A stretch of 64,000 nucleotides of DNA from an uncultured Actinomycetes bacterium (GTDB lineage Bacteria; Actinomycetota; Acidimicrobiia; Acidimicrobiales; RAAP-2): the NCBI GenBank assembly GCA_903924205.1, contig CAIYAP010000007.1:248001-312000 (forward strand), written 5' to 3'. Shown here in pieces: positions 1 through 64,000 of the stretch; position 1 is the stretch's first letter; every line of letters begins with the position of its first letter. A program made the position numbers and the translations under genes. The notes below the pieces were generated by a model, which had not been told where the DNA came from, ran no database searches, and saw only the letters and a program-made list of their open reading frames with translations.

Positions 1-490
1 GGGCGACGTCGGCTTGGAGCTTGAGCTCGAGCTCAAACCAAATCTCTTCACCGAGTTCACCCTGCTCCGCAAAGGCGGGGGCGCGACGGAAGTTCGACAA
101 GAAGCGGTTGTTTCCCTGGCCACCGAGGCCGCCTTCGGCCGCACGCCAGCGCATGCCGGCGTCGGTGAGGTCAACGAGGACTTCCCCGTCCTGTGTGCGC
201 ACCACCGTGCCGACGGGCACCGCGACGTCGATGTCCTTGCCGCGCGAACCGTGTTGGCGCTTGGAGGTGCCGTGTTCGCCGTCCGTGCCGCGACGAAAGG
301 GGTGATCACGAAAGCCCAGCAACGAGGCCTGATTGACGTCGGCCACCAGCCACACGTCGCCGCCACGACCGCCATCGCCGCCGTCCGGTCCGCCCTTAGC
401 GACGTGGGCCTCACGACGAAAACTGACGCAGCCGGCGCCACCGTTACCGCCCTTGGCGTGGAGCTGTGCGCGGTCGACGAAGAGAGACAT
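1..490 (-). CDS. obgE: GTPase ObgE, N-terminal part (runs off the window)
   Basis: The minus-strand frame starting at the ATG at 490 reads as the glycine-rich Obg fold: MSLFVDRAQLHAKGGNGG, then runs of GG-D-GG repeats typical of this domain. About 163 residues are present, and the GTPase domain lies beyond the left edge. Obg proteins are ribosome-associated GTPases acting in 50S assembly and stress control. A TAACAT hexamer lies at 497-502 (minus), six bases before the ATG, and GGAGG touches the start, so either leaderless or very short-leader initiation is likely. obgE normally follows rplU-rpmA directly. Here HU and an aminotransferase separate them. Family assignment is secure. Confidence 0.95.
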   Translation of the reverse strand, partial: MSLFVDRAQLHAKGGNGGAGCVSFRREAHVAKGGPDGGDGGRGGDVWLVADVNQASLLGFRDHPFRRGTDGEHGTSKRQHGSRGKDIDVAVPVGTVVRTQDGEVLVDLTDAGMRWRAAEGGLGGQGNNRFLSNFRRAPAFAEQGELGEEIWFELELKLQADVA

Positions 491-530
491 GCCTCCATGT
501 TACGAAGGTTCGCCCCTCACAGGGACTTCG

Positions 531-1895
531 TTAGGCCATGAGCTCGTCGATGACCTCGTCAAAGACTCGCTGGTGCGACGCCACGTCCTCATCGGTCGTC
601 GCGGGGCAGGTCAACAACATGTTGTGAAAGGGGGTAATCAACACCCCACGATTCACGCAGGCCAAGTGGATGTAGTCCTCGAGAGGGCCATCGTGGCTGG
701 CCGCCGATTCTCCGCCATTTCTCGGGGCCGGGGAGCTAAAGCGGTATTCGCAGCGCGCGCCGAGCTGCGTCACGCTCCACGGGAGTTCGTGACGCGCCGC
801 GGTGGCCGCAATGCCCGTCGCGAGCATGGTGGCGCGCGCAATCATCGGTTCCCAGACGTCATCGGTCAGTACCTCACCGAGCACGGCGCGCATCGCGGCG
901 AGAGACAGCGCATTTCCCGCCAGCGTGCCGCCAACACCACCCATGTCGACAATGTCGGCACCCTCGGCCACTTGCGCCATGACGCGTTCGGCCAGTCGCG
1001 CCGAGAGGCCGTAGGCGCCCGAGGGCACGCCACCGCCGAGGCTCTTGCCGATGGTGATCGCGTCGGGGCGAAGATTCATCGACTGTGTCGCACCGCCAGG
1101 AGCGGCGGAGAAGGTGTGCGTCTCGTCAACGATCAGCAGTGTGCCCGTCTGGTCGCAGAGCTGGCGCACGCCGTCGAAGAAGCCGGGCTCGGGCAGCACG
1201 ATGCCAATATTGGTGAGCGCGGGCTCGGTGAGCACGGCAGCCACATCGCCGTGAGCCAACTCGCGAGCGAGCGCCTCGAGATCGTTGAACTCCACCACGC
1301 GCGTGGTCTCCGTGGGGTCAAAAGACGGCGCCACGACGCCCGGTCGCGCCTGCGCCATCCCGTCGGGACCCACGACCACGAAGGTTTCGTCCACCGTGCC
1401 GTGATAGGCGTAGGAGAAGACGAGAATTTTTGACCGTCCGGTCGCTAGGCGCACCAAGCGCAAGAGCCAGCGATTGGCGTCGGTGGCGGTGAGGGCAAAG
1501 GACCACTGCGACAATCCAAATCGACGCGTGAGTTCCGCCGCCACCCATTCGCCGTCTTCCGTCGGCAACATGGTGGCCACTCCCCCGTCTCGGCCGATGC
1601 GCTCGTTGACGACGCGAACGAGGGGTTCAGGACTGTGTCCCGCCATCGCACCGGTGTCACCGAGAGCAAAATCCACGAGCTCGTGACCGTCGAGCGTGGT
1701 GATGTGGGCGCCCCGAGCCGACGAGAACGCGAGGGGGAATCCCCCGGACCACTTATTCATCCAGGTCATGGGCACACGGCCAAAGAGGTGATCGGCACCG
1801 GCATACTGCGCCTGCGAACGGGGATTAGCGGCTTGGTAACGCGCCACTTCTCGAGAATGAAGCGTTGCGAGCCGGTTGCGGTCAATAGAAGCCAT
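531..1895 (-). CDS. Class III PLP aminotransferase, glutamate-1-semialdehyde aminomutase-like
   Basis: A 454-residue fold-type I PLP enzyme. The cofactor lysine is in ITIGKSLGGG (about residue 284) and the pyridine-N aspartate is in LLIVDETH (about 257). The layout matches glutamate-1-semialdehyde 2,1-aminomutase and related aminotransferases, but the usual NSGTEA phosphate-binding motif reads TATDAN, so it is probably a GSAM-like aminotransferase of unknown substrate rather than HemL itself. The frame stays open to 1913, but the ATG at 1895 is preferred because TACGCT (minus; plus 1903-1908) sits seven bases upstream, a leaderless-type -10. It lies between obgE and HU on the same strand as obgE. 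Confidence 0.85.
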   Translation of the reverse strand: MASIDRNRLATLHSREVARYQAANPRSQAQYAGADHLFGRVPMTWMNKWSGGFPLAFSSARGAHITTLDGHELVDFALGDTGAMAGHSPEPLVRVVNERIGRDGGVATMLPTEDGEWVAAELTRRFGLSQWSFALTATDANRWLLRLVRLATGRSKILVFSYAYHGTVDETFVVVGPDGMAQARPGVVAPSFDPTETTRVVEFNDLEALARELAHGDVAAVLTEPALTNIGIVLPEPGFFDGVRQLCDQTGTLLIVDETHTFSAAPGGATQSMNLRPDAITIGKSLGGGVPSGAYGLSARLAERVMAQVAEGADIVDMGGVGGTLAGNALSLAAMRAVLGEVLTDDVWEPMIARATMLATGIAATAARHELPWSVTQLGARCEYRFSSPAPRNGGESAASHDGPLEDYIHLACVNRGVLITPFHNMLLTCPATTDEDVASHQRVFDEVIDELMA

Positions 1896-1902
1896 GGCTC
1901 CC

Positions 1903-1908
1903 AGCGTA
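1903..1908 (-). promoter_or_regulatory. Leaderless-type -10 hexamer (TACGCT) of the aminotransferase gene
   Basis: TACGCT on the minus strand, seven bases before the ATG at 1895. It fits TANNNT-N6/7-start as seen at many other genes in this window. No clear -35 element is visible. Confidence 0.5.
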
Positions 1909-2074
1909 CCCAATAAACCTGAATCTGGCTCTCATCAGGACTTTTTAAAGAAAAATCAAGAAATCACCGGAAAATCTCGTGGAAATACCCGTTTTTGCGA
2001 TGGATCGGGGTAAAGATTGCGCTCGGTGATGGGGAACGAGCCCCATCAGATACCACGAAACAAAGGAGACTTCG

Positions 2075-2350
2075 GTGAACAAGACCGAGTTGATTGAGGC
2101 GCTCGCCGAGAAGACTGGTTCGTCGAAGACGGACGCCAGCACCTTCCTGAACACCTTCGAAGACATCATCACCACCAACGTCAAGAAGGGCGAGAAGGTC
2201 GTTATCACGGGCTTCATCTCCTTCGAGCGCGTTGAGCGCAAGGCTCGCACCGCCCGCAACCCGCAGACGGGTGAGGCCATCCAGGTGAAGGCCTCGCGTG
2301 CCCCGAAGGTGTCCATTGGTGCCGCCTTCAAGAAGGCCATCAAGGGCTAA
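2075..2350 (+). CDS. hup: HU family DNA-binding protein
   Basis: A 91-residue histone-like protein. It begins MNKTELIEALAEKTG, carries the conserved GF-x-SFE segment and the RNPQTGE arm tip, and ends KKAIKG. HU dimers bend DNA and compact the nucleoid. This is the short form, without the lysine/alanine-rich tail that mycobacterial and many other actinobacterial HU proteins carry. The GTG start at 2075 is supported by AAGGAG seven to eight bases upstream. It is the only plus-strand gene inside the minus-strand obgE/rpmA region, and a strong hairpin follows it. Confidence 0.96.
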   Translation: MNKTELIEALAEKTGSSKTDASTFLNTFEDIITTNVKKGEKVVITGFISFERVERKARTARNPQTGEAIQVKASRAPKVSIGAAFKKAIKG

Positions 2351-2358
2351 TTCAGCCA

Positions 2359-2406
2359 CTAAACACTAAGGGCCCGGTGCGAAAGCACCGGGCCCTTAGT
2401 GTTTAG
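2359..2406. terminator. Bidirectional intrinsic terminator between HU and rpmA
   Basis: A perfect 22-base-pair inverted repeat (2359-2380 against 2385-2406) with a GAAA tetraloop. It lies between the convergent ends of HU (+) and rpmA (-). A/T pairs sit at the base of the stem, so each strand reads out through a short T-containing stretch. It most likely ends transcription from both sides. Confidence 0.9.
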
Positions 2407-2416
2407 GAGGAAAGCT

Positions 2417-2668
2417 TTAGCTGACGAGAATGTCAACGAGCTTTCGGCCGCCACGGAAACCAAACTTCACGGTTCCCTCGGCGAGCGCGAACAGGGTGTC
2501 GTCCTTGCCAATGCCCACATTGCGGCCCGGGTGGAACTTGGTTCCACGCTGGCGAACAAGGATCATGCCCGTCTTGACGGCGGTACCGTCGAAAGTCTTC
2601 ACACCTAGGCGTTGTGCGTTTGAATCGCGACCGTTACGAGTTGAACCGCCGCCCTTTGTCTTTGACAT
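2417..2668 (-). CDS. rpmA: 50S ribosomal protein L27
   Basis: 83 residues, starting [16 protein letters not shown] and containing the conserved [12 protein letters not shown] segment. L27 lies at the peptidyl-transferase centre of the large ribosomal subunit. The protein begins directly with the mature-type N-terminus and has no cleavable Firmicutes-type extension. A good GGAGAC ribosome binding site precedes the ATG. It is the last gene of the minus-strand block that includes rplU and RNase E/G, and its end is marked by the 2359-2406 hairpin. Confidence 0.97.
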
Positions 2669-2682
2669 GCTGTCTCCTCTAC

Positions 2683-2991
2683 TTACTTGGTCGAGATCTT
2701 GGTGATCTCAACAGTCGAGTACTTCTGACGGTGACCCCAGTGACGACGCTGAATAGCCTTCGCTTTGTAGGTCAAACCATTGATCTTCTTGCCCTTTTCG
2801 AAGCCAGTGATGGTCGCGGTCACGATCGCACCCTTAAGGGCGGGACCGGCCAGGACCTTGTCACCGTCAACGACGAGAACGGGTTCGAAGGAAATCTCAC
2901 TGCCTTCCGCTTCCTTGCGCAGGTCAATGCGGACACTCTGGCCCACGGACACGCGCTCTTGCGAGGCTCCAATGCGAATAACGGCGTACAT
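2683..2991 (-). CDS. rplU: 50S ribosomal protein L21
   Basis: 102 residues beginning [17 protein letters not shown], the typical L21 start, with the C-terminal [11 protein letters not shown] motif that binds 23S rRNA. The open frame extends upstream to 3030, but the internal ATG at 2991, preceded by GGAAA, matches the family N-terminus. It sits 14 bases ahead of rpmA and follows RNase E/G, the usual arrangement in many Actinobacteria. Confidence 0.96.
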
Positions 2992-3029
2992 AAGATTTCC
3001 AGTGTAGCCGACGGTAGGGTTGCCAACCA

Positions 3030-4640
3030 CTACTTCGTCGCCAGACCCGTTTCGACCACGAATCCGCGGCCGTCACAGACCGTACAGACGCTCGAGACCG
3101 ATTCCAGAAGGCCCTCGTTGACTCGCTTTCGGGTCATTTCCACGAGGCCGAGCTCCGAGATGTCAAAGACCTGAGTGCGCGTCTTGTCACGGGCCAAGGC
3201 TTGGCGTAGGGCCGACGCCACCGCGTCACGGTTGGCCTTGGGCTCCATGTCGATGAAGTCAATGACGATGATGCCACCGATATCGCGCAGGCGCAGCTGG
3301 CGGGCAACCTCTTCGGCCGCTTCCAAGTTATTGCGAAACACCGTCTCTTCGAGATTCGTCTTACCGACGTTCTTGCCGGTATTCACGTCGACCACCGTCA
3401 ACGCTTCCGTGCGCTCAATGATGAGTGACCCACCCGAGGGCAACCACACTTTGCGATCGAGGGCGCGGTGCAACTGCTCGTGAACGAAATAGCGCTCAAA
3501 GAGGGGCAACTCTTCGGCCGATTTGTCGTAGAACTCGACGCGGTCTGCCAGCTCGGGGTTCACCGCCAGCACGTACTCGCGGACCTTGTCATACAGATCG
3601 CGGTCGTCAATCAAGATGGCGCGGTAATCGTCATTCATTTCTTCGCGCAAGATGCGAATTGCCTGGTCAAGGTCGCGGTAGACCAGACGCGGTTGGTTGC
3701 TCTTGGCGACTTCAGCCTCAATGGCGTCCCACTTGGCGCACAGCGAGGTGATGTCGCGGGCGAGGTCCTCCGCGGACACGCCTTCAGCCGCGGTGCGAAT
3801 AATGATGCCGTGGCGCTCGGGCTTGACATCGTCGATGATTTTGCGCAGGCGGCGGCGCTCACCATCGGGCAGACGCTTAGAAATACCCACGGTGGTGGAG
3901 TTGGGCACCAGAACCGCGAATCGGCCGGGAATCGAGACTTCCTGGGTTAAGCGGGCGCCCTTGGCGCCAATGGCGTTCTTGGTGACTTGGCACACAATGA
4001 TTTGACCACCCTTGAGCATCTGCTCAATGCGCAGGTCGTTTCGGACTGCTTCACCCTCTTCGTCGCGCTCCTGGGCCACGTCAGCGCGGTACAGGACACC
4101 ATTCTTGGGAATGCCGATGTCGACGAAGGCCAGTTCCATGCCCGGGAGCACGTTTTGAATCTTGCCGACGTAGATGTTGCCGTCGATTTGTCCCGTTTCG
4201 TCCGAGGCGCGCGCCACGGTGTACTCAACGAGGCTGCGGCCTTCCATGGTGGCGATGTGGGTCGTGCCCTTCGACACATGTACGCACATGAGGTAGCGGC
4301 CCTGGGCGCGCTCCCCCGTGGGGCGGCGCTGACCACGGCGACGCTTGTTATTGCCCGAACGCTTGGCTTCCGCCGCGTCAGGGGCCGAGGCCTCCACGGG
4401 CGTCGCGGCGGGGCCACGCGAGGCCTGTCCGCCCCCGTTCCCGCCATTGCCGCCACTGCGGCCTCGGCCGCCGCGACGTCGGCGATTGGCGTTATTGCCG
4501 GATGGCTGGTTGCCCGAACTGGCTGGTGCGGACGACGATCCAGCGGGGGCCGGTCGAGTGTCGCCTACTTGCGGGGCGGGGCGGGTGTCACCGATGCGCG
4601 GAGCGCTAGTCGGTTCGTTGTTCGTGTTGCTCTCGCTCAC
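3030..4640 (-). CDS. rng: Ribonuclease E/G family endoribonuclease
   Basis: 536 residues. The N-terminal 115 residues are low-complexity and Arg/Gly/Pro-rich (RRRRGGRGR). Then comes an S1 RNA-binding domain (about 155-235, IYVGKIQNVLPGMELAFVDIG), then the catalytic DNase I-like domain with the Mg-binding aspartates in VVDVNTGK (D418) and IVIDFIDM (D461/D464). A zinc-link CTVCDGRG lies near 519. It processes rRNA and tRNA and decays mRNA. The start is GTG with AAGGAG eight bases upstream. It overlaps the end of the preceding gene by 35 bases. The catalytic core lies towards the C-terminus, with no long degradosome scaffold after it. Confidence 0.94.
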   Translation of the reverse strand: MSESNTNNEPTSAPRIGDTRPAPQVGDTRPAPAGSSSAPASSGNQPSGNNANRRRRGGRGRSGGNGGNGGGQASRGPAATPVEASAPDAAEAKRSGNNKRRRGQRRPTGERAQGRYLMCVHVSKGTTHIATMEGRSLVEYTVARASDETGQIDGNIYVGKIQNVLPGMELAFVDIGIPKNGVLYRADVAQERDEEGEAVRNDLRIEQMLKGGQIIVCQVTKNAIGAKGARLTQEVSIPGRFAVLVPNSTTVGISKRLPDGERRRLRKIIDDVKPERHGIIIRTAAEGVSAEDLARDITSLCAKWDAIEAEVAKSNQPRLVYRDLDQAIRILREEMNDDYRAILIDDRDLYDKVREYVLAVNPELADRVEFYDKSAEELPLFERYFVHEQLHRALDRKVWLPSGGSLIIERTEALTVVDVNTGKNVGKTNLEETVFRNNLEAAEEVARQLRLRDIGGIIVIDFIDMEPKANRDAVASALRQALARDKTRTQVFDISELGLVEMTRKRVNEGLLESVSSVCTVCDGRGFVVETGLATK

Positions 4641-5427
4641 GTGAAGGACTCCTTGTCAATGCGCTGTCCGTCTCGGACAGGGCGGGAGGGGTAACGACAG
4701 CGAAGGTGCCGACGGCAACCGGTTCGTATCGTTCCCCGTGTTGATCGATCCATTGGTGGGTGCGCGTTGCTCGTAGTAGCTCAATGTCGCTGCCGAGGGC
4801 GGTCAGTAATTCTCTGAGCCGTATACCTCGGGGGTGGGTCAGCAGGTCGACCGTGATGCGCGCGCCTTCTGGCGTCGCGTCGGATTCCATCACAGCGATG
4901 TTCTCGCGGATGTTGTCAACCACTGGTCGTCCCTTACGTTGGCGCTCCACGACAATCTCGGCCGAAGCCATGAGATTGGCGATTCGCACGTCAATAGTGG
5001 GCGGCTCGGACGCGCGAACGTCCACCTCCCACCGCATACAGGCTACCGCCTCTTGGAGGGAAAGTTCGGAACCATCGAGCTCCACCGCTCCGGTGACCAC
5101 CATTCCCACCGGTAAGACCGCGCTGAGGGCCTCGGCAAAGGCTCGTAGCGACATTTCACTGCTCTCCCCCACCGCAAAACGCTCGTCAGTGACTTCCGCG
5201 CTATCAAAGCGCACGTCGAGGTATTCCGCCTCCGACGCCCCACCAGTGGGGAGAGCTGCCGAGAACGACAAAATGGGGTGGGGCGAGAAACCTTCGCTGT
5301 ATTTCACGGGAGCGTGCAAGCGCCGCATGGCTCGCTCGAAAATCCGCGCCGTGTCGCGTTGCGAGATGAATCGCACGCGGCCCACTCGGACATACCTCAC
5401 GCGCAAGCGCGGGGGTAACACGATCAT
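4606..5427 (-). CDS. TIGR03936/DUF2344 radical SAM-associated protein
   Basis: About 273 residues starting MIVLPPRLRVRYVRVG, with the family hallmark RFISQRD and a following YSEGFSPHP motif. Members almost always lie next to, or fused to, the TIGR03960 radical SAM protein. That protein is directly upstream here, with an ATGA overlap at 5424-5427. A longer open frame reaches 5679, but it would lie inside the neighbour's coding sequence, so the start at 5427 is chosen. The function is unknown; RNA or ribosome-linked modification has been proposed from its constant association with rplU-rpmA-RNase E/G. Confidence 0.9.
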   Translation of the reverse strand: MIVLPPRLRVRYVRVGRVRFISQRDTARIFERAMRRLHAPVKYSEGFSPHPILSFSAALPTGGASEAEYLDVRFDSAEVTDERFAVGESSEMSLRAFAEALSAVLPVGMVVTGAVELDGSELSLQEAVACMRWEVDVRASEPPTIDVRIANLMASAEIVVERQRKGRPVVDNIRENIAVMESDATPEGARITVDLLTHPRGIRLRELLTALGSDIELLRATRTHQWIDQHGERYEPVAVGTFAVVTPPALSETDSALTRSPSREREQHEQRTD

Positions 5428-7361
5428 GCGGAAACCGGCTTTACCCCGAGGGACACGGGCGTGCGCAGGTCGAGGCCCTGGCCGGTGCCCTGGCTGCCGC
5501 CCGCCGGTGCCGTCGGTGACGCGACATGGTGCTCCAGGCTGAGCGTCGTGCAGGCCCCACAGTCGTAGCACGGCGTCCAGCGGCAGTCCTCGGTTCCCGC
5601 CTCGGCCAGTGCCGATTCCCACTCGCCCCAGAGGAAGTCCTCGTGAAGGCCTGCCGACAGGTGAGCCCAGGGCACGCACTCATCACGCCGGCGGTCACGT
5701 TCGCTCACTGACGCCAGCGAGAAGCCTTCCGCCTCGAGAGCACGCTCCCAGCGTTCGAGGGTGAACATCTCGCCCCACTCCTGAAAGGTGCCCCCGTCGC
5801 GCCAGACGCGCTCGAGTACCGCTCCCATACGTCGGTCGCCCCGACTCGACACCCCTTCGGCCGCGCTGGCCGACGGATCGTGCCAACGCACCGACAAGCC
5901 CTTGACGTCTCGAGACGCATCGCGCAGCAAGGTGATCTTGCGCTGCAATTCGTCGGGTGAGTCCTGACCGAACCACTGAAAGGGAGTTTGGGGCTTAGGC
6001 ACGAATCCACCGACACTCACCGTCACGGTGATGCTGCGTCGATATTTCCGTCCGATCTCGACAACCCGACGACCCAGTTCCACGATGCCGAGAACGTCCT
6101 CGTCGGTTTCGGTCGGCAGGCCAATAAGGAAATACAGCTTGACGCGTTGCCAGCCCTGCGCGAAGGCCGCGTCGGTGGCGGCATAGAGGTCCTCTTCGCT
6201 GATCAGCTTGTTAATCACCCGACGCATGCGCCAGGTGCCGCCCTCGGGGGCAAAGGTCAAACCGCTCTTGCGACCCTGTTGTATGGCCGCGGCGGTCCCC
6301 ACCGTGAAGGCATCGACACGCAAACTCGGGAGCGAGACGTTCACGCGGCCACAGCCCGCCGCCGGATCCATGATCTCCGTCACCACGTCTTCAATGCCCG
6401 AGTAATCCGCCGTCGAGAGACTGGTGAGCGCCACTTCGTCATAGCCAGTGCGTTCCATGCCGGCGCGCACCATGTCGACCACCTGGTGGCGAGGTCGCTC
6501 ACGGACCGGTCGAGTAATCATGCCCGCTTGGCAGAAACGACACCCACGAGTGCAACCGCGAAACACTTCGACGTTCAGTCGGTCGTGCACCACATCGGTG
6601 AGTGGCACGAGGCCGCGACGTGGATAAGGCCACTGGCCCAGGTCATACACGGTGCGCTTTTCCACCACCGCCGGTGCGCGGGGATCCAACATCTCGATAC
6701 CCGTCTGACGCTCACCCTCAAAGGTGGGGCGATAGAGGCCCGGTACGTACACGCCGGGAATCTGTGCGAGTCGACACCACATCTCGTGGCGATCGGTCAC
6801 GCCCTCGGCACGCCACGTGGCCATCACCGCCGTGATTTCCCCCACCACTTCCTCGCCGTCGCCGAGGACCGCCGCGTCGACGAAGGTCGCCATGGGCTCG
6901 GGGTTGTACGTACAGTGCCCCCCAATGAACACAAAGGTGTCATCACCGCCGCGATCCGCCGCATGCAGCGGAATGCCCGAGAGGTCAATCATGTTCAGCA
7001 CGTTGGTGTAGGTGAGTTCAGCCGCCACATTGAAAGCCAGAATGTCGAAGGAATTCGCGGGTCGGAAGCTGTCCACCGAGAAGAGCGGGATGCCCGCCCC
7101 GCGCATTTCCTTTTCCATGTCCACCCACGGCGCATACGTGCGTTCGCAGGTGGCGTCGTCACGGTCATTCAAAATCTCGTACAAAATCGTGAGGCCGGTA
7201 TTCGGCAGACCGATCTCGTACGTGTCGGGATAGGCCACGAGCCAGTTGATATTCCCCTCGTGCCGCTGCGGCTCGAGGCTGCCCACTTCTCCCCCGATAT
7301 ACCGGGCAGGCTTGTCTACCCGCCACAAGATCGGTTCAATGTCATTCCACAGACTGGTCAC
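5424..7361 (-). CDS. TIGR03960 family B12-binding-like radical SAM protein
   Basis: 645 residues. The N-terminal half resembles a cobalamin-binding Rossmann region (IGLPNTGLTILYEILN near 50). It is followed by the radical SAM domain with the Fe-S cysteines in FRGCTRGCRFCQAG (C270, C274, C277). The C-terminus has a further CYDCGAC cluster. The substrate is unknown. The gene overlaps mrdA upstream by an ATGA (7358-7361) and the TIGR03936 gene downstream by another, so the three are probably translated together. This places the pair between the cell-shape genes and the ribosomal protein genes. Confidence 0.92.
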   Translation of the reverse strand: MTSLWNDIEPILWRVDKPARYIGGEVGSLEPQRHEGNINWLVAYPDTYEIGLPNTGLTILYEILNDRDDATCERTYAPWVDMEKEMRGAGIPLFSVDSFRPANSFDILAFNVAAELTYTNVLNMIDLSGIPLHAADRGGDDTFVFIGGHCTYNPEPMATFVDAAVLGDGEEVVGEITAVMATWRAEGVTDRHEMWCRLAQIPGVYVPGLYRPTFEGERQTGIEMLDPRAPAVVEKRTVYDLGQWPYPRRGLVPLTDVVHDRLNVEVFRGCTRGCRFCQAGMITRPVRERPRHQVVDMVRAGMERTGYDEVALTSLSTADYSGIEDVVTEIMDPAAGCGRVNVSLPSLRVDAFTVGTAAAIQQGRKSGLTFAPEGGTWRMRRVINKLISEEDLYAATDAAFAQGWQRVKLYFLIGLPTETDEDVLGIVELGRRVVEIGRKYRRSITVTVSVGGFVPKPQTPFQWFGQDSPDELQRKITLLRDASRDVKGLSVRWHDPSASAAEGVSSRGDRRMGAVLERVWRDGGTFQEWGEMFTLERWERALEAEGFSLASVSERDRRRDECVPWAHLSAGLHEDFLWGEWESALAEAGTEDCRWTPCYDCGACTTLSLEHHVASPTAPAGGSQGTGQGLDLRTPVSLGVKPVSA

Positions 7362-9466
7362 GGCTTCGCAGGATAAGTCGTCGTGGACTCGGGAACGGTG
7401 ACGGGCAGGGAAATCTTGGTGGGCGCCAGTGGATGCGTCGCTAGATACTTAAACGTCTGAGCCACCGCGGGAGCGGCCGCCATCGCGCCGTAACCGCCTT
7501 CGCCAATGACGCAGAGCACCACGTATTTGGGTTTCGCGACCGGTCCAAAACCGACGAACCACGAGTTCGGTTCTTGGCCGGGTGAGTTTGACGCGGTACC
7601 CGTCTTGCCCGCGACGCGAAATGTCGACCAGTCGTAGCCCACCGATTGAAAGGCACCGTACGCCGTGCCGTCGGGGCTGTTGACGACGCCATACAGGCCC
7701 TGCAAGATGGGGTTGCGAACGCCGGGCGGCAAGTAGATGTGCCCGAGGACGCGATTGCCGTACACCTTCACCGGGTGGCCCGATGGACTCATCACCGCGG
7801 CTGCCACCTCCGGGGCGTAACGCGTACCACCGTTAGCGAAAGTGGCGTACGCGTTGGCCATGGCGATAGGCGTCACGGCCGTGGCGCCCTGGCCGAACGC
7901 CATTTCGATGTTGTCTCCCGTGTACCACTGGTAGTACGGGAAGGCTTTCGGCGCCTCGTTGTGCAGTTGCAGCCGCACCGCCGGCGCATCGACGCGACCG
8001 ACGACTTCGTTGGCGAGGTCGATTTGGCTCGTGCTGTCGAGTCCGTACTGGCTGGCTTCATTTTGAATCGGCGTCAACCCATACTTGGCCTGCCGAGACC
8101 AAAAGAGGTAGCCCAAGTTATAGAAGTAATAGTCCGATGATTTCGTGAGGGCCACGGGCAAGTTGATGTAGCCCGCACCGGTGGTTTCGTCATCGTGAAA
8201 CAGACACTGGTGACCCGAGAGGCAGTGAGGGACTTTGTACGTTCCGGTGTCATTCACCAACGCGTTCGCCGACAAGACGCGAGTCTTCAGCTGTGCGGTG
8301 GCCGAGATCATCTTGAAAGTAGAGCCCGGCGTATAGAGGCCCTGAATCGCGTAATTGTTAAACGCTCCAACTCGCGAGAGCTCGTTGTATCGGGTTTGCG
8401 TCAGTCCGGAGGACATTTCCTGCAGGTTGTAACTCGGGTAACTGGTCATCGCGAGCACGTGTCCGTTCGTCACATCCATCACCATGAGCGCGCCGTTGGG
8501 CGCCGGGGGGTACTTGCCCGAGCGCGGGTCGGCCACCTGACGGTCACGCAGGATCGTTGACGTCAGATACGAGGTGGCCGCTTGCTGCAAGCCGGCATCG
8601 ATATTCAAGATCAGCGAGTTCCCCGTCACCGGTGGGTTGTACTTCTGCTGGCCCAAAATGGTGCCCGCGGAGTTCACCCGCAGCACCTGCGATCCATCGT
8701 GACCGCGGAGGAAAGCTTCGTAGAACGACTCCACGCCCGATTGCCCAAAGTCGCTGCTGGCCGTATAGCCCAGACGGCCAAAGGCGGCGAGCTGGGAGGG
8801 GTTTATCGGACCCACGTACCCGAGAAGTTGCGACGCCAAGGATGCTCCGGCGGGGTAATCACGCTGCGACACGGTGACCACCGAGACCCCTGGGAATTCG
8901 CTCGAGTGGGTCTGCAAATAATTAATGAGCTGGTCCGACGCACCCACCACGATGGGGGCCGGCTGGTACGGCAAATACTGCACGTTTTTCACGATGGAGA
9001 GAATCTGCGCCTGGCTCTGCCCCGTCACCGACGACAGCGCGGCCAGCAATGCGGGATCGGCTTGCAGCTGCTGACGCGACACGCGGATTTCGCGCGTCTG
9101 CGTGTTACCAACCAGGACCGCCCCTCGTCGGTCGAAAATTTCACCTCGCGCGGCGGGGATGGAACTGACGCGATAGGAGTTGAGATTCACCGCCGCCACC
9201 GAGGACGAGTGCTCGACCACCTGCAGCTGAAAGACGCGTAACACAATGAGCGTGACCAGGGCAATCGACACCCCTCCGACGACCGCCCAGCGAACGTCGG
9301 GGCGGGCGCGCACGCTGGTGGGCTCCGCCACCAGATCGCGAAGGCCAAAGGTGCCACGCTCGTTGATGGTCGCGCCACGACCTCGGCTCGGACGAAGTGA
9401 GACCCAGGGACGCCAGCGCCGCCACCACTCGAGCGACACCGGTCGTGAGCGCCAGTTTCGGGCCAT
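7358..9466 (-). CDS. mrdA: Penicillin-binding protein 2 (elongation-specific transpeptidase)
   Basis: 702 residues: cytoplasmic N-tail, one membrane anchor (about 59-80), PBP dimerisation domain (RGEIFDRRGAVL near 107), and transpeptidase domain with SxxK at 382-385 (STFK), SxN-type SSD at 443-445 and KTG at 621-623. It crosslinks peptidoglycan during elongation with the MreBCD machinery encoded immediately upstream. Its ATG at 9466 overlaps the mreD stop by one base (TAATG). The usual partner rodA does not follow; a radical SAM gene does, so RodA must be encoded elsewhere. Confidence 0.95.
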   Translation of the reverse strand: MARNWRSRPVSLEWWRRWRPWVSLRPSRGRGATINERGTFGLRDLVAEPTSVRARPDVRWAVVGGVSIALVTLIVLRVFQLQVVEHSSSVAAVNLNSYRVSSIPAARGEIFDRRGAVLVGNTQTREIRVSRQQLQADPALLAALSSVTGQSQAQILSIVKNVQYLPYQPAPIVVGASDQLINYLQTHSSEFPGVSVVTVSQRDYPAGASLASQLLGYVGPINPSQLAAFGRLGYTASSDFGQSGVESFYEAFLRGHDGSQVLRVNSAGTILGQQKYNPPVTGNSLILNIDAGLQQAATSYLTSTILRDRQVADPRSGKYPPAPNGALMVMDVTNGHVLAMTSYPSYNLQEMSSGLTQTRYNELSRVGAFNNYAIQGLYTPGSTFKMISATAQLKTRVLSANALVNDTGTYKVPHCLSGHQCLFHDDETTGAGYINLPVALTKSSDYYFYNLGYLFWSRQAKYGLTPIQNEASQYGLDSTSQIDLANEVVGRVDAPAVRLQLHNEAPKAFPYYQWYTGDNIEMAFGQGATAVTPIAMANAYATFANGGTRYAPEVAAAVMSPSGHPVKVYGNRVLGHIYLPPGVRNPILQGLYGVVNSPDGTAYGAFQSVGYDWSTFRVAGKTGTASNSPGQEPNSWFVGFGPVAKPKYVVLCVIGEGGYGAMAAAPAVAQTFKYLATHPLAPTKISLPVTVPESTTTYPAKP

Positions 9467-9975
9467 TAGCGATGCACCACCATGTCGTCACCGATGGCCC
9501 ACCGAGCAAATCGCCCCACCGGGCGCACGAGCACGGCGGCGAGCAGCATGTTGACCACCATGGAGGCGCCCGCATTCCCGCGCCAAAAAGTACCGTCACC
9601 GAAAATGGTGGCGATGAGCATTGCCGACAGCACGCTGATCACAATGCCGAGACTGCCGACAATCGGCCCTGACCACCACGCGGCGCCATCAAGATCTCCA
9701 ATGCCTTCTTCACCGAGTCGGCCACAGAGGTACCCCACGACGGCGCCGGTCACCGCGAACGTGAGGAGCGGCGTCGAGCTCTGGGCGTCCAGCATGAAGC
9801 CGACAACGGCACCACCAATGGTTGCGTACCAGCGATTGAGAGAAATTCCGAGGGCCAACGCCCAGACCCACATCAACATGATCGTGACGTGGGCCAACCG
9901 TATCGGTGAGAACACCGATAACTGCACGGCGCCGACCAGCGCACTGGCGATGACCAGGCGAATGAGACCGGTCAC
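9466..9975 (-). CDS. mreD: Rod shape-determining protein MreD
   Basis: About 169 residues, nearly all hydrophobic, with five to six predicted membrane segments (VTIMLMWVWALALGI, GIVISVLSAMLIATI and others). It is the integral membrane partner of MreC. The open frame can start at GTG 9990, but GTG 9975 forms a GTGA overlap with the mreC stop and has GGGAG eight bases upstream, so it is preferred. Identification rests on position between mreC and mrdA, size and topology. Confidence 0.88.
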   Translation of the reverse strand: MTGLIRLVIASALVGAVQLSVFSPIRLAHVTIMLMWVWALALGISLNRWYATIGGAVVGFMLDAQSSTPLLTFAVTGAVVGYLCGRLGEEGIGDLDGAAWWSGPIVGSLGIVISVLSAMLIATIFGDGTFWRGNAGASMVVNMLLAAVLVRPVGRFARWAIGDDMVVHR

Positions 9976-10790
9976 GTACCGGGCTCCCACAACAACACCG
10001 ATACGTATCCCAAATTCGTGATGTCCGCCAGAGGTGTCAAGGTCAAGTTGTACGTCGTCGCCCCCGGGGTCACCACGATGGACGTCACTTTCGCCACCGG
10101 AATGCCGGGCGGCAAAAGATCACCGTTCGCACCCGTGGTCGAGACAATGTCACCCGGGGATACCGACTTCGAGAGCGCCACGGCGGTGACGCGAAGCGGC
10201 CGAGCATCGCCTGATCCGTAGATAACCGCCTGTGCACCGCTCGTGCCGATCTCACCGGTTATCGCCGAGGCGGCGTCAGTGATCAACGTGACGATGGCCG
10301 AGTGGCTGGTGGTCGACGTCACCGTGCCGAGAAGCCCTCCCCCACCGACGACCGGCATTCCCGGTAAGAGACCATCAGCTTGGCCGCGAGAAATCGTGAC
10401 GGTCGCGGCAAAATTCGTGGGGGAAATTCCAATGACTTGAGCCGACACCGTCGGGGTCGTCCCCACGAAGGGCAAGTTCAGCGAGGCCGTGAGACGCTGC
10501 AATTCGTTCGCTTGATACTGCTGCTGGTTGATCAGCATCTGGTCGTGAGCGAGCTGTTCGCGAAGGAGACGATTCTGCGCCACGACGTCGCTGTAGTTGA
10601 GTGCCCCCGTCATGAGGTGGCCGACGGGGTGAGAGACGAGGCTCACGGCCCAGGTGAACGGTGCCGACACGAAACGCCCCGTGCTGCGTAAGAAGTGTGC
10701 GGGCCCACCGGTGAGTTCCGCGACGGTGAAGAAAATGACACCCGCCACGACGCCCGAGAAGATTCGTCGACGAACGACGGGCGACGCCAC
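9972..10790 (-). CDS. mreC: Rod shape-determining protein MreC
   Basis: 272 residues: a single N-terminal membrane segment (about 11-28), a helical, probably coiled-coil stretch rich in Gln/Leu (about 75-103, NRLLREQLAHDQ), then the beta-barrel MreC domain (VIGISPTNF, GLLGTV, GDARPLRV, GDIVSTTG). MreC links the MreB filament to periplasmic PBP2. It starts three bases after mreB and overlaps mreD. Confidence 0.94.
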   Translation of the reverse strand: MASPVVRRRIFSGVVAGVIFFTVAELTGGPAHFLRSTGRFVSAPFTWAVSLVSHPVGHLMTGALNYSDVVAQNRLLREQLAHDQMLINQQQYQANELQRLTASLNLPFVGTTPTVSAQVIGISPTNFAATVTISRGQADGLLPGMPVVGGGGLLGTVTSTTSHSAIVTLITDAASAITGEIGTSGAQAVIYGSGDARPLRVTAVALSKSVSPGDIVSTTGANGDLLPPGIPVAKVTSIVVTPGATTYNLTLTPLADITNLGYVSVLLWEPGT

Positions 10791-10793
10791 GAA

Positions 10794-11822
10794 CTACCTC
10801 GACGGAGAGGTCTTGAGCATCCGCTCGAACACGGCTAAGTCTTCGAGGCACATGCCACTGCCGATAGCCACGCAGTTCAGCGGGTCATCCGCGACGATGA
10901 TCGGCATGTTGGTCTCCATTTCGAGACGTTGCGTCAAGCCCGCGAGAAGCGCGCCACCACCGGTGAGGACAATGCCCTGCTCCATGATGTCGGCCGCCAA
11001 TTCCGGCGGGGTGCGGTCCAGGGTCACCTTGACCGCATCCACAATGGCTTGCACCGGCTCTTCAATGGCTTCGCGCACCTGCTCGGTGGAGATAACCACG
11101 GTCTTCGGCAGTCCGGTCACCAAATCACGACCGCGAATTTCGGCGCGCATCTCGTCTTCGAGCGGGAATGCCGAGCCCATTTGGATCTTGATTTCCTCCG
11201 CCGTGCGCTCACCGAGCGCCAGCTGGAACTCCTTCTTGACGTACGACACGATTGCTTCGTCCAGTTCGTCGCCACCCACGCGAATGGATTGGCTGGTCAC
11301 GATACCGCCGAGAGAGATCACGGCGACTTCGGTGGTGCCACCACCAATGTCGACCACCATGTTTCCGGTGGGTTCGTGAATGGGCAGGCCCGCACCAATC
11401 GCGGCGGCCATGGGCTCTTCGATGATGAAGGCCTTACGCGCACCGGCAAACTCGGCCGCTTCCATCACGGCACGCTGCTCGACCCCGGTGATACCCGAGG
11501 GAACACAAATGATCATGCGCGGCTTCGCGAAACGACGTTGGTGAACACGATGAATGAAGTAGCGAAGCATCTTTTCGCAAATTTCGAAGTCGGCAATGAC
11601 ACCGTCTTTGAGCGGGCGAATGGCTTGAATGTTGCTCGGGGTGCGGCCAATCATGCGCTTGGCCTCCGCGCCCACGGCCAGCGGGCGGCCATCTTTCACG
11701 TCGACGGCCACTACGGAGGGCTCATTCAAGATGATGCCTCGACCGCGGACATAGACCAAGGTGTTGGCCGTTCCGAGATCCACCGCCATGTCGCGGCCCA
11801 GTAGTGAGAATCGATTGTCCAT
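10794..11822 (-). CDS. mreB: Rod shape-determining protein MreB (actin homologue)
   Basis: 342 residues with actin-fold motifs: phosphate 1 DLGTANTLVYVRG at the N-terminus, VVDIGGGTTEVAVI (phosphate 2) and VLTGGGALLAGL (adenosine). It forms membrane-associated filaments guiding lateral wall synthesis. AGAAGG lies five bases before the ATG, and the 70-base gap from ndk leaves room for a promoter, so mreB may begin the mre operon. The presence of mreBCD predicts a rod-shaped, laterally growing cell, unlike polar-growing mycobacteria and corynebacteria. Confidence 0.97.
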   Translation of the reverse strand: MDNRFSLLGRDMAVDLGTANTLVYVRGRGIILNEPSVVAVDVKDGRPLAVGAEAKRMIGRTPSNIQAIRPLKDGVIADFEICEKMLRYFIHRVHQRRFAKPRMIICVPSGITGVEQRAVMEAAEFAGARKAFIIEEPMAAAIGAGLPIHEPTGNMVVDIGGGTTEVAVISLGGIVTSQSIRVGGDELDEAIVSYVKKEFQLALGERTAEEIKIQMGSAFPLEDEMRAEIRGRDLVTGLPKTVVISTEQVREAIEEPVQAIVDAVKVTLDRTPPELAADIMEQGIVLTGGGALLAGLTQRLEMETNMPIIVADDPLNCVAIGSGMCLEDLAVFERMLKTSPSR

Positions 11823-11892
11823 GAAAACCTTCTAGACCCCAGTCAGCGACCGATGGCGTAAGCCTAAGGCTAGGGCACGCAGCCCCGCGGAA

Positions 11893-12306
11893 CTACTTCG
11901 CGAGCTCAGGGAAAAAAAGGGCAATTTCACGAGCGGCGGATTCGGGCGAGTCCGAGCCGTGAATGATGTTGTACTGCATCTCGGTGCCAAAGTCGCCGCG
12001 GATGGTGCCGGGGGCTGATTCGACCGGATTAGTGGCCCCCATCATGGTGCGCACGATCTTGGCGACATCCTCTGGACCTTCCAACACCATGGTGAAAATT
12101 GGCCCCGAGGTCACACCAGTGACGATGGCGTCAAAAAAGCCCTTGCCGGCGTGCTCGGCGTAGTGCGCCTCGGCGGTGGCGCGGTCAATCTGACGCAGGT
12201 CGGCGGCCACCACAGTGAGGCCCTTCTGCTCAAAACGACGGAGAACCTCGCCAATGAGTCCGCGCTGGACGCCATCGGGCTTAATGAAAGAAAAAGTACG
12301 TGCCAT
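11893..12306 (-). CDS. ndk: Nucleoside diphosphate kinase
   Basis: 137 residues beginning [16 protein letters not shown], with the phosphohistidine in NIIHGSDS (H116). It transfers gamma-phosphate between NTPs and NDPs to balance nucleotide pools. It is full length for the family. No Shine-Dalgarno is visible. TAGGCT lies nine bases before the ATG, slightly further than in the leaderless starts elsewhere in the window. It is flanked by folC upstream and mreB downstream on the same strand. Confidence 0.97.
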
Positions 12307-12333
12307 AGGGCAAACAGCCTACTTGGTGGCGCT

Positions 12334-13656
12334 CTAGCGGTGGCTCGGCAGACCGAGGGCCGCAGCGCGCGCCTCGGCCACCACGTACAAACTTCCCGCG
12401 GCGACGATCATGTCGTCATCATCGGCTATTTCTCGAGCGTGCCCCAGGGCCTCCGCCACCGAATCGTGGCGACAGGCGGTCGCTCCCGCGGTCACGATGG
12501 CCGCCATCATCACGTCGACGTCCATCGCCCGTGGTGAATCGGGAGCCGCCACGTGAAAGTCAGTGAGTCCGGCAGAGACCAGCGGCTCGACCATGTCGGC
12601 CACCTCGCGTCCGTTCAACAGACCAAACACCACACGCCGCACTCCTCCGACGCCAAATGCGCCATCCAAAGTGGCGGCCAACGCACGCGCCCCGGCGGGG
12701 TTGTGGGCCCCGTCGACCACCACCAGCGGGGAGCGTGACAGCACCTCGAGGCGGCCGGGCATGGTGGCGTGACCGAAAGCCGAACGCACCACCTTCTCGC
12801 CGATCGCCTCGCCAATAAATTCTTCGGTGGCGACCAGTGCCGTGGCGGCATTAATGCCTTGGTGCGCACCATGCAGCGTGAGCACGACGTCGTCGTAGGT
12901 CGCGCGCGAGGTACGAATGGTCAGCACACGTCCTCCCACCGCGACGTCATTCGCGAGTACATCAAAATCACGACCGAGACGGATGAGCGGGCACCCCAGT
13001 TCATCGGCACGAGCACTCGCTATCTCGACCACGCGAGGGTCAGTGGTGGCCAGCACCGCGGTCCCGGCCGCGCGGAAAATTCCGACCTTGTCGCGTGCGA
13101 TGTGCTCCACCGTCGGGCCCAAGATGGCGGTGTGGTCGAGGTCAACGTTGGTGAGAACGGACACCGATCCGTTAATCACGTTGGTGGAGTCCCAGGTGCC
13201 CCCGAGCCCCACTTCGATGACCGCGACTTCGACGCCCTCGTCCGAGAAGTGCAGCAATGCCGCCACGGTGAGGATTTCGAACCGAGTCAGAGTGATACCC
13301 GTCACCGATTCGAGGTCGCGCAGTCGTTGCAGCACGAGAGTAAGGGCCTCGTCGCTAATGGGCTCGCCGTTGACGCTGATGCGCTCGTTGATGGCGTGAA
13401 GGTCCGGCGAAGTGAAGGTGCCGACCGCCAGACCCATGTCGCGGAGAAGTGCGGACGTCAGTGTGCTGGTGGTGCCCTTCCCGTTGGTGCCCGTGATGTG
13501 AATCACCGGGTAGTCCATCTGGGGGCTGCCGATGGCCGTCAAGGTGTCAATAATCGGCTGCAAGGTGGGAGTGGCGGCGCGATTAGGCGCCACTCGCTCA
13601 AAGTCGACGTGAGATTCGAGCCACGCGACCGCGTCGCGACGTTCCGCGAGGCTCAC
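12334..13656 (-). CDS. folC: Folylpolyglutamate synthase / dihydrofolate synthase
   Basis: 440 residues of the Mur ligase fold. The ATP-binding loop is HITGTNGKGTT (about 53-63), followed by TSPDLHAINERI and the C-terminal VVDGAHNPAGA motif. It adds glutamate to folates and probably makes dihydrofolate as well. The GTG start at 13656 lies two bases after the clpX stop, so it is in the tig-clpP-clpX transcription unit. FolC commonly follows valS or clpX in Actinobacteria. Confidence 0.94.
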   Translation of the reverse strand: MSLAERRDAVAWLESHVDFERVAPNRAATPTLQPIIDTLTAIGSPQMDYPVIHITGTNGKGTTSTLTSALLRDMGLAVGTFTSPDLHAINERISVNGEPISDEALTLVLQRLRDLESVTGITLTRFEILTVAALLHFSDEGVEVAVIEVGLGGTWDSTNVINGSVSVLTNVDLDHTAILGPTVEHIARDKVGIFRAAGTAVLATTDPRVVEIASARADELGCPLIRLGRDFDVLANDVAVGGRVLTIRTSRATYDDVVLTLHGAHQGINAATALVATEEFIGEAIGEKVVRSAFGHATMPGRLEVLSRSPLVVVDGAHNPAGARALAATLDGAFGVGGVRRVVFGLLNGREVADMVEPLVSAGLTDFHVAAPDSPRAMDVDVMMAAIVTAGATACRHDSVAEALGHAREIADDDDMIVAAGSLYVVAEARAAALGLPSHR

Positions 13657-13658
13657 GT

Positions 13659-14912
13659 TTAACTCGCGCGCCGCGAGCGGGGCTTCTTGAGATCGAGCAC
13701 GGGCTCGGCGGTCTTGGCCACCGTCTCGGCCGTCACGATGCAGCGCGCCACATCGGTGCGGCCCGGCAGGTCGAACATAATGTCGACCAGCACGTCTTCC
13801 ATGATGGCGCGAAGTCCACGAGCACCGGTGCCACGAGCGAGAGCGAGCTCGGCAATGGCCTCGAGTGCTTCGGTCTCAAAGACGAGCTCGACGCCGTCGA
13901 GCTCGAAAATCTTTTGGTACTGACGCACCAGCGAATTCTTCGGTTCGGACAACACCGCAATCAGCATTTCGCGCGTCAGTTGGTGCACCGCACCCACCAC
14001 GGGCAAGCGACCGATAAATTCGGGTATCAGGCCGAACTTCATGAGGTCCTCGGGCAGCGCGTGCTTGAAGAGCTCGCCGGTGTCTTTGATCTCGGCTTCG
14101 ACGGGCTGGCCGAAGCCGATGCCCTTCTTGCCACGACGACGCTCAATGATCTGCTCGAGACCGGCAAAGGCCCCACCGCAGATAAAGAGCACGTTCGTGG
14201 TGTCGATGGAGATGAACTCTTGGTGCGGGTGTTTGCGACCACCTTGAGGCGGCACCGAGGCCACGGTGCCTTCCAAAATCTTCAGCAGTGCTTGCTGCAC
14301 ACCCTCTCCCGACACGTCACGCGTGATGGAGGGGTTTTCGGCCTTGCGAGAAATCTTGTCGATCTCGTCGATGTAGACGATGCCGCGCTCCGCGCGCTTG
14401 ACGTCGTAGTCCGCCGCCGAGAGCAACTTCAGGAGAATGTTTTCGACGTCTTCACCCACGTACCCCGCTTCGGTGAGAGCGGTGGCGTCGGCAATGGCGA
14501 AAGGAACATTGAGCATCTTGGCGAGGGTTTGGGCCAGGAAGGTTTTGCCGCAACCCGTCGGGCCAAGCAGGAGGACGTTTGATTTGGCGACTTCGACGTC
14601 ACCGTCGCGGCGGGGGCCGGACTGGACCCGCTTGTAGTGGTTGTAGACGGCCACGGCCAAAATCTTCTTGGCCTCGTGTTGCCCAATGACGTACTGGTCC
14701 AAGAACTCGGCAATTTCGCGGGGCTTCGGCAGCTCTTCGAGCAGCGGCTCGGGAGCATCACCCAGTTCTTCGGCCAGAATGTCGCTGCACAGCTCGATGC
14801 ACTCGTCGCAGATATACACGCCCGTGCCCGCAATAAGCTTGCGAACCTGTTTTTGCGTCTTTTGACAGAACGAGCACTTCAGGCTGTCGCCCGACTCACC
14901 GAATTTCGCCAT
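13659..14912 (-). CDS. clpX: ATP-dependent Clp protease ATP-binding subunit ClpX
   Basis: 417 residues. An N-terminal C4 zinc-binding domain (C13, C16, C35, C38) is followed by an AAA+ module with Walker [12 protein letters not shown], Walker [11 protein letters not shown], and the pore loop AGYVGEDVE. The C-terminal domain follows. It unfolds substrates and feeds them to ClpP, which is encoded just upstream. GGAGGAA precedes the ATG. The cluster tig-clpP-clpX is the classical order. Confidence 0.97.
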
Positions 14913-14976
14913 GGCCGTTCCTCCGACATTCGCCCGCCCGAACCATCTTACGGTTTGGGTGGCCCAATTTCGCGGA

Positions 14977-15585
14977 CTACACGCGCTTGGTAATGACCTC
15001 GTCGATGATGCCGTACTCCACGCATTCCGCTGCCGACATGATGAAGTCGCGGTCCGTGTCTTTCTCGATACGCTCGAGTGACTGGCCGGTGTCCTGCGCC
15101 AAAATCGTGTTCAAGATCTCTCGCAAACGGAGAATTTCACGGGCCTGGATTTCGATGTCGGAGGCCTGACCGCCGACGCCGCCCCAGGGCTGGTGCAGCA
15201 AGATGCGCGCATTCGGCAAGGCGTAACGCTTACCCTTCGCACCGGCGGCCAACAGCACCGCCGCCGCCGAGGCCGCTTGGCCGAAGCAGAAGGTCGACAC
15301 GTCGGGCTTGATGAACTTCATGGTGTCGTAGATCGCGAGCAGGCCCGTGATGTCGCCACCGGGAGAGTTGATGTAGAGGTGAATGTCGCGGTCGGCGTCT
15401 TCGGACTCCAAGAACAACATCTGCGCACAAATCAGATTGGCCACCGCATCGTCGACTGGCGTGCCGAGGAACACGATGCGCTCCTTCAGCAAACGGCTGT
15501 AGAGATCGTATGCGCGCTCGCCACGCGTCGAGGACTCCACGACGGTGGGCACGAGGTAATTGTTAAAGCGCAGGTTGGGGTTCAT
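14977..15585 (-). CDS. clpP: ATP-dependent Clp protease proteolytic subunit
   Basis: 202 residues starting [19 protein letters not shown]. The catalytic triad is visible as S106 (FGQAAS), H131 (ILLHQP) and D180 (DTDRD). The frame is open to 15672, but that would run deep into tig. The ATG at 15585, ten bases after the tig stop and preceded by GGTGGAAG, matches the family. Only one clpP is present here, whereas many Actinobacteria have a tandem clpP1-clpP2. Confidence 0.96.
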
Positions 15586-15595
15586 AGCTTCCACC

Positions 15596-16924
15596 CTATT
15601 CAGAGTCGGCTTGGTTTTCGTCGAGCAGCGCACGGTCGATAGTGGCACCCTGCGCGTCGACGTAGGCCACATTCTCGAGCAACCAGCGCGAGGCCTTCAT
15701 TTTGGCCACTTCGGACACGAAGGTGACGTGGCGGCCGGTGGTGGCGAGGTTGTCGCGAAGGACGTCCGGCGAGACGCTCATGGACTCGGCGGTGGTGACC
15801 AACTCGTCGTCGATCTCCTGCGGCGTGGGCTCGAGGCCCTCGGCGCGCACCAGGGCGCGAAGTGCGAGGTCAATGCGCGACGCGCGCAGAGCGTCCTGGC
15901 GGAACATCTCAATGAGTTGTTCTTCCGTTTGGCCCGTGATCTGCAAGAAGGTGCCCACATCGAGGCGCTGCTGTTCGAGACGGTGGCTGAACTCGTGAAT
16001 ACGCGAGTCCAGTTCTTGGGCGACGAGTGACTCTGGCACCAGTTCTTCGGCCACGAGGTCGGACAAGGCCACGAGGGCGTTGTCACGACGACTCATCTGC
16101 GCCTCAATGACTTTGCGACTGGTCAGCTGCACGATCAGACCATCACGCAATGCCTGCACGGTGGCGTACTCGGTGTTCTCCTCGACCCACTCGTCGGTGA
16201 GCTCCGGCAACACGCGCTCGCGCACCTGCACTAAGTGGAATGACCAGTTCATGTCGTCACCACCGGGACCACGGCCCGTCAGGGCCAGGTCTTCGCCGGC
16301 CTTCAGGCCGAGGATCATCTCGTCGAGGCCGTCAACCAGCGCACCGGAACCCACGGTGTACGCAAAGTCGGGAACATCCTGAGCGCTCTCGGGGTTGGCG
16401 GGGTCTTCCACGTGCACGTTCATCGTGACGATGTCGCCACTCACGATGGGGCGATCTACGTCGGCGAGGTGCGAGTCAGTCTCACGAAGTCGCGTGACCT
16501 GAGATTCGACTTCGTCGTCGCTGGCAAAAGGTGACGGCAAGGTGACCTCCAGGCCACGGTGACCGGCGATGTGCACCTCGGGGCGAACTTCCACCACGGC
16601 GGTGAAGGTCAGGTCACCGTCATCTTCGCCGCTCACGATGTCAATGGTCGGTTGGTTGATGGGGTCAATCCCCGTCTCCGACACTGCGCGGGCATAGAAG
16701 TCGGGCAAGGCTTCGCGCAGCGTCTCGCCGCGAAGGACGGCGGGACCGCCGATGTGATTGATCACCACTTGGCGCGGCGCCTTGCCCTTTCGGAATCCCT
16801 TGACGTTGATCTGTTCGGCGATGGCCGAGACGGTGGCCTCGCTCGCCTTATCAATCTCGGTGGCCGAGACCGTTACGGTCACGGTGGTGTGGTTATTTTC
16901 GACGTTCGACGCGGTTGCCTGCAT
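15596..16924 (-). CDS. tig: Trigger factor
   Basis: 442 residues. The N-terminal ribosome-binding domain carries the signature [11 protein letters not shown] (about 44-54). It is followed by a diverged FKBP-like PPIase domain ([13 protein letters not shown] region) and a long helical C-terminal domain. It is a ribosome-bound chaperone and folds nascent chains with ClpXP encoded in the same operon. The PPIase domain lacks an obvious full set of FKBP active-site aromatics, so isomerase activity is uncertain. No Shine-Dalgarno is visible; TAGTCT lies nine bases upstream of the ATG. Confidence 0.94.
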
Positions 16925-16957
16925 AGGAATGAGAGACTAGTTGTCGGTCGCGGACCT

Positions 16958-17767
16958 CTAAATCAAGACGGCCAAATTCTCCACAATTCGTCTCGCCAGT
17001 GCGCTCTCGCCCTCGACATGTACGTCGCGCGAGGTCATGAGCGCCTCGGCGGAAACACGGCCCGCCGCGCGACGCCAGAACAGGGCCGTCGGCACGACGA
17101 GCTCCAGGGCGGGCTCACCCGGGCTGGTGGCAACCTGTCCGCGACCATTGACCACTTCGACATCGATGAGTCGCGCGAGTCGACCCGTCAAGGTGACGCG
17201 CACCCTGGTCCCCTCGGGCGCCGCCGCCTTGCGACCGATGACGTAGGGCAGCGCGGCCTCGAATCGATTGACCACCACGTCTTCGCCGGCGCCCGCATCG
17301 TCAATCGGCAGGGCGAGGGCGTCGCAGATGTCGTGCAGGTGAATCCAGGTATCGAGCAGTCGAGTTTCGAACACGTACACCGCGGTGTTCTCGCCGAGAG
17401 GACTCGGACGTACCGCTTCCCAGTCCTCCTGGCTCATCTCACGCAGTCGCGCGATCGATGACGCGCCCACCGCCACGAATTCTTGGCGCACCTCGTCGCC
17501 GGGTCGCCCACGGCGCTGCGCCACGTAGGCCTCATTGAATTCGCCGATCACGTTCTTCACGTGGTCATCACCACTGGCGTCGTAGGGTTCAGCTCCCACG
17601 CCGGTCATCAACAGTTCGAAGCCGAGCAGGTGGCTCAAGATGTCTTTTACCGTCCACCCCGGACAGGCGGTGGGCCGGTCGTAGCCGGACTCGCCCGCGA
17701 GCCTCACCACGCGATCGATCTCACGCCAGCTCTCTTCAATACCGTCAATTAACCAGTCGTAGGCCAT
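16958..17767 (-). CDS. TIGR03083 / mycothiol-dependent maleylpyruvate isomerase-like protein
   Basis: 269 residues. The N-terminal DinB-like four-helix bundle contains CPGWTVKDILSHLLGFE (the His in SHLLG is a metal ligand) and RLLDTWIHLHDI (second His pair). The C-terminal SCP2-like region includes VTLTGRLARLIDVEVV. Relatives are mycothiol-dependent enzymes of Actinobacteria; the substrate here is unknown. The ATG at 17767 has TAGCGT (plus 17774-17779) six bases upstream and no Shine-Dalgarno, which supports a leaderless start. Confidence 0.85.
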   Translation of the reverse strand: MAYDWLIDGIEESWREIDRVVRLAGESGYDRPTACPGWTVKDILSHLLGFELLMTGVGAEPYDASGDDHVKNVIGEFNEAYVAQRRGRPGDEVRQEFVAVGASSIARLREMSQEDWEAVRPSPLGENTAVYVFETRLLDTWIHLHDICDALALPIDDAGAGEDVVVNRFEAALPYVIGRKAAAPEGTRVRVTLTGRLARLIDVEVVNGRGQVATSPGEPALELVVPTALFWRRAAGRVSAEALMTSRDVHVEGESALARRIVENLAVLI

Positions 17768-17809
17768 GCGTCGACGCTAACAGTCGATAACTGGCAGACT
17801 GTGACCTCG

Positions 17810-17884
17810 CGGGAAGTAGCGCAGCTTGGTTAGCGCACCTGGTTTGGGACCAGGGGGTCGCGGGTTCGAATCCCGCCTTCCCGA
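17810..17884 (+). tRNA. tRNA-Pro (anticodon TGG)
   Basis: The acceptor stem CGGGAAG/CTTCCCG closes, and the anticodon stem CCTGG/CCAGG surrounds loop TTTGGGA, giving TGG. The T arm GCGGG-TTCGAAT-CCCGC is perfect. The discriminator is A, and CCA is not encoded. Confidence 0.97.
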
Positions 17885-17907
17885 CTCAGATGACGAGTGG
17901 CGAGTAT

Positions 17908-18195
17908 CTACTCGACGATTTCGCTGATCTGCATGATCGGCGAAATCGTGGTGAAATTTGCCACGTCCTCGATGACGGCGGCGCTCTTCTCAGAGCCCAT
18001 CGCCTCACCCAGAGCGTCCATGGAATCAAAGCTCACGTGAACGGCCGCCACGTAGGGGCCGTTGATGCCCTTTTCAATCAGCGCATCGCTCAGTCCCCAT
18101 GCGTCGCGCGCCATGGGAACGTGGGTGTCGCGGTAGTAGTCGTGGTCAAACGACGCGCCATCGGTGGTCGGGTAATAGACAGAAACACGGATCAT
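17908..18195 (-). CDS. EthD family small protein
   Basis: 95 residues starting MIRVSVYYPTTDGASFDHDYYRDTHVP, the typical ferredoxin-like EthD/dimeric alpha-beta barrel start with the conserved Y-x-x-x-H. Family members are small dimeric proteins. EthD is needed for ether degradation, but most homologues have no known role. A frame extension to GTG 18204 exists, but the ATG at 18195 has TAGCGT (plus 18203-18208) seven bases before it and fits the family N-terminus. It sits alone between tRNA genes. Confidence 0.85.
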   Translation of the reverse strand: MIRVSVYYPTTDGASFDHDYYRDTHVPMARDAWGLSDALIEKGINGPYVAAVHVSFDSMDALGEAMGSEKSAAVIEDVANFTTISPIMQISEIVE

Positions 18196-18267
18196 GAAGG
18201 TCACGCTAAACGATGGCGACCCGTCGGGTGGGTTTTCTCACACCCCCGGTGGGGCCGTCCACGTCAG

Positions 18268-18341
18268 TGCCCCCGGCAGGAGTCGAACCCGCAACCTGAT
18301 GGGTAGAAACCATCTGCTCTATCCAGTTGAGCTACAGAGGC
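18268..18341 (-). tRNA. tRNA-Arg (anticodon TCT)
   Basis: On the minus strand the acceptor GCCTCTG pairs with CGGGGGC (three G-T pairs). The anticodon stem GATGG/CCATC surrounds TTTCTAC, giving TCT. The T arm is GCGGG-TTCGACT-CCTGC, with one G-T pair. The discriminator is A, and CCA is not encoded. Confidence 0.96.
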
Positions 18342-18406
18342 GCCCCCTCATCGTACCGAGCGGCGTGGACATCAACTCGACGTCCTGTGGCATACTGAGA
18401 GTCCTT

Positions 18407-18481
18407 GGTGGGCGTAGCTCAGCTGGTTAGAGCGCCTCGCTGTGGCCGAGGAGGTCACGGGTTCGAGTCCCGCCGTCCACC
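18407..18481 (+). tRNA. tRNA-His (anticodon GTG)
   Basis: The acceptor GTGGGCG/CGTCCAC is preceded by a G at the -1 position and followed by discriminator C, the tRNA-His identity pair. The anticodon stem CCTCG/CGAGG surrounds CTGTGGC, giving GTG. The CCA end is encoded at 18482-18484. A terminator follows immediately. Confidence 0.96.
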
Positions 18482-18486
18482 CCAAG

Positions 18487-18526
18487 GCGCCGCCCGGTCG
18501 TTATGACCGGGCGGCGCTTACTTTTT
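18487..18526 (+). terminator. Intrinsic terminator of tRNA-His
   Basis: A 13-base-pair perfect GC-rich stem (18487-18499 with 18505-18517) and a GTTAT loop, followed by TTACTTTTT. It starts three bases after the encoded CCA. Confidence 0.93.
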
Positions 18527-18578
18527 GTCCCCGTGAGCGATAGTCTCGCGACGTCACCGACGACGAAGGGGGGATGGC

Positions 18579-20000
<1,422 letters not shown>

Positions 20001-20033
20001 CCCCCCAGGCTCCGAGGGGCTAATATCTCCGGT

Positions 20034-20105
20034 GCGCCTCTAGCTCAACGGCAGAGCAATGGACTCTTAATCCACAGGTTTCGGGTTCGAATCCCGAGGG
20101 GCGCA
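20034..20105 (+). tRNA. tRNA-Lys (anticodon CTT)
   Basis: Acceptor GCGCCTC/GGGGCGC (one T-G pair) and anticodon loop CTCTTAA giving CTT. T arm TCGGG-TTCGAAT-CCCGA, discriminator A, CCA encoded at 20106-20108. Confidence 0.96.
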
Positions 20106-20107
20106 CC

Positions 20108-20145
20108 AGCACACAACCCGGCCTCGCGGCCGGGTTGTGTGCTTT
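20108..20145 (+). terminator. Intrinsic terminator of tRNA-Lys
   Basis: A perfect 16-base-pair stem (20108-20123 with 20128-20143) and loop TCGC, followed by TTT only. The stem's first base is the last A of the encoded CCA, so the terminator abuts the mature tRNA end. Confidence 0.9.
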
Positions 20146-20209
20146 GCTGACTTATACGGCGGTCAACGTTGCCGTGTGTTGTCGCTCATCATTTGCTCTA
20201 CTGGTGGTG

Positions 20210-21304
20210 ATGAAGAAAGTCCTTGTCGCGCTCTCGATTCTTATCGCTGCGCTCGCGCCGCTCACCGCGCACGCGCAAACTGCGGTCACCTGGTTATGCC
20301 CGCCTACCGGACCAGCGACGTGTCAGCACCCGACGCGCATCACCACCGTTCCCCTCATCGGGGCGTCACGCACCGCCACCACCGCCGCGGCTCCGTCACC
20401 CATGGTGGACTGCTTTTACCTCTACCCCACCATCAGTTCGGCGGATAGTTATAACGCCCCTCTCGTAGCGACCACGACCATTCGCAATTACGTCCGAACG
20501 GCGACCACGCCCTTCAGCTCAAGTTGCCGAATCGTCGTGCCCGTGTACGCACAGGTCACCGCCACCTATCTGTCGTTGTCCCCGACAGTTCGCGATCGTC
20601 GTGCGGCTGAGGTTGCCTACCAATCAGTCGTGGCCGCGTGGCGGGCGTATATGGCCGCCACTCCCTCGACGCGTCCCGTCGCGCTCGTTGGCTTTTCCCA
20701 AGGTGCCGCGATGGCGTCACAATTACTACGGCGCGAGATTTCGACACACCCGGCGGAGTTACAGCGCATCGTCGTCGCGATTCTGGTCGGCGGCACCGTC
20801 ACCCTCACCTCCCCGCGTTCGGCGCACGACGGATTAGGGGGTCTTCCGCGTTGCGGCACGATCGCGAGCTTTCGGTGCGCGTACTCCTACGACGCATTCA
20901 CCGTGGCGCCGCGTAGCGGTGCTGCGGCGGGCGTCGTCGGGGCTCCTTGGATGTATCTCGACGGGGTGGTGCCCGCGAGCGAACGAACTACCTGCACCAA
21001 TCCCGTCTATGGCGGCACCGCGGATGGACCGCTCATCCCCCTGCTGCCCCAGGCCGACGGTGGATATCTCACCTACGTCAATCGTTTTCGAGCGGTCTGC
21101 CTCACGGCCAACTCGACGACCTACCTGAACGTGCGACAGATCACGGTGCCCGGTTCACCCACAGGGCGAAATCCCCAGCCGGAACTTCCGAGTGATGCCG
21201 GCACGAGTCGCTTTGGCCTCCACAGTCTCGAGTGGGACCTCAGCCTCGGAAATATTGCGCGCGCGTTACATTCCGCGATCATTCATTGGGACCTTCGTCA
21301 CTAA
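20210..21304 (+). CDS. Secreted DUF3089 alpha/beta-hydrolase-like protein
   Basis: 364 residues from the ATG at 20210. MKKVLVALSILIAALAPLTAHAQ is a Sec signal peptide with likely cleavage after AHA. The mature part matches DUF3089: DCFYLYPTIS, a nucleophile-elbow motif VGFSQGAAM and a conserved WMYLDG region. Six or more cysteines suggest disulphides. The fold implies an esterase or lipase-like enzyme outside the cell, but substrate and activity are unknown. The open frame extends to 20135, but that would overlap the tRNA-Lys terminator and delete the signal peptide start. Confidence 0.85.
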   Translation: MKKVLVALSILIAALAPLTAHAQTAVTWLCPPTGPATCQHPTRITTVPLIGASRTATTAAAPSPMVDCFYLYPTISSADSYNAPLVATTTIRNYVRTATTPFSSSCRIVVPVYAQVTATYLSLSPTVRDRRAAEVAYQSVVAAWRAYMAATPSTRPVALVGFSQGAAMASQLLRREISTHPAELQRIVVAILVGGTVTLTSPRSAHDGLGGLPRCGTIASFRCAYSYDAFTVAPRSGAAAGVVGAPWMYLDGVVPASERTTCTNPVYGGTADGPLIPLLPQADGGYLTYVNRFRAVCLTANSTTYLNVRQITVPGSPTGRNPQPELPSDAGTSRFGLHSLEWDLSLGNIARALHSAIIHWDLRH

Positions 21305-21368
21305 TTCGTCACTGCGGTACCTATCGGTCGCTTACTAACGTCAAAGGTGAACAAGTGAAGGACTGCTC

Positions 21369-21452
21369 ATGAACGCCATCTCTCGCATCACCGCCGCCGC
21401 GTGCCTCTCGGTGGGATCACTGGTCGCCATCGCCGTGCCCGTCGCGAACTAA
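21369..21452 (+). CDS. Possible tiny secreted peptide
   Basis: 27 codons: ATG with GAAGGA seven to eight bases upstream, reading MNAISRITAAACLSVGSLVA then IAVPVAN. This looks like a complete signal peptide (basic residue, hydrophobic core, A-x-A-like end) followed by almost nothing. It could be a true micropeptide, or the surviving N-terminus of a secreted protein whose body was lost. The stop overlaps the ATG of the next small frame. Confidence 0.3.
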   Translation: MNAISRITAAACLSVGSLVAIAVPVAN

Positions 21453-21562
21453 TGAGAATTCGGGTCACCGCCGCGAGCACGGCGGCGCGCACCGCGCGAA
21501 AGACCACCATCTCTAATCCGGACGGTGGTCTGGTGACGGCAACGGGCATCACCGTTCAATAG
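21452..21562 (+). CDS. Possible small ORF overlapping the preceding one (TAATG)
   Basis: 36 codons starting at the ATG that overlaps the stop of the 21369 ORF, reading MRIRVTAASTAARTARKTTI and ending GLVTATGITVQ. There are no recognisable motifs. It may be a real coupled ORF or the frame-shifted rest of the secreted protein begun at 21369. Weak evidence. Confidence 0.2.
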   Translation: MRIRVTAASTAARTARKTTISNPDGGLVTATGITVQ

Positions 21563-21574
21563 TTAGTTCCTCCA

Positions 21575-21615
21575 CCCACCCTCGCGTCGGCCCCCCTGAC
21601 CGATGCGAGGGTGGG
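21575..21615 (+). terminator. Hairpin, probable terminator
   Basis: An 11-base-pair perfect repeat (CCCACCCTCGC at 21575-21585 with its complement at 21605-21615) around a 19-base loop, followed by TCTTATC. It probably ends the upstream transcript. The GTG at 21611, the longest possible start of the next gene, lies inside this stem. Confidence 0.5.
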
Positions 21616-21667
21616 TCTTATCATCTCGAATCCCCGCGCATCGCGGCCGCGTGACTACGCTCACTAC

Positions 21668-22120
21668 ATGGCTCGCGGCTCCCTCTTTAGCTCGCTGTTT
21701 GCCACGCAATGGCACGCCCTTCGTCTCTATCGGCGCTCCGCGCGATACGACGCGCGGGGCCAGCAGCGCCGCGCAATTCTCTGCCTGCAGCTGGCCAAGG
21801 TGATTTCCACGATTGAGATTGCTCATGGTGCCGTCATCGGCGAGGGCACCGTTTTCATCCACGGCAATGGCATCGTTATTGGACCCGGTTCAGTCATCGG
21901 TCGGAACTGCTCGATCTTTCATCAGGTGACCGTGGGGTCACAAGACGGCGAGTCCTACCCCGTCGTCGGTGACAACGTCATCGTGTATCCCGGCGCGAAA
22001 ATCATCGGGGGCATCACCATTGGCGATGGGGCCAAGATTGGCGCGAATGCCGTGGTCCTCAGCGATATTCCCGCGGGGGCCACTGCGGTGGGAAATCCCG
22101 CCGTGGTCGTCACGAAATAA
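21668..22120 (+). CDS. Serine O-acetyltransferase-like hexapeptide-repeat acetyltransferase
   Basis: 150 residues from the ATG at 21668. A short N-terminal helical part (QWHALRLYRRSARY) is followed by left-handed beta-helix repeats: IEIAHGAVIGEGTVFIHGNG, IGPGSVIGRNCSIFHQVTVG and IGDGAKIGANAVVL. The catalytic-type histidine is in FHQVTVG. It resembles the short CysE/epsilon acetyltransferases used for serine or sugar acetylation. The frame opens at GTG 21611 inside a hairpin, so the later ATG is preferred, although neither has a good ribosome binding site. The acceptor is not known. Confidence 0.75.
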   Translation: MARGSLFSSLFATQWHALRLYRRSARYDARGQQRRAILCLQLAKVISTIEIAHGAVIGEGTVFIHGNGIVIGPGSVIGRNCSIFHQVTVGSQDGESYPVVGDNVIVYPGAKIIGGITIGDGAKIGANAVVLSDIPAGATAVGNPAVVVTK

Positions 22121-22132
22121 GACGTCGACCTC

Positions 22133-22564
22133 TCAGCTCGAGATGGCGCGAGCCAATCCCCACGCCACGTATTGCAGCGACTCGAGATATTGGCGAAGCT
22201 CCCCGTCAATCTGCTCGTAATCCTCCGCGGTGCGAATATCGCGTCCAAAAGCGTGACTGCGCAGGGCCACTTGACTGGTCCGTAACCACGCCCACGCATC
22301 GCTCTCGCTCAGCGTGTCGTCGTCACAGGTATCGAGGGCGCGCTGCGCCACCGAGCTGACTTCGTGCTGGCGCTCGAAGAGTCGCGCTGGATCGTCGTTG
22401 TCTAATTCGGGCGTAATGCGGGCGTAGATGACGGGGTGAATCACGCCATCATCCTCGTATTCCGCCGCCACGATCTCACTGAAAACCTGGCGCATGAAGG
22501 CCCGACCGGCGGCACCCAGATGCACGGCAATGTCGCCGTTTCGACGACGGCGAAAGGGGCGCAC
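22133..22564 (-). CDS. DUF2017 domain protein
   Basis: About 143 residues from GTG 22564, two bases after the clpS stop. An RPFRRRRNGDIAVHL start is followed by a helical protein (FMRQVFSEIVAAEYEDD, EQIDGELRQYLESLQYVAWGLA). DUF2017 is an actinobacterial family found next to clpS. A role in adaptor-dependent proteolysis is inferred only from that linkage. A longer frame to 22654 would lie inside clpS and is rejected. Confidence 0.82.
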   Translation of the reverse strand: MRPFRRRRNGDIAVHLGAAGRAFMRQVFSEIVAAEYEDDGVIHPVIYARITPELDNDDPARLFERQHEVSSVAQRALDTCDDDTLSESDAWAWLRTSQVALRSHAFGRDIRTAEDYEQIDGELRQYLESLQYVAWGLARAISS

Positions 22565-22566
22565 CG

Positions 22567-22851
22567 CTACTGATCCTGCTCGACCGTGGCCAGCAGGCCA
22601 TGGGAGTGCAGAGCGACACAGAAGTGTTCGGCCCGCTCGCGTTCGCCCGACCACACGATGGCGCGACCCTCGTGGTGAACGGTGAGCATGAGAAATTCAG
22701 CCTTTTCTTTGGCGTACCCAAAGACTTTCTGAAACACCATGGTGACTACCAGCATGGGAGTGACGGGGTCATCGAGAACGATGACTTTCCACACCTTGTC
22801 GAGCTCGCTGCTGACAACCTCGTCGAGGTGGGGGCTAGCAATGGTCGTCAC
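22567..22851 (-). CDS. clpS: ATP-dependent Clp protease adaptor ClpS
   Basis: 94 residues with the ClpS core WKVIVLDDPVTPMLVVTMV and HHEGRAIVWSGERERAE. It delivers N-degron substrates to ClpA/ClpC-ClpP. The substrate-gating segment D-D-P-V-T-P-M is intact. It forms a two-gene unit with DUF2017 and is divergent from the DUF2236 gene. Confidence 0.94.
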   Translation of the reverse strand: MTTIASPHLDEVVSSELDKVWKVIVLDDPVTPMLVVTMVFQKVFGYAKEKAEFLMLTVHHEGRAIVWSGERERAEHFCVALHSHGLLATVEQDQ

Positions 22852-22877
22852 GTGTGGCCACCTTTCACTTGCGCTCG

Positions 22878-22883
22878 TAGGGT
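22878..22883 (+). promoter_or_regulatory. Leaderless-type -10 hexamer (TAGGGT) of the DUF2236 gene
   Basis: TAGGGT ends six bases before the ATG at 22890. No Shine-Dalgarno is present between them. Confidence 0.45.
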
Positions 22884-22889
22884 GAGCCT

Positions 22890-23807
22890 ATGAGCGAACG
22901 CCCCTCACTGCGCGAATTGGGACTGTCGACCACAACGGTCGCGACGAACTTCCTGCGCGGACTCGCCCAGCGTCGCGTTCGGTCCGCCATCGGCCTTCGC
23001 GGTGACCCGCCGCCGCCCTGCCTCGACCCCGCGACGGCCTACGCGCCGGTCGACGGCATGATGCGCGTGGTTCACGGTGACCTCGGTGCGATGTTGATCG
23101 GTGGCGTCGCCTCCTTGCTCTATCAACTACTTCACCCCTTGGCCATGGCGGGCGTCGACCAGCACTCGCGCTACCGAGAATCGCCCCTGCGGCGTCTCGA
23201 AAACACGGCGTTGTTTATTGGCACGACGACGTATGGCTCAGCCGCCGATGCCTATCTCCTCATTGAGCGCGTCAAGGCCATGCACTGTGGCGTCGTCGGT
23301 ACGGCGCCTGACGGCACCACCTACCAGGCCAGCGATCCGCATCTCCTCGAGTGGGTGCACTGCTGCGAGGTTGCGATGTTCTTGGCGGGCTTCGAGCGCT
23401 ACGGATCGCTGTCGTTAACTGACGCCCAACGCGACGCCTACGTCGCCGAGATGAGCCGCGTCGGACACGATCTCGGCGCGGTGAACCTGCCCCTGACGGT
23501 GGCCGACCTTCATCAACGACTCGAGGGTTTTCTCCCTGAGCTTCGCCTCACCGCGGCGGGCAGGGAAACTCGCCGCTTCGTCCTTCGCGGGGTGGGTGGC
23601 TCACCCGTGCAGCGAAGCGCCTATCGAACCATCGTCGCGGCCGCGATTGGCCTGTTACCGACCACGATTCGCGACCTCCTCGAGTTGCCCGCGCTGCCGC
23701 TGGTCGACGGGGCTCTCGTGGCGCCCGCGGCGTATGCGCTCAGCGAGACCATGCGACTTGCTCTGCCCCCTATACCGTCAGCGTCAGGCCCCCATCAATC
23801 GCGATGA
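22890..23807 (+). CDS. DUF2236 (MpaB-type) oxygenase family protein
   Basis: 305 residues with the family pattern: VHGDLGAMLIGGVASLLYQLLHPLAMAGVDQHS near 55-85, HLLEWVHCCEV (a histidine expected to bind haem) and a long helical C-terminal part. The family includes the latex-clearing protein Lcp and MpaB, which are b-type haem oxygenases; most bacterial members are uncharacterised. Its 3' end overlaps the convergent SDR gene by 38 bases. Confidence 0.85.
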   Translation: MSERPSLRELGLSTTTVATNFLRGLAQRRVRSAIGLRGDPPPPCLDPATAYAPVDGMMRVVHGDLGAMLIGGVASLLYQLLHPLAMAGVDQHSRYRESPLRRLENTALFIGTTTYGSAADAYLLIERVKAMHCGVVGTAPDGTTYQASDPHLLEWVHCCEVAMFLAGFERYGSLSLTDAQRDAYVAEMSRVGHDLGAVNLPLTVADLHQRLEGFLPELRLTAAGRETRRFVLRGVGGSPVQRSAYRTIVAAAIGLLPTTIRDLLELPALPLVDGALVAPAAYALSETMRLALPPIPSASGPHQSR

Positions 23808-24492
23808 CTTGTCCGGTGATGTAGGTATTCGTCGCCAGCGTATAAATCACGTCGGAGACGTCCTCCGGTGACCCGCTTCGCTTCAGGGGCGCGAGAGCCT
23901 GGACGAATCCTCGCACCACGTCCCAGTCGGCCGTCCACGGCGTATCGATAAGACCGGGAGCCACAGCGTTCACGCGCACCTCGGGGCCGACGACCTTGGC
24001 GAGCAAGGTGGTCACGTGATGAAGGGCGGCTTTCGAGGCGGCGTAAGGAATGGATGAACCGGTTTGGCGAAGTCCGGCGATGGAGCCCACGTTCACGATG
24101 GCCCCTGCGTGTTCGCGCAAGGCCGGTAGAGCGGCCCTCGACAATTCGAAGGTGCCAAACACGTTGACCTCGAAGATGTCGCGCCACGTTTGACGGTCGA
24201 GAGCCTCGAGGTCCTGGTGGGCGACGACCTTCGTCACCCCCGCGTTGTTGACGAGGGCGTCGAGTCGTCCGCGGTGGGCAAGCACTCTGTCGATCATCTC
24301 CGCCGCGCTGCCCTCGGCCCCCACGTCGCCCTGCACATAGTGACCCCCGAGTTCGTCGGCCAGAGCGAGACCCGCCTCCACCGAACGCACGGAGTTGACG
24401 ATCACGGTCCAGTCGCGTGCCGCGAAGTACCGGGCGGTCGCTTCACCGATGCCGCTCGTCGAGCCAGTGAGAAAAACGACGCGGCGACTCAC
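23770..24492 (-). CDS. Short-chain dehydrogenase/reductase
   Basis: 240 residues from GTG 24492: the nucleotide-binding TGSTSGIG near the N-terminus, NNAG, catalytic Ser in VGSIAG, and YxxxK as YAASK. The C-terminal GQVIAIDGGLTL is typical of the FabG-like class. The substrate is unknown. The GTG at 24492 overlaps the stop of the epimerase gene (GTGA); an alternative GTG at 24510 adds six residues. It forms an operon with the epimerase. Confidence 0.9.
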   Translation of the reverse strand: MSRRVVFLTGSTSGIGEATARYFAARDWTVIVNSVRSVEAGLALADELGGHYVQGDVGAEGSAAEMIDRVLAHRGRLDALVNNAGVTKVVAHQDLEALDRQTWRDIFEVNVFGTFELSRAALPALREHAGAIVNVGSIAGLRQTGSSIPYAASKAALHHVTTLLAKVVGPEVRVNAVAPGLIDTPWTADWDVVRGFVQALAPLKRSGSPEDVSDVIYTLATNTYITGQVIAIDGGLTLTV

Positions 24493-25400
24493 GGGCGGCG
24501 CACTCGCCACGAGCCGGCCCAGTGCTGGTTGGGTTCGAGCACGATGAGATCCTTGCCGCTACGCAGGGCGTCCGGCGGCGCGGTCATGGGTTCGATGGCG
24601 ATAGCCGTGCGACGGCGGCCCCGTTCGAGTTGGTCACCGGTGTACACCTGCAGGTAGGGGAAATTGCGGTCGCAACTGAGTTCCACCACCCCCCCGTTGT
24701 CGTCGACGACCAGCGCCGTCGCGTGACCGAGGTCGTCGCGAATGAGTTCGGTATACGTGGTGTTGATCACGTGACCATTCACCGACCGCAGACGACGAAA
24801 GTCGCGGTCGCCATTGGCTACCGGCAAGATCTCGCCCGTGGGCAGGAGCCGCTCGTTGGTCGCGACGTGGGCCGATGCCGGCACGAGTAACTGTGCCCCC
24901 TCGATGGTAGGCGTGGTGACCGACAGGTAGGGGTGAAAACCCAGTGCCACCGGGATCGGCACGTCGTCCAGATTGGTCACCGTTGAGGTGACCGTGAGAC
25001 CGAGGACGCCGAGGTGGTAGGCGACCTCGAGTCGAGCGAGAAAGGGGTACGCCGGTGACGGATGCAGCAGGAAGGAAAAGACGCAGCGGTTTTGATTCGC
25101 CGCCTCGAGCTGGAAAGGGCGCCACCGCGCGAGGCCGTGGTTTCCCGTGAGGGTGCCCGCATCGTCAATAGCGGCGCGTCCTTGTCGGCCAGAAAATTCC
25201 CACACGCCCGAGTCCATGCGATTCGGCCAGGGAAAGAGCACTTGACCGCGGCCACCCGACGCGCGTTCTTCCACCGCGAAGCCCTCAATGACCGCGACGC
25301 CACCCGTGACGTAGGAACGCAAGGTGGCTCCCACCTCGCTGATGACGGCGCGCTGGTCGCCGTGGGCTATTGCTACTTGCTGTCCGGTGGGAACGTTCAT
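24489..25400 (-). CDS. Aldose 1-epimerase family protein
   Basis: 303 residues from the ATG at 25400, which has GGAGGTG directly upstream. It shows the galactose mutarotase fold: FPWPNRMDSGVWEF (Asn-Arg substrate contacts), GNHGLARWRPF (catalytic His), LGFHPYLSV (second His) and IAIEPMTAPPDAL (catalytic Glu). It interconverts alpha and beta sugar anomers. It is divergent from surE with about 50 bases between them. Confidence 0.92.
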   Translation of the reverse strand: MNVPTGQQVAIAHGDQRAVISEVGATLRSYVTGGVAVIEGFAVEERASGGRGQVLFPWPNRMDSGVWEFSGRQGRAAIDDAGTLTGNHGLARWRPFQLEAANQNRCVFSFLLHPSPAYPFLARLEVAYHLGVLGLTVTSTVTNLDDVPIPVALGFHPYLSVTTPTIEGAQLLVPASAHVATNERLLPTGEILPVANGDRDFRRLRSVNGHVINTTYTELIRDDLGHATALVVDDNGGVVELSCDRNFPYLQVYTGDQLERGRRRTAIAIEPMTAPPDALRSGKDLIVLEPNQHWAGSWRVRRP

Positions 25401-25436
25401 TTGCACCTCCGTCACCGACCGTTCACGTGTCCCCGA

Positions 25437-25442
25437 TACTGT
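25437..25442 (+). promoter_or_regulatory. Leaderless-type -10 hexamer (TACTGT) of surE
   Basis: TACTGT lies seven bases before the surE ATG. There is no Shine-Dalgarno in the gap, which supports the start at 25450 over longer frames. Confidence 0.5.
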
Positions 25443-25449
25443 ACGACTA

Positions 25450-26283
25450 ATGCGCCTCCTAATCACGAACGATGACGGCATCGATGCCCCCGGTATTCAG
25501 ACCCTGACCCGCGCGGTCTCCCAGTGGATTGCGGCCGGTGAGAATCGCTCCGCCGTGGTCGTCGCCCCGAACCGTAACTATTCGGGCATGAGCTCGGCCG
25601 TGGGCGACGTATTTTCCCACCCCGACGTGTCCTTCGAGCGCCGCGACATCGAGGGAGCGACGAACATCGAGGCCTTTGCGCTCGACGCACCGCCCGCGCT
25701 GTGCGCCATCATGGGCACCATCGGATACTTCGGAGCTCCCCCGACCTTCGTCTTGTCGGGCATTAATGCCGGCGCCAATGTGGGTCGGTCGGTGCTGCAC
25801 TCGGGCACCGTGGGTGCCGTACTCACCGGTGGTCAACTGGGCCTGCCCGGTCTCGCCGTCTCCGTGCAGTGGGGCGAAAATGTCCACTACGACACCGCGG
25901 CCGCCGTCGCCATAGAAGTGCTGACGGAGATTGAAGACCTGGACGGAAACTTCCTGCTCAATCTCAACGTCCCGAACCTCACCGCGGAGGAATTGAAGGG
26001 CGTGCGTCGAGCTCGTATCTCGACCGCCGGTCTGATCAAGCCTCGCCTTCATGAGGCGCCCTTGGCAGATAGTGGTGTGGTCACCCTTCGTCTCGGTGAC
26101 GCCTCACCCGAAGTGGGTGACACGTCTGATGAAGCCCTCGATGACGACGGCGCCCTGGTGGCGGCCGGCTTCGCCGCCCTCTCGGCGCTACGTGGCATCA
26201 CCGAAGAAACCGAAGCGCGCTCGGACAGCGTCCTGCGAACAGCACTTACCGCCATCGAGCGGCACTTGAACCGCGCTCGTTAA
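25450..26283 (+). CDS. surE: 5'/3'-nucleotidase SurE
   Basis: 277 residues beginning MRLLITNDDGIDAPG; the metal-binding D8-D9 pair is at the N-terminus. NYSGMSSAV and SGINAGANVG supply the Ser and Asn ligands. SurE is a survival-linked nucleotidase and exopolyphosphatase. The open frame extends upstream to 25324 through the divergent epimerase, but the ATG at 25450 matches the universal SurE start. The stop codon overlaps that of the convergent arfB. Confidence 0.96.
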   Translation: MRLLITNDDGIDAPGIQTLTRAVSQWIAAGENRSAVVVAPNRNYSGMSSAVGDVFSHPDVSFERRDIEGATNIEAFALDAPPALCAIMGTIGYFGAPPTFVLSGINAGANVGRSVLHSGTVGAVLTGGQLGLPGLAVSVQWGENVHYDTAAAVAIEVLTEIEDLDGNFLLNLNVPNLTAEELKGVRRARISTAGLIKPRLHEAPLADSGVVTLRLGDASPEVGDTSDEALDDDGALVAAGFAALSALRGITEETEARSDSVLRTALTAIERHLNRAR

Positions 26284-26702
26284 TCGTCGCTCACCCGGCG
26301 GGCACGCTTGATATCGCCGCGACGGCTCTTCGCATCCAGTCGGCGCGTCTGGGACGCCTTCGTGGGTCGTGAGGCACGCCGTGGGGTGATCGGGGTGGCG
26401 GCGGCGGCGAGACGCTCCACCATGTTCTCCAGAGCCTGGGCCTTATTACGCGCTTGCACCCGGTGACGCGAACTCGTGGCCCGCACGCGATCGCCCAGCG
26501 CGCGGCGGAGGCGATGGCGAACGTCATCGGAAATGCCGTCACAGGTGACGAGGTCGACACTGACCGTGACTTTGGACAAGGTGCGATTCGCGTGCTGGCC
26601 ACCGGGACCGCCAGAGGTGGACAGGTGCACGGTGATCTGCGCCGCCGAGATGCGACTTCGTCCAAAGACGAGGTCACCCTCCGGGCTCACCGAGCCGATC
26701 AC
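26280..26702 (-). CDS. arfB: Ribosome-rescue release factor ArfB
   Basis: 140 residues with the class I release factor-like GGQ loop (GGPGGQHANR, GGQ at 34-36) and a basic C-terminal tail ending RRLDAKSRRGDIKRARRVSDD that in ArfB fits the empty mRNA channel. It hydrolyses peptidyl-tRNA on stalled ribosomes without a stop codon. It has no codon-recognition domain. The ATG overlaps the stop of the thioesterase gene (ATGA). Confidence 0.93.
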   Translation of the reverse strand: MIGSVSPEGDLVFGRSRISAAQITVHLSTSGGPGGQHANRTLSKVTVSVDLVTCDGISDDVRHRLRRALGDRVRATSSRHRVQARNKAQALENMVERLAAAATPITPRRASRPTKASQTRRLDAKSRRGDIKRARRVSDD

Positions 26703-27511
26703 TGCGCGGGAAACCGCACGAGGGCTAGCTGCACCGACGAGGCCACCAGATAGCCCGCCTCGTCGAAAATCTCGCAGCGTTCGTCGACGACCCCATCGTC
26801 AATCATGGTGCACCACTGCCTGATTCGCAGCCACTCGCCCACCGGCTCACGGCGAATATACGAGGACAGTTGCAAGGTCGGCACCCAGCCGGAGGATCCC
26901 AGTGGGAAGGTCGCGGGCGGAAAGGCATCAGAGGCAAACAGCAGACTCCACGCGTTCCAGCCAATATCCCCATCGTCGAGCCGCAGCCACCCACGAAATT
27001 CCGCCGTGTCGGAGAGATCGCCGCGGGCGTACCCGGTGGTCGCGGGGTCAAGGCGCATGTCGAGCACGCTGTGGATGCCGACGCCGGGCGCGTTCAGTCG
27101 CTCGAGGCTGTCGCGGTTGGCAACGGCGGGGACGGTGGTCGCCACGTAGCGAGGTTCGCTTCGTTGTCCAATGACCCCGAGAGTCACGATCGATTCCGTC
27201 GTGACCTGACCGAGCTGCGACAGGGTTACGTGCGCGAAGGTGGCGCTCTTGCCCATGCGGCGAATGTCCACTTGCGCCTCCACGGGGGCCAGTTCCGGTG
27301 GATTGACGTAATTCGTCGAGACTGCCAGCGCGTGGGTGTGGGGCGAACCCTGGGCGATGGCTTCGGCGAGGGCGGCGGAGGCCATCACGCACTGCAAATA
27401 GCCACCGTTTGGCCGTCCGACCACGGTGTAATTGTCGGTGGGGTGAGCGACATATCGGCCGGGGCCGACGCGGTCAACTCCCGCCACATCACGAAGGGAA
27501 GTTGAGGGCAT
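26699..27511 (-). CDS. Acyl-CoA thioesterase-like double-hotdog protein
   Basis: 270 residues with two hotdog units: first RPNGGYLQCVMASAALAEA then TNYVNPPELAPVEAQV, second WNAWSLLFASDAFPPATF then LQLSSYIRREPVGEWLR. This resembles the TesB-like 4HBT_3 thioesterase family. It probably hydrolyses acyl-CoA; chain length is unknown. TATCGT (plus 27518-27523) lies six bases before the ATG. GGAG is also present but too close to act as a normal Shine-Dalgarno. Translationally coupled to arfB. Confidence 0.87.
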   Translation of the reverse strand: MPSTSLRDVAGVDRVGPGRYVAHPTDNYTVVGRPNGGYLQCVMASAALAEAIAQGSPHTHALAVSTNYVNPPELAPVEAQVDIRRMGKSATFAHVTLSQLGQVTTESIVTLGVIGQRSEPRYVATTVPAVANRDSLERLNAPGVGIHSVLDMRLDPATTGYARGDLSDTAEFRGWLRLDDGDIGWNAWSLLFASDAFPPATFPLGSSGWVPTLQLSSYIRREPVGEWLRIRQWCTMIDDGVVDERCEIFDEAGYLVASSVQLALVRFPAQ

Positions 27512-27563
27512 GGCTCCACGATAGTAAGGAGCCAGTGCGTAGCATCAAGGTGAAGGAGTTGCC

Positions 27564-29045
27564 ATGACCATCATTGACCACTACATCGACCACGCGCTCG
27601 TTCGCGACGCCGCGCGCACCAGCCCGGTGTTCAATCCCGCCACCGGCGAAATCATCGCCGAGGTTGGCCTCGCCTCGCCCACCACCATCGACCTCGCCGT
27701 CTCGTCCGCACGTGCCGCGGCAGCATCCTGGGCCACCTCGTCGTTGTCCTCGCGCACGCAGATTCTCTTCGCCTTCCGACACCTGCTCGCGACGCACAGC
27801 GACGAACTCGCCGCGCTCATTACCCGCGAGCACGGAAAAACGCTGGCGGACGCTCGTGGAGAAATTGCCCGCGGGCTCGAAAACGTGGAATACGCCTGTG
27901 GCCTGGCCGATCACCTCAAGGGAGAATTCTCTCCCCAGGTCTCCGACGGGGTCGATGTTCATTCCTTTCGCTCGGCAGTGGGCGTGGTCGCCGCCATCAC
28001 CCCGTTCAACTTCCCCGCCATGGTGCCCCTGTGGATGATTGCCAATGCCGTCGCCACGGGGAACTGCGTCGTGCTGAAGCCCAGCGAACGCGACCCGTCC
28101 ACGGCCGTTCGTCTGGCGCAGCTGTGGGCCGACGCGGGGCTACCCGCCGGCGTCCTCAACGTCATTCACGGCGACGCCAGCGCGGTCAACGCCCTCCTCG
28201 CTCACCCCGGTATTGACGCGGTGAGTTTCGTCGGTTCCACCCCCGTCGCCCAGCACATCTACCGAGAGGGCACGCTGAATAACAAGCGCGTGCAGGCCCT
28301 CGGCGGCGCCAAGAACCACATGCTCGTTCTCCCCGACGCCGACCTCGACCTCGCCGCAGACGCCGCGGTCTCCGCCGGTTACGGGGCGGCCGGTGAACGC
28401 TGCATGGCCATCAGTGTCGTGGTGGCGGTGGACGCGATCGCCGACGAACTCGTCGCCAAGATTGCCGAGCGCATTGACCGCTTGCGAGTCGGCGACGGCA
28501 GCGATACCACCAGCGATTTCGGGCCCCTGATTACCGAAGCGCATCGTGACCGTGTGGCGGGCTACGTGACGCGAGCGGGAGCCGCGGGCGCCACCGTGGT
28601 TCGTCACGGTGATCAGGAACGTTCCCGTCCCGGCTTCTTTTACGGGGCGGCGCTGCTCGACCACGTGAACCCCGACATGGAGTGTTATCGCGATGAGATC
28701 TTTGGCCCAGTGCTCTGCGTCGTGCGCGTGGCCAGCTACGACGACGGGGTGACCATCATCAACGCCAACCCCTTCGGTAATGGTGTGGCGTTGTTCACCC
28801 GTGACGGCAACGCGGCGCGACACTTCTCCCGTCACGTCAGCGTCGGCATGATTGGGGTCAACGTCTCCATTCCCGTACCGGTGGCGAGCTATTCCTTTGG
28901 TGGCTGGAAGGACAGCCTCTTCGGTCACGCTCACATGTATGGACCGGAAGGCATCACCTTCTTCACCCGCAACAAAGTGGTGACCTCGCGCTGGCCCGTA
29001 CCGAGTACCTCGCAGCTCAATCTGGGCTTTCCGACCACTCGATAG
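27564..29045 (+). CDS. mmsA: CoA-acylating methylmalonate-semialdehyde dehydrogenase
   Basis: 493 residues of the ALDH fold with nucleophile C280 in GAAGERCMAIS and the oxyanion Asn in TPFNFPAM. The catalytic Glu of hydrolytic ALDHs is replaced: the motif reads QALGGAKNH, the diagnostic form of the CoA-dependent MmsA group. It converts methylmalonate semialdehyde to propionyl-CoA in valine and thymine breakdown. GAAGGAG precedes the ATG. It is divergent from the thioesterase gene. IcmF, 16 kb away, would link to the same branched-chain acyl-CoA pathways. Confidence 0.94.
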   Translation: MTIIDHYIDHALVRDAARTSPVFNPATGEIIAEVGLASPTTIDLAVSSARAAAASWATSSLSSRTQILFAFRHLLATHSDELAALITREHGKTLADARGEIARGLENVEYACGLADHLKGEFSPQVSDGVDVHSFRSAVGVVAAITPFNFPAMVPLWMIANAVATGNCVVLKPSERDPSTAVRLAQLWADAGLPAGVLNVIHGDASAVNALLAHPGIDAVSFVGSTPVAQHIYREGTLNNKRVQALGGAKNHMLVLPDADLDLAADAAVSAGYGAAGERCMAISVVVAVDAIADELVAKIAERIDRLRVGDGSDTTSDFGPLITEAHRDRVAGYVTRAGAAGATVVRHGDQERSRPGFFYGAALLDHVNPDMECYRDEIFGPVLCVVRVASYDDGVTIINANPFGNGVALFTRDGNAARHFSRHVSVGMIGVNVSIPVPVASYSFGGWKDSLFGHAHMYGPEGITFFTRNKVVTSRWPVPSTSQLNLGFPTTR

Positions 29046-29047
29046 CC

Positions 29048-30469
29048 GTGGCAATTTTCTGGCACGGCGTTATCCACGGCCTCAGCGAAGCGGGCCTCAT
29101 GGTGTGGATGACGTGGTGGCCTTTAGTGCTGGGCTTCTCGCTCTCCGGTCTCGTCCAGGCGGCCGTGCCGCGTGGCGGCCTGCGCGCCAAGATGGGTGGC
29201 ACGGGAGTGGCCCCCGTGCTGTGGGCGACCACTTTGGGCGTGATTTCCTCGTCGTGCAGCTACGCCGCCAGCGCCATGGCGAGGGCCCTGTTTCTTCGTG
29301 GCGCGCGCTTTTGCCACTCCATCATCTTCATGGTGGCCTCGACCAACCTGGTGGTGGAACTCGGCATCGTGCTCTGGTTGCTGCTGGGGTGGCCCTTTTT
29401 CGTGGCCGAAGTGGTCGGTGGCCTCATCATGATCGCCCTCCTGGCCTTCTTTGGCCGCGTTCTCGACCAGGGTCAGGACGAACTGCGAGCCTCGCTGAGC
29501 GCGCCCGAAACGGAAGCGGTGCCGGCCACGTCCTGGCGAGCCGCCCTGCGCGCTCGCAGCACCTGGGAGAGGGGTGCGGGATACGTGCTCGGCGACCTCA
29601 CGATGCTGCGCGTGGAATTAGCGGCAGGATTCCTCGTGGCGGGCTACCTCACCGCCTGCGTGCCGGACACCTGGTGGTCGCACCTCTTCCTGACCGGCCA
29701 CGGTCTGTGGTCCACCGTGGAAAATGCCGTGGTGGCACCTCTCGTGGCCGTGCTGTCCTTCGTGTGTTCCGTCGGAAATGTTCCCCTGGCCGCGGCCCTG
29801 TGGATGCGAGGTGTCGCCTTTGGGGGCGTCGTGGCCTTCATCTTCGCCGACCTCGTCACTCTGCCGCTCTTGCTCGCCTATCGCCGTCTCTATAACACCC
29901 GCACCGCCATTCGCCTCGGACTGATCTTGTGGGTCGTCATGAGCACGGCGGGAGTTGTCACGCAATTGCTCTTTGGGGCGACGCACCTCACGCCGGCGGT
30001 GCATCACTCCGCCCTGATGGGAGCTCGCATCACGGTGGGGCCGACCCTGTTTCTCAATGTCGCCGCCACGGTGGCGCTTCTCGCGTGGTGGTGGCTGCGG
30101 CGTCACGCCGCGCCCTCGAGCAGCACGGCGATTGACCCGGTCTGCCACATGCAAGTCGACATCAGCGCGCCGGCCGCCACGTATCGCCACGAGGGCACCC
30201 TCTATTACTTCTGCTCCCCGAGTTGCGGCGACAGCTTCGCGGCCGCGCCGACGAAGTACCTCACGGGAATGGTCTCATCGCCGACGGGAAGCGCCATTGA
30301 CCCGGTGTGCGGCATGAGAGTTGACCCCGAGTCGGCGGCCGCGCAGGTGACCATTGACGGCGTCACCACCTACTTTTGCGCCACGGGCTGTCGCGACACA
30401 TTTCTCGCGGGCCCAACGGCCGCGCCCGGCACCACGACCATTTCTCTCGGCCGAAAGCCCGTCGCGTGA
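29048..30469 (+). CDS. Permease (COG0701/DUF318-like) fused to two YHS metal-binding domains
   Basis: 473 residues. The first 355 form eight or so membrane segments of the ArsP/DUF318 permease type (GFSLSGLVQAAVPR, SSSCSYAASAMARALFLRGA with a conserved Ser-Cys pair, and a second half-repeat VCSVGNVPLAAALW). Two tandem YHS domains follow: IDPVCHMQVD with YYFCSPSCGDSF (about 359-400), and IDPVCGMRVD with YFCATGCRDTF (about 418-455). YHS domains occur in heavy-metal ATPases and mercury or copper proteins, so this is probably a metal or metalloid exporter with its own cytosolic metal sensor or donor. GTG start two bases after mmsA. Confidence 0.85.
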   Translation: MAIFWHGVIHGLSEAGLMVWMTWWPLVLGFSLSGLVQAAVPRGGLRAKMGGTGVAPVLWATTLGVISSSCSYAASAMARALFLRGARFCHSIIFMVASTNLVVELGIVLWLLLGWPFFVAEVVGGLIMIALLAFFGRVLDQGQDELRASLSAPETEAVPATSWRAALRARSTWERGAGYVLGDLTMLRVELAAGFLVAGYLTACVPDTWWSHLFLTGHGLWSTVENAVVAPLVAVLSFVCSVGNVPLAAALWMRGVAFGGVVAFIFADLVTLPLLLAYRRLYNTRTAIRLGLILWVVMSTAGVVTQLLFGATHLTPAVHHSALMGARITVGPTLFLNVAATVALLAWWWLRRHAAPSSSTAIDPVCHMQVDISAPAATYRHEGTLYYFCSPSCGDSFAAAPTKYLTGMVSSPTGSAIDPVCGMRVDPESAAAQVTIDGVTTYFCATGCRDTFLAGPTAAPGTTTISLGRKPVA

Positions 30470-30936
30470 ACCAGCCCACCACTCGCGTCTACGGCGTCGC
30501 GCTGCGCGGCGACGAGGTTCTCCTCGTCCGCAGTCGACACTCCTTTGATGATCAAAAGATCTGGTGGCTACCGGGTGGCGGGGTGGACTTTCGCGAACGC
30601 ATCAACGACGCCTTGGCCCGTGAATTCCTCGAGGAGACGGGGCTCGTGCTGCGGGACGCCGCTCTCTTGATGGTGGATGACGACGAACGGGAACGGCCCG
30701 ACGGGGAGATCGTGCACACCGTACGACTCATCTACGTGGTGGCCCTGAACGAGGGTGAACTTCGCCACGAGGCGGACGGCACCACCGACATGGTGACCTG
30801 GATCTCCGTGGACGAGGTGGCCGCTCTGCGCCTCGCCCCCTACGCGCGTCGCGCCATTGAGGCCGCCCTCGCGGCTCGTCGCGGCGAGTTTCTTCGCGAC
30901 GCGGTGCTTCAGCGGGTCTTTGCCGCGAGCCTCTAA
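30466..30936 (+). CDS. NUDIX hydrolase
   Basis: 156 residues with a full Nudix box: GGVDFRERINDALAREFLEE then TGL (GX5EX7REUXEEXGU). It cleaves nucleoside diphosphates linked to another group; the substrate is not predictable. The GTG at 30466 overlaps the permease stop (GTGA), so it is translated from the same mRNA as mmsA and the permease. A longer frame upstream is rejected for lying inside the permease gene. Confidence 0.92.
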   Translation: MNQPTTRVYGVALRGDEVLLVRSRHSFDDQKIWWLPGGGVDFRERINDALAREFLEETGLVLRDAALLMVDDDERERPDGEIVHTVRLIYVVALNEGELRHEADGTTDMVTWISVDEVAALRLAPYARRAIEAALAARRGEFLRDAVLQRVFAASL

Positions 30937-30945
30937 GGTTCGCCC

Positions 30946-31458
30946 GTGCGACTTATCATTCGACCATTCGCCGCCGAGGACGAAACTCAGTGCCTCGCCG
31001 CGGAAGAGGCTTTCGAAGGCTCTGGGTTTTCATTCTTGATCTGGCACCAGCCGGGGATGACATGGTCCACCTATCTCGCCAACATGGCGATCATGGATGA
31101 GGGCACGCAGTTGCCGCCCGGCAAAGTTCCCGCCGCTAACTACGTGGCCGACGTTGACGGGGTCTTGGTCGGAACAATCTCCGTGCGCTTCGCGCTCAAC
31201 GAGTATCTCGCCACCCGTGGGGGCCATATTGGCTACGCGGTGCACCCCGATCATCGACGCCGGGGCTACGCCACGGAGATGTTGCGCCTCGGGGTCGAAC
31301 TCGCCCGCTCGCGTGGCGTCGGCGATGTTCTGGTCACCTGCGATGACGACAACGTCGGGTCGGCCGCGGTGATCGGACGCTGCGGGGGCGAGCTCGAGGC
31401 CGTCGCCACTGATAGCGACGGGCAGCGTTTTCGCCGATACTGGATTCGTCCTAGTTAA
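30946..31458 (+). CDS. GNAT family N-acetyltransferase
   Basis: 170 residues starting MRLIIRPFAAEDETQC. The acetyl-CoA pyrophosphate loop is HIGYAVHPDHRRRGYATEML. It resembles the YjdJ-type GNATs. Substrate unknown. TAAGGT (30934-30939), which includes the stop codon of the NUDIX gene, lies six bases before the GTG, so a leaderless internal promoter is likely. Its end overlaps the convergent acyl-CoA synthetase gene by eight bases. Confidence 0.88.
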   Translation: MRLIIRPFAAEDETQCLAAEEAFEGSGFSFLIWHQPGMTWSTYLANMAIMDEGTQLPPGKVPAANYVADVDGVLVGTISVRFALNEYLATRGGHIGYAVHPDHRRRGYATEMLRLGVELARSRGVGDVLVTCDDDNVGSAAVIGRCGGELEAVATDSDGQRFRRYWIRPS

Positions 31459-33127
31459 AGAACTGTTGGCGCAGGTCGCGCTTTAAGACCTTGCCCGCCG
31501 CGTTGCGCGTGAGACGTTCGGTGGTGAAGGCCACCCGTGTGGGGATCTTAAAGACCGCGAGACGCGAGCCCAGGAAGCCACGCAGGTCGTCTTCGCTGAG
31601 GTGCTCGCCCTCGCGCAGCATGACCACGCAGGCCACTTCTTCGCCGAGTCGCTCGTGAGGGATGCCGAAAACCGCCGCTTCAAAGACTGCGGGGTGTTCG
31701 TAGATGGACGATTCCACTTCGGCGCTGTAGACGTTCTCACCGGCGCGCAAGATCATGTCCTTGGCGCGGTCTTCGATGTAGAGGAAACCGTCGTCGTCGA
31801 TGCGGCCCACGTCACCGGTGCGTAACCAGCCATTGACGATGGTGTCGTCCGTGGCGTCGGGGCGGTTCCAGTATCCGCGGATCAAAGTCACGCACTTCAT
31901 CCAGATCTCGCCACGCTCGCCACGGGGCAGCGCGTTCAGGTCATCGTCACGAATCTCAAAGTCCATGATGATGGTGGGGGTGCGACCGGTGCTCGTCGGG
32001 TGACTGACGTAGTCGTCACCGTAGTTACCGGGGCCGTAGGCATTGGTTTCGGTCATGCCGTAGCCAATGTTGGGTCGGCCCTTCTTGAAACTGGTCTCGA
32101 CGCGCGCCACCAACTTGGCGGGAGCCGGAGCCCCACCGCCACCAATGGAGGTCAGCGAACTGGTGTCGTACTTCTGGAAGTTCGCGCATTCGAGCATGTC
32201 CCACGACTGGGTCGGCACACCCACGAAGCTCGTGACCTTGTGGCGCTCGATGAGCTGCAGCGCCCGCTCGGGCTCCCAGCGATACATCATCACCAGCTTG
32301 AAGTGCCAGGTGAAGCAGCTCAGCATCACGGGGATGGCGCCAGTGACGTGAAAGAGCGGCACGATCAAGATGAAGCAGGTGGGATTTCCCCCGTTGGAGT
32401 CCGACGGATCGCGCAAGATGCCCTGCACCGCCGCGCCCGACGCGAAAGCCATCACCGCGTTCGAAATCGCACGGTGGGTGGAGACGGCGCCCTTGGGGCG
32501 ACCGGTCGTTCCCGAGGTGTACAGAATGGTGGCGTCGTCATCCGGCGAAATCTCGACCGCCGGCATGGGCATGCCGTACGTAATAGCCTCGCTCCAGGCG
32601 TGCACGCCCGGCGGCACCGGCTGGAGGTCGTCGAGGCGAGTCGCCAAGATGGCCACGCCGCGCTCGCGGCAGTGCTCGGCGGCGCGGCCCATGCGCTCGG
32701 CATCACAGATCAGGACGCTGAGTTGCGAGTCATCGATGGCGTAGGCGAGCTCGTCGTCCGTCCACCAGGCGTTCAGCGACACCGAAATGGCGCCGATGGA
32801 CAAGATGGCGGCGTAGGAAATAATCCACTCGGGCAAATTACGCATGGCAATGCCCACGCGGTCGCCCTTTTTGATGCCGAAGGTGTGTACTAAGGCGTAC
32901 GCCACGGCGTCGGCTTCGAGCATGACGTCGGCGAAACTCCACTCTTCGTCTTCATAGACGAGAAAGGTGGCCTCATTGGTGCGGGCGTTATTAAAGATCT
33001 CGCGCAGCGTGGGTGGAGCGTTAACGAAGACTCGATTCGTGACGCCATTGACGTCGCATTCTTGAACTTCGAAGGGCGACCCCGGTGCGGCAATTGCCGC
33101 AATCGCCTCTGACATCGACATACTCAC
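31451..33127 (-). CDS. AMP-dependent acyl-CoA synthetase
   Basis: 558 residues of the ANL superfamily: the P-loop ILYTSGTTGRPKGA (about 210), the YGMTETNAYG adenine-binding segment, WLRTGDVGRIDDDGFLYIEDR (hinge Asp region) and the C-terminal catalytic Lys in NAAGKVLKRDLR. It activates a carboxylic acid to its CoA thioester. GTG 33127 with AAAGGAG six bases upstream is preferred; ATGs follow at 33121 and 33115. It is divergent from an acyl-CoA dehydrogenase across 63 bases, so the two probably share regulation. Confidence 0.93.
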   Translation of the reverse strand: MSMSMSEAIAAIAAPGSPFEVQECDVNGVTNRVFVNAPPTLREIFNNARTNEATFLVYEDEEWSFADVMLEADAVAYALVHTFGIKKGDRVGIAMRNLPEWIISYAAILSIGAISVSLNAWWTDDELAYAIDDSQLSVLICDAERMGRAAEHCRERGVAILATRLDDLQPVPPGVHAWSEAITYGMPMPAVEISPDDDATILYTSGTTGRPKGAVSTHRAISNAVMAFASGAAVQGILRDPSDSNGGNPTCFILIVPLFHVTGAIPVMLSCFTWHFKLVMMYRWEPERALQLIERHKVTSFVGVPTQSWDMLECANFQKYDTSSLTSIGGGGAPAPAKLVARVETSFKKGRPNIGYGMTETNAYGPGNYGDDYVSHPTSTGRTPTIIMDFEIRDDDLNALPRGERGEIWMKCVTLIRGYWNRPDATDDTIVNGWLRTGDVGRIDDDGFLYIEDRAKDMILRAGENVYSAEVESSIYEHPAVFEAAVFGIPHERLGEEVACVVMLREGEHLSEDDLRGFLGSRLAVFKIPTRVAFTTERLTRNAAGKVLKRDLRQQFFN

Positions 33128-33167
33128 AACCAGCTCCTTTGCCTTGCCGACACAATAGAGGAGACGG

Positions 33168-33181
33168 TTACCAAGTAGTAA
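33168..33181. promoter_or_regulatory. Possible operator between the acyl-CoA synthetase and dehydrogenase genes
   Basis: TTACCAAGTAGTAA is an interrupted inverted repeat (TTAC-N6-GTAA) centred in the short divergent gap. TetR-type regulators of fatty-acid genes bind comparable small palindromes, but the arms are only four bases, so this is tentative. Confidence 0.25.
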
Positions 33182-33190
33182 AAAGGTTCC

Positions 33191-34438
33191 ATGGCCATTT
33201 CTGTCTCTCCCATCCCTGGACTACCCGATCACGTGAACGACGTGCGTCGTCGCACCGCCGACTTCATAAACAACGAGATCTTGCCCCGCGAGACCGAACT
33301 CTTCGTGTCGCGGCGGGGCACCACCGTGACCGACGAGATGAAGACGGCGGCGTCGGCGGCGCGCGAGGAGGTCCGACAAAAAGTCAAGGCGGCGGGCCTG
33401 TGGGCGCCGCACCTCCCTGCTGAATATGGCGGCATGGGTCTTGATTTTCTGGCTCACGCCTACATGAACGAAATCCTCGCCTATGCCCTGGGGGCGGCCA
33501 GTTTGTTCGGCGTGGTGGCCCCCAATTCGGGCAACCAGAAGATCCTCCTCAAGTACGGCACCGAGGAACAAAAGCGCCAGTGGTTGCTGCCCCTTGTCGA
33601 GGGCACACTGCAATCGGGCTTTTCCATGACCGAGCCCGACGTCGCCGGCAGTGACCCCCGGGCCCTTCGCGCTACCGCGACGAAAGACGGTGACGAGTGG
33701 GTTCTCAACGGTCACAAGTGGTTCACGTCCAACGGACTCGAGGCTGACTTTTTCATCGTCATGGCCCGCGCCGTCGAGGGCGACGAAGAGAAGGGGCGCA
33801 TGAGTCAGTTCATCGTCCCCACCGACACCCCGGGCGTCGAGATAGTGCGGGGCATCGGCATCTGGGGACACCACCAGAGCGACCACTGCGAAGTGAAATA
33901 CACCAACGTGCGCATTCCCGCCGAGAACATTTTGGGTCACGTGGGGCAAGGCCACGAGGCCGCGCAGGAACGCCTCGGTGCCGGTCGGGTCTTTCACTGC
34001 ATGAATTCGGTGGGTCAGATGTGGCGAGCCTTTGACCTCATGGTGGAACGCTCACTGAGTCGTGAAGTGCACGGCGGCCTCCTCAAGGATCAACAGATGA
34101 TTCAGGGCTTTATCGCCGACAGTTATATCGACCTGCAGACCGCTCGCCTGCTCACCATCCGTGCCGCCGAGATGATCGACCGCGGCGACCCCCGCGCGCG
34201 CACCGAGATCTCCGCCCTCAAGGTCTACGTCCCCGCCGCCTTTCACCGCGTGGTGGATCGCGCCATTCAGGTGTGGGGAGCCGCGGGCGTCAGCAATGAC
34301 CTGCCCCTCGCCCAGATGTATCTCGGGGCGAGGACGCTGCGCTTGGCGGACGGACCCGATGAGGTGCACCGCATCTTGATCGCCAAGAACATCATCCACC
34401 ATTACGAAACCGGTGAGTCCTGGGACTTCGCCACCTAA
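33191..34438 (+). CDS. Acyl-CoA dehydrogenase
   Basis: 415 residues of the ACAD family: SGFSMTEPDVAGSDPRAL (FAD/substrate loop), WFTSNGLEADFFIVMAR, and the C-terminal IQVWGAAGVSNDLPLAQMY typical of the ACAD10/11-like subgroup. FAD-dependent alpha,beta-dehydrogenation of acyl-CoA. AAAAGG lies five bases before the ATG. The next gene starts directly at its stop. Confidence 0.93.
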   Translation: MAISVSPIPGLPDHVNDVRRRTADFINNEILPRETELFVSRRGTTVTDEMKTAASAAREEVRQKVKAAGLWAPHLPAEYGGMGLDFLAHAYMNEILAYALGAASLFGVVAPNSGNQKILLKYGTEEQKRQWLLPLVEGTLQSGFSMTEPDVAGSDPRALRATATKDGDEWVLNGHKWFTSNGLEADFFIVMARAVEGDEEKGRMSQFIVPTDTPGVEIVRGIGIWGHHQSDHCEVKYTNVRIPAENILGHVGQGHEAAQERLGAGRVFHCMNSVGQMWRAFDLMVERSLSREVHGGLLKDQQMIQGFIADSYIDLQTARLLTIRAAEMIDRGDPRARTEISALKVYVPAAFHRVVDRAIQVWGAAGVSNDLPLAQMYLGARTLRLADGPDEVHRILIAKNIIHHYETGESWDFAT

Positions 34439-34711
34439 ATGCGCTTTCGCGTTCACGTTCACCCGGGTTCGTCTCGGGCCGAGGTGGGCGGAGAACATGA
34501 CGGCGCGTTGGTGGTGCGAGTGAAGCAGCGCGCCATTGATGGCCACGCCACCGAGGCGGTCCTCGCCGCGTTAGCCCAGGTCTTCGGGGTGGCGAAACGA
34601 GATGTGCATGTAGTGAGCGGGTTGGCGTCGCGGCGAAAGACGGTCGAGATCGCCGGAGACCACATCGAGGCTCGGCTCGACGCCCTTCTTCAGGGCGACC
34701 ACGCTTCGTAG
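34439..34711 (+). CDS. DUF167 (YggU-type) small protein
   Basis: 90 residues with the DUF167 pattern: MRFRVHVHPGSSRAEVGG, a KQRAIDGHATEAVLAALA segment and HVVSGLASRRKTVEI. A small alpha/beta protein widespread in bacteria and archaea, with no established function. The ATG begins at the base right after the acyl-CoA dehydrogenase stop. It is usually near yggT/proC, which are not seen here. Confidence 0.88.
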   Translation: MRFRVHVHPGSSRAEVGGEHDGALVVRVKQRAIDGHATEAVLAALAQVFGVAKRDVHVVSGLASRRKTVEIAGDHIEARLDALLQGDHAS

Positions 34712-34720
34712 ACTGAATGT

Positions 34721-35965
34721 ATGGAAAGGCACGACGACGATCTGACGACGGCCTTCCTGGTCGAACTCGGCGAAGCCTTAGTTCGCACCGAATCGGCCGT
34801 CGGCGAAGTCCAAGACGCGTTACACGCCTCCGCCGCCGGACTGCAACGACCCGACCTTGATGTCGTCGTTCTGCCGACCGTCTTGCTGGTCCAAAGCACC
34901 CGCGGCGACCGCGCCCAGATTCGCATGGGCACCTTTCGCCGCACTCCGCTGCGCTTTGACCAAACGGCCCGGGTAGACGAGATTGCGAGGGAGACTGCTC
35001 GCGGCAGCGTCGGAGCGGCCGCCGCTCGACTCGAACTTCATCAAGCCATGTCGGGACCAGCTCCCATTCCCGTGCCCTTGCGCATTTTGGGGATGGGCCT
35101 TCTTTCCGCAGGTTTCTCCTTGGTCCTCGACCCCACGTGGCGAACTCTGGCCATCACCTTTCTTCTCGGCCTCCTCGTGGGCGCCCTTCGCTTGGTGCGA
35201 CTTCCCGCCATTCAGGCCATGGCGCCAATTGTGGCGTCATTCGTGGTGGCCGTCATCGTGTTCACCCTCGGAAACCACATGACCCTCGAGAACCCCCTTC
35301 GGGTCGTCATCCCCCCACTAATCCTTTTTCTCCCGGGTGGGGCGCTCACCACCGCCACCATTGAGTTGGCCTCGGGCGACACCATCAGTGGGGCCAGCCG
35401 ACTCATCGAGGGGCTCATGACCTTGATGATGCTGGCCTTTGGAGTGTTGGCGGCGGCGGCCATTGTCAGCGAGCCGAGTGGCGAACTCATCGACGCTCCG
35501 CTTCGCCATCTACCCGGCCTCGCACCCGTGCTCGCCATCATCGTCTTGGCCGCGGGCTTTCGCCTTCACCTCTGCGCCCCGTGGCGAACCTTGCCCTGGG
35601 TGGTGGGAGTCATGGCCATCGCCAAGGGCACCCAGCTCCTCAGCGCGCTCGCCTTTCCCGCCACCTTGTCGGCTTTCTTTGGCGCTTTCGTCATGACACC
35701 CGTGATCTTGGCGGCCGTGAAGTATCGCGGCGCTCCCGAACGAGCCCTCTTTCTGGCGGGCTTCTCCATGTTGGTGCCCGGCGCCACGGGCCTCATTGGT
35801 ATCGCCCAAATTGCCGTCAATGGAGTCTCCTCAGGGATCTTGGCCGCCGCGTATGCGGTGGGAGCGATCACGCTCGGAGTCCTTCTCGGAGCGGCCACCT
35901 GGTCCGCGTCACACGACGGGATTGATCGCGCACAAGCTCTCATTGACCGTCGCCGCGGCGCCTGA
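34721..35965 (+). CDS. Threonine/serine exporter family protein (ThrE)
   Basis: 414 residues: N-terminal soluble DUF1212 region (LGEALVRTESAVGEVQDAL), then about ten membrane segments from residue 115 on (ILGMGLLSAGFSLVLDP; FLPGGALTTATIELASGD; LVPGATGLIGIAQIAVNG). It resembles corynebacterial ThrE, a proton-motive-force amino acid exporter with fused ThrE and YjjP/YjjB-like halves. TAGACT (34709-34714) lies six bases before the ATG, pointing to its own leaderless transcript. Confidence 0.88.
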   Translation: MERHDDDLTTAFLVELGEALVRTESAVGEVQDALHASAAGLQRPDLDVVVLPTVLLVQSTRGDRAQIRMGTFRRTPLRFDQTARVDEIARETARGSVGAAAARLELHQAMSGPAPIPVPLRILGMGLLSAGFSLVLDPTWRTLAITFLLGLLVGALRLVRLPAIQAMAPIVASFVVAVIVFTLGNHMTLENPLRVVIPPLILFLPGGALTTATIELASGDTISGASRLIEGLMTLMMLAFGVLAAAAIVSEPSGELIDAPLRHLPGLAPVLAIIVLAAGFRLHLCAPWRTLPWVVGVMAIAKGTQLLSALAFPATLSAFFGAFVMTPVILAAVKYRGAPERALFLAGFSMLVPGATGLIGIAQIAVNGVSSGILAAAYAVGAITLGVLLGAATWSASHDGIDRAQALIDRRRGA

Positions 35966-36032
35966 GTCTGAAAACACCGAGCGTTATCATGAGCAACATC
36001 GTTCGAGGACCCAGAAAGGCGAGCCGGAACAG

Positions 36033-36968
36033 ATGAGCGACTATCGCGTGTTGTTCATCGTCGGCCCCGGTCGAAGCGGCTCCACTCTCATCGGCGAAAT
36101 TCTGGGCCAGTATCCCCACGTGGCCAATGGTGGCGAACTCCTGCTGTGGTGGTTGGCTAGTCGCAGCACCCCCGCGCGACGTTGTGGCTGTGGCGACAGC
36201 TTGACCACCTGCGAATTTTGGACCGCCGTGAGCGCTCAGCACCCCTCCCTCACGTCACCGGATCCCCAAGTGATTGATGAGTTGTATCGAGCGAGAAGCG
36301 TGCGCCACTGGCCCCGCCTCTGGTGGAAGAGCCGCGGAGGACGTCAGGCCAAGCCCGAGGTTACCGAGCTCATCACCCACCTCTACGACGCCATTGCCAC
36401 CGTGTCGGAAGCGAGCGTCATTGTTGATTCGTCCAAGTCGCCGGGATATCGCCTCTTGCTCTCGGGCAGCACTGTGCACGTACGCACTCTGCACCTGCAG
36501 CGTGACCCCAGATCAGTGGTCAACTCGTGGCGTCATGAGAAGATAGATGCCCTCTCCCCCGGCGACTCCCTCTTTGCGATTCACCCCCTGCGCAGCATTT
36601 TCGAATGGTGTGCGCAAACTCTGGCCGCCCAGCGCTTCATCGCTCCTCGACTGAGTGCCGACGACTTCCTCACCCTCACCTACGAAGAGTTCACGAAGGC
36701 ACCCAGGGGCCGGTCAAATCAGATTGCGACTTTTGCGGAAATTGAGACATCAACGAATCCCTTCCACGATGAAAACCATGCGTCCATTCACCCCACTCAC
36801 AACATCGCGGGAAACCCCGACCGACGCGGTGACATCGAGCGGGAGATACTGGCAAAGGAAACATGGCCCCGGGAGCTTCCCGTCCGATGGACATTCGTGA
36901 CCACCGCCCTCTGTGCGGCCTTTCTTCCTCGCTTTGGGTATCGGTTCAAGGCTCGAGGTGCGCGATGA
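36033..36968 (+). CDS. Sulfotransferase family protein
   Basis: 311 residues. The N-terminal loop VGPGRSGSTLIGEIL is the 5'-phosphosulfate-binding P-loop of PAPS sulfotransferases. LHLQRDPRSVVNSWR is the 3'-phosphate site (RDPR). It transfers sulfate to a carbohydrate or lipid. An open frame starts at 35796 inside thrE; the ATG at 36033 sits just before the P-loop, as in the family. It overlaps the GT2 gene (ATGA), suggesting joint modification of a surface glycan. Confidence 0.85.
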   Translation: MSDYRVLFIVGPGRSGSTLIGEILGQYPHVANGGELLLWWLASRSTPARRCGCGDSLTTCEFWTAVSAQHPSLTSPDPQVIDELYRARSVRHWPRLWWKSRGGRQAKPEVTELITHLYDAIATVSEASVIVDSSKSPGYRLLLSGSTVHVRTLHLQRDPRSVVNSWRHEKIDALSPGDSLFAIHPLRSIFEWCAQTLAAQRFIAPRLSADDFLTLTYEEFTKAPRGRSNQIATFAEIETSTNPFHDENHASIHPTHNIAGNPDRRGDIEREILAKETWPRELPVRWTFVTTALCAAFLPRFGYRFKARGAR

Positions 36969-37894
36969 GCGAGAACTCCCCCCGCGTCACCGTCGTGGTG
37001 CCGATATACAACGTGGAGAAGTGGATCGAGGGATGCGTACAGAGTGTTTTGGCGTCACCCCTTGATCTTGAACTCATCGTCGTCAATGACTCATCGACTG
37101 ATCGATCTGCCGAGCTCGCGAAAGCTGTCATCAGCGATGATCCTCGCGGACGAGTTATTGACAATCAACGAAAGAAGGGTGGCGATGGAGCTCGCAATAC
37201 TGGCCTACTTGCCGCCACCGCTCCATTCATAATTTTTCTGGATGGGGATGATGAGTTCGCCGACGGTGGGCTTGAGATCTTGGTCACGTCAATTGAATCG
37301 GACCACCGGGTATCGGCCATCTGCGGATCATTCAACTCTCGGGACGAAGACGGCTCGCCCGTCATCGGTGGGTGGGAAACAGAACAGCAAACTGCCTTGG
37401 TGGGAAGTCCCGAACTCGCGCGGGCACCCGATTTCGCCCGCGCGCAATTAGCCCCTCCGCCAGGCGCGATCATCATGCAGCGAGACATCGTCTGCGACGT
37501 GGGCGGATGGGATGAGGGCGTTGAACTCGCGGGCCTAGCCACGGATTATGAATTATTGGCTCGCATGGCCACAGCTGCACCAATTGCGCTTCGGCGAGAG
37601 GTGGTGTGTCACTATTGCATCCGGCCGACCTCTTTGTCTCGTCGCCAGGATCATCCCCGAAAATACTTTCGGGCGCGAGTCTTGGCTATCAAGAGGGCGC
37701 CGCACCACGTGCGCACCGCCCTTGCTGTGGCCACCGCCACCCGCTCGTGGCGATTGGCTCGCGAACGAGTGACCGATTGGCGACAGCCCCGCCACATAGT
37801 TCGAGGTTTGGGTAATGCAACGCAGGCCTTCCTCTTTCTGGCGGCATGCATCGTTGGCCGAACCTCACGCGTGACCACCCTTTACGACGAATAG
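36965..37894 (+). CDS. Glycosyltransferase family 2
   Basis: 309 residues with the GT-A core: VTVVVPIYNVEKWIEGCVQS, VNDSSTDRS (nucleotide-sugar site), ARNTGL and the metal-binding FLDGDDEF. It adds sugars to a cell-surface polymer or lipid. Sequence around 36.7-37.9 kb is visibly less GC-rich than the flanks. The last 13 bases overlap the convergent secreted-protein gene. Confidence 0.9.
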   Translation: MSENSPRVTVVVPIYNVEKWIEGCVQSVLASPLDLELIVVNDSSTDRSAELAKAVISDDPRGRVIDNQRKKGGDGARNTGLLAATAPFIIFLDGDDEFADGGLEILVTSIESDHRVSAICGSFNSRDEDGSPVIGGWETEQQTALVGSPELARAPDFARAQLAPPPGAIIMQRDIVCDVGGWDEGVELAGLATDYELLARMATAAPIALRREVVCHYCIRPTSLSRRQDHPRKYFRARVLAIKRAPHHVRTALAVATATRSWRLARERVTDWRQPRHIVRGLGNATQAFLFLAACIVGRTSRVTTLYDE

Positions 37895-38334
37895 TTGGCC
37901 AGCGTGGTTCGCCACATGACGAATCCACGATGAAGTCGGTTGTAACACGAGACGGTGTCGGCCGTGAGGTCGCAGGTAATTGGTCCATCAAGCACTCGCG
38001 TAGAGGTATGCAGTGTGGGTGTCCCGAGACCAGGATTACCCAGACAGTTTTCCCTGCTGCACACAGTCCACGAGCCGTTGGCAGTCATTTTCACTGAGCG
38101 GTTGGTACTCACCGACTGGCAATAGGCATAGGTGCCAAGCGCTGGCGTACGGGAGAGTTCACATTGGATGTCACTCGCCGGCGCATAAAACTCGTATGCC
38201 GTAGTGGTCCCCACCGTCACCGTGTGACTGGGCTGAAAGCCCATCGATCTCGATGCGAAAAGGGCAAGGCTAATTACCGCCGCCATCACCACCAATCCAG
38301 GCAGGAGGATGCGTGTGAGGCGATGTTTGGTCAT
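37882..38334 (-). CDS. Small secreted or membrane-anchored protein (DUF6636-like)
   Basis: 150 residues: one N-terminal hydrophobic helix (ILLPGLVVMAAVISLALFA) acting as signal anchor, then a compact extracellular domain with five cysteines and the pattern FYAPASDIQCEL followed by YCQS, which resembles the small actinobacterial DUF6636 proteins. Function unknown. TACGGT (plus 38341-38346) is six bases before the ATG, with GGAG in between. Confidence 0.65.
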   Translation of the reverse strand: MTKHRLTRILLPGLVVMAAVISLALFASRSMGFQPSHTVTVGTTTAYEFYAPASDIQCELSRTPALGTYAYCQSVSTNRSVKMTANGSWTVCSRENCLGNPGLGTPTLHTSTRVLDGPITCDLTADTVSCYNRLHRGFVMWRTTLANYSS

Positions 38335-38414
38335 GTCTCCACCGTAGGGTTGAAGGGGGAACTTCTAGTGGGGTATAAAGACACTCCTCACGATCGGCAG
38401 GCACGCACTGCCAC

Positions 38415-38906
38415 TCACGATCTGAGGGTGCCCCTCGACATTGTTCTGTTGCGACGCTCAGTACTAGCAATTTGTCTCTGCAGTGATTCAGGAAAGTTGC
38501 TCTCCAAAAGATACCGAGCGCACTTCAGAAGGAGCGATGGATCGCTGAGCAATGCAGCAGCGAACTCAGGATCAAGTTGCCCGGTGGCCTCTGCTCGCCG
38601 AAGTGGTGCTGGCTCGTCCTTCACGTCTTCGCCATCGTTCGTGGTTATTACCCAAAGATCATCATTGGCGAGACGTCGGAAGGGAAACGCTGGCGTCGAC
38701 TTACGTGGTGGCCCAAAGTCATCTAACAGATTCTGGAGTGGAGCTTCAACGTCAACGTAGGGAAGAGGATCATTGCGACCTGCCGTCTGCAACCGGCCAA
38801 ACGCGTAGAGAAGGAGGAGAGGCTGATGGGGTGCACGCGTGCCTTCACGCCCCTACTGCCGGATACTTACGACTTTGGAGAGCCAGAAGTCAGATTCCTC
38901 GTTCAT
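38415..38906 (-). pseudogene. Decayed SBD-HNH restriction endonuclease (phosphorothioate-DNA-dependent type)
   Basis: Read from the ATG at 38906, the frame gives MNEESDFWLSKVVSIRQ, then a TAG (38855-38853), then GREGTRAPHQPLLLLYAFGR and on to the stop at 38415. The segments APHQPLLLLYA, LLDDFGPPRKS, FPFRRLANDDLW and FPESLQRQI match, in order, the N-terminal sulfur-binding-domain region of ScoMcrA-like type IV restriction enzymes that cut phosphorothioated DNA. Relatives usually have Trp where the TAG lies (TGG to TAG). The C-terminal HNH nuclease domain is missing; only 80 bases remain before the next gene. It lies downstream of the helicase and MazG genes on the same strand. The downstream 125-residue piece could at most be a lone binding domain. 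Confidence 0.78.
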
Positions 38907-38958
38907 GACTTTAGGTACGTCTTCATCAGAATCGAGTGGTTCTCCTCAACCGAGAGTT

Positions 38959-39336
38959 TCATAAGTTGGAATCTCCCTGATATGCGGTGTACTTCTCCGC
39001 AGAACCTCGAGATTTCTCGACTGGATACTTCTCCGCATTCACCTTGATCTTGTCGGCCAAGGCGTCATGAAGCGAAATGCCAAGAAGATCGGCAAGTCGG
39101 AGGAGATAGCCATAAACATCAGCTATTTCCTCTCGAACTGCTGACGCTCTTGCTGGATCGTTCATGACTTGGGTTGATTCTTCCGGCGTAAGCCATTGAA
39201 AGACCTCAACAAGTTCTCCGGCCTCTACGACCAAGGCCATCGCGAGGTTTTTCGGATTGTGAAACTGCTCCCACTCCCGCTCTGCGGCAAATTGTCTCAA
39301 CTGCACGACAAGATCTGTCGCCTTCGAATCATTCAT
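38959..39336 (-). CDS. MazG-like nucleotide pyrophosphohydrolase
   Basis: 125 residues of the all-alpha NTP pyrophosphatase fold. Mg-binding motifs are VVEAGELVEVFQW (E38, E41) and EEIADVYGYLLRLAD (E70, D73). It is closest in form to the short RS21-C6/dCTPase-like group that hydrolyses (d)NTPs to NMPs. Its ATG at 39336 lies eight bases inside the end of the helicase gene, so the two are expressed together. With a helicase-nuclease and a restriction remnant around it, a role in nucleotide depletion or clean-up during phage infection is a reasonable inference. Confidence 0.87.
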   Translation of the reverse strand: MNDSKATDLVVQLRQFAAEREWEQFHNPKNLAMALVVEAGELVEVFQWLTPEESTQVMNDPARASAVREEIADVYGYLLRLADLLGISLHDALADKIKVNAEKYPVEKSRGSAEKYTAYQGDSNL

Positions 39337-41221
39337 GGGCTGAGTTTCCTCCTATCGCTCGAGCAGCAGCGATCCGCTCACGGAGGTATTCACGAGTTTC
39401 TGGGTCAGTGCTGTAGAGATAAGTCCCCTTCATGCCCCTGGTCATGAGAACCCGATACTGGTTCTTGATGATCTGATCGATTTTTGCCTGCGTTGCCGCT
39501 GGGTTCTTCGTCATCGCTGATTTCCAACCCCAGAGAGAATCTCTGTCGGTCTTCGCCCGAGCCTTCACGTTGCTGAGCACTTTGCCATCTCGGACAATGA
39601 GGTCGTCGCCCATGATCACTCCCATGTAGGAGCCTTCAAGGCCTTGGGAAGTAAAGACGCATCCAACCTGATTTACTCCGTCAGGTTGTGCCATCCAACC
39701 TTGGCCATGGCGAGACAGATTCCACTGCATGGCGAAATTCTCGTCTTCGAAGGAAATATCAATTTGAGTCGGATCATCTCGACTGACCCAGTCCCAGCAG
39801 TATCCGGCCAAGAGACGTGAATCGTGCTTGCCGTGGCGGTTCTTTTCAAAAATCGCATCACGAAGCGCTGAAGGCGAATCAAAGATCTTGACCTCGTAAT
39901 CAGTCCGCAATGGGAGCTGGTAGTCAAGGTCTGAGATGCCTAGCGTCTGGTCGAGCCATGCCATGTAGTCATCTGCACCAGCACAGCGGAACTGGACCTC
40001 GAGATCGACAACTTCCGTCTCTATGCCGAGAGCCATCGCTTGAGATGCGATCTCATCGATCGTCCCCATGTCCCTCCAAGTCACCGCCTGGTTTTCGTCG
40101 ATGAAGAAGACCGAAACTTTTGAAGCTTCGATGATTTCTTTGATCTGGTTCTCCCCGAGATTCTTAAACCGACCAGATTTGTGGACCAAGCGATGGGCCT
40201 CATCAACAAGGAGCAGATCAAATGGATCTCCATCGTGGGCATGAAACCCGTCTGCGCCAATCAGGAGATTTCGAACTCCAGGCCCTTGACGGTCTCCTTT
40301 GAGTTTCTGAGCGTAAACACTTCTTGGAGCAGCGTTCTTCGTGACGTAACGAGCATTGAGACTTTCATTGATGGCCGTAGACAGCATCCGAAGCGCAATC
40401 ACGGACTTTCCAGTTCCCGGACCACCCTTGACAATCAGAACCTTGCGACCAGTTACCCCAGTGGCTTTGACAGCCTTTCGGATGAGTTCAAAAGCCGTTC
40501 GCTGAGTCCCCTTGAGGGTGAATTCTGGATTGCCCCTCAGCATTGAGGCCATTCGATCGGCAAGTTGACGCGACGGCGAGATCGGGCTTGCGTCAATGAG
40601 CTTCAGTGCGCTTGCTCCATCGCCAGATGAAATGCGCTCGGAAATGAAACTCCGGAGCGCAACTTCCTCATTCTTTACGAAGAACGGAGATCCTGAGAGG
40701 GTTTCTGGACGACCTGCGGCTTCCAGAATTCCTCGGTCTTCGAGATTGTGGAGATACGCGCACGAACTCAATTGAATGGGTTCCGAATCAACCACTTCGT
40801 AGAAGTCGGTAAGGATCGATGCATAGTCAGCAGCCTGAGCAGAAGGATGTTCTTCTCGTCTCCCCATCATGAGGACATGATCTGGGAGATCCAAGGACTC
40901 GAGGGAAGCATCAGACCACTGCTTCAATTCGATCACGACACTTTGACTCCTCGTTGCATCTCGACCGGACAAGAGCATGTCGATTCGTTGCTTCGTGCCC
41001 ACGATGCGAAATTCAAGTGCCACACCAGTAGTTTCAGGAACAGAGCGATCGTTAAGAACCCAGTACATGGCGTTGAGCGATGAGGCCCAACTCCGATACT
41101 CAGATCCATCTTTGGCAAGTTCGACGCCTAGTTGATCGCGGACGCCTTCCCATACGCGATCGGCAATGTGCGGACCGTCGGCAAGGAATTCAGACTTTGT
41201 CTTTAGATAAGCAATAGCCAA
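39329..41221 (-). CDS. DUF2075 (Schlafen group 3-like) helicase with N-terminal PD-(D/E)XK-like nuclease
   Basis: 630 residues. The N-terminal 150 contain R-I-D-M (D81) and VVIELKQW (E98-L-K100), a PD-(D/E)XK nuclease pattern. The superfamily 1-type motor follows: Walker A GGPGTGKS (266-273), Walker B LLLVDEAHR (D340-E341), FFIDENQAV (motif III), VQFRC (motif IV) and NQYRVLMTRGMKGTYLY (motif VI). The TTG start at 41221 has GAAGGAG eight bases upstream. Base composition is more A/T-rich than the flanking genes, consistent with recent transfer. Exact biological role unknown; such proteins cluster with defence genes. Confidence 0.85.
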   Translation of the reverse strand: MAIAYLKTKSEFLADGPHIADRVWEGVRDQLGVELAKDGSEYRSWASSLNAMYWVLNDRSVPETTGVALEFRIVGTKQRIDMLLSGRDATRSQSVVIELKQWSDASLESLDLPDHVLMMGRREEHPSAQAADYASILTDFYEVVDSEPIQLSSCAYLHNLEDRGILEAAGRPETLSGSPFFVKNEEVALRSFISERISSGDGASALKLIDASPISPSRQLADRMASMLRGNPEFTLKGTQRTAFELIRKAVKATGVTGRKVLIVKGGPGTGKSVIALRMLSTAINESLNARYVTKNAAPRSVYAQKLKGDRQGPGVRNLLIGADGFHAHDGDPFDLLLVDEAHRLVHKSGRFKNLGENQIKEIIEASKVSVFFIDENQAVTWRDMGTIDEIASQAMALGIETEVVDLEVQFRCAGADDYMAWLDQTLGISDLDYQLPLRTDYEVKIFDSPSALRDAIFEKNRHGKHDSRLLAGYCWDWVSRDDPTQIDISFEDENFAMQWNLSRHGQGWMAQPDGVNQVGCVFTSQGLEGSYMGVIMGDDLIVRDGKVLSNVKARAKTDRDSLWGWKSAMTKNPAATQAKIDQIIKNQYRVLMTRGMKGTYLYSTDPETREYLRERIAAARAIGGNSAHE

Positions 41222-41585
41222 CTGTTCAACTCCTTCTCGTTAACGATTTGATTGAACTTCGGGATGACCGCAGTCCTAACACGTTACGTACCCTCCTCCT
41301 AGACAACAGTGGAAACAAGGATCTCTCTTAGATGCAAGATTCCCGTCGCGATTCAGCGAGTCGGGCCGCTATGTAAGCCCAAACTATATCTGAGGTCACT
41401 TCTAGAACTCTTGTATTGGGTGCCGCAGAACCTGTTTCCTGAGTCAACGGTCGGTTGAATTCATTTTGTGAAGATTCGAGTTAGCGATTGCGCAGAAAAC
41501 CTGCCGCCACTTCCACGAATTGACAGTCGAGTACCCGATGTCCGAGGTATTTCGAGCCGTTCTCGCTGATATGTACGCTTATTGA
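41222..41585. other. 364-base gene-free stretch upstream of the helicase
   Basis: It is relatively A/T-rich and holds no convincing ORF, tRNA or repeat. It carries the helicase Shine-Dalgarno on the left. On the right is TACGCT (41574-41579), six bases before the GTG of the oxygenase gene. A 120-codon minus-strand frame that enters it (41481-41843) is mostly antisense to the oxygenase gene. It may mark the edge of the transferred segment, but no direct repeat or att-like site was seen. Confidence 0.5.
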
Positions 41586-42416
41586 GTGAATGCAATCGAA
41601 CTCGTTTCCCTGGCCCCCTATCCGATCGATGGCAGCAACCCGACCGACTACGACTCCATCGTCGCTGCCGCCCAAGCCCAGATCGATGCCCACGGTTACG
41701 CCGAACTCCCTGGGTTCATCACGCCCGAAGGTGTTGCCGCTCTCGTTGCCGACGCGGAATCCCTCGCCGAGCGCGCCCACCCCTCTCATGGCCCAGGAAC
41801 GGCGTATCTCGAACTTCCCTCGGACGACTGGCCTGACGACCACCCACGAAAGAAATGGATGGACTATGGAGTACGTGCCGTCGGATACGACGTCATCCCC
41901 TACTCGTCACCCCTTCGCCAGATTTACGAACTCCCCGATCTCGATCACTTCATTTCTGACGTCTTAGGTCGAGGCCCCCTTTTCCACTACGCCGATCCGT
42001 GTGGTGCCCTCAATCTGGCGGTCATGGGCGAAGGTGACCAACTTCAGTGGCACTTTGACCAAACCGACTTCGTCGTGTCGCTCGCTATTCAGGACGCCGA
42101 TGAAGGTGGTGACTTTGAGGTGGTCCCCCTCACGCGCTCAGCTACCGAAGAGAACTACGACGAGGTCAACGCCATCTTGAATGGCGACCGGTCTCGAGTC
42201 ACCCGATTAGAAATGACCCCAGGAACTTTGCTGATCTTCGAGGGCCGATACTCGCTTCACCGTGTCAGTCCTATTCGCGGCAACACCCTGCGCCACGTAG
42301 GACTCTTGGCGTATGACACGAAGCCGGAAACTACCTCCTCCGAGCTGCTGCGCGCTATCCGATACGGCCGCACCGAGGCTTTCGACACTCCCCCGACCAC
42401 CTGGCCGGTGGCCTGA
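41586..42416 (+). CDS. Fe(II)/2-oxoglutarate-dependent oxygenase (HalD/BesD or phytanoyl-CoA dioxygenase-like)
   Basis: 276 residues with a double-stranded beta-helix core. The metal triad is H156-x-D158 (QWHFDQTDF) and H225 (YSLHRVSPI); R226 or a nearby Arg would bind 2-oxoglutarate. The flanking pattern FVVSLAIQDADEGGDFEVVP resembles the HalD/BesD-type amino-acid oxygenases, but an Asp is present where true halogenases have Gly or Ala, so hydroxylation or demethylation is expected. GTG start; TACGCT lies six bases upstream. TGATG overlap with the Fae-like gene implies a shared job. Confidence 0.82.
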   Translation: MNAIELVSLAPYPIDGSNPTDYDSIVAAAQAQIDAHGYAELPGFITPEGVAALVADAESLAERAHPSHGPGTAYLELPSDDWPDDHPRKKWMDYGVRAVGYDVIPYSSPLRQIYELPDLDHFISDVLGRGPLFHYADPCGALNLAVMGEGDQLQWHFDQTDFVVSLAIQDADEGGDFEVVPLTRSATEENYDEVNAILNGDRSRVTRLEMTPGTLLIFEGRYSLHRVSPIRGNTLRHVGLLAYDTKPETTSSELLRAIRYGRTEAFDTPPTTWPVA

Positions 42417-42919
42417 TGTGGGTCGGTGAAGGCTTCGTGGGATCGGGCCCCGAAGCCGCCCACCTCAACACCATTCTCGGGTATCGAGACGGTGCCGTCG
42501 GCACGGCTTTCGCCACGGGATTGGCCACTCCCCGAGAGGGTCACGCCGGTTTTCTCGTGATTGCTCAACCCAACCAACCAGTGGTGCCTCCCACCCTGTT
42601 CGTGAACAAGGCCATGATCACCGGGGAGCGCCATGCGCAGTTGACCTGGGGGCCCGCGCAACTCGGGGTCGCGAGCGGCGTCCTGGACGCCCTCGCCGAC
42701 AAGGTGATCGATACAGCCATCGCTCATCAGCTCGTCCTCATCGCCGCGGTGTGGGTGGACCCGACGGCCGAGAACGCTGACGCTGTCTACGCCAATAATC
42801 GTGAGGCCACCTACCTCGCCCTGAAAAGAGGTTTCGACACGAGTTCGAACTTGGACGAACTCATCGCCCTGCGCGACATCCCCATCAACGGGTACTACAC
42901 CCCGCCCACCTTGCGGTAA
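42416..42919 (+). CDS. Formaldehyde-activating enzyme (Fae) homologue
   Basis: 167 residues, the usual Fae length. It starts VGEGFVGSGPEAAHLN, aligning with the VGEALVGDGNEVAHID start of methylotroph Fae, with the catalytic His kept as H16 and the following Asp changed to Asn. PNQPVVPPTLFVNK, WGPAQLGVASGVLDA and the C-terminal NREATYLALKRG also match. Fae condenses formaldehyde with tetrahydromethanopterin. No H4MPT genes are in this window, so the cofactor is uncertain; it may be a Fae-like protein with another role. The ATG overlaps the oxygenase stop by one base. Confidence 0.85.
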   Translation: MWVGEGFVGSGPEAAHLNTILGYRDGAVGTAFATGLATPREGHAGFLVIAQPNQPVVPPTLFVNKAMITGERHAQLTWGPAQLGVASGVLDALADKVIDTAIAHQLVLIAAVWVDPTAENADAVYANNREATYLALKRGFDTSSNLDELIALRDIPINGYYTPPTLR

Positions 42920-42936
42920 CCCAGCGGGTGCGAGCC

Positions 42937-43566
42937 TTAGAACGTGATGGGCGCTAGCTCGTTCAGTGGCTGCGCCGCGGATCCGAAGATGAAGAAAGCG
43001 TCGAGGTAGGGCTCGGGGGCATCAACCGCGAACCACTTCGCCACCTCGTCGCGGGTGCGCCGGCCGAATCGACCGCGAAGAATCTCAAAGTCAGACGCCG
43101 CTACCACGATCGGGGCGAGGCCCGCCGCCGCGAGGCTGGTGGTATATGCCCCGCGCAGAGTGGCAGAGACCCAGGAGAGAAAATCTGCAGGGATACGCGC
43201 CGACTCGCCGCAGGCCTGCGCCAGATCGGCCTGATGGCTGACTACGTCCGCCACCGAGTGCCAGGGCGCCGAGCCACTGGTGAGCAGGGCTTCAAAGGCC
43301 GAAGCGCCGGCCTGCCATTCACCATGGAGCATGTCCAGCGACTTGTCTCGTCCCCGTTCGACTTGGGCGGCGGTCCATGACTCCCCGGGCGCGCCCGCAA
43401 AATTCCCATTTCGTCCGTCTTCGATCACGCCGGCGACGTGCGCCACCACATCGTGAATGGTCCACGCCGGAGTTGCCGGAACGCGCCGTGACTCGTCATG
43501 TGACGTGGCGAGACGGGTGATCTCGAGGCGTGCCGACCGATAGGCGGTTCCGAGGTCAATGTCCAT
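42937..43566 (-). CDS. Maleylpyruvate isomerase N-terminal (TIGR03083/DinB-like) protein
   Basis: 209 residues: a four-helix DinB-like bundle with TPAWTIHDVVAHVAGVIEDG (His ligand), WHSVADVVSHQADLAQACG (second His) and a C-terminal helical part. Mycothiol-dependent or metal-dependent enzyme family, substrate unknown. The ATG has TAATGT (plus 43574-43579) seven bases upstream. It is divergent from icmF, and convergent with the Fae-like gene. Confidence 0.8.
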   Translation of the reverse strand: MDIDLGTAYRSARLEITRLATSHDESRRVPATPAWTIHDVVAHVAGVIEDGRNGNFAGAPGESWTAAQVERGRDKSLDMLHGEWQAGASAFEALLTSGSAPWHSVADVVSHQADLAQACGESARIPADFLSWVSATLRGAYTTSLAAAGLAPIVVAASDFEILRGRFGRRTRDEVAKWFAVDAPEPYLDAFFIFGSAAQPLNELAPITF

Positions 43567-43573
43567 GGCGTCG

Positions 43574-43631
43574 ACATTAGTGAGATGGCCGATGCAAGGG
43601 CGGCCCCCAATGGGCCATTTCGACCTAACCT
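43574..43631. promoter_or_regulatory. Divergent leaderless promoters for the DinB-like gene and icmF
   Basis: Minus strand: TAATGT at 43574-43579, seven bases before ATG 43566. Plus strand: TAACCT at 43626-43631, six bases before ATG 43638. The 71-base gap has no Shine-Dalgarno for either gene. Confidence 0.5.
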
Positions 43632-43637
43632 TGAGTC

Positions 43638-46600
43638 ATGGCGCACAACGACGTGTCGGCCCCGATTCGTTACCTGACGGCAACCGCCCTCTTTGACGGA
43701 CACGATGCCTCCATCAACATGATTCGCCGCTTGCTGCACGCGGCCGGCTGCGAGGTGATTCACCTCGGCCACAACCGCTCCGTCAACGACGTGGTGACGG
43801 CCGCCCTCGATGAAGACGTCGACGCCATTGCCGTCTCGTCGTATCAAGGCGGACACATGGAGTACTTCACTTATCTCGTCGAGGAGCTCGCCCGACACGG
43901 CCGATCGGACATTCAAGTGGTCGGTGGTGGCGGTGGTGTCATTGTGGCCAGCGAAATCGAGGAACTGCAAGGTCGTGGGGTGGCGCGCATCTTTTCTCCC
44001 GCTGACGGCTCCACCTTGGGCTTAGACGGCATGTCGCAGGTCTTGCTCGACGTTGGGCGTCGTCGACGCCACGACGACTCACTCGACCTCGCAGCCCTCA
44101 AGTCGGGCGATCGAGGCCAACTCGCACTCTTCTGGTCAGCCGTCGAGAGAAACTCCCTCTCCCTCGAGACCCTCGCCTCACTAGGCGCCGACACCCAGGC
44201 TCCCGTCCTGGGCATCACCGGCACCGGCGGATCGGGCAAGAGCTCTCTCACCGACGAGCTACTGCGTCGCATCTACCTCGATGACCCCGACCTCAAGGTC
44301 GCCGTCATTGCAATTGACCCGTCGCGCCGGCGCGGCGGAGGCGCCCTCCTCGGTGACCGCATTCGTTTTAACTCGCTGCGCCACGAGAAGTTCATCATGC
44401 GCTCGGTGGCCGCCCGTGGCGCCGCGGGTGGCCTTCCCGAGCACGTGGACCACATGGTGCAGGCCGCCCGCAGTTGGGGTGCCGACCTCGTCATCGTCGA
44501 GACCCCTGGCATTGGTCAATCCGACGGAGGTATTGACGACATCTCCGACGTCTCCCTCTACGTCATGACCGGCGAATACGGCGCGGCGAGTCAGCTCGAG
44601 AAGATCGAGATGCTCACGGTGGCCGACGTGGTGGCCGTGAACAAGTGCGAACGACGGGGCTCCCTCGAGGCGATTCGCGAAGTTCGTCGCGTCCTCGCGC
44701 GTCGCTTTGGCACACCGGCCTCTGAGGATTTGCCCGTCTTTGGCACCGTCGCCGCCGCCTTCGCCGATGATGGCGTCACCGGCCTGTACCGCTGCCTCGT
44801 GGAGAAGCTCACCGCCGCGGGACTGCGACCCCTCGCGGGTCACCTCCACGCGCCGAGCGCCACCATCTCGACGCGCACCTCCCCCATCATTCCCCTTGAT
44901 CGTCAGCACTATCTCGGCGAGATCACCCGCACGGTTCGCGAGTATCACGCCCAGACGGAGCAACTCGCCACTGCAGCCGACGATGCGGCGGCCCTCCGGC
45001 GGGCCCAAGAACTCACGGGCATCGACCTCGGGGCGACTCCCGATTCGAACGACGATGTCGAACTCGCCACCAGCGCGACCATCACCACGCTGTCGGGCAC
45101 CACCTTTCCCGTCGTCGTGCAGCCGCGACACCTCTCGGCAGGCGAGAAAGTCCGCTACCGACGCCGCGAGAACCTGCCCGGCTCCTTCCCCTTCACTGCC
45201 GGGGTCTTTCCGTCCTTTCAACGTGACGAAGAACCCACCCGCATGTTCGCCGGTGAGGGCGACGCGGCCCGTACCAACAAGCGCTTTCACCTCCTCGCCA
45301 GCGGTCAACCGGCCACTCGCCTCTCCACCGCCTTTGACTCGGTCACCCTGTACGGGCAAGACCCCGATCGTCGCCCCGACATCTACGGCAAGATCGGCAA
45401 TGCGGGGGTCTCCATCGCCACGCTGGACGAGATGCGCACCTTGTTCTCCGGCTTTGATCTCCTCAGCCCCACCACCTCGGTGTCCATGACCATCAATGGC
45501 CCCGCACCGACGGTGTTGGCCATGTTCCTCAACGTGGTGATGGAGCAAGCCGTCGAGAAGGCCACCGCGGCGGCGGGACGAGACCTCAGCGACGAGGAAA
45601 TCACCGCCGCACACAGTGAGGCCCTGACACTCGTTCGCGGCACGGTTCAAGCCGACATCTTGAAGGAAGACCAGGGGCAAAACACCTGCCTCTTGTCGAC
45701 GGACTTCTCGCTACGCATGATGGCCGACGTCCAGGAATGGTTCGTCGCCCTTCAGGTGAAACGTTTCTATTCGGTCTCGGTGTCGGGATATCACATCGCC
45801 GAAGCGGGAGCGAATCCCATCAGCCAACTGGCGTTCACTTTGTCCAATGGCTTTACCTACCTCGAAGCCTGGATGGCGCGAGGGCTCTCCATTGACGACA
45901 TCGCCCCGAGCTTGTCGTTCTTCTTCTCCAACGGCATGGACCTCGAATACACCGTTATGGGCCGCGTGGCACGGCGCATCTGGGCGATTGCGCTGCGCGA
46001 TCGATACGGCGCGAACGAACGCAGTCAGAGGCTCAAGTACCACGTGCAAACGTCCGGCCGCAGCCTGCACGCCCAGGAAATGAACTTCAACGATATTCGC
46101 ACCACCCTCCAAGCCCTGTGCGCCATTTACGATCGAGCGAATTCCCTGCACACCAACGCGTATGACGAGGCCGTCTCCACCCCCACCGACGAGTCGGTGC
46201 GCCGCGCCATGGCCATCCAGCTCATCATCAACCGTGAATGGGGACCTTCCGCAGTGGCGAATCCCCTCCAGGGTTCCTACATGCTCGAGGAACTCACCGA
46301 TCTGGTCGAGGAGGCAGTGCTCGCCGAACTCGACGCCATCGACGAACGTGGGGGCGTGCTCGGCGCGATGGAGTGGGGTTATCAGCGCGGCAAGATTCAA
46401 GACGAAAGCTTGCTCTACGAGTCACGTAAGCACGATGGATCATTGCCCCTGATCGGCGTCAACACCTTCGTGTCGGACCACAGCGTGCCGGATGTGCCCG
46501 TCAGCGCCACGCAGCGTTCCACCACCGAGGAAAAAGATGGCATCTTGGCTCGCCTGGCCTCTTTCCACGAGGCCCATCGCAGCGATGGTCCCGCGGTGCT

Positions 46601-46736
46601 CGCGGAACTTCAGCAGGTGGCGCTCGCGGGGGGCAACACCTTCGAGGTGCTCATGCGCGCGGTGCGCTCGTGTTCGCTGGGCGAGATCACCACGGCACTG
46701 TTCGACGTGGGCGGCACGTACCGCCGCAATCTGTAG
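43638..46736 (+). CDS. icmF: Fused isobutyryl-CoA mutase IcmF
   Basis: 1032 residues in the IcmF order: B12-binding domain (1-145; cobalamin ligand His22 in FDGHDASIN, then IHLGHNRSV), MeaI-type G-protein chaperone (about 165-430; P-loop GTGGSGKSS near 195-203, VETPGIGQSD switch, NKCERRGS base-recognition), and acyl-CoA mutase TIM barrel (about 500-1030; YHIAEAGANPISQLAF, YLEAWMARGLSIDDIA). It interconverts isobutyryl-CoA and n-butyryl-CoA, or close relatives, using adenosylcobalamin, with its own GTPase for cofactor loading. TAACCT six bases before the ATG suggests leaderless expression. Confidence 0.95.
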   Translation: MAHNDVSAPIRYLTATALFDGHDASINMIRRLLHAAGCEVIHLGHNRSVNDVVTAALDEDVDAIAVSSYQGGHMEYFTYLVEELARHGRSDIQVVGGGGGVIVASEIEELQGRGVARIFSPADGSTLGLDGMSQVLLDVGRRRRHDDSLDLAALKSGDRGQLALFWSAVERNSLSLETLASLGADTQAPVLGITGTGGSGKSSLTDELLRRIYLDDPDLKVAVIAIDPSRRRGGGALLGDRIRFNSLRHEKFIMRSVAARGAAGGLPEHVDHMVQAARSWGADLVIVETPGIGQSDGGIDDISDVSLYVMTGEYGAASQLEKIEMLTVADVVAVNKCERRGSLEAIREVRRVLARRFGTPASEDLPVFGTVAAAFADDGVTGLYRCLVEKLTAAGLRPLAGHLHAPSATISTRTSPIIPLDRQHYLGEITRTVREYHAQTEQLATAADDAAALRRAQELTGIDLGATPDSNDDVELATSATITTLSGTTFPVVVQPRHLSAGEKVRYRRRENLPGSFPFTAGVFPSFQRDEEPTRMFAGEGDAARTNKRFHLLASGQPATRLSTAFDSVTLYGQDPDRRPDIYGKIGNAGVSIATLDEMRTLFSGFDLLSPTTSVSMTINGPAPTVLAMFLNVVMEQAVEKATAAAGRDLSDEEITAAHSEALTLVRGTVQADILKEDQGQNTCLLSTDFSLRMMADVQEWFVALQVKRFYSVSVSGYHIAEAGANPISQLAFTLSNGFTYLEAWMARGLSIDDIAPSLSFFFSNGMDLEYTVMGRVARRIWAIALRDRYGANERSQRLKYHVQTSGRSLHAQEMNFNDIRTTLQALCAIYDRANSLHTNAYDEAVSTPTDESVRRAMAIQLIINREWGPSAVANPLQGSYMLEELTDLVEEAVLAELDAIDERGGVLGAMEWGYQRGKIQDESLLYESRKHDGSLPLIGVNTFVSDHSVPDVPVSATQRSTTEEKDGILARLASFHEAHRSDGPAVLAELQQVALAGGNTFEVLMRAVRSCSLGEITTALFDVGGTYRRNL

Positions 46737-46742
46737 CGCTCG

Positions 46743-48488
46743 CTAGCGCACTCTCGCGAGCCGTGACGCCGACACCGTAAAGACTCGCTCTCCCGCCACG
46801 ATTCTCGCGGGACCCCAGATGGCGGTCATCACCTCGGTCATGGCCTTCGGGCCGGCAAAGCCGTAACTGCGTAAGTGACGGGGCACGCGAATCGGCACGA
46901 TAACGAACTGGGCGCCGGTGCGATAAATATCAGACCCCAGTCGATGCAGCCATTGACCTTCATGTGCCGGAATGAACCCGAACAGGGTCAGAGCTGCCGT
47001 GGTGTAGGTGAAGAAACGAGAGTCCGGTAGTTCCAAATTGGCACTCGGGCCCATGGCCCCCACGACTCGATAGGTGAAGCCATTTTGCGCCTGAGCGATG
47101 AGGCCGCGCCCCACCTCGGGAAAGGGATAGGTCATGAGGGTCAGCATGGTGGGACTGTGCGAGGCGAGCACCGCGGCGGCGGGGTCACTGCCGACCTTTT
47201 CCGCACGCATCGGTGAGGCCGAAAAGGCCGATTGCAAAATCTGCACCGACATCAAGAGTCCCAAGGTGACGCTCAGCCAGCGGCACACGGCCACGGAGTC
47301 CGGTCGACAGCTGCGCGCTTCATTGACGCCAATCGCTGCCAAGGCCACGATGCAAAAGAACGCCACCGGCACGAACGATCGTGGCATCACGTTGTGCAGC
47401 ACGGGAAAGACTAAGAACACGCGGAAAATATCCAGGGGCACCGCCGCGCCCAGAGAAAACCACAGTGACAGGGCGCCCACGATCGAGAGCACGATGGTGA
47501 GCGGCCGCCGCCAGGTCAGGGCCAGGGCAAACGCGACAGGTACGACGACGAGCGCACCGACGAAATAGGAGTTGGGGTACGTCATCAACACCGTCACGAT
47601 GGTGTTGTGGAAGCTGGAAGGTGAGACGTAACGGCTCGGATTCATGCCCTGCATGCGCATGAATACTTCCGGCCAGACCCACGACGGTAAGTGATTAGGT
47701 CCGTGGGTGGCGTACCACGCGGCGGGTAGGACGAGGATGGCCGACGGGATGAGTGCCCAGGTAGCGATGACGGTGACGCGGCGCGCCACTCCCTGCGGCC
47801 TCGTGGCGCCCCGACGCCACCACACCACGGCCATGAGCACCAGCACCAGGAGACCGACCACGGCGGTGACGACCAACATTTCCGAGTTGGTAAAGAAGGT
47901 GAGGATGGCAATGCCCGCCAACGACACACCCAGGCGGCGATCACTCCAGCGCCGCAAGACCCACAGGTCAGTCGCCAGAAGTAGCAGCAGGGGCAAGGTC
48001 AAGGCGGTTGTCCAGTTGATCCACCCGAGAAGGTTGGCCGCCATCGCGAAGGGAGAAAAACCCCACATCAGACCGGCCAGCGCGGACACCACGTCGCTCG
48101 ACACCCAGTGTCTCATCGCGAGGAACATCACGTAGGCACTCGCCACCGGCAAGACGAACAACAGGATGTTGAACGACACCACGGGACCGACTAGCCAGGT
48201 CACCGGGACCATCGCCAGCGACCACAGGGGCGTCGAGATCATCGTGGCGTATCCAGTGGGCTCATTAATGAGGTGAGTGAAGAAGGGATTCTGCAGGTGC
48301 GCGATGGCGTGGGCGTAATACCCCAACGCCCAGATCGGCATCGACGGGTCCGCGGCGGGATACACGGTGTACTGCGAGATTCCCGCCGACAAGATGTGCC
48401 ACATCACGACGAGTCCGGCACACCCGTACAGCGACAGCACCGCCAGATGGCGTTGTCGCACCGAGAGGGTGGGGGGACTCTGACTCAC
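46743..48488 (-). CDS. Polytopic membrane protein, GT-C glycosyltransferase-like
   Basis: 581 residues from GTG 48488, with about eleven membrane segments and a C-terminal periplasmic-like domain of 150 residues. An early extracytoplasmic loop holds YTVYPAADPSMPIWALG and ENP-like NPFFTHLINEPTG, reminiscent of the acidic loop of GT-C lipid-linked sugar transferases. No certain family. TAAGGT (plus 48495-48500) is six bases before GTG 48488, so this start is chosen over the TTG at 48494. Confidence 0.6.
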   Translation of the reverse strand: MSQSPPTLSVRQRHLAVLSLYGCAGLVVMWHILSAGISQYTVYPAADPSMPIWALGYYAHAIAHLQNPFFTHLINEPTGYATMISTPLWSLAMVPVTWLVGPVVSFNILLFVLPVASAYVMFLAMRHWVSSDVVSALAGLMWGFSPFAMAANLLGWINWTTALTLPLLLLLATDLWVLRRWSDRRLGVSLAGIAILTFFTNSEMLVVTAVVGLLVLVLMAVVWWRRGATRPQGVARRVTVIATWALIPSAILVLPAAWYATHGPNHLPSWVWPEVFMRMQGMNPSRYVSPSSFHNTIVTVLMTYPNSYFVGALVVVPVAFALALTWRRPLTIVLSIVGALSLWFSLGAAVPLDIFRVFLVFPVLHNVMPRSFVPVAFFCIVALAAIGVNEARSCRPDSVAVCRWLSVTLGLLMSVQILQSAFSASPMRAEKVGSDPAAAVLASHSPTMLTLMTYPFPEVGRGLIAQAQNGFTYRVVGAMGPSANLELPDSRFFTYTTAALTLFGFIPAHEGQWLHRLGSDIYRTGAQFVIVPIRVPRHLRSYGFAGPKAMTEVMTAIWGPARIVAGERVFTVSASRLARVR

Positions 48489-48525
48489 CCTCAAACCTTA
48501 CCCAGCGAGGGTGGAGAAATGAGAA

Positions 48526-49437
48526 TTACGTGGCCGCAAGTTCGGCGGCGCGGCTGGTGAGACGCGACACCGATTCACCAATCTTGTCGATGAAGCCCAT
48601 GAGGTCCTCACGGGCGTGCTCGGCCTCGCTGGTCAGCTTCTCCAGGTGGCCCACGTCCCACACGCCCAGCACGGGCTCCAAGACGTCATGGAGAAATTGG
48701 CCCAGGCCGTAGATGTTCTCTCGGGCGATGCGAACGGCGTGGCGCGTGAATCCCGGAATACCCGTCCCCGGCATGGCGAAGGCGCGAACTTGCTGGGCGG
48801 CGGCCACCATCATCGCGGAGGGATCGATGGCAAAGGCGGCGAGTGCCAAGTCGCGATAAAACATGAAGTGCTTGGTCTCATCTCCGGCAACGGTGCCGAG
48901 CACGAGGCGACCCATCTTGTCATCCTTGGGCAGGCGAGCCGCGGTGTTGCGGTGTGCGATTTGCGTCGCCCGCTCTTGGAAGGCGACGTAACTGATCAAT
49001 TCGGCCAGCGTGGCGGGCTGAGGAACCTCACCGCGCTGCATTTGGACTCGACGTCCATCTTCCAGCAGCGTGGGGTCGATACAGCGCGAGATGTGCACCC
49101 AGTCACGCATCACCATGGCGTGGCGATTTTCTTCCATCGTCCATTGCCGGTTCCACTCCCGTAGGGGGTGACCCGCCGGCGAGTGGCTGAGCAAGGTGTT
49201 GGTGTAGTACGGGAGGTTGTCTTCGGTGAGTAAGTTCACGTAAATTGCGCTACGCACCCCGGCCGGCAAGTCGTAGTCGTTCGGGCTCCACGGACGATCG
49301 GCGAAATTCTCACCCTGACCCCAATCAATGATTTCGTGGGGATACCAGCCGCGCGCACTGTCAAGGTGGCGATTAAACAGTCGCTCCACGTCGGGAGCAA
49401 TATCGTGCAGCAAGTCGGTGGAGGGGCGGCGAGCCAT
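48526..49437 (-). CDS. Soluble acyl-ACP desaturase (ferritin-like diiron)
   Basis: 303 residues, all-helical, with diiron ligands in MEENRHAMVMRDW (E-x-x-H) and VAGDETKHFMFYRD (second E-x-x-H), plus an upstream Glu in NLLTEDNLPYY. It matches the actinobacterial DesA-type acyl-ACP desaturases that introduce a double bond into fatty acids. No dedicated ferredoxin is adjacent. Confidence 0.9.
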   Translation of the reverse strand: MARRPSTDLLHDIAPDVERLFNRHLDSARGWYPHEIIDWGQGENFADRPWSPNDYDLPAGVRSAIYVNLLTEDNLPYYTNTLLSHSPAGHPLREWNRQWTMEENRHAMVMRDWVHISRCIDPTLLEDGRRVQMQRGEVPQPATLAELISYVAFQERATQIAHRNTAARLPKDDKMGRLVLGTVAGDETKHFMFYRDLALAAFAIDPSAMMVAAAQQVRAFAMPGTGIPGFTRHAVRIARENIYGLGQFLHDVLEPVLGVWDVGHLEKLTSEAEHAREDLMGFIDKIGESVSRLTSRAAELAAT

Positions 49438-49518
49438 GCACCCTTACTAGCATCTTTCCCCTTTTAAGAATTAGGTGAAAATTCATCGCTTTCTCATTTA
49501 GTCCCTCATCAGGTCTTC

Positions 49519-49524
49519 TAGCCT
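49519..49524 (+). promoter_or_regulatory. Leaderless-type -10 hexamer (TAGCCT) of the 49532 gene
   Basis: TAGCCT ends seven bases before the ATG at 49532. Confidence 0.45.
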
Positions 49525-49531
49525 CGAGGTC

Positions 49532-50137
49532 ATGTCGCGCGTCATTCATCGCCCCCTGACCGGACGTCAACGTCCATCAGCAAACACTCGACTCACCTCG
49601 TCGACCGCGATAGCGCTTCTCCTGTTGCTCGCTGCCGAAGGCGTCACCCTGCTGCAGCTCGGACGTCTCTTGACCTGGCACATTGCCATTGGCTTGGCAC
49701 TCGTGCCCCCGCTCACGGTGAAGGTCGCCGCCACCGTGTATCGCTTTGTGCGCTATTACACCGGTGATCATGATTACGTCGAGCGAGGCGCACCGCACCT
49801 CATTTTGCGTCTCCTCGGCCCGGTCGAAGTGGTGCTGACGGCGTCGTTGATGGGCTCAGGCCTTCTCGCTTACTTCTGGCATCACAGCGGGCATTACGAC
49901 CAGCTCATGCTCATTCATAAGGCCAGCTTCGTTCTCTGGTTCGGCACCACCACCATCCACGTACTCGGGCATCTGGGCGAGACGCTGCGGCACGGTGGCG
50001 AGGACTGGGTGAGACGCCGGCGTCGCGAGGTCCCTGGTTCATTGGCTCGGCAACTGCTCGTGGCGGCGGCCCTCCTCCTCGGTGTGTATCTCGCGTGGTG
50101 GGTATACCCCAGCGTCGCCCAGTGGACCCGCGGCTAA
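49532..50137 (+). CDS. Histidine-rich four- or five-helix membrane protein, cytochrome b561-like
   Basis: 201 residues with membrane helices at about 22-42 (ALLLLLAAEGVTLLQL), 48-70 (WHIAIGLALVPPLTVKVAA), 95-115 (EVVLTASLMGSGLLAYF), 128-150 (HKASFVLWFGTTTIHVLGH) and 170-190. Histidines placed within or at the ends of helices (TWHIAIG; LIHKASF; TIHVLGH) suggest haem ligation as in cytochrome b561 or ferric-reductase-like proteins. No family is certain and no electron-transfer partner is adjacent. Confidence 0.6.
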   Translation: MSRVIHRPLTGRQRPSANTRLTSSTAIALLLLLAAEGVTLLQLGRLLTWHIAIGLALVPPLTVKVAATVYRFVRYYTGDHDYVERGAPHLILRLLGPVEVVLTASLMGSGLLAYFWHHSGHYDQLMLIHKASFVLWFGTTTIHVLGHLGETLRHGGEDWVRRRRREVPGSLARQLLVAAALLLGVYLAWWVYPSVAQWTRG

Positions 50138-50169
50138 GAATCAAAAAAGCCGTTCGCTAAGTTGGCTCG

Positions 50170-51027
50170 ATGACCTCTGCCTTTATCACTCGACGAGCCA
50201 CCCCTGACGAGCGCGTCGCACTCGACAAGCTGGCCGCCAAGTGCCTTGACGCTCACGGGGGTCTCCCCCAGCTGCTCGACCCTGATTTTGCGGCGGCGCT
50301 TTTTCCCGACGACGCCCTCATCTTGTGCCGTGACGCGACGCAACAGCTGGTAGCGGCCCTGGCTCTCACGCACGAGAGTGACGACAGCGCGTTCTTTTCG
50401 CTCCTCATTCTCCCCACGGTGACGGGCGACATCGCGACGGAGATCTTTGCCGCCGCCGAGACACTGTCAACACGACGCGTACAGATTTTTCGCTGCGAAT
50501 CCGTTAACCCTCGCACCACCGACGCGTTCTCTCCGGCGGGCGAACAGTTCTTCAGCGAATACGTCATGAGCCGCCCCACGCACGGCATGGTGCCCGTGGA
50601 CTTTTCGAACCCCACTCACCCGTGGACCGACGACAACGCTCCCCTCTTCTTCGCCGCGTATCAGGGGTCGTTTCGCGAGCGTCCGGGTTTCCCTGACCCG
50701 TCGCAGGAAGAATGGATCGCCGATCAGGTGGAGAGCGAGGAGTTCCATCGGGAGTGGTCACGAGTCGCGCTCGACGAGAGCGGAACTCCGCTCGGCTTTG
50801 TCTTGGTTGACGATGACCAGATCTGGCAGATGGGCGTCATTCCCGCGGCACGCCGTCAAGGAGTAGGTCGGCAACTGTTGACCCATGCGGTCCACGCACT
50901 GGGCGCACTCGGAAAGCCGGACGCGTGGCTCAACGTCAACCTCAATAATCCCGCCGCTATCGCCCTCTACGAATCAGTCGGCTTCGAAGTGGTGGGTCAG
51001 CGCTCGCGTTTTCGTCGCGAGATCTAG
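50170..51027 (+). CDS. Tandem-GNAT acetyltransferase (mycothiol synthase-like layout)
   Basis: 285 residues. The C-terminal half is a clear GNAT domain: IWQMGVIPAARRQGVGRQLL (acetyl-CoA loop) and LNVNLNNPAAIALYESVGF. The N-terminal half (MTSAFITRRATPDERVALDK) looks like a degenerate GNAT fold. This double layout is shared with MshD, but key MshD residues were not checked. TAAGTT (50158-50163) lies six bases before the ATG. A terminator follows. Confidence 0.8.
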   Translation: MTSAFITRRATPDERVALDKLAAKCLDAHGGLPQLLDPDFAAALFPDDALILCRDATQQLVAALALTHESDDSAFFSLLILPTVTGDIATEIFAAAETLSTRRVQIFRCESVNPRTTDAFSPAGEQFFSEYVMSRPTHGMVPVDFSNPTHPWTDDNAPLFFAAYQGSFRERPGFPDPSQEEWIADQVESEEFHREWSRVALDESGTPLGFVLVDDDQIWQMGVIPAARRQGVGRQLLTHAVHALGALGKPDAWLNVNLNNPAAIALYESVGFEVVGQRSRFRREI

Positions 51028-51042
51028 TTCATCCGAGATGAC

Positions 51043-51073
51043 AAAAATCCCCGGGCAACGCCCGGGGATTTTT
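51043..51073. terminator. Bidirectional intrinsic terminator
   Basis: Stem AAAAATCCCCGGGC (51043-51056) with its complement (51060-51073) and loop AAC. The A tract on one side and T tract on the other serve the GNAT gene (+) and nrdJ (-) alike. Confidence 0.93.
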
Positions 51074-51089
51074 GCTCAATCGGGGTGAA

Positions 51090-53921
51090 TCAGCTGCAGC
51101 CGCTCGTGGCGCCGCAGGAGCTGCACACATAGCACGAGCCCGCACGCTGCATGGAGTTACCGCAGGAGTAGCACATGGGTGCATCGGACTGCGGGGCGCG
51201 AGCGATGGTCTCGGCCTTCGGCGTGACCGCCACCGGCTTCGTCTCGACCACCGGAGCACTCTCGAGGTTGCGGTTCACCGTGGCCTGCTCGGCAATGGTC
51301 GGCAGCGTGGGCTGGATGCGCTCGCCCACCGACAAGATGCCCAGGTCCTCGCGCTCGGTCGTGGACAAGTAGTCCAAGGCCAAGCGACGGAAGATGTAGT
51401 CCACCAGCGAGGTCGCGATACGAAGGTCGGGGTCGTCGGTCATGCCGGACGGTTCGAACTTCATGTTCGCGTACTTGCGCACGTAGGTCGACAGTGGCAC
51501 CCCGTGCTGGAGGCCGAGGCTGACGGCGATCGAGAAGGCGTCCATGATGCCCGCGAGGGTGGAACCCTGCTTGGACACCTTGACGAAGAGCTCGCCCGGA
51601 CGACCATCCTCGTACTCACCGATGGTGACGTAGCCCTCGCAGTCCGCCACGCGGAAGGAGAAGGTGGTCGAGGTGCGCTTACGCGGGAGGCGCTCACGAA
51701 CGGCACCCACCAAGATGGCCCCGTCGTTGACCTTGGCCACGGCGAGTTCCTTCTCGAGGCGCGAGACCTGAGCCTGCAGATCCGCCACGACGGGGTTCTC
51801 ACCCACGGCGACGGGAGCGTCGTTCAGGTTGTCACCCTTCTTCATGGTCTGCAGCGGCTGGGCCACCTTGCAGTTGTCGCGGTAGATGGCGACGGCCTTG
51901 ATGCCGAGCTTCCACGCGTCGAGGTGCAGCTGCTCGATGTCTTCCACGGTGGCGTCTTCGGGCATGTTCACCGTCTTGGAGATCGCACCGGAGATAAAGG
52001 GCTGAACGGCACCCATCATTTTCACGTGGCCGAGGTAGTGAATGGTGTTGTCACCCATGGAGCAGGCGAAGACCGGGAGGTGCTCCACCTTGAGGTCCGG
52101 CGCACCCAAAATGGTGTTCTCGGCGGTGATGTAGTCCGTGATGCGGGTGATCTGCTCGGGGGTGTAACCCAACTTCTCGAGCGCACGCGGCACCGTCTGG
52201 TTGACGATGGCCATGTTGCCACCACCCACCAGCTTCTTGAACTTCACGAGACCGAGGTCGGGCTCGATGCCGGTGGTGTCGCAGTCCATAAGCAGGCCAA
52301 TGGTGCCCGTCGGCGCGAGCACCGAGGCCTGCGCGTTACGCACGCCGTACTTGGCGGCGAGTTCCACGGCGTCGTCCCACACCTGCTGCGCGGCGGCCAG
52401 CAAGTCGGCGGGCACCTTCGAGGCGTCGATCTGACGCGAGGCGTCACGGTGCATGGCGAGCACGTTGAGCATGGGCTCGACGTTCTCGTAGTAGCCCTCG
52501 TGAGCACCGAGGCGGCCGGCGGTACGCGCACTGGTGGCGTAGCTGTGGCCGGTGAGGATGGAGGTAATGGCGGCGGCCCAGGCGCGGCCCTCATCGGAGT
52601 CGTACGGCAGACCCGAGGCCATGAGCAGGGCGCCGATGTTGGCGTAGCCAATGCCGAGCTGACGGAACTTACGCGAGTTCTTGCCAATCTCTTCCGTCGG
52701 GTAGTCGGCGGCGCCCACGATGATTTCCTGGGCGGTGAAGACAACTTCCACCGCCGCCTTGAAGGCGGTGATGTCGAAGCGACCGTCAGAGCGCAGGAAC
52801 TTCATGAGGTTAAGGCTGGCGAGGTTGCACGCCGAGTTGTCGATGTGCATGTACTCCGAGCAGGGGTTCGAACCGTTGATGCGGTCAGTGTTGCTCGAGG
52901 TGTGCCACTTGTTAATGGTGGTGTCGAACTGCAGACCCGGGTCGGCGCACTCCCACGCGGCCTGGGCAATCTCGCGCCAGATCTCGCGGGCCTTCACCGC
53001 ACGAACGGTGCGGCCATCGGTACGCGCGGTGAGGTTCCAGTCACCATCATTGACGACCGCCTGCATGAACTCGTCGCTGACGCGCACCGAGTTGTTGGCG
53101 TTCTGGTACTGAATCGAAGTGATGTCCTTGCCATCGAGGTCCATGTCGAAGCCGGCGTCCCGCAGCGCACGGGCCTTCTTCTCTTCACGGGCCTTGCACC
53201 AGATGAACTCTTCGACGTCCGGGTGGTCCACGTCCAAGATGACCATCTTGGCGGCGCGACGAGTCTTACCGCCCGACTTGATGGTGCCGGCCGAGGCGTC
53301 CGCGCCACGCATGAAGCTGACGGGACCGCTGGCGGTGCCACCGCCCTGCAGCATTTCGGCACTGGAGCGAATCTTTGAGAGGTTCACGCCCGCGCCCGAT
53401 CCACCCTTGAAGATCACGCCTTCTTCGGTGTACCAGTTGAGAATCGAGCTCATGGAGTCCTTCACCGCGAGGATGAAGCACGCACTGCCCTGCTGGGGAA
53501 CATCCTTAACGCCGATGTTGAACCACACCGGTGAGTTGAACGCGGCCTTCTGGGTAATGAGGAGGTGCTTGAGTTCGGCGCGGAAGGTCTCGGCCTCTTC
53601 CTCATCGGCGAAGTACTCGCCCTCGACACCCCAGTTGGCGATGGTGTCGACGATGCGGTCGGCCACCTGACGAAGGCTGGTCTCACGCTCGGGAAGACCG
53701 AGGGTGCCACGGAAGTACTTCTGGGCGAGGATGTTGGTCGCGTTCAGGCTCCACGAGGTCGGAACCTCGACGTTGAGCTGTTCGAAGGCCACCGAGCCAT
53801 CACGGAAATTCGTGATGCGAGCGTCGCGACGCTCCCAGGTGATCTCGTCGTACGGGTGACGATCCGCCGTCGTGAAGTAGCGACGAAGGCCGATTGAGAG
53901 TCGCTGCGGTGCGATTGCCAT
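51090..53921 (-). CDS. nrdJ: Adenosylcobalamin-dependent ribonucleotide reductase (class II)
   Basis: 943 residues of the TIGR02504 NrdJ type. The active-site loop is NPCSEYMHIDNSACNLASLN (NxCxE radical-site motif), with the thiyl/redox cysteines in the barrel. The C-terminus has a zinc-ribbon-like CYSCGN...CYVCSSCG tail carrying redox cysteines. It reduces NDPs/NTPs to deoxyribonucleotides using coenzyme B12 and needs no oxygen. ATG 53921 with GGGAAGAGG upstream is preferred over a frame start at 53957. NrdR-like palindromes lie upstream. Confidence 0.96.
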   Translation of the reverse strand: MAIAPQRLSIGLRRYFTTADRHPYDEITWERRDARITNFRDGSVAFEQLNVEVPTSWSLNATNILAQKYFRGTLGLPERETSLRQVADRIVDTIANWGVEGEYFADEEEAETFRAELKHLLITQKAAFNSPVWFNIGVKDVPQQGSACFILAVKDSMSSILNWYTEEGVIFKGGSGAGVNLSKIRSSAEMLQGGGTASGPVSFMRGADASAGTIKSGGKTRRAAKMVILDVDHPDVEEFIWCKAREEKKARALRDAGFDMDLDGKDITSIQYQNANNSVRVSDEFMQAVVNDGDWNLTARTDGRTVRAVKAREIWREIAQAAWECADPGLQFDTTINKWHTSSNTDRINGSNPCSEYMHIDNSACNLASLNLMKFLRSDGRFDITAFKAAVEVVFTAQEIIVGAADYPTEEIGKNSRKFRQLGIGYANIGALLMASGLPYDSDEGRAWAAAITSILTGHSYATSARTAGRLGAHEGYYENVEPMLNVLAMHRDASRQIDASKVPADLLAAAQQVWDDAVELAAKYGVRNAQASVLAPTGTIGLLMDCDTTGIEPDLGLVKFKKLVGGGNMAIVNQTVPRALEKLGYTPEQITRITDYITAENTILGAPDLKVEHLPVFACSMGDNTIHYLGHVKMMGAVQPFISGAISKTVNMPEDATVEDIEQLHLDAWKLGIKAVAIYRDNCKVAQPLQTMKKGDNLNDAPVAVGENPVVADLQAQVSRLEKELAVAKVNDGAILVGAVRERLPRKRTSTTFSFRVADCEGYVTIGEYEDGRPGELFVKVSKQGSTLAGIMDAFSIAVSLGLQHGVPLSTYVRKYANMKFEPSGMTDDPDLRIATSLVDYIFRRLALDYLSTTEREDLGILSVGERIQPTLPTIAEQATVNRNLESAPVVETKPVAVTPKAETIARAPQSDAPMCYSCGNSMQRAGSCYVCSSCGATSGCS

Positions 53922-54021
53922 GATTATTTTCCTCTTCCCTGATGATGATTCCGACACTGCGAACTAAGGCATCCGACAACGTTCGTGGGCTTGCAGAGTA
54001 GACGGCTGTCCCTCCACATCG

Positions 54022-54069
54022 CCACAACATGTTGTGGTCCCCACCACAACCCGTCGCAAGATGCTGTGC
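54022..54069. promoter_or_regulatory. Two NrdR-box-like palindromes upstream of nrdJ
   Basis: Box 1 is a perfect 16-base palindrome, CCACAACATGTTGTGG (54022-54037). Box 2 at 54054-54069 (TCGCAAGATGCTGTGC) matches it at 11 of 16 positions. The boxes are 32 bases apart, about three helical turns, the arrangement known for NrdR, the ATP/dATP-sensing repressor of ribonucleotide reductase genes. nrdR itself is not in the window. Confidence 0.7.
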
Positions 54070-54070
54070 C

Positions 54071-54090
54071 ATTACAGCAGTGTAATTACA
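54071..54090. promoter_or_regulatory. ATTACA/TGTAAT inverted repeats between nrdJ and glpK
   Basis: ATTACA-GCAG-TGTAAT (54071-54086) overlaps the perfect palindrome TGTAATTACA (54081-54090). It is directly next to the second NrdR-like box and before TTGTCA (54094-54099). It could be an operator for glpK or nrdJ; no regulator can be named. Confidence 0.4.
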
Positions 54091-54154
54091 TCCTTGTCAA
54101 ACCTTTTTCGAAAGCCCTTACGCCGTCTAGAGAAACTCCCCCTGGCTCGCTCTG

Positions 54155-54160
54155 TAGCCT
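54155..54160 (+). promoter_or_regulatory. Leaderless-type -10 hexamer (TAGCCT) of glpK
   Basis: TAGCCT lies seven bases before the ATG at 54168; there is no Shine-Dalgarno. Confidence 0.45.
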
Positions 54161-54167
54161 TCGCCCC

Positions 54168-55643
54168 ATGGATGTGGTCATTGCCCTAGACGCCGGTACC
54201 ACCGGGGTGCGCGCCATCGCCTTTAGTCCCGAACTCGAGGAGCTAGCGAGCTCGTATCGAACACTGACCAATCACTTTCCGGCGCCGGCGTACGTGGAGC
54301 ACGACCTCAATGAGCTGAGCGTGATCACGCTGGAAGTGCTCAGCGAGATCGCTACCTGGACGAGCGACAACCATCATCACGTGCGCGCCCTCGGCATCAC
54401 CAATCAACGTGAAACCACCGTCGCCATCGATCGACGTGCGGACACGCACGACACTCGTGCAATCGTGTGGCAGGACCGACGTACCAGTGATCACTGCCAT
54501 CAATTGCGAGCCAACGGTATCGAGCCCATGTTGCGTGACCGCACGGGGCTGGTGGCCGATTCGTACTTCTCGGCGACCAAGATGTCGTGGCTGATTGCCC
54601 ATGGCGCACTGCAACACGCGCAGCAACCGGGCCTCGGCACCATCGACACCTTCATCGTGTGGCTGCTCACCGGTGGCGCCCAGGGTGGTCGCTGGCTCAG
54701 CGAACCCTCCAACGCCTCACGCACCTTGCTGGTGGATCTCGTGAGTGCCGACTGGTGTCCCGACCTCGCCGAACTCTTCAACGTTCCGCTGGACTTTGTG
54801 GCCGACATCATCCCCTCCATCGACCATTTCGGCGACGTCTCGCACCCTGCGCTCTCCACCCTGCGCGGGGTACCCATCATGTGCGTCATGGGCGACCAAC
54901 AAGCCGCCCTCTTTGGTCACGCTGCGCTGCATCCCGGTCTGGCCAAAGCCACCTACGGCACCGGATCATTTCTCCTCGCGCACGCCGGCGACACGGTGCC
55001 CGCCCTGCAGGAGGGTCTCATTACGACCATTGCGTGGGACCTCGGCATCCACGGCCCCCTCAGTTACGCCTACGAAGGGTCCGCCTTCGTCGCCGGCGCC
55101 GCCATTCAGTGGCTGCGCGACGAGCTCGGCATTATTTCCTCGTCGGCCGAGATCAACGAACTGGCCGCGCGCGTCGCTGACAGTGCTGGGGTGAGTGTTG
55201 TGCCGGCCTTCTCCGGTCTGGGTTCACCGCAGTGGCGCAGTGATGCTCGTGGCACGATCATGGGGTTGTCGCGCGGTGTGACGCGCGAGCACCTCGCGCG
55301 GGCGACCCTCGAAGCCCTGGCTTTTCAAGTCCGCGCGATGACTGACGCCTTTGCCGCCGCCGGCGTGGCGGTCCGCGAACTTCGCGCCGACGGTGGCGCG
55401 GCCGCGAGCGACCTTCTGATGTCCGTGCAGGCCACCGCGTCGCGGCTGGTGGTTCGTCGTAGTTCCTCGCTCGAAGCCACCGCTCGCGGCGCGGCCGGCG
55501 GGGCCGCGTTGGCCACGGGCCTCATTGGGTCACTCGACGATTACGCCCAGATGTGGACGAGTTCACAGAGCTTCGAGCCTGACGACCCACTCTTCCTCGA
55601 CCTCGCGTATGACGCGTGGTGCCGAGCGGCTGAGCGCGCCTAG
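54168..55643 (+). CDS. glpK: Glycerol kinase (FGGY family)
   Basis: 491 residues from the ATG at 54168: ALDAGTTGVRAIAF (phosphate 1), LGITNQRETTVAID, IVWQDRRTS, GDQQAALFGHAAL followed by KATYGTGSFLL (adenosine/phosphate 2), and SGLGSPQWRSDARGTIMGLSRG. The GITNQRET and GLGSP motifs favour glycerol kinase over other FGGY sugar kinases. It makes glycerol 3-phosphate. An open frame from 53985 runs through the regulatory region and is rejected. Confidence 0.9.
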   Translation: MDVVIALDAGTTGVRAIAFSPELEELASSYRTLTNHFPAPAYVEHDLNELSVITLEVLSEIATWTSDNHHHVRALGITNQRETTVAIDRRADTHDTRAIVWQDRRTSDHCHQLRANGIEPMLRDRTGLVADSYFSATKMSWLIAHGALQHAQQPGLGTIDTFIVWLLTGGAQGGRWLSEPSNASRTLLVDLVSADWCPDLAELFNVPLDFVADIIPSIDHFGDVSHPALSTLRGVPIMCVMGDQQAALFGHAALHPGLAKATYGTGSFLLAHAGDTVPALQEGLITTIAWDLGIHGPLSYAYEGSAFVAGAAIQWLRDELGIISSSAEINELAARVADSAGVSVVPAFSGLGSPQWRSDARGTIMGLSRGVTREHLARATLEALAFQVRAMTDAFAAAGVAVRELRADGGAAASDLLMSVQATASRLVVRRSSSLEATARGAAGGAALATGLIGSLDDYAQMWTSSQSFEPDDPLFLDLAYDAWCRAAERA

Positions 55644-55644
55644 G

Positions 55645-55650
55645 TATCGT
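55645..55650 (+). promoter_or_regulatory. Leaderless-type -10 hexamer (TATCGT) of the DUF1254 gene
   Basis: TATCGT lies six bases before GTG 55657 and only two bases after the glpK stop. Confidence 0.4.
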
Positions 55651-55656
55651 CACAGC

Positions 55657-56934
55657 GTGACGCACGACGACGAACTGTCCCTCGCGGCCGAGGCCTACAT
55701 CTACCTTCTCCCCCTCGTGGTCATGGACCTCACCCGTCGGGCCAGTCTCGGCACCGATCCGGTGGGTTCACACAATCAGTGGCATCACGTACGCGACATG
55801 CCGAGCGCCACCTTTCGCACGGTGGTGCGTCCCAACCGCGACACCCTGTATTCCTCCGCGTGGCTGGACGTTGCCGACGAGCCCGTCCTGGTGCACCTAC
55901 CCGCCACCGACGGCCGCTACGTGTCCATCATGTTCTACGACCAGTGGACCGACGTCTTCGCGGCCGTGGGTTCGCGCGCGACGGGTAGCGATGCGGTCAC
56001 GGTGGCGCTGTGCGACCCTTCGTTTGGCGGGGAGCTCCCCGCGAACGTGCGACGCATCGACTGTCCCACCTCACTGGTGTGGGCGCTGACGCGCATCGAA
56101 ATTCGTAGCGACGATCTCCACGACGAACATGAATTGCAAGACGAGCTCACGTTGACGCGCATAAACGGCGACGTGGCGACGCCGCTGCCCCTGCTTGATC
56201 CTCCCGCTCGATCGCCACTGAAAACGGTGATGGCGATGAGCGGAAAAGACGTCGTCGATCTCGTGCACCAGCTGCTGGCGCGACACGCCACGCACGACAG
56301 CGACCACGTGGTGCTTCAGCGCATCTCGCGCGTGGGCGTGCAGCCGGGGATTGCGGTCACCTATGACGACTTGCCCGCCACCCTCCAGGCCGCGTGGGAT
56401 GGCGCCAGCGCGCGTGCACAGAGCGAGCTCCTCGAGTTGTCGTCGGCGCTGCTGCCCCGCGAGGATGGTTGGATGACGTTGCGTGATGGCACGGGCACGT
56501 GGGGAAACTCGTACGAACGTCGCGCCCTCATCGCCATGTTTGGGCTCGGCGCTAACCCGCCGGAAGATTCGCTGTATCCCACCTGTTCGGTCGACGTCTC
56601 GGGTGCTCCTCTTGACGGCACTCGTCGCTACCGCATCACTTTTGCACCCGGTCAGTTACCGCCGGTTGACGCATTTTGGTCAGCCACGGTGTATGACGCG
56701 CGGGGCTTTTTCATTCCCCACGACCACGAGCGATACTGCCTCTCGAGTCGTGACGCCCTCTCAGTCGACGCGGACGGATCGCTGTCACTGAATTTCGGCC
56801 CCACGGACCGCGGGGAGCCCAACTGGCTGCCCACCGGTGACGGCAGCTTCGCCATCACCATGCGCCTCTATCTCCCTCAGCGCCCCGCCCGTAGCGGCGA
56901 GTGGCGCATGCCGGCAATTATTCCCGTCGACTGA
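55657..56934 (+). CDS. DUF1254/DUF1214 domain protein
   Basis: 425 residues. The N-terminal DUF1254 part is AAEAYIYLLPLVVMDLTRR, with VVRPNRDTLYSSAWLDV and SIMFYDQWTDVF. The C-terminal DUF1214 part is WMTLRDGTGTWGNSYERRA and FWSATVYDARGFFIPH. These paired domains are common in Actinobacteria and Proteobacteria with no established activity. There is no signal peptide, unlike many homologues. GTG 55657 is chosen over the frame opening at 55525 because of the TANNNT spacing and the domain start. Its end overlaps the convergent LLM gene by 17 bases. Confidence 0.85.
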   Translation: MTHDDELSLAAEAYIYLLPLVVMDLTRRASLGTDPVGSHNQWHHVRDMPSATFRTVVRPNRDTLYSSAWLDVADEPVLVHLPATDGRYVSIMFYDQWTDVFAAVGSRATGSDAVTVALCDPSFGGELPANVRRIDCPTSLVWALTRIEIRSDDLHDEHELQDELTLTRINGDVATPLPLLDPPARSPLKTVMAMSGKDVVDLVHQLLARHATHDSDHVVLQRISRVGVQPGIAVTYDDLPATLQAAWDGASARAQSELLELSSALLPREDGWMTLRDGTGTWGNSYERRALIAMFGLGANPPEDSLYPTCSVDVSGAPLDGTRRYRITFAPGQLPPVDAFWSATVYDARGFFIPHDHERYCLSSRDALSVDADGSLSLNFGPTDRGEPNWLPTGDGSFAITMRLYLPQRPARSGEWRMPAIIPVD

Positions 56935-57592
56935 GAGCGAGGCCCAACGCGTCAAGGTCGGTCTGCGGCGCGTAAACGGCCCACGTGGCCCCCGCCGCCG
57001 CCAGAGCCGCGAGGTGCGCGTCGAGGTCTTCGCGGGCCACTCCCGCCCACGAGACGGGACCGTCATGCACGTGTGTGGCGAGTTCATCTATCTCGGTGTT
57101 CCACACGTTCAGCGTGGCACCGTGACGGCGGGCAATGGCATTGGTCAGCGGTCCACCACCACCCACCCAGACCTCGCCGTCGCGTCCGAGATCACTCACC
57201 AATATCTCCAATTGCTCACGTCGCTGCGCCGCACTGTCGAGGGGCAGGCCATAGCCACGGTTTTCGTCCGCCGACAACGAGTCGCCGGTACCAAGCGCGC
57301 AAATGATCTCACTGCCGGTATCGCGTAACGCGGCGAATTGACCGCGGAGGTGTGAGGTGCTGGTGAGGCCCACGCGCGCCACCAGTGGGCCCACCGCCAG
57401 TGTCGGGTACCTCACCGCGATGTCCGCGAGGACGGGAAAGGGAGCGAGGGCGGGACGATGGGGCGAACCCATGGGCCAGAGGTGGTCATAGGCAAACACG
57501 CCATCTAGTCCCATGTCGGCCGCTCGCGCCGCCGTCTCTCGCGCGGGTGCCACGGTGTCGGTGAAAAGAGGGAGAAGTAGTCCGATCCGCAT
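56918..57592 (-). CDS. LLM class (F420- or flavin-dependent) oxidoreductase, short
   Basis: 224 residues starting MRIGLLLPLFTDTVAPARETA, the luciferase-like TIM-barrel start, with DGVFAYDHLWP and VGPLVARVGLTS typical of F420-dependent members. It is shorter than the usual 280-350 residues, lacking part of the C-terminal insertion. The substrate is unknown. The ATG overlaps the ROK kinase stop (TAATG), making it the last gene of the GT4-SRPBCC-ROK-LLM run. Confidence 0.83.
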   Translation of the reverse strand: MRIGLLLPLFTDTVAPARETAARAADMGLDGVFAYDHLWPMGSPHRPALAPFPVLADIAVRYPTLAVGPLVARVGLTSTSHLRGQFAALRDTGSEIICALGTGDSLSADENRGYGLPLDSAAQRREQLEILVSDLGRDGEVWVGGGGPLTNAIARRHGATLNVWNTEIDELATHVHDGPVSWAGVAREDLDAHLAALAAAGATWAVYAPQTDLDALGLALSRRE

Positions 57593-58545
57593 TACAAATC
57601 AGCGGCCATGACGGCGGCTCCGAGCGCGCCGGCCCGGGTGCCCACCGTGGAGGTCACCATCGGCAGTGGGGCGCGATAGCTCCACCCTTCGCACAGTTCC
57701 GGCAAGTGACGCTGCGCCGCCGGAAGAAAGAGATCAGCGATATCCGACAAACCGCCCCCCACCACCACGAGGGAGAAGTCGATGATCATGGCGAGGTTGG
57801 CCACGCCGCGAGCGAGCCACCACCCGAGTTCGTCAAAAACCGCTAACGCCTCGGCATCGCCGCCGCGAGCGGCCGCCGCGACGTCTTCGCCACGCACGGC
57901 CTCGCTGTCGCCGCCGAGGGCGGTCACGATGGACGACAGGTGTCCACTCATCGCGGCTTCACGTGCGAGGCGGGCCAAGCCCGAGCCCGAGGCGTAGCGC
58001 TCGAAGCATCCCCGTTGGCCGCAAGGACAGGCCGGACCCGAGGGGTCGAGCACCATGTGGCCGATTTCCCCCGCGAAGCCGTGAGCGCCGCGGCGAATCT
58101 TGCCATCCAAAATGAGTCCGCCGCCGATGCCCGTCCCCAAGGTCACCATGAGAACATTGTCGTGACCCACCGCCGCCCCGACGCGATGCTCCGCCACCGT
58201 GGCGGCGTCGGCGTCGTTGACGACGACCACTTTCGCCGACGGAAAGATGCGACTGAGTTCCGCCGTGAAGTCAACGCCAGTGGCGGCCGGCAAGTTGGGG
58301 GCCACTGTCATTCTTCCCTCGCGGGTAACCATGCCGGGTAGGCCGGCTCCGAGTCGGGCGGGGTCGGCACCGCCGGTGACGGCTCGCACGGCTTGGGTCA
58401 TCGCGGCAAGAACATCGTTGACCGAGACCGAACCGCCACGCGGCACGGGACTGACAGCCTCGCCGATGACCTGACACTCTTCGTTAATCGCGACGGCCGC
58501 AATCTTGGTGCCGCCGACGTCGAGGCCGACGACCGGTCCGCTCAC
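57592..58545 (-). CDS. ROK family glucokinase
   Basis: 317 residues: N-terminal ATP loop VGLDVGGTKIAAVAI, catalytic Asp in VVVNDADAATVAE, GTGIGGG, and the ROK zinc site GHMVLDPSGPACPCGQRGCFE (His plus three Cys). It matches actinobacterial ROK glucokinases (GlkA type). GTG start in a GTGA overlap with the SRPBCC gene. Similar SRPBCC-glucokinase neighbours occur in Streptomyces. Confidence 0.9.
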   Translation of the reverse strand: MSGPVVGLDVGGTKIAAVAINEECQVIGEAVSPVPRGGSVSVNDVLAAMTQAVRAVTGGADPARLGAGLPGMVTREGRMTVAPNLPAATGVDFTAELSRIFPSAKVVVVNDADAATVAEHRVGAAVGHDNVLMVTLGTGIGGGLILDGKIRRGAHGFAGEIGHMVLDPSGPACPCGQRGCFERYASGSGLARLAREAAMSGHLSSIVTALGGDSEAVRGEDVAAAARGGDAEALAVFDELGWWLARGVANLAMIIDFSLVVVGGGLSDIADLFLPAAQRHLPELCEGWSYRAPLPMVTSTVGTRAGALGAAVMAADL

Positions 58546-58982
58546 GAGCGACTTTCGGCTCGTGCCTTCAATTCGCGCAGCGCCTGAGTCTGGATACGCG
58601 ACGCGGCCCGATTCTTCACGAAATTCGGAATCGGTACGAAGAGTTCAACTTCGAGTTCGTACGCGACGCGCGTGCCGCTGCCGTCAGCGGTGAAGGTGTA
58701 GCTCCCGTTCAACGTCGTGGTGAGGTCGCTCGACACCTGGCTCCAGCGCAGCGTGGTGGGGGCATCGTCGTAGTTGTAGCGAAGGGTGTAGGTCGAGGAG
58801 CGACCAAAGGCGGCCGCACGAAATTCGACGTCAAGAGGGCGGCCAGACTCGTCCGTCGCGACGATGGTGACCTTCTTCAGGTCCGCTACCCACGAGGGGT
58901 AGTTGGCAAAGTCGGAGGCAAGCTCGTAGAGCGCCTCGGGCTTCGCGTTGACCAAGATTGATTCGACTGCGCGCTGACTCAC
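58542..58982 (-). CDS. SRPBCC (START-like) lipid-binding-fold protein
   Basis: 146 residues from GTG 58982, which has GAAGGAG six bases upstream. SILVNAKPEALYELASDFANYPSWVADLKKV is the typical polyketide-cyclase/CoxG-like start, and NRAASRIQTQALRELKAR is the C-terminal helix. It probably binds a hydrophobic ligand. A longer frame to 59222 overlaps the glycosyltransferase and is rejected. Homologues sit beside PimB-like glycosyltransferases in mycobacteria, as here. Confidence 0.87.
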   Translation of the reverse strand: MSQRAVESILVNAKPEALYELASDFANYPSWVADLKKVTIVATDESGRPLDVEFRAAAFGRSSTYTLRYNYDDAPTTLRWSQVSSDLTTTLNGSYTFTADGSGTRVAYELEVELFVPIPNFVKNRAASRIQTQALRELKARAESRS

Positions 58983-59025
58983 GGACACTCCTTCGTGTGA
59001 ACCCAATTTAGAAGGTATTGAGACC

Positions 59026-60162
59026 TCAGGTGAGATAGTGCCCCAAAGTCTCGTCCAAGTGCGTGGCGAGGAAGTCCCAGGAGAATTGCTGCGTGGCGAC
59101 CTCACGAGCGCGAGCACCGAGGCGAGCTCGTTCATCCGGGTCACGAGCGAGGCGAATGAGGGCACGTGCGAGATCGTCGCTGCTGCGGGGATTATCCAGC
59201 ACAATGCCCGTTTCTCCGTCAATCACTGCTTCGTGACTCCCGCCGGAGCGGCCCGCAATTTGGGGAATTCCACACGCGGCGGCCTCGAGAAAGACGATGC
59301 CGAAGCCCTCTTGTTCGAATCCCGCCCATCGACTTCGACAATCCATCACCATGACGTCGGCGGCGCCGATCACCTCGGGTAGGTCCTCGTCACTGATCCG
59401 ACCCCAAAAGTTCACGGGTGCCGATGTGGAGGCGGCCAAGTTCTCGAGGCGCTCACGGTCGCGACCAGAGCCACCAATGACCACCTGGAGATTCGCGATC
59501 TCCCGGCGAGCGGCGACGGACGCGCGAATGAGCACGTCCATTCCCTTTCTCGGCACTAGTCGGGAATATGACACGACGACGAAATCATCGGGTGCCCAGC
59601 CAAAACGCTCGCGTGCCGCCGCTCGCTGCGACGCGCTCAGCGGCACGAAGCGCTCGACATCAACGCCGGGCGGCACCATGATCTGTGGCGGCATCTTGGT
59701 GGTGGCGTTTCGCTGGGCTTCGGTGGCGGGATAGCCACCCGCGCAGATGGCGACCGAGGCGCCGGCGAGCACTCGGCGCAGAGTGTGACTCGCGACGGGA
59801 AGGCGACCAGGAATCGTGACTTCGGCACCGTGCAAAATGACGCCATAGGGCACGGAAATATGCGGTCCGAGCAGTCCTAGCGGCCACGCGGGGTCAAACA
59901 GCACCAACCGAGGCTGATAGCGAGAAATCGCGTCTCTGACCGCCGACAACGCGCCGGGAGTGGGCATAAAAAGGGTGCCGGCCGGCACTCGGGTGGTGGG
60001 CACGCCACTCGTCGCGTCGAATGACTCCCACTGAGGATCGCTCGACGCCGTGAGAACGGCCGTACTGCCCGCGGGCAAACGACGCCACAGTTCGTGAAGG
60101 TAGACCTGAATCCCCCCGGTCTTTGGTGGGTAGTCGTTCGTAACGAGCAGGTGATCGACCAC
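59026..60162 (-). CDS. GT4 glycosyltransferase, PimB'-like
   Basis: 378 residues with the GT-B fold: VTNDYPPKTGGIQVYLHELW (acceptor side), VVSYSRLVPRKGMDVLIRA, and the donor motif EQEGFGIVFLEAAACGIPQIAG (E-x7-E). It resembles PimB', the mannosyltransferase of phosphatidyl-inositol mannoside synthesis, in length and N-terminal motif. The true acceptor is unproven. GTG 60162 with TAGCGT (plus 60169-60174) six bases upstream. First gene of a four-gene minus-strand unit. Confidence 0.87.
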   Translation of the reverse strand: MVDHLLVTNDYPPKTGGIQVYLHELWRRLPAGSTAVLTASSDPQWESFDATSGVPTTRVPAGTLFMPTPGALSAVRDAISRYQPRLVLFDPAWPLGLLGPHISVPYGVILHGAEVTIPGRLPVASHTLRRVLAGASVAICAGGYPATEAQRNATTKMPPQIMVPPGVDVERFVPLSASQRAAARERFGWAPDDFVVVSYSRLVPRKGMDVLIRASVAARREIANLQVVIGGSGRDRERLENLAASTSAPVNFWGRISDEDLPEVIGAADVMVMDCRSRWAGFEQEGFGIVFLEAAACGIPQIAGRSGGSHEAVIDGETGIVLDNPRSSDDLARALIRLARDPDERARLGARAREVATQQFSWDFLATHLDETLGHYLT

Positions 60163-60179
60163 CCACCCACGCTACCGGT

Positions 60180-60386
60180 CTAATCCGGTACGACCGAGAG
60201 ATAGCGCAAGGGGCCGACGAGGCCTTCCGCCACCAGCATCTGGGCTACGCGCATGTCATCAGGCTCCATCTGCAACTCATCGCTACTGCGATCAATGACA
60301 AATGAGACCAGACAGTCATCGCAATCGGGCGTCCCGCGACGCACACAGCATGAACAGCTAATCGTGAGTTGAACACGTTCCGACAT
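60180..60386 (-). CDS. Small cysteine-rich protein
   Basis: 68 residues from the ATG at 60386 (AAGGAG upstream). CSCCVRRGTPDCDDCLVSFVID carries five cysteines, likely binding zinc or an Fe-S cluster, followed by an acidic helical half. It follows the 60436 gene by about 50 bases on the same strand. No family recognised; adjacency suggests a small conserved actinobacterial pair. Confidence 0.65.
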   Translation of the reverse strand: MSERVQLTISCSCCVRRGTPDCDDCLVSFVIDRSSDELQMEPDDMRVAQMLVAEGLVGPLRYLSVVPD

Positions 60387-60435
60387 CGTGTCTCCTTTTT
60401 CGTTAGGGACACTGTGGCGCAGGGCTGTGACAGAG

Positions 60436-60783
60436 CTAGAGACCGAGCGTCTCGATGAGGTGTTCGGGACCGAAGGGCACACACTCATTCACGATCTCGA
60501 GGGGATCGCCGCCGAGAAGCATCGCGAGCGGGGGCCACGGCACGTCCGCCGCATCGAAAAATGCGGGGTCGACGAGAACGTCATCGTGCCCCGCCACCGA
60601 TTCACGAGCGACAAAAAAGACGTGGCGGCCGATCCGCGACGATAAGTCGCTGTTGAGCAGCACCTCGCAGCCGTCGCAGTCGTTCTTCACCGCCACCACG
60701 AGGTCGTCGGGGCGCAGCACCTCACCCGCCACGACGCTCGGCGCGGGTCGCCGTCGGGGGGTGTCAAAGGAAATGAAGCTCAC
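60436..60783 (-). CDS. Thioredoxin-fold-like small protein with CxxC
   Basis: 115 residues: LVVAVKNDCDGCEVLLN holds a C-x-x-C in the position expected for a redoxin active site, then a beta-rich middle (HVFFVARES) and a short C-terminal helix. It may be a thiol redox protein, but is shorter than classical thioredoxins and lacks the WCGPC context. GTG start; TAGTGT (plus 60790-60795) is six bases before it. Divergent from the surface-protein gene. Confidence 0.6.
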   Translation of the reverse strand: MSFISFDTPRRRPAPSVVAGEVLRPDDLVVAVKNDCDGCEVLLNSDLSSRIGRHVFFVARESVAGHDDVLVDPAFFDAADVPWPPLAMLLGGDPLEIVNECVPFGPEHLIETLGL

Positions 60784-60789
60784 GTGGCG

Positions 60790-60836
60790 ACACTAGGGCC
60801 AGCATCATTCTCCTCGGCAAACCTGTCCCCTATTTT
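60790..60836. promoter_or_regulatory. Divergent leaderless promoters of the CxxC gene and the LPVTG surface-protein gene
   Basis: Minus: TAGTGT at 60790-60795, six bases before GTG 60783. Plus: TATTTT at 60831-60836, seven bases before GTG 60844. Confidence 0.45.
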
Positions 60837-60843
60837 GTGCGCC

Positions 60844-63132
60844 GTGCGTCGCTTTCTCGCCCTCATCAGCCTCGTGAGCGCCGCCCTCGTTGTCACCGCC
60901 ATCCCGAGTGAATCGGTGCTGCGACAACCACGGGCGACCTTCACCTGTTCCGCCTCCCTGCAGCCACCCGCCGCCTATCACGGTGCGTGTGGCACCTTCA
61001 ATGGACGCACCACCTGGTACGGCAGCCAGTGGGTCGGCTCGCCACTGCCGGTGGGCTGGGGACTCTGCGCCTGGCCCGCGGCGCACGGCGGGTCGTACCC
61101 CCACGGGGCGTATCGCTACAGTCCGGCCGATCCTCCGAACATCATCTCCATGACGTCCATGAACGCCGTGGGGTGGGCCTTCTCGGAGGCCACCCGTCGC
61201 GGATGGATGGCCAATGGTCGCGCTGGACAGTTCAGCGCCGATGATGTCTCGGTCGCCGCGAAACTGCTCTACGACGCCTTGGCCTACAGCTTGGCCCTTC
61301 CCGCGGTGTCTCCGGCGCAGCAGCGGGCCCTCACGGCGCTCGCCCAGCTCGTCGCGATCGGTCGCAACGTGGCGGACACGCCGTCCATTTCGATCACCTT
61401 GGACGGAGGCGGCACCACGCTCAGCGATCACGGGACGCTGCTCGTCTCGGTGCGCAGTCCGTCGGGCGTGATCATTCCGGACCAAAATGTGACGCTGCGC
61501 CTCAATGGCGCCACCGTCAACGGTCAGCGCAGCATCAGCGTGGTGACCACTGCCACCCCTACCCCCGTTGACTTCACGTCGTTAACGCAGGACCCGAGCA
61601 GCATCACGGCGGCCGCGACGGCCTCCGTTGCGGTGCCGGGACTCTTGTTCTTTGATCCCACCTATTTGATCTTGGACGCCCAAACCGTGGCCACGCCGCG
61701 CGCGCCACGAGCGATCGGTGCTGCATTGACGTTGAACGCCACGGGGACGCCACGGGGACAAATTGCCCTGATCAAGACCGTCGATGACGCGGCCTACTTC
61801 GGACCCGGTGACGCCACCTTCACGGTGCTGGACCCTCATGGCCTGGTGGTCGCCACGTTGACGACCGGAGATGACGGCCTCGCGGGCCCCACCGATCCCC
61901 TGCCCCTCGGCACCTATAGCGTTCACGAAGAGGTCGCGCCCGAGGGTTACGCCAGTGCTCCCGACCAGCAGGTCACTCTCGTTGCGAATGACGTGATCAC
62001 TCTCACCATCGGTCCGAAAGACGGTGACCGCGCCATCACGGGCAGTTTCCTGCTCACGAAGCAGGACTCGGGCACTCACGATGTATTACCCGGTGCCGAG
62101 TTCTCGCTCACCCGAGACCCCACTAATTCACACGTGGCCAACGGCGACGTTGCCACCTGCACCACCAACGCGCAGGGCCAGTGCCTCTGGAGTGACCTCC
62201 TGCCGGGCTACTACTTCCTCGCCGAAGTGTCGCCACCCGCAAATTTTCTGGCGACCTTTGCGGGAGAGTGGGTGTGGGTCGGCCCTGGTGACGCCGCCGG
62301 CCTCGACGTGACCAATGACCCCGCGATGGTGACGCTGCGGGCGGAGAAATACAACAGCGCGCAGACGGGTACCGCCATCCCCGGTGCGGTCTACGACCTG
62401 TATGTGCGCGGCACACCTACCTGGGCCACCGCCACCGCCCCCGAAGGTAGTGAAGCCTTCCCGGATCTCACCTTCGTCGAACGGGGCACCACCTCCTCGA
62501 CGGGCCAGATGACCTTCTCGGTCCGTGCGGGATACGAGTGGTGTCTACGTGAGGTGTCGGTGCCCGCGGAATACATCGTGGATCCGGACCTGCACTGCAC
62601 CTCCGCGCCGGTCACGCAATCGTCCTCAGACGCGGATGCCACGGTGGCCTTACCGGAGGTGGCCTCGTCGCTCGTCATCCGACTGCACAAGTTCAACGCC
62701 ACCTCACGCTCGGTGGGTGTGCCGGGGGCGTATTACGCCCTCTTCGTGGCCCTCCCCTACCCCACGGGATTCACCGCACCCGACGCGACGAACGTGACGG
62801 TTCCCTGGGGATACGGCTTATGGGAAGTCACCCGGACGGGAAGCGGTGGCTACGTGGATCTCTCGATTCCGAGTGGGCACCACTGGTGCGTGCGCGAGAT
62901 CTACGCCCCGTCGGGTTACTTCCTTGACCCGGCGCTGCACTGCACCTCGGGCGTGCTGAGCGCGCAGGGCCACCTCGCGCCCGTCACATTGTCCGCGCCG
63001 GAGGTCGCATTGCCCGTCACCGGAGGTGACAGTGGCGTCCTCGTGCGAGGGGGGCTCGCTCTGCTCGGCCTCGGCCTCGTCGTCTGGCGCCGTCAGGCGT
63101 TGCGCAGCTGGTGGGCGGCCATCACCAAGTAG
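60844..63132 (+). CDS. Sortase-anchored (LPVTG) surface protein with SpaA/Cna-B-like domains
   Basis: 762 residues from GTG 60844. MRRFLALISLVSAALVVTAI is a Sec signal peptide. An N-terminal Cys/Trp-rich domain follows (GTFNGRTTWYGSQW, GLCAWPAAHGG). From about 300 there are at least four prealbumin-like repeats, e.g. IALIKTVDD...FTVLD...YSVHEEVAPEGY, with Lys and Glu placed as in isopeptide-forming SpaA domains. The C-terminus has LPVTG (about 723-727), one membrane helix and WRR tail, a textbook sortase signal. Role: adhesin or pilin-like surface structure. The start at 60844 is chosen over the frame opening at 60784 for the signal peptide and the TATTTT seven bases upstream. Confidence 0.88.
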   Translation: MRRFLALISLVSAALVVTAIPSESVLRQPRATFTCSASLQPPAAYHGACGTFNGRTTWYGSQWVGSPLPVGWGLCAWPAAHGGSYPHGAYRYSPADPPNIISMTSMNAVGWAFSEATRRGWMANGRAGQFSADDVSVAAKLLYDALAYSLALPAVSPAQQRALTALAQLVAIGRNVADTPSISITLDGGGTTLSDHGTLLVSVRSPSGVIIPDQNVTLRLNGATVNGQRSISVVTTATPTPVDFTSLTQDPSSITAAATASVAVPGLLFFDPTYLILDAQTVATPRAPRAIGAALTLNATGTPRGQIALIKTVDDAAYFGPGDATFTVLDPHGLVVATLTTGDDGLAGPTDPLPLGTYSVHEEVAPEGYASAPDQQVTLVANDVITLTIGPKDGDRAITGSFLLTKQDSGTHDVLPGAEFSLTRDPTNSHVANGDVATCTTNAQGQCLWSDLLPGYYFLAEVSPPANFLATFAGEWVWVGPGDAAGLDVTNDPAMVTLRAEKYNSAQTGTAIPGAVYDLYVRGTPTWATATAPEGSEAFPDLTFVERGTTSSTGQMTFSVRAGYEWCLREVSVPAEYIVDPDLHCTSAPVTQSSSDADATVALPEVASSLVIRLHKFNATSRSVGVPGAYYALFVALPYPTGFTAPDATNVTVPWGYGLWEVTRTGSGGYVDLSIPSGHHWCVREIYAPSGYFLDPALHCTSGVLSAQGHLAPVTLSAPEVALPVTGGDSGVLVRGGLALLGLGLVVWRRQALRSWWAAITK

Positions 63133-63464
63133 TCCTTGATGTCGCGCAGGTCCTCGGGGGTGAGGCGGTCAGAGACCGTGTCGAGTCCGTTCAGCATGCA
63201 GGTCAACCACGCATCGCGAGCCTTCTTCGTGATGCGAAAAGGGTCGTGACGCATGCGTAGGCGGGGGTGTCCGCGCTCGGCGTTGTAGGCCGCGGGGCCA
63301 CCAAAGTACTGAGCGAGGAAGAGGGCCAAGAATCGCTTCGACTCCGTCAAATCCTCGGGATACATGGGGCGCAGATTCTCATTCAATTCCACGCCGACGT
63401 AAAAGGCGTCCACCAAGTCGACAAAGAAACTGTCGCCGCCGACGCGTTCGTAAAACGTATCCAT
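63093..63464 (-). CDS. glbO: Truncated haemoglobin, group II (TrHbO)
   Basis: 123 residues of the 2/2 globin fold: ERVGGDSFFVDLVDAFYVGV, LRPMYPEDL, FLAQYFGGP, RLRMRHDPF (proximal His73) and DAWLTCM (Trp86 at G8, the group II marker). It binds oxygen and may handle NO or peroxide. Its 3' end overlaps the surface-protein gene by 40 bases. Confidence 0.95.
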   Translation of the reverse strand: MDTFYERVGGDSFFVDLVDAFYVGVELNENLRPMYPEDLTESKRFLALFLAQYFGGPAAYNAERGHPRLRMRHDPFRITKKARDAWLTCMLNGLDTVSDRLTPEDLRDIKDYLVMAAHQLRNA

Positions 63465-63549
63465 CGCCCCTCAGCCTAGGACGATGGCCGACGTCGCCAT
63501 TTCGCCATGTCGAATGGGGTCGGTCGATGGTTTAGAATGAGACGTCTCT

Positions 63550-63620
63550 GCGGGTGTAGCTCAATGGCAGAGTTCCAGACTTCCAATCTGGCCATGCGGG
63601 TTCGATCCCCGTCACCCGCT
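63550..63620 (+). tRNA. tRNA-Gly (anticodon TCC)
   Basis: Acceptor GCGGGTG/CACCCGC, anticodon stem CCAGA/TCTGG around CTTCCAA giving TCC, T arm CGGG-TTCGATC-CCCG, discriminator T, CCA encoded at 63621-63623. TAGAAT at 63533-63538 is a plausible -10 eleven bases upstream. Confidence 0.96.
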
Positions 63621-63643
63621 CCAGCAGTCCACTCGTCGTGGAC

Positions 63644-63979
63644 TTATCCCCAGTTAAGTCGCGGGGCGTCCGCTAAGGACTGACCCACGATGCGCGAGCC
63701 CTTCTTGGCGGTGGCCGGATAAATCTGATCGGGTCGAAACGAGCGAGTTCGCTGCGCGTTGGCCTTGCCGCCGTGAACTTCCACCCACTCGTCGCCGGTC
63801 GTGAGATTGGTGATGTGCGCCACGAAGGTGAAGGTGGATCGGCGCTCACGCTCATCATCGACGACCACGACATCGCCCACGGCGACGCCGTTCCATTGCG
63901 TCTGACGACGCAAATTCTCGTTAGTGCTCACTCGGGGTGCTCTCGCCACGGGTGATGGTCTAGTCGACCGCTGGGTCAC
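63644..63979 (-). CDS. Conserved-looking small hypothetical protein
   Basis: Up to 111 residues. A disordered basic N-terminus leads to a compact beta-rich core: VGDVVVVDDERERRSTFTFVAHI and GDEWVEVHGGKANAQRTRSFRPDQIYP. It looks like a small SH3/KOW-like barrel, but no family is recognised. The start is uncertain: GTG 63979 is the longest inside the window, and an internal GTG at 63928 is possible. Codon use fits the neighbours. Confidence 0.6.
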   Translation of the reverse strand: MTQRSTRPSPVARAPRVSTNENLRRQTQWNGVAVGDVVVVDDERERRSTFTFVAHITNLTTGDEWVEVHGGKANAQRTRSFRPDQIYPATAKKGSRIVGQSLADAPRLNWG

Positions 63980-64000
63980 CTCGCCATGTCGCAGCGACGA

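Follow-up and report, generated by a model that had tools for sequence, protein, structure and literature searches.

We suggest that two overlapping minus-strand genes in the window, the whole stretch of 64,000 nucleotides analysed here, form a small horizontally moving anti-phage module, composed of a nuclease-helicase core and an accessory MazG-like enzyme of the dNTP pool (probability about 0.55). We infer phage resistance, DNA as the substrate of the core, the MazG substrate, and a sanitising role rather than dNTP starvation. The features of the locus are collected in Table 1.

Table 1. Features of the candidate defence locus, numbered from the first base of the window
Feature	Coordinates	Strand	Details
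Putative PD-(D/E)XK nuclease + Schlafen-group-3/DUF2075 superfamily 1 helicase fusion	39329..41221	-	630 aa, TTG start
Domains of the fusion protein			putative nuclease, residues about 40-160; helicase, residues 259-606 (PF09848 E=1.2e-88)
MazG-like all-alpha NTP pyrophosphohydrolase, dCTP pyrophosphatase (DCTPP1) type	38959..39336	-	125 aa; PF12643 E=2e-16
Remnant of phosphorothioated-DNA-binding restriction endonuclease, N-terminal half only	38415..38792	-	NF045808 E=5.8e-23
No credible gene	41222..41585	.	364-base gap between divergent helicase and HalD-like genes
Low-GC island	38001..42000	.	GC 0.52-0.55 vs 0.57-0.67 in other 1-kb windows

The ORF check of the window detected both genes as complete open reading frames, as the sequence-only reading had proposed, with the MazG-like gene beginning 8 bases inside the 3' end of the helicase gene (overlap ATGAATGA). 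The larger gene encodes a full-length SLFN-g3 (DUF2075) helicase domain (PF09848, SLFN-g3_helicase, 298 bits against a cut-off of 24, profile 1-354 of 354). The Pfam profile search found no Schlafen RNase domain at the N-terminus at E<=0.05, so this is not a Schlafen protein proper. Walker A (G266-K272) and D340, E341 and H343 are invariant in all 59 aligned helicase sequences (the window and 58 loci having a single helicase ORF of <700 aa), and likewise E70, Q129 and the motif D81-x16-E98-x-K100, the last being invariant also in a second set (n=30) that includes ten LexA-fused forms. The catalytic motif of PD-(D/E)XK nucleases is D...ExK, here supplied by D81, E98 and K100, and because this motif is invariant we assign the N-terminal part, on sequence grounds, as a putative PD-(D/E)XK nuclease. 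No Pfam or PDB profile supported this part, and a PDB search with its 36-sequence profile gave no meaningful match (one at E=2.4). The helicase half of the fusion that had been proposed is confirmed by its profile score; the nuclease half is assigned from the motif.

The smaller gene was correctly placed in the MazG-like family, since it has both a PF12643 match above the cut-off (60.5 bits against 27) and the ExxE...ExxD acidic motif; the top PDB matches of its product are RS21-C6/dCTP pyrophosphatase 1 (E=1.9e-25). In an alignment of 50 sequences (that of the window plus 49 taken from 58 listed MazG ORFs), E38, E70, D73 and K96 are invariant, and E41, W22, H26 and W48 are conserved at >=90%. 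We take these to be the DCTPP1-type catalytic and pocket residues.

The proposal depended on conserved linkage of the two genes, and such linkage was found in both bacteria and archaea. In a genome scan blind to MazG, covering 80 loci of at least 120 helicase relatives, a MazG-like gene directly adjoins the helicase in 52 loci (38 upstream, 14 downstream), while any MazG was found in 0/20 control stretches, taken from the same contigs at round coordinates chosen by hand. Of 30 genomes with such a pair, 28 hold only 1-3 PF12643 matches and two hold none, which leaves next to no room for adjacency by chance. In L133 a PRA-PH-type NTP-PPase occupies the MazG position. A LexA-like self-cleaving domain is fused to the helicase in at least 12 of the 80 loci, the S24 part of the fused forms giving a profile match to LexA. 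MutT relatives occur in 13/80 loci (one weak) against 0/20 controls and DUF3427-type matches in 11/80 against 1/20, comparisons whose profiles derive from members in these very loci and whose controls are weak, because there is 3.4 times less control DNA and one control stretch also has a DUF3427-type match.

The helicase and MazG trees disagree by tree comparison and by AU tests of clades picked after the MazG tree was seen. The helicase tree covers 96 of 107 loci, leaving aside L064, L145, L147 and L148 by choice (L064 is apparently the same 8,846-base contig as L040) and L047, L048, L058, L061, L077, L138 and L146 for short, split or low-scoring ORFs, with L138 absent from the AU trees too. 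The MazG tree, built on 112 columns and with 8 of its 57 branches starred, leans towards the host lineage. MazG has been joined to different helicases on more than one occasion, and the discordance indicates an accessory enzyme that teams up with the helicase repeatedly and not a strictly co-inherited pair. Together with the PRA-PH-type substitute and the MutT relatives, it suggests the role of an enzyme of the nucleotide pool.

A dual effector, in which the nuclease-helicase degrades DNA and MazG starves phage replication by draining the pool of canonical dCTP, is doubtful, though several observations agree with it. The DCTPP1-type catalytic and pocket residues are conserved and the genes overlap; depletion of dNTPs is a well-established means of defence, for which the dCTP deaminase and dGTPase defences would be a precedent by analogy. 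However, the MazG tree leans to the host lineage, as would be expected had ordinary MazGs been recruited locally, MutT, which as a rule removes damaged dNTPs, is nearby too, and constitutive dCTP depletion would presumably be costly.

Enrichment near defence genes was detected by PADLOC (E<=1e-15), as the sequence-only reading had expected. For the 20 case loci, two of which (L124, L128) are without an intact adjacent MazG, 141 models were matched by 150 neighbours (150 of 183 covered by the scan); among the models listed, which are the 25 most frequent ones, are Cas9, SoFic, PD-Lambda-5_A, HamB and REase_I. In other loci 67 models were matched by 125 neighbours (125 of 327 covered), mREase_IV (4 proteins), BrxP, AbiEii and HEC-06 being among those listed. 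The same-genome controls gave 5 models among 148 proteins (of 223), the best at 1.5e-49. The loci show two genomic marks of a defence system, a conserved partnership of genes and a setting amid other defence genes.

The helicase is also patchily distributed and occurs on plasmids and in phage records. Helicase matches are found on 38 plasmid and 4 phage records, and among eight plasmid or phage records examined, four carry the pair with MazG first (Halalkalicoccus, Marivirga, Priestia and a Microcystis phage record) and four have no MazG adjacent to the helicase. The viral scan detected at least 5 helicase relatives, among these one (L144) with an adjacent MazG. In the window's own family the helicase is present in 14/172 genomes, two of these being partial matches.

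These distributions bear on the possibility that the locus serves DNA repair or genome maintenance, with the helicase-nuclease processing damaged DNA, MazG and MutT cleaning the pool, and the defence neighbours reflecting shared mobility. LexA-like domains, MutT and MazG are linked to DNA damage in other settings, and their occurrence in these loci would be compatible with repair as well. The patchy presence in the family, the occurrence on plasmids and in phage records, and the defence-gene association relative to stretches of the same genomes argue against repair, which we consider rather unlikely.

MazG could instead bind the helicase-nuclease and hold it in check, as a regulator or in the manner of an antitoxin. 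The spacing is tight, 13 of the 52 adjacent pairs overlapping by 1-8 bases, but many intact helicases lack a MazG beside them. In 28/80 loci MazG does not adjoin the helicase (5 run into contig ends, 2 have it a few genes off, 1 has a broken copy); among the near-full-length helicases of the window's family it is adjacent in 5/12, one of the five being broken, and not adjacent in 7/12. The nearest helicase, G027, 90% identical to that of the window, is without MazG, and the DNA similarity between the two is limited to the helicase gene (39357-41225, 81%), with none in the flanks. A specific binding partnership should, moreover, resist tree discordance, which makes a regulator quite improbable. 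MazG, missing beside many intact helicases, cannot be essential everywhere, and of the "one functional unit" claimed at the outset the linkage holds, while constant presence and shared descent do not. Mere coincidental neighbourhood in a low-GC island is hardly credible, since the G027 similarity, covering the helicase gene alone without MazG, agrees with it but the adjacency counts in bacteria and archaea already contradict it, and chance adjacency was rejected on these controls and the few PF12643 matches per genome.

The third gene of the originally proposed three-gene locus, a broken SBD-HNH enzyme at 38415-38906, is indeed broken, and a straight reading meets a stop, with an in-frame stop upstream of the open part. 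The NF045808 match of this part (81.4 bits, below the cut-off of 180) extends over profile positions 37-149 of 284 only, so the C-terminal (HNH) half is absent; it has neither the score nor the HNH half of a full phosphorothioated-DNA restriction endonuclease. We detected no relative of the remnant by tblastn (E<=0.01) in 113 loci (L036-L148). On this ground we discarded it as a possible third component, and the two-gene module does not seem to include it.

The A/T-richer island and the non-coding stretch on its right side proved real. The four 1-kb windows of the island have the lowest GC of the 64 kb, the next lowest being 0.569. The gap is overlapped only by the end of one antisense ORF, and the module promoter presumably lies within it. 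The HalD-Fae right flank of the window recurs in 3 of 60 congeners searched; genes of the left flank were sought by tblastn in three 19-kb congener stretches and none was detected, so an empty insertion site is not demonstrable.

In the anti-phage module that we favour, the core, which joins a PD-(D/E)XK nuclease to an SF1-type motor, would load on the DNA of an invading phage or plasmid, with modified DNA or replication/repair intermediates as the probable entry points, and then degrade it. The MazG-like accessory enzyme may hydrolyse dCTP itself, although C5-modified or damaged dCTP is the likelier substrate, the product being the monophosphate. This would deny the invader such nucleotides as building blocks and also keep them out of host DNA, where self-attack would follow. 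The human relative is described as having high affinity for dCTP and modified dCTP (PMC7162842), and a mycobacterial MazG as cleaning 5-OH-dCTP (PMC3855555).

As a long shot we propose a widespread immune module with a more specific mechanism, in which the PD-(D/E)XK-SF1 helicase would attack invader DNA with modified or damaged bases, recruited hydrolases (DCTPP1-type MazG, PRA-PH-type MazG, MutT) would prevent such nucleotides from entering host DNA and thereby serve as the self/non-self safeguard, and the LexA-like domain fused in one set would license the nuclease by RecA-triggered self-cleavage. If so, immunity would be tied to dNTP-pool quality and to the SOS signal, and the LexA-like fusion makes SOS-gated immunity directly testable. 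Helicase-nuclease and nucleotide-pool defences are each already known; their repeated joining would tie immunity by nucleases to the sanitation of nucleotides, and a module in bacteria and archaea with apparently more than one pool-enzyme recruitment would suggest a new way to avoid self-attack. The DUF2075/COG3410 family, poorly studied and seldom named in the literature searched, gains a testable role.

The earlier impression that no characterised system has this make-up agrees with our comparison. Neither the helicase nor MazG qualifies under a PADLOC 2.0.0 model, nor does any of the four window ORFs scanned (37882-41221), and no description of a helicase-MazG module was found in the literature searched. 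PDC-S41, Nhi and AbiO identities of the helicase were rejected on score. PDC-S41, a PADLOC candidate, is another SLFN-g3/DUF2075 helicase sharing the PF09848 domain, and the N-terminal part of its model (PDLC05014) also weakly matches some members of the present family; the window helicase gives no full-length match (31.4 bits, best stretch 514-603 only). An L111 protein (2851-4992) scores 818 bits against 31 for the window protein, which is thus a distinct lineage. Two neighbour proteins of the case loci are PDC-S41 matches.

Nhi and AbiO are single-gene helicase-type defences in PADLOC, alignable in the motor region only (residues 238-385; 27.7 and 29.2 bits) and without full-length matches; we know of no MazG partner for them. 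Defences based on dCTP deaminase or dGTPase target the dNTP pool of infected cells through enzymes different from the window pair, and to our knowledge have no nuclease-helicase partner. The systems predicted by DefensePredictor include some with MazG, which is given there as a defence domain still awaiting validation; the main text does not contain DUF2075, Schlafen or helicase (PMC13092281). Type IV restriction enzymes (McrBC; PLD-DEAD-DUF3427, which is PADLOC mREase_IV) likewise combine nuclease and motor and are present among the neighbours, but their nuclease and motor families differ from those of the window protein. Closest to DCTPP1/RS21-C6, the window MazG belongs to PF12643, has the invariant acidic residues and can be aligned with dCTP pyrophosphatase 1 over residues 14-118; unlike the housekeeping DCTPP1-type genes it stands beside a nuclease-helicase in accessory DNA.

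We detected the helicase and MazG-like genes of the window on the same strand with an 8-base overlap, in agreement with the sequence-only reading, which had also described the composition as less GC-rich; the window's GC minimum falls on the ~4 kb around this pair. The helicase product matched the Schlafen-group-3 (SLFN-g3)/DUF2075 domain over its entire length (Pfam, 298 bits, residues 259-606), and the MazG-like product matched PF12643 with 60.5 bits versus a cut-off of 27. The Pfam-matched genes near the pair are metabolic (sulfotransferase, glycosyltransferase, HalD-like, Fae-like), and one 150-codon ORF had no Pfam match. The adjacent HalD-like/Fae genes are kept in 3/60 congeners, and four tRNA genes are clustered elsewhere in the window. 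The restriction endonuclease (SBD-HNH) that had been described as broken retains likeness to the phosphorothioate-DNA restriction enzyme as a remnant only, the longer range named originally being interrupted by a stop.

Features in the window and in two plasmid/phage records
Feature	Position	Strand	Basis or remark
SLFN-g3/DUF2075 helicase gene, 630 codons	39329-41221	-	Schlafen-group-3/DUF2075 domain match
MazG-like gene, 125 codons	38959-39336	-	PF12643 match
Phosphorothioate-DNA restriction enzyme remnant	38415-38792	-	profile positions 37-149 of 284, below cut-off
ORF, 150 codons	37882-38334		
HalD-like oxygenase gene, then formaldehyde-activating-enzyme (Fae) family gene	41586-42919		
Four tRNA genes (Pro, Arg, His, Lys)	17810-20108		within 2.3 kb
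MazG-helicase pair, Microcystis phage Mwe-JY31 (L063)	5660-7866		22-kb record deposited as phage genome; annotation hypothetical only
MazG, then six broken helicase ORFs, Marivirga plasmid p1 (L061)	5221-9573		apparently two decayed tandem copies

The helicase was present in 14/172 genomes of the window's family (two partial matches) and a MazG relative in 18/172. MazG lies directly downstream of five of the 12 near-full-length helicases (the window, G133, G096, G084 and G150, the last with a broken MazG). The nearest helicase (genome G027, 90% identical) has no MazG, and the DNA similarity of the window to G027 ends at the helicase gene.

Beyond the family, the helicase alignment was searched against a species-genome collection, and the best 80 of at least 120 relatives were kept. 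Conserved adjacency, proposed earlier as a check, was found in 52 of these 80 loci (38 upstream, 14 downstream), comprising 49 with a same-strand MazG profile match within 150 bases of the helicase and three (L083, L141, L142) with MazG 78-93 bases from the ORF start; 13 of the 52 pairs overlap by 1-8 bases. With the same profile, any MazG was found in 56/80 loci versus 0/20 control stretches of the same genomes, and PF12643 matches number 1-3 per genome in 28/30 such genomes and none in two. MazG is a few hundred to a few thousand bases off in L070 and L116, carries a stop beside the helicase in L124 (position computed by hand) and is replaced by a PRA-PH-type NTP-PPase 22 bases downstream in L133; five of the 28 loci without adjacency reach contig ends (L077, L096, L101, L107, L135). 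In four of eight plasmid/phage records MazG immediately precedes the helicase (Halalkalicoccus, Marivirga, Priestia, a Microcystis phage record); the other four have no direct MazG (Methanosphaera, two Hymenobacter plasmids and Halomonas, the latter with MazG 609 bases downstream).

The N-terminal 234 residues of the helicase protein had no Pfam domain match, and as a 36-sequence profile this part reached a best PDB chain of only E=2.4. E70, D81, E98, K100 and Q129 are invariant, as are the Walker A and DEAH motifs, in 59 aligned sequences (the window and 58 of the best 80 loci). The D-x16-E-x-K arrangement, which we recognise as a PD-(D/E)XK motif, leads us to take this part as a putative nuclease. 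A second, distinct SLFN-g3-type helicase ORF occurs in L087, L098, L111, L138, L141 and L142, the L111 copy being a full PDC-S41 match.

A C-terminal extension of 143-204 residues was detected on the helicase in 12 of the best 80 of at least 120 relatives (L065, L067, L072, L075, L088, L090, L095, L099, L102, L107, L113, L118), and the split helicase of L077 is a thirteenth locus with a tail. Peptidase_S24 matched 4/4 extensions run against Pfam, and a ten-extension profile matched LexA (E=6.5e-6) and UmuD (E=0.0017). The GxSM serine and a later lysine are present in 12/12 extensions and an A-A-G or A-C-G cleavage-like site in 10/12, to which we assign LexA/UmuD-type roles, suggesting SOS-linked control in the fused members; the window helicase has no S24 domain.

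On a FastTree phylogeny of 96 helicases, MazG presence changes at least 22 times, and MazG side and the S24 fusion at least seven times each. The MazG tree is poorly resolved (8/57 branches starred) and tends to follow host lineage: eight Lachnospiraceae MazGs, up- and downstream copies alike, form one clade (99% support) and the seven actinobacterial MazGs form another group (support 84). L091, L115 (Clostridia-type) and some spirochaete MazGs fall outside lineage groups. For groups picked after the MazG tree was seen, a single helicase clade was rejected for the eight Lachnospiraceae loci (AU p=0.001) and for six of the seven actinobacterial loci (AU p=1e-65). These two MazG groups thus have no helicase counterpart. 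MazGs at hand locally were therefore joined to different helicases on more than one occasion, and this speaks for selection on an enzymatic function in the nucleotide pool rather than on a fixed physical partnership.

The closest solved relatives of the MazG-like protein are RS21-C6 and dCTP pyrophosphatase 1 (PDB, E=1.9e-25). E38, E70, D73 and K96, invariant in 50/50 aligned copies, correspond in an ungapped alignment (offset 25) to E63, E95, D98 and K121 of RS21-C6, and E41, W22, H26 and W48, kept in at least 90% of the copies, to E66, W47, H51 and W73; residues of this kind make up the metal and base sites of RS21-C6.

Enrichment near defence genes, also proposed for checking, was found. 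Leaving out helicase and MazG, 150 of 183 neighbour proteins from 20 loci hit 141 PADLOC models (E<=1e-15) versus five models, best 1.5e-49, for 148 of 223 control proteins of the same genomes. These are model numbers and not protein counts, since PADLOC models show redundancy, with a single protein able to hit more than one name. Among the 25 models listed, best matches below 1e-50 represent ten system names (PDC-S41, SoFic, PDC-S07, PD-Lambda-5_A, Cas9, HamB, REase_I, PDC-S05, PDC-S01, PD-Lambda-2_B). A second set was drawn from 50 of the remaining 59 loci; its 125 proteins hit 67 models, among them mREase_IV (four proteins), BrxP, AbiEii and HEC-06. Several loci carry McrB/McrC-type genes. 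Among the best 80 of at least 120 relatives, MutT relatives occur in 13 loci versus 0/20 controls and PLD-DEAD-DUF3427 relatives in 11 versus 1/20 (one weak match each), contrasts that are suggestive only, since control DNA was 3.4 times less. MutT and the PLD-DEAD-DUF3427 (mREase_IV-like) enzyme are both near the helicase in L070, L074, L093, L105, L122 and L133, a co-occurrence hinting that a modification-dependent nuclease and nucleotide cleaners form part of a wider cluster.

This gene context is most economically explained by a putative nuclease-helicase that is mobile and directed against invaders, accompanied by an accessory hydrolase of the dNTP pool: the nuclease-helicase would act on the invader, and the MazG-like enzyme would clean modified or damaged dCTP from the pool. 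Alternatively, MazG may starve the invader of dCTP. We favour pool cleaning over starvation, given that the enzymes recruited resemble ordinary MazGs of the local lineage, that MutT also occurs nearby and that some neighbours are modification-dependent nucleases. The human dCTP pyrophosphatase relative is reported to bind both dCTP and its modified forms with high affinity (PMC7162842), and mycobacterial MazG is reported to clean 5-OH-dCTP (PMC3855555).

A full-text term search of an open library for DUF2075 or COG3410 returned, in the text retrieved, no description of the helicase-MazG pair. Compared with known systems, the window helicase reaches only 28-31 bits with each of the PADLOC Nhi, AbiO and PDC-S41 models. 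The parts of the DefensePredictor text consulted (PMC13092281) do not name an SLFN-g3 helicase of the window type as MazG partner; that work flags MazG among its predicted, unvalidated defence domains.
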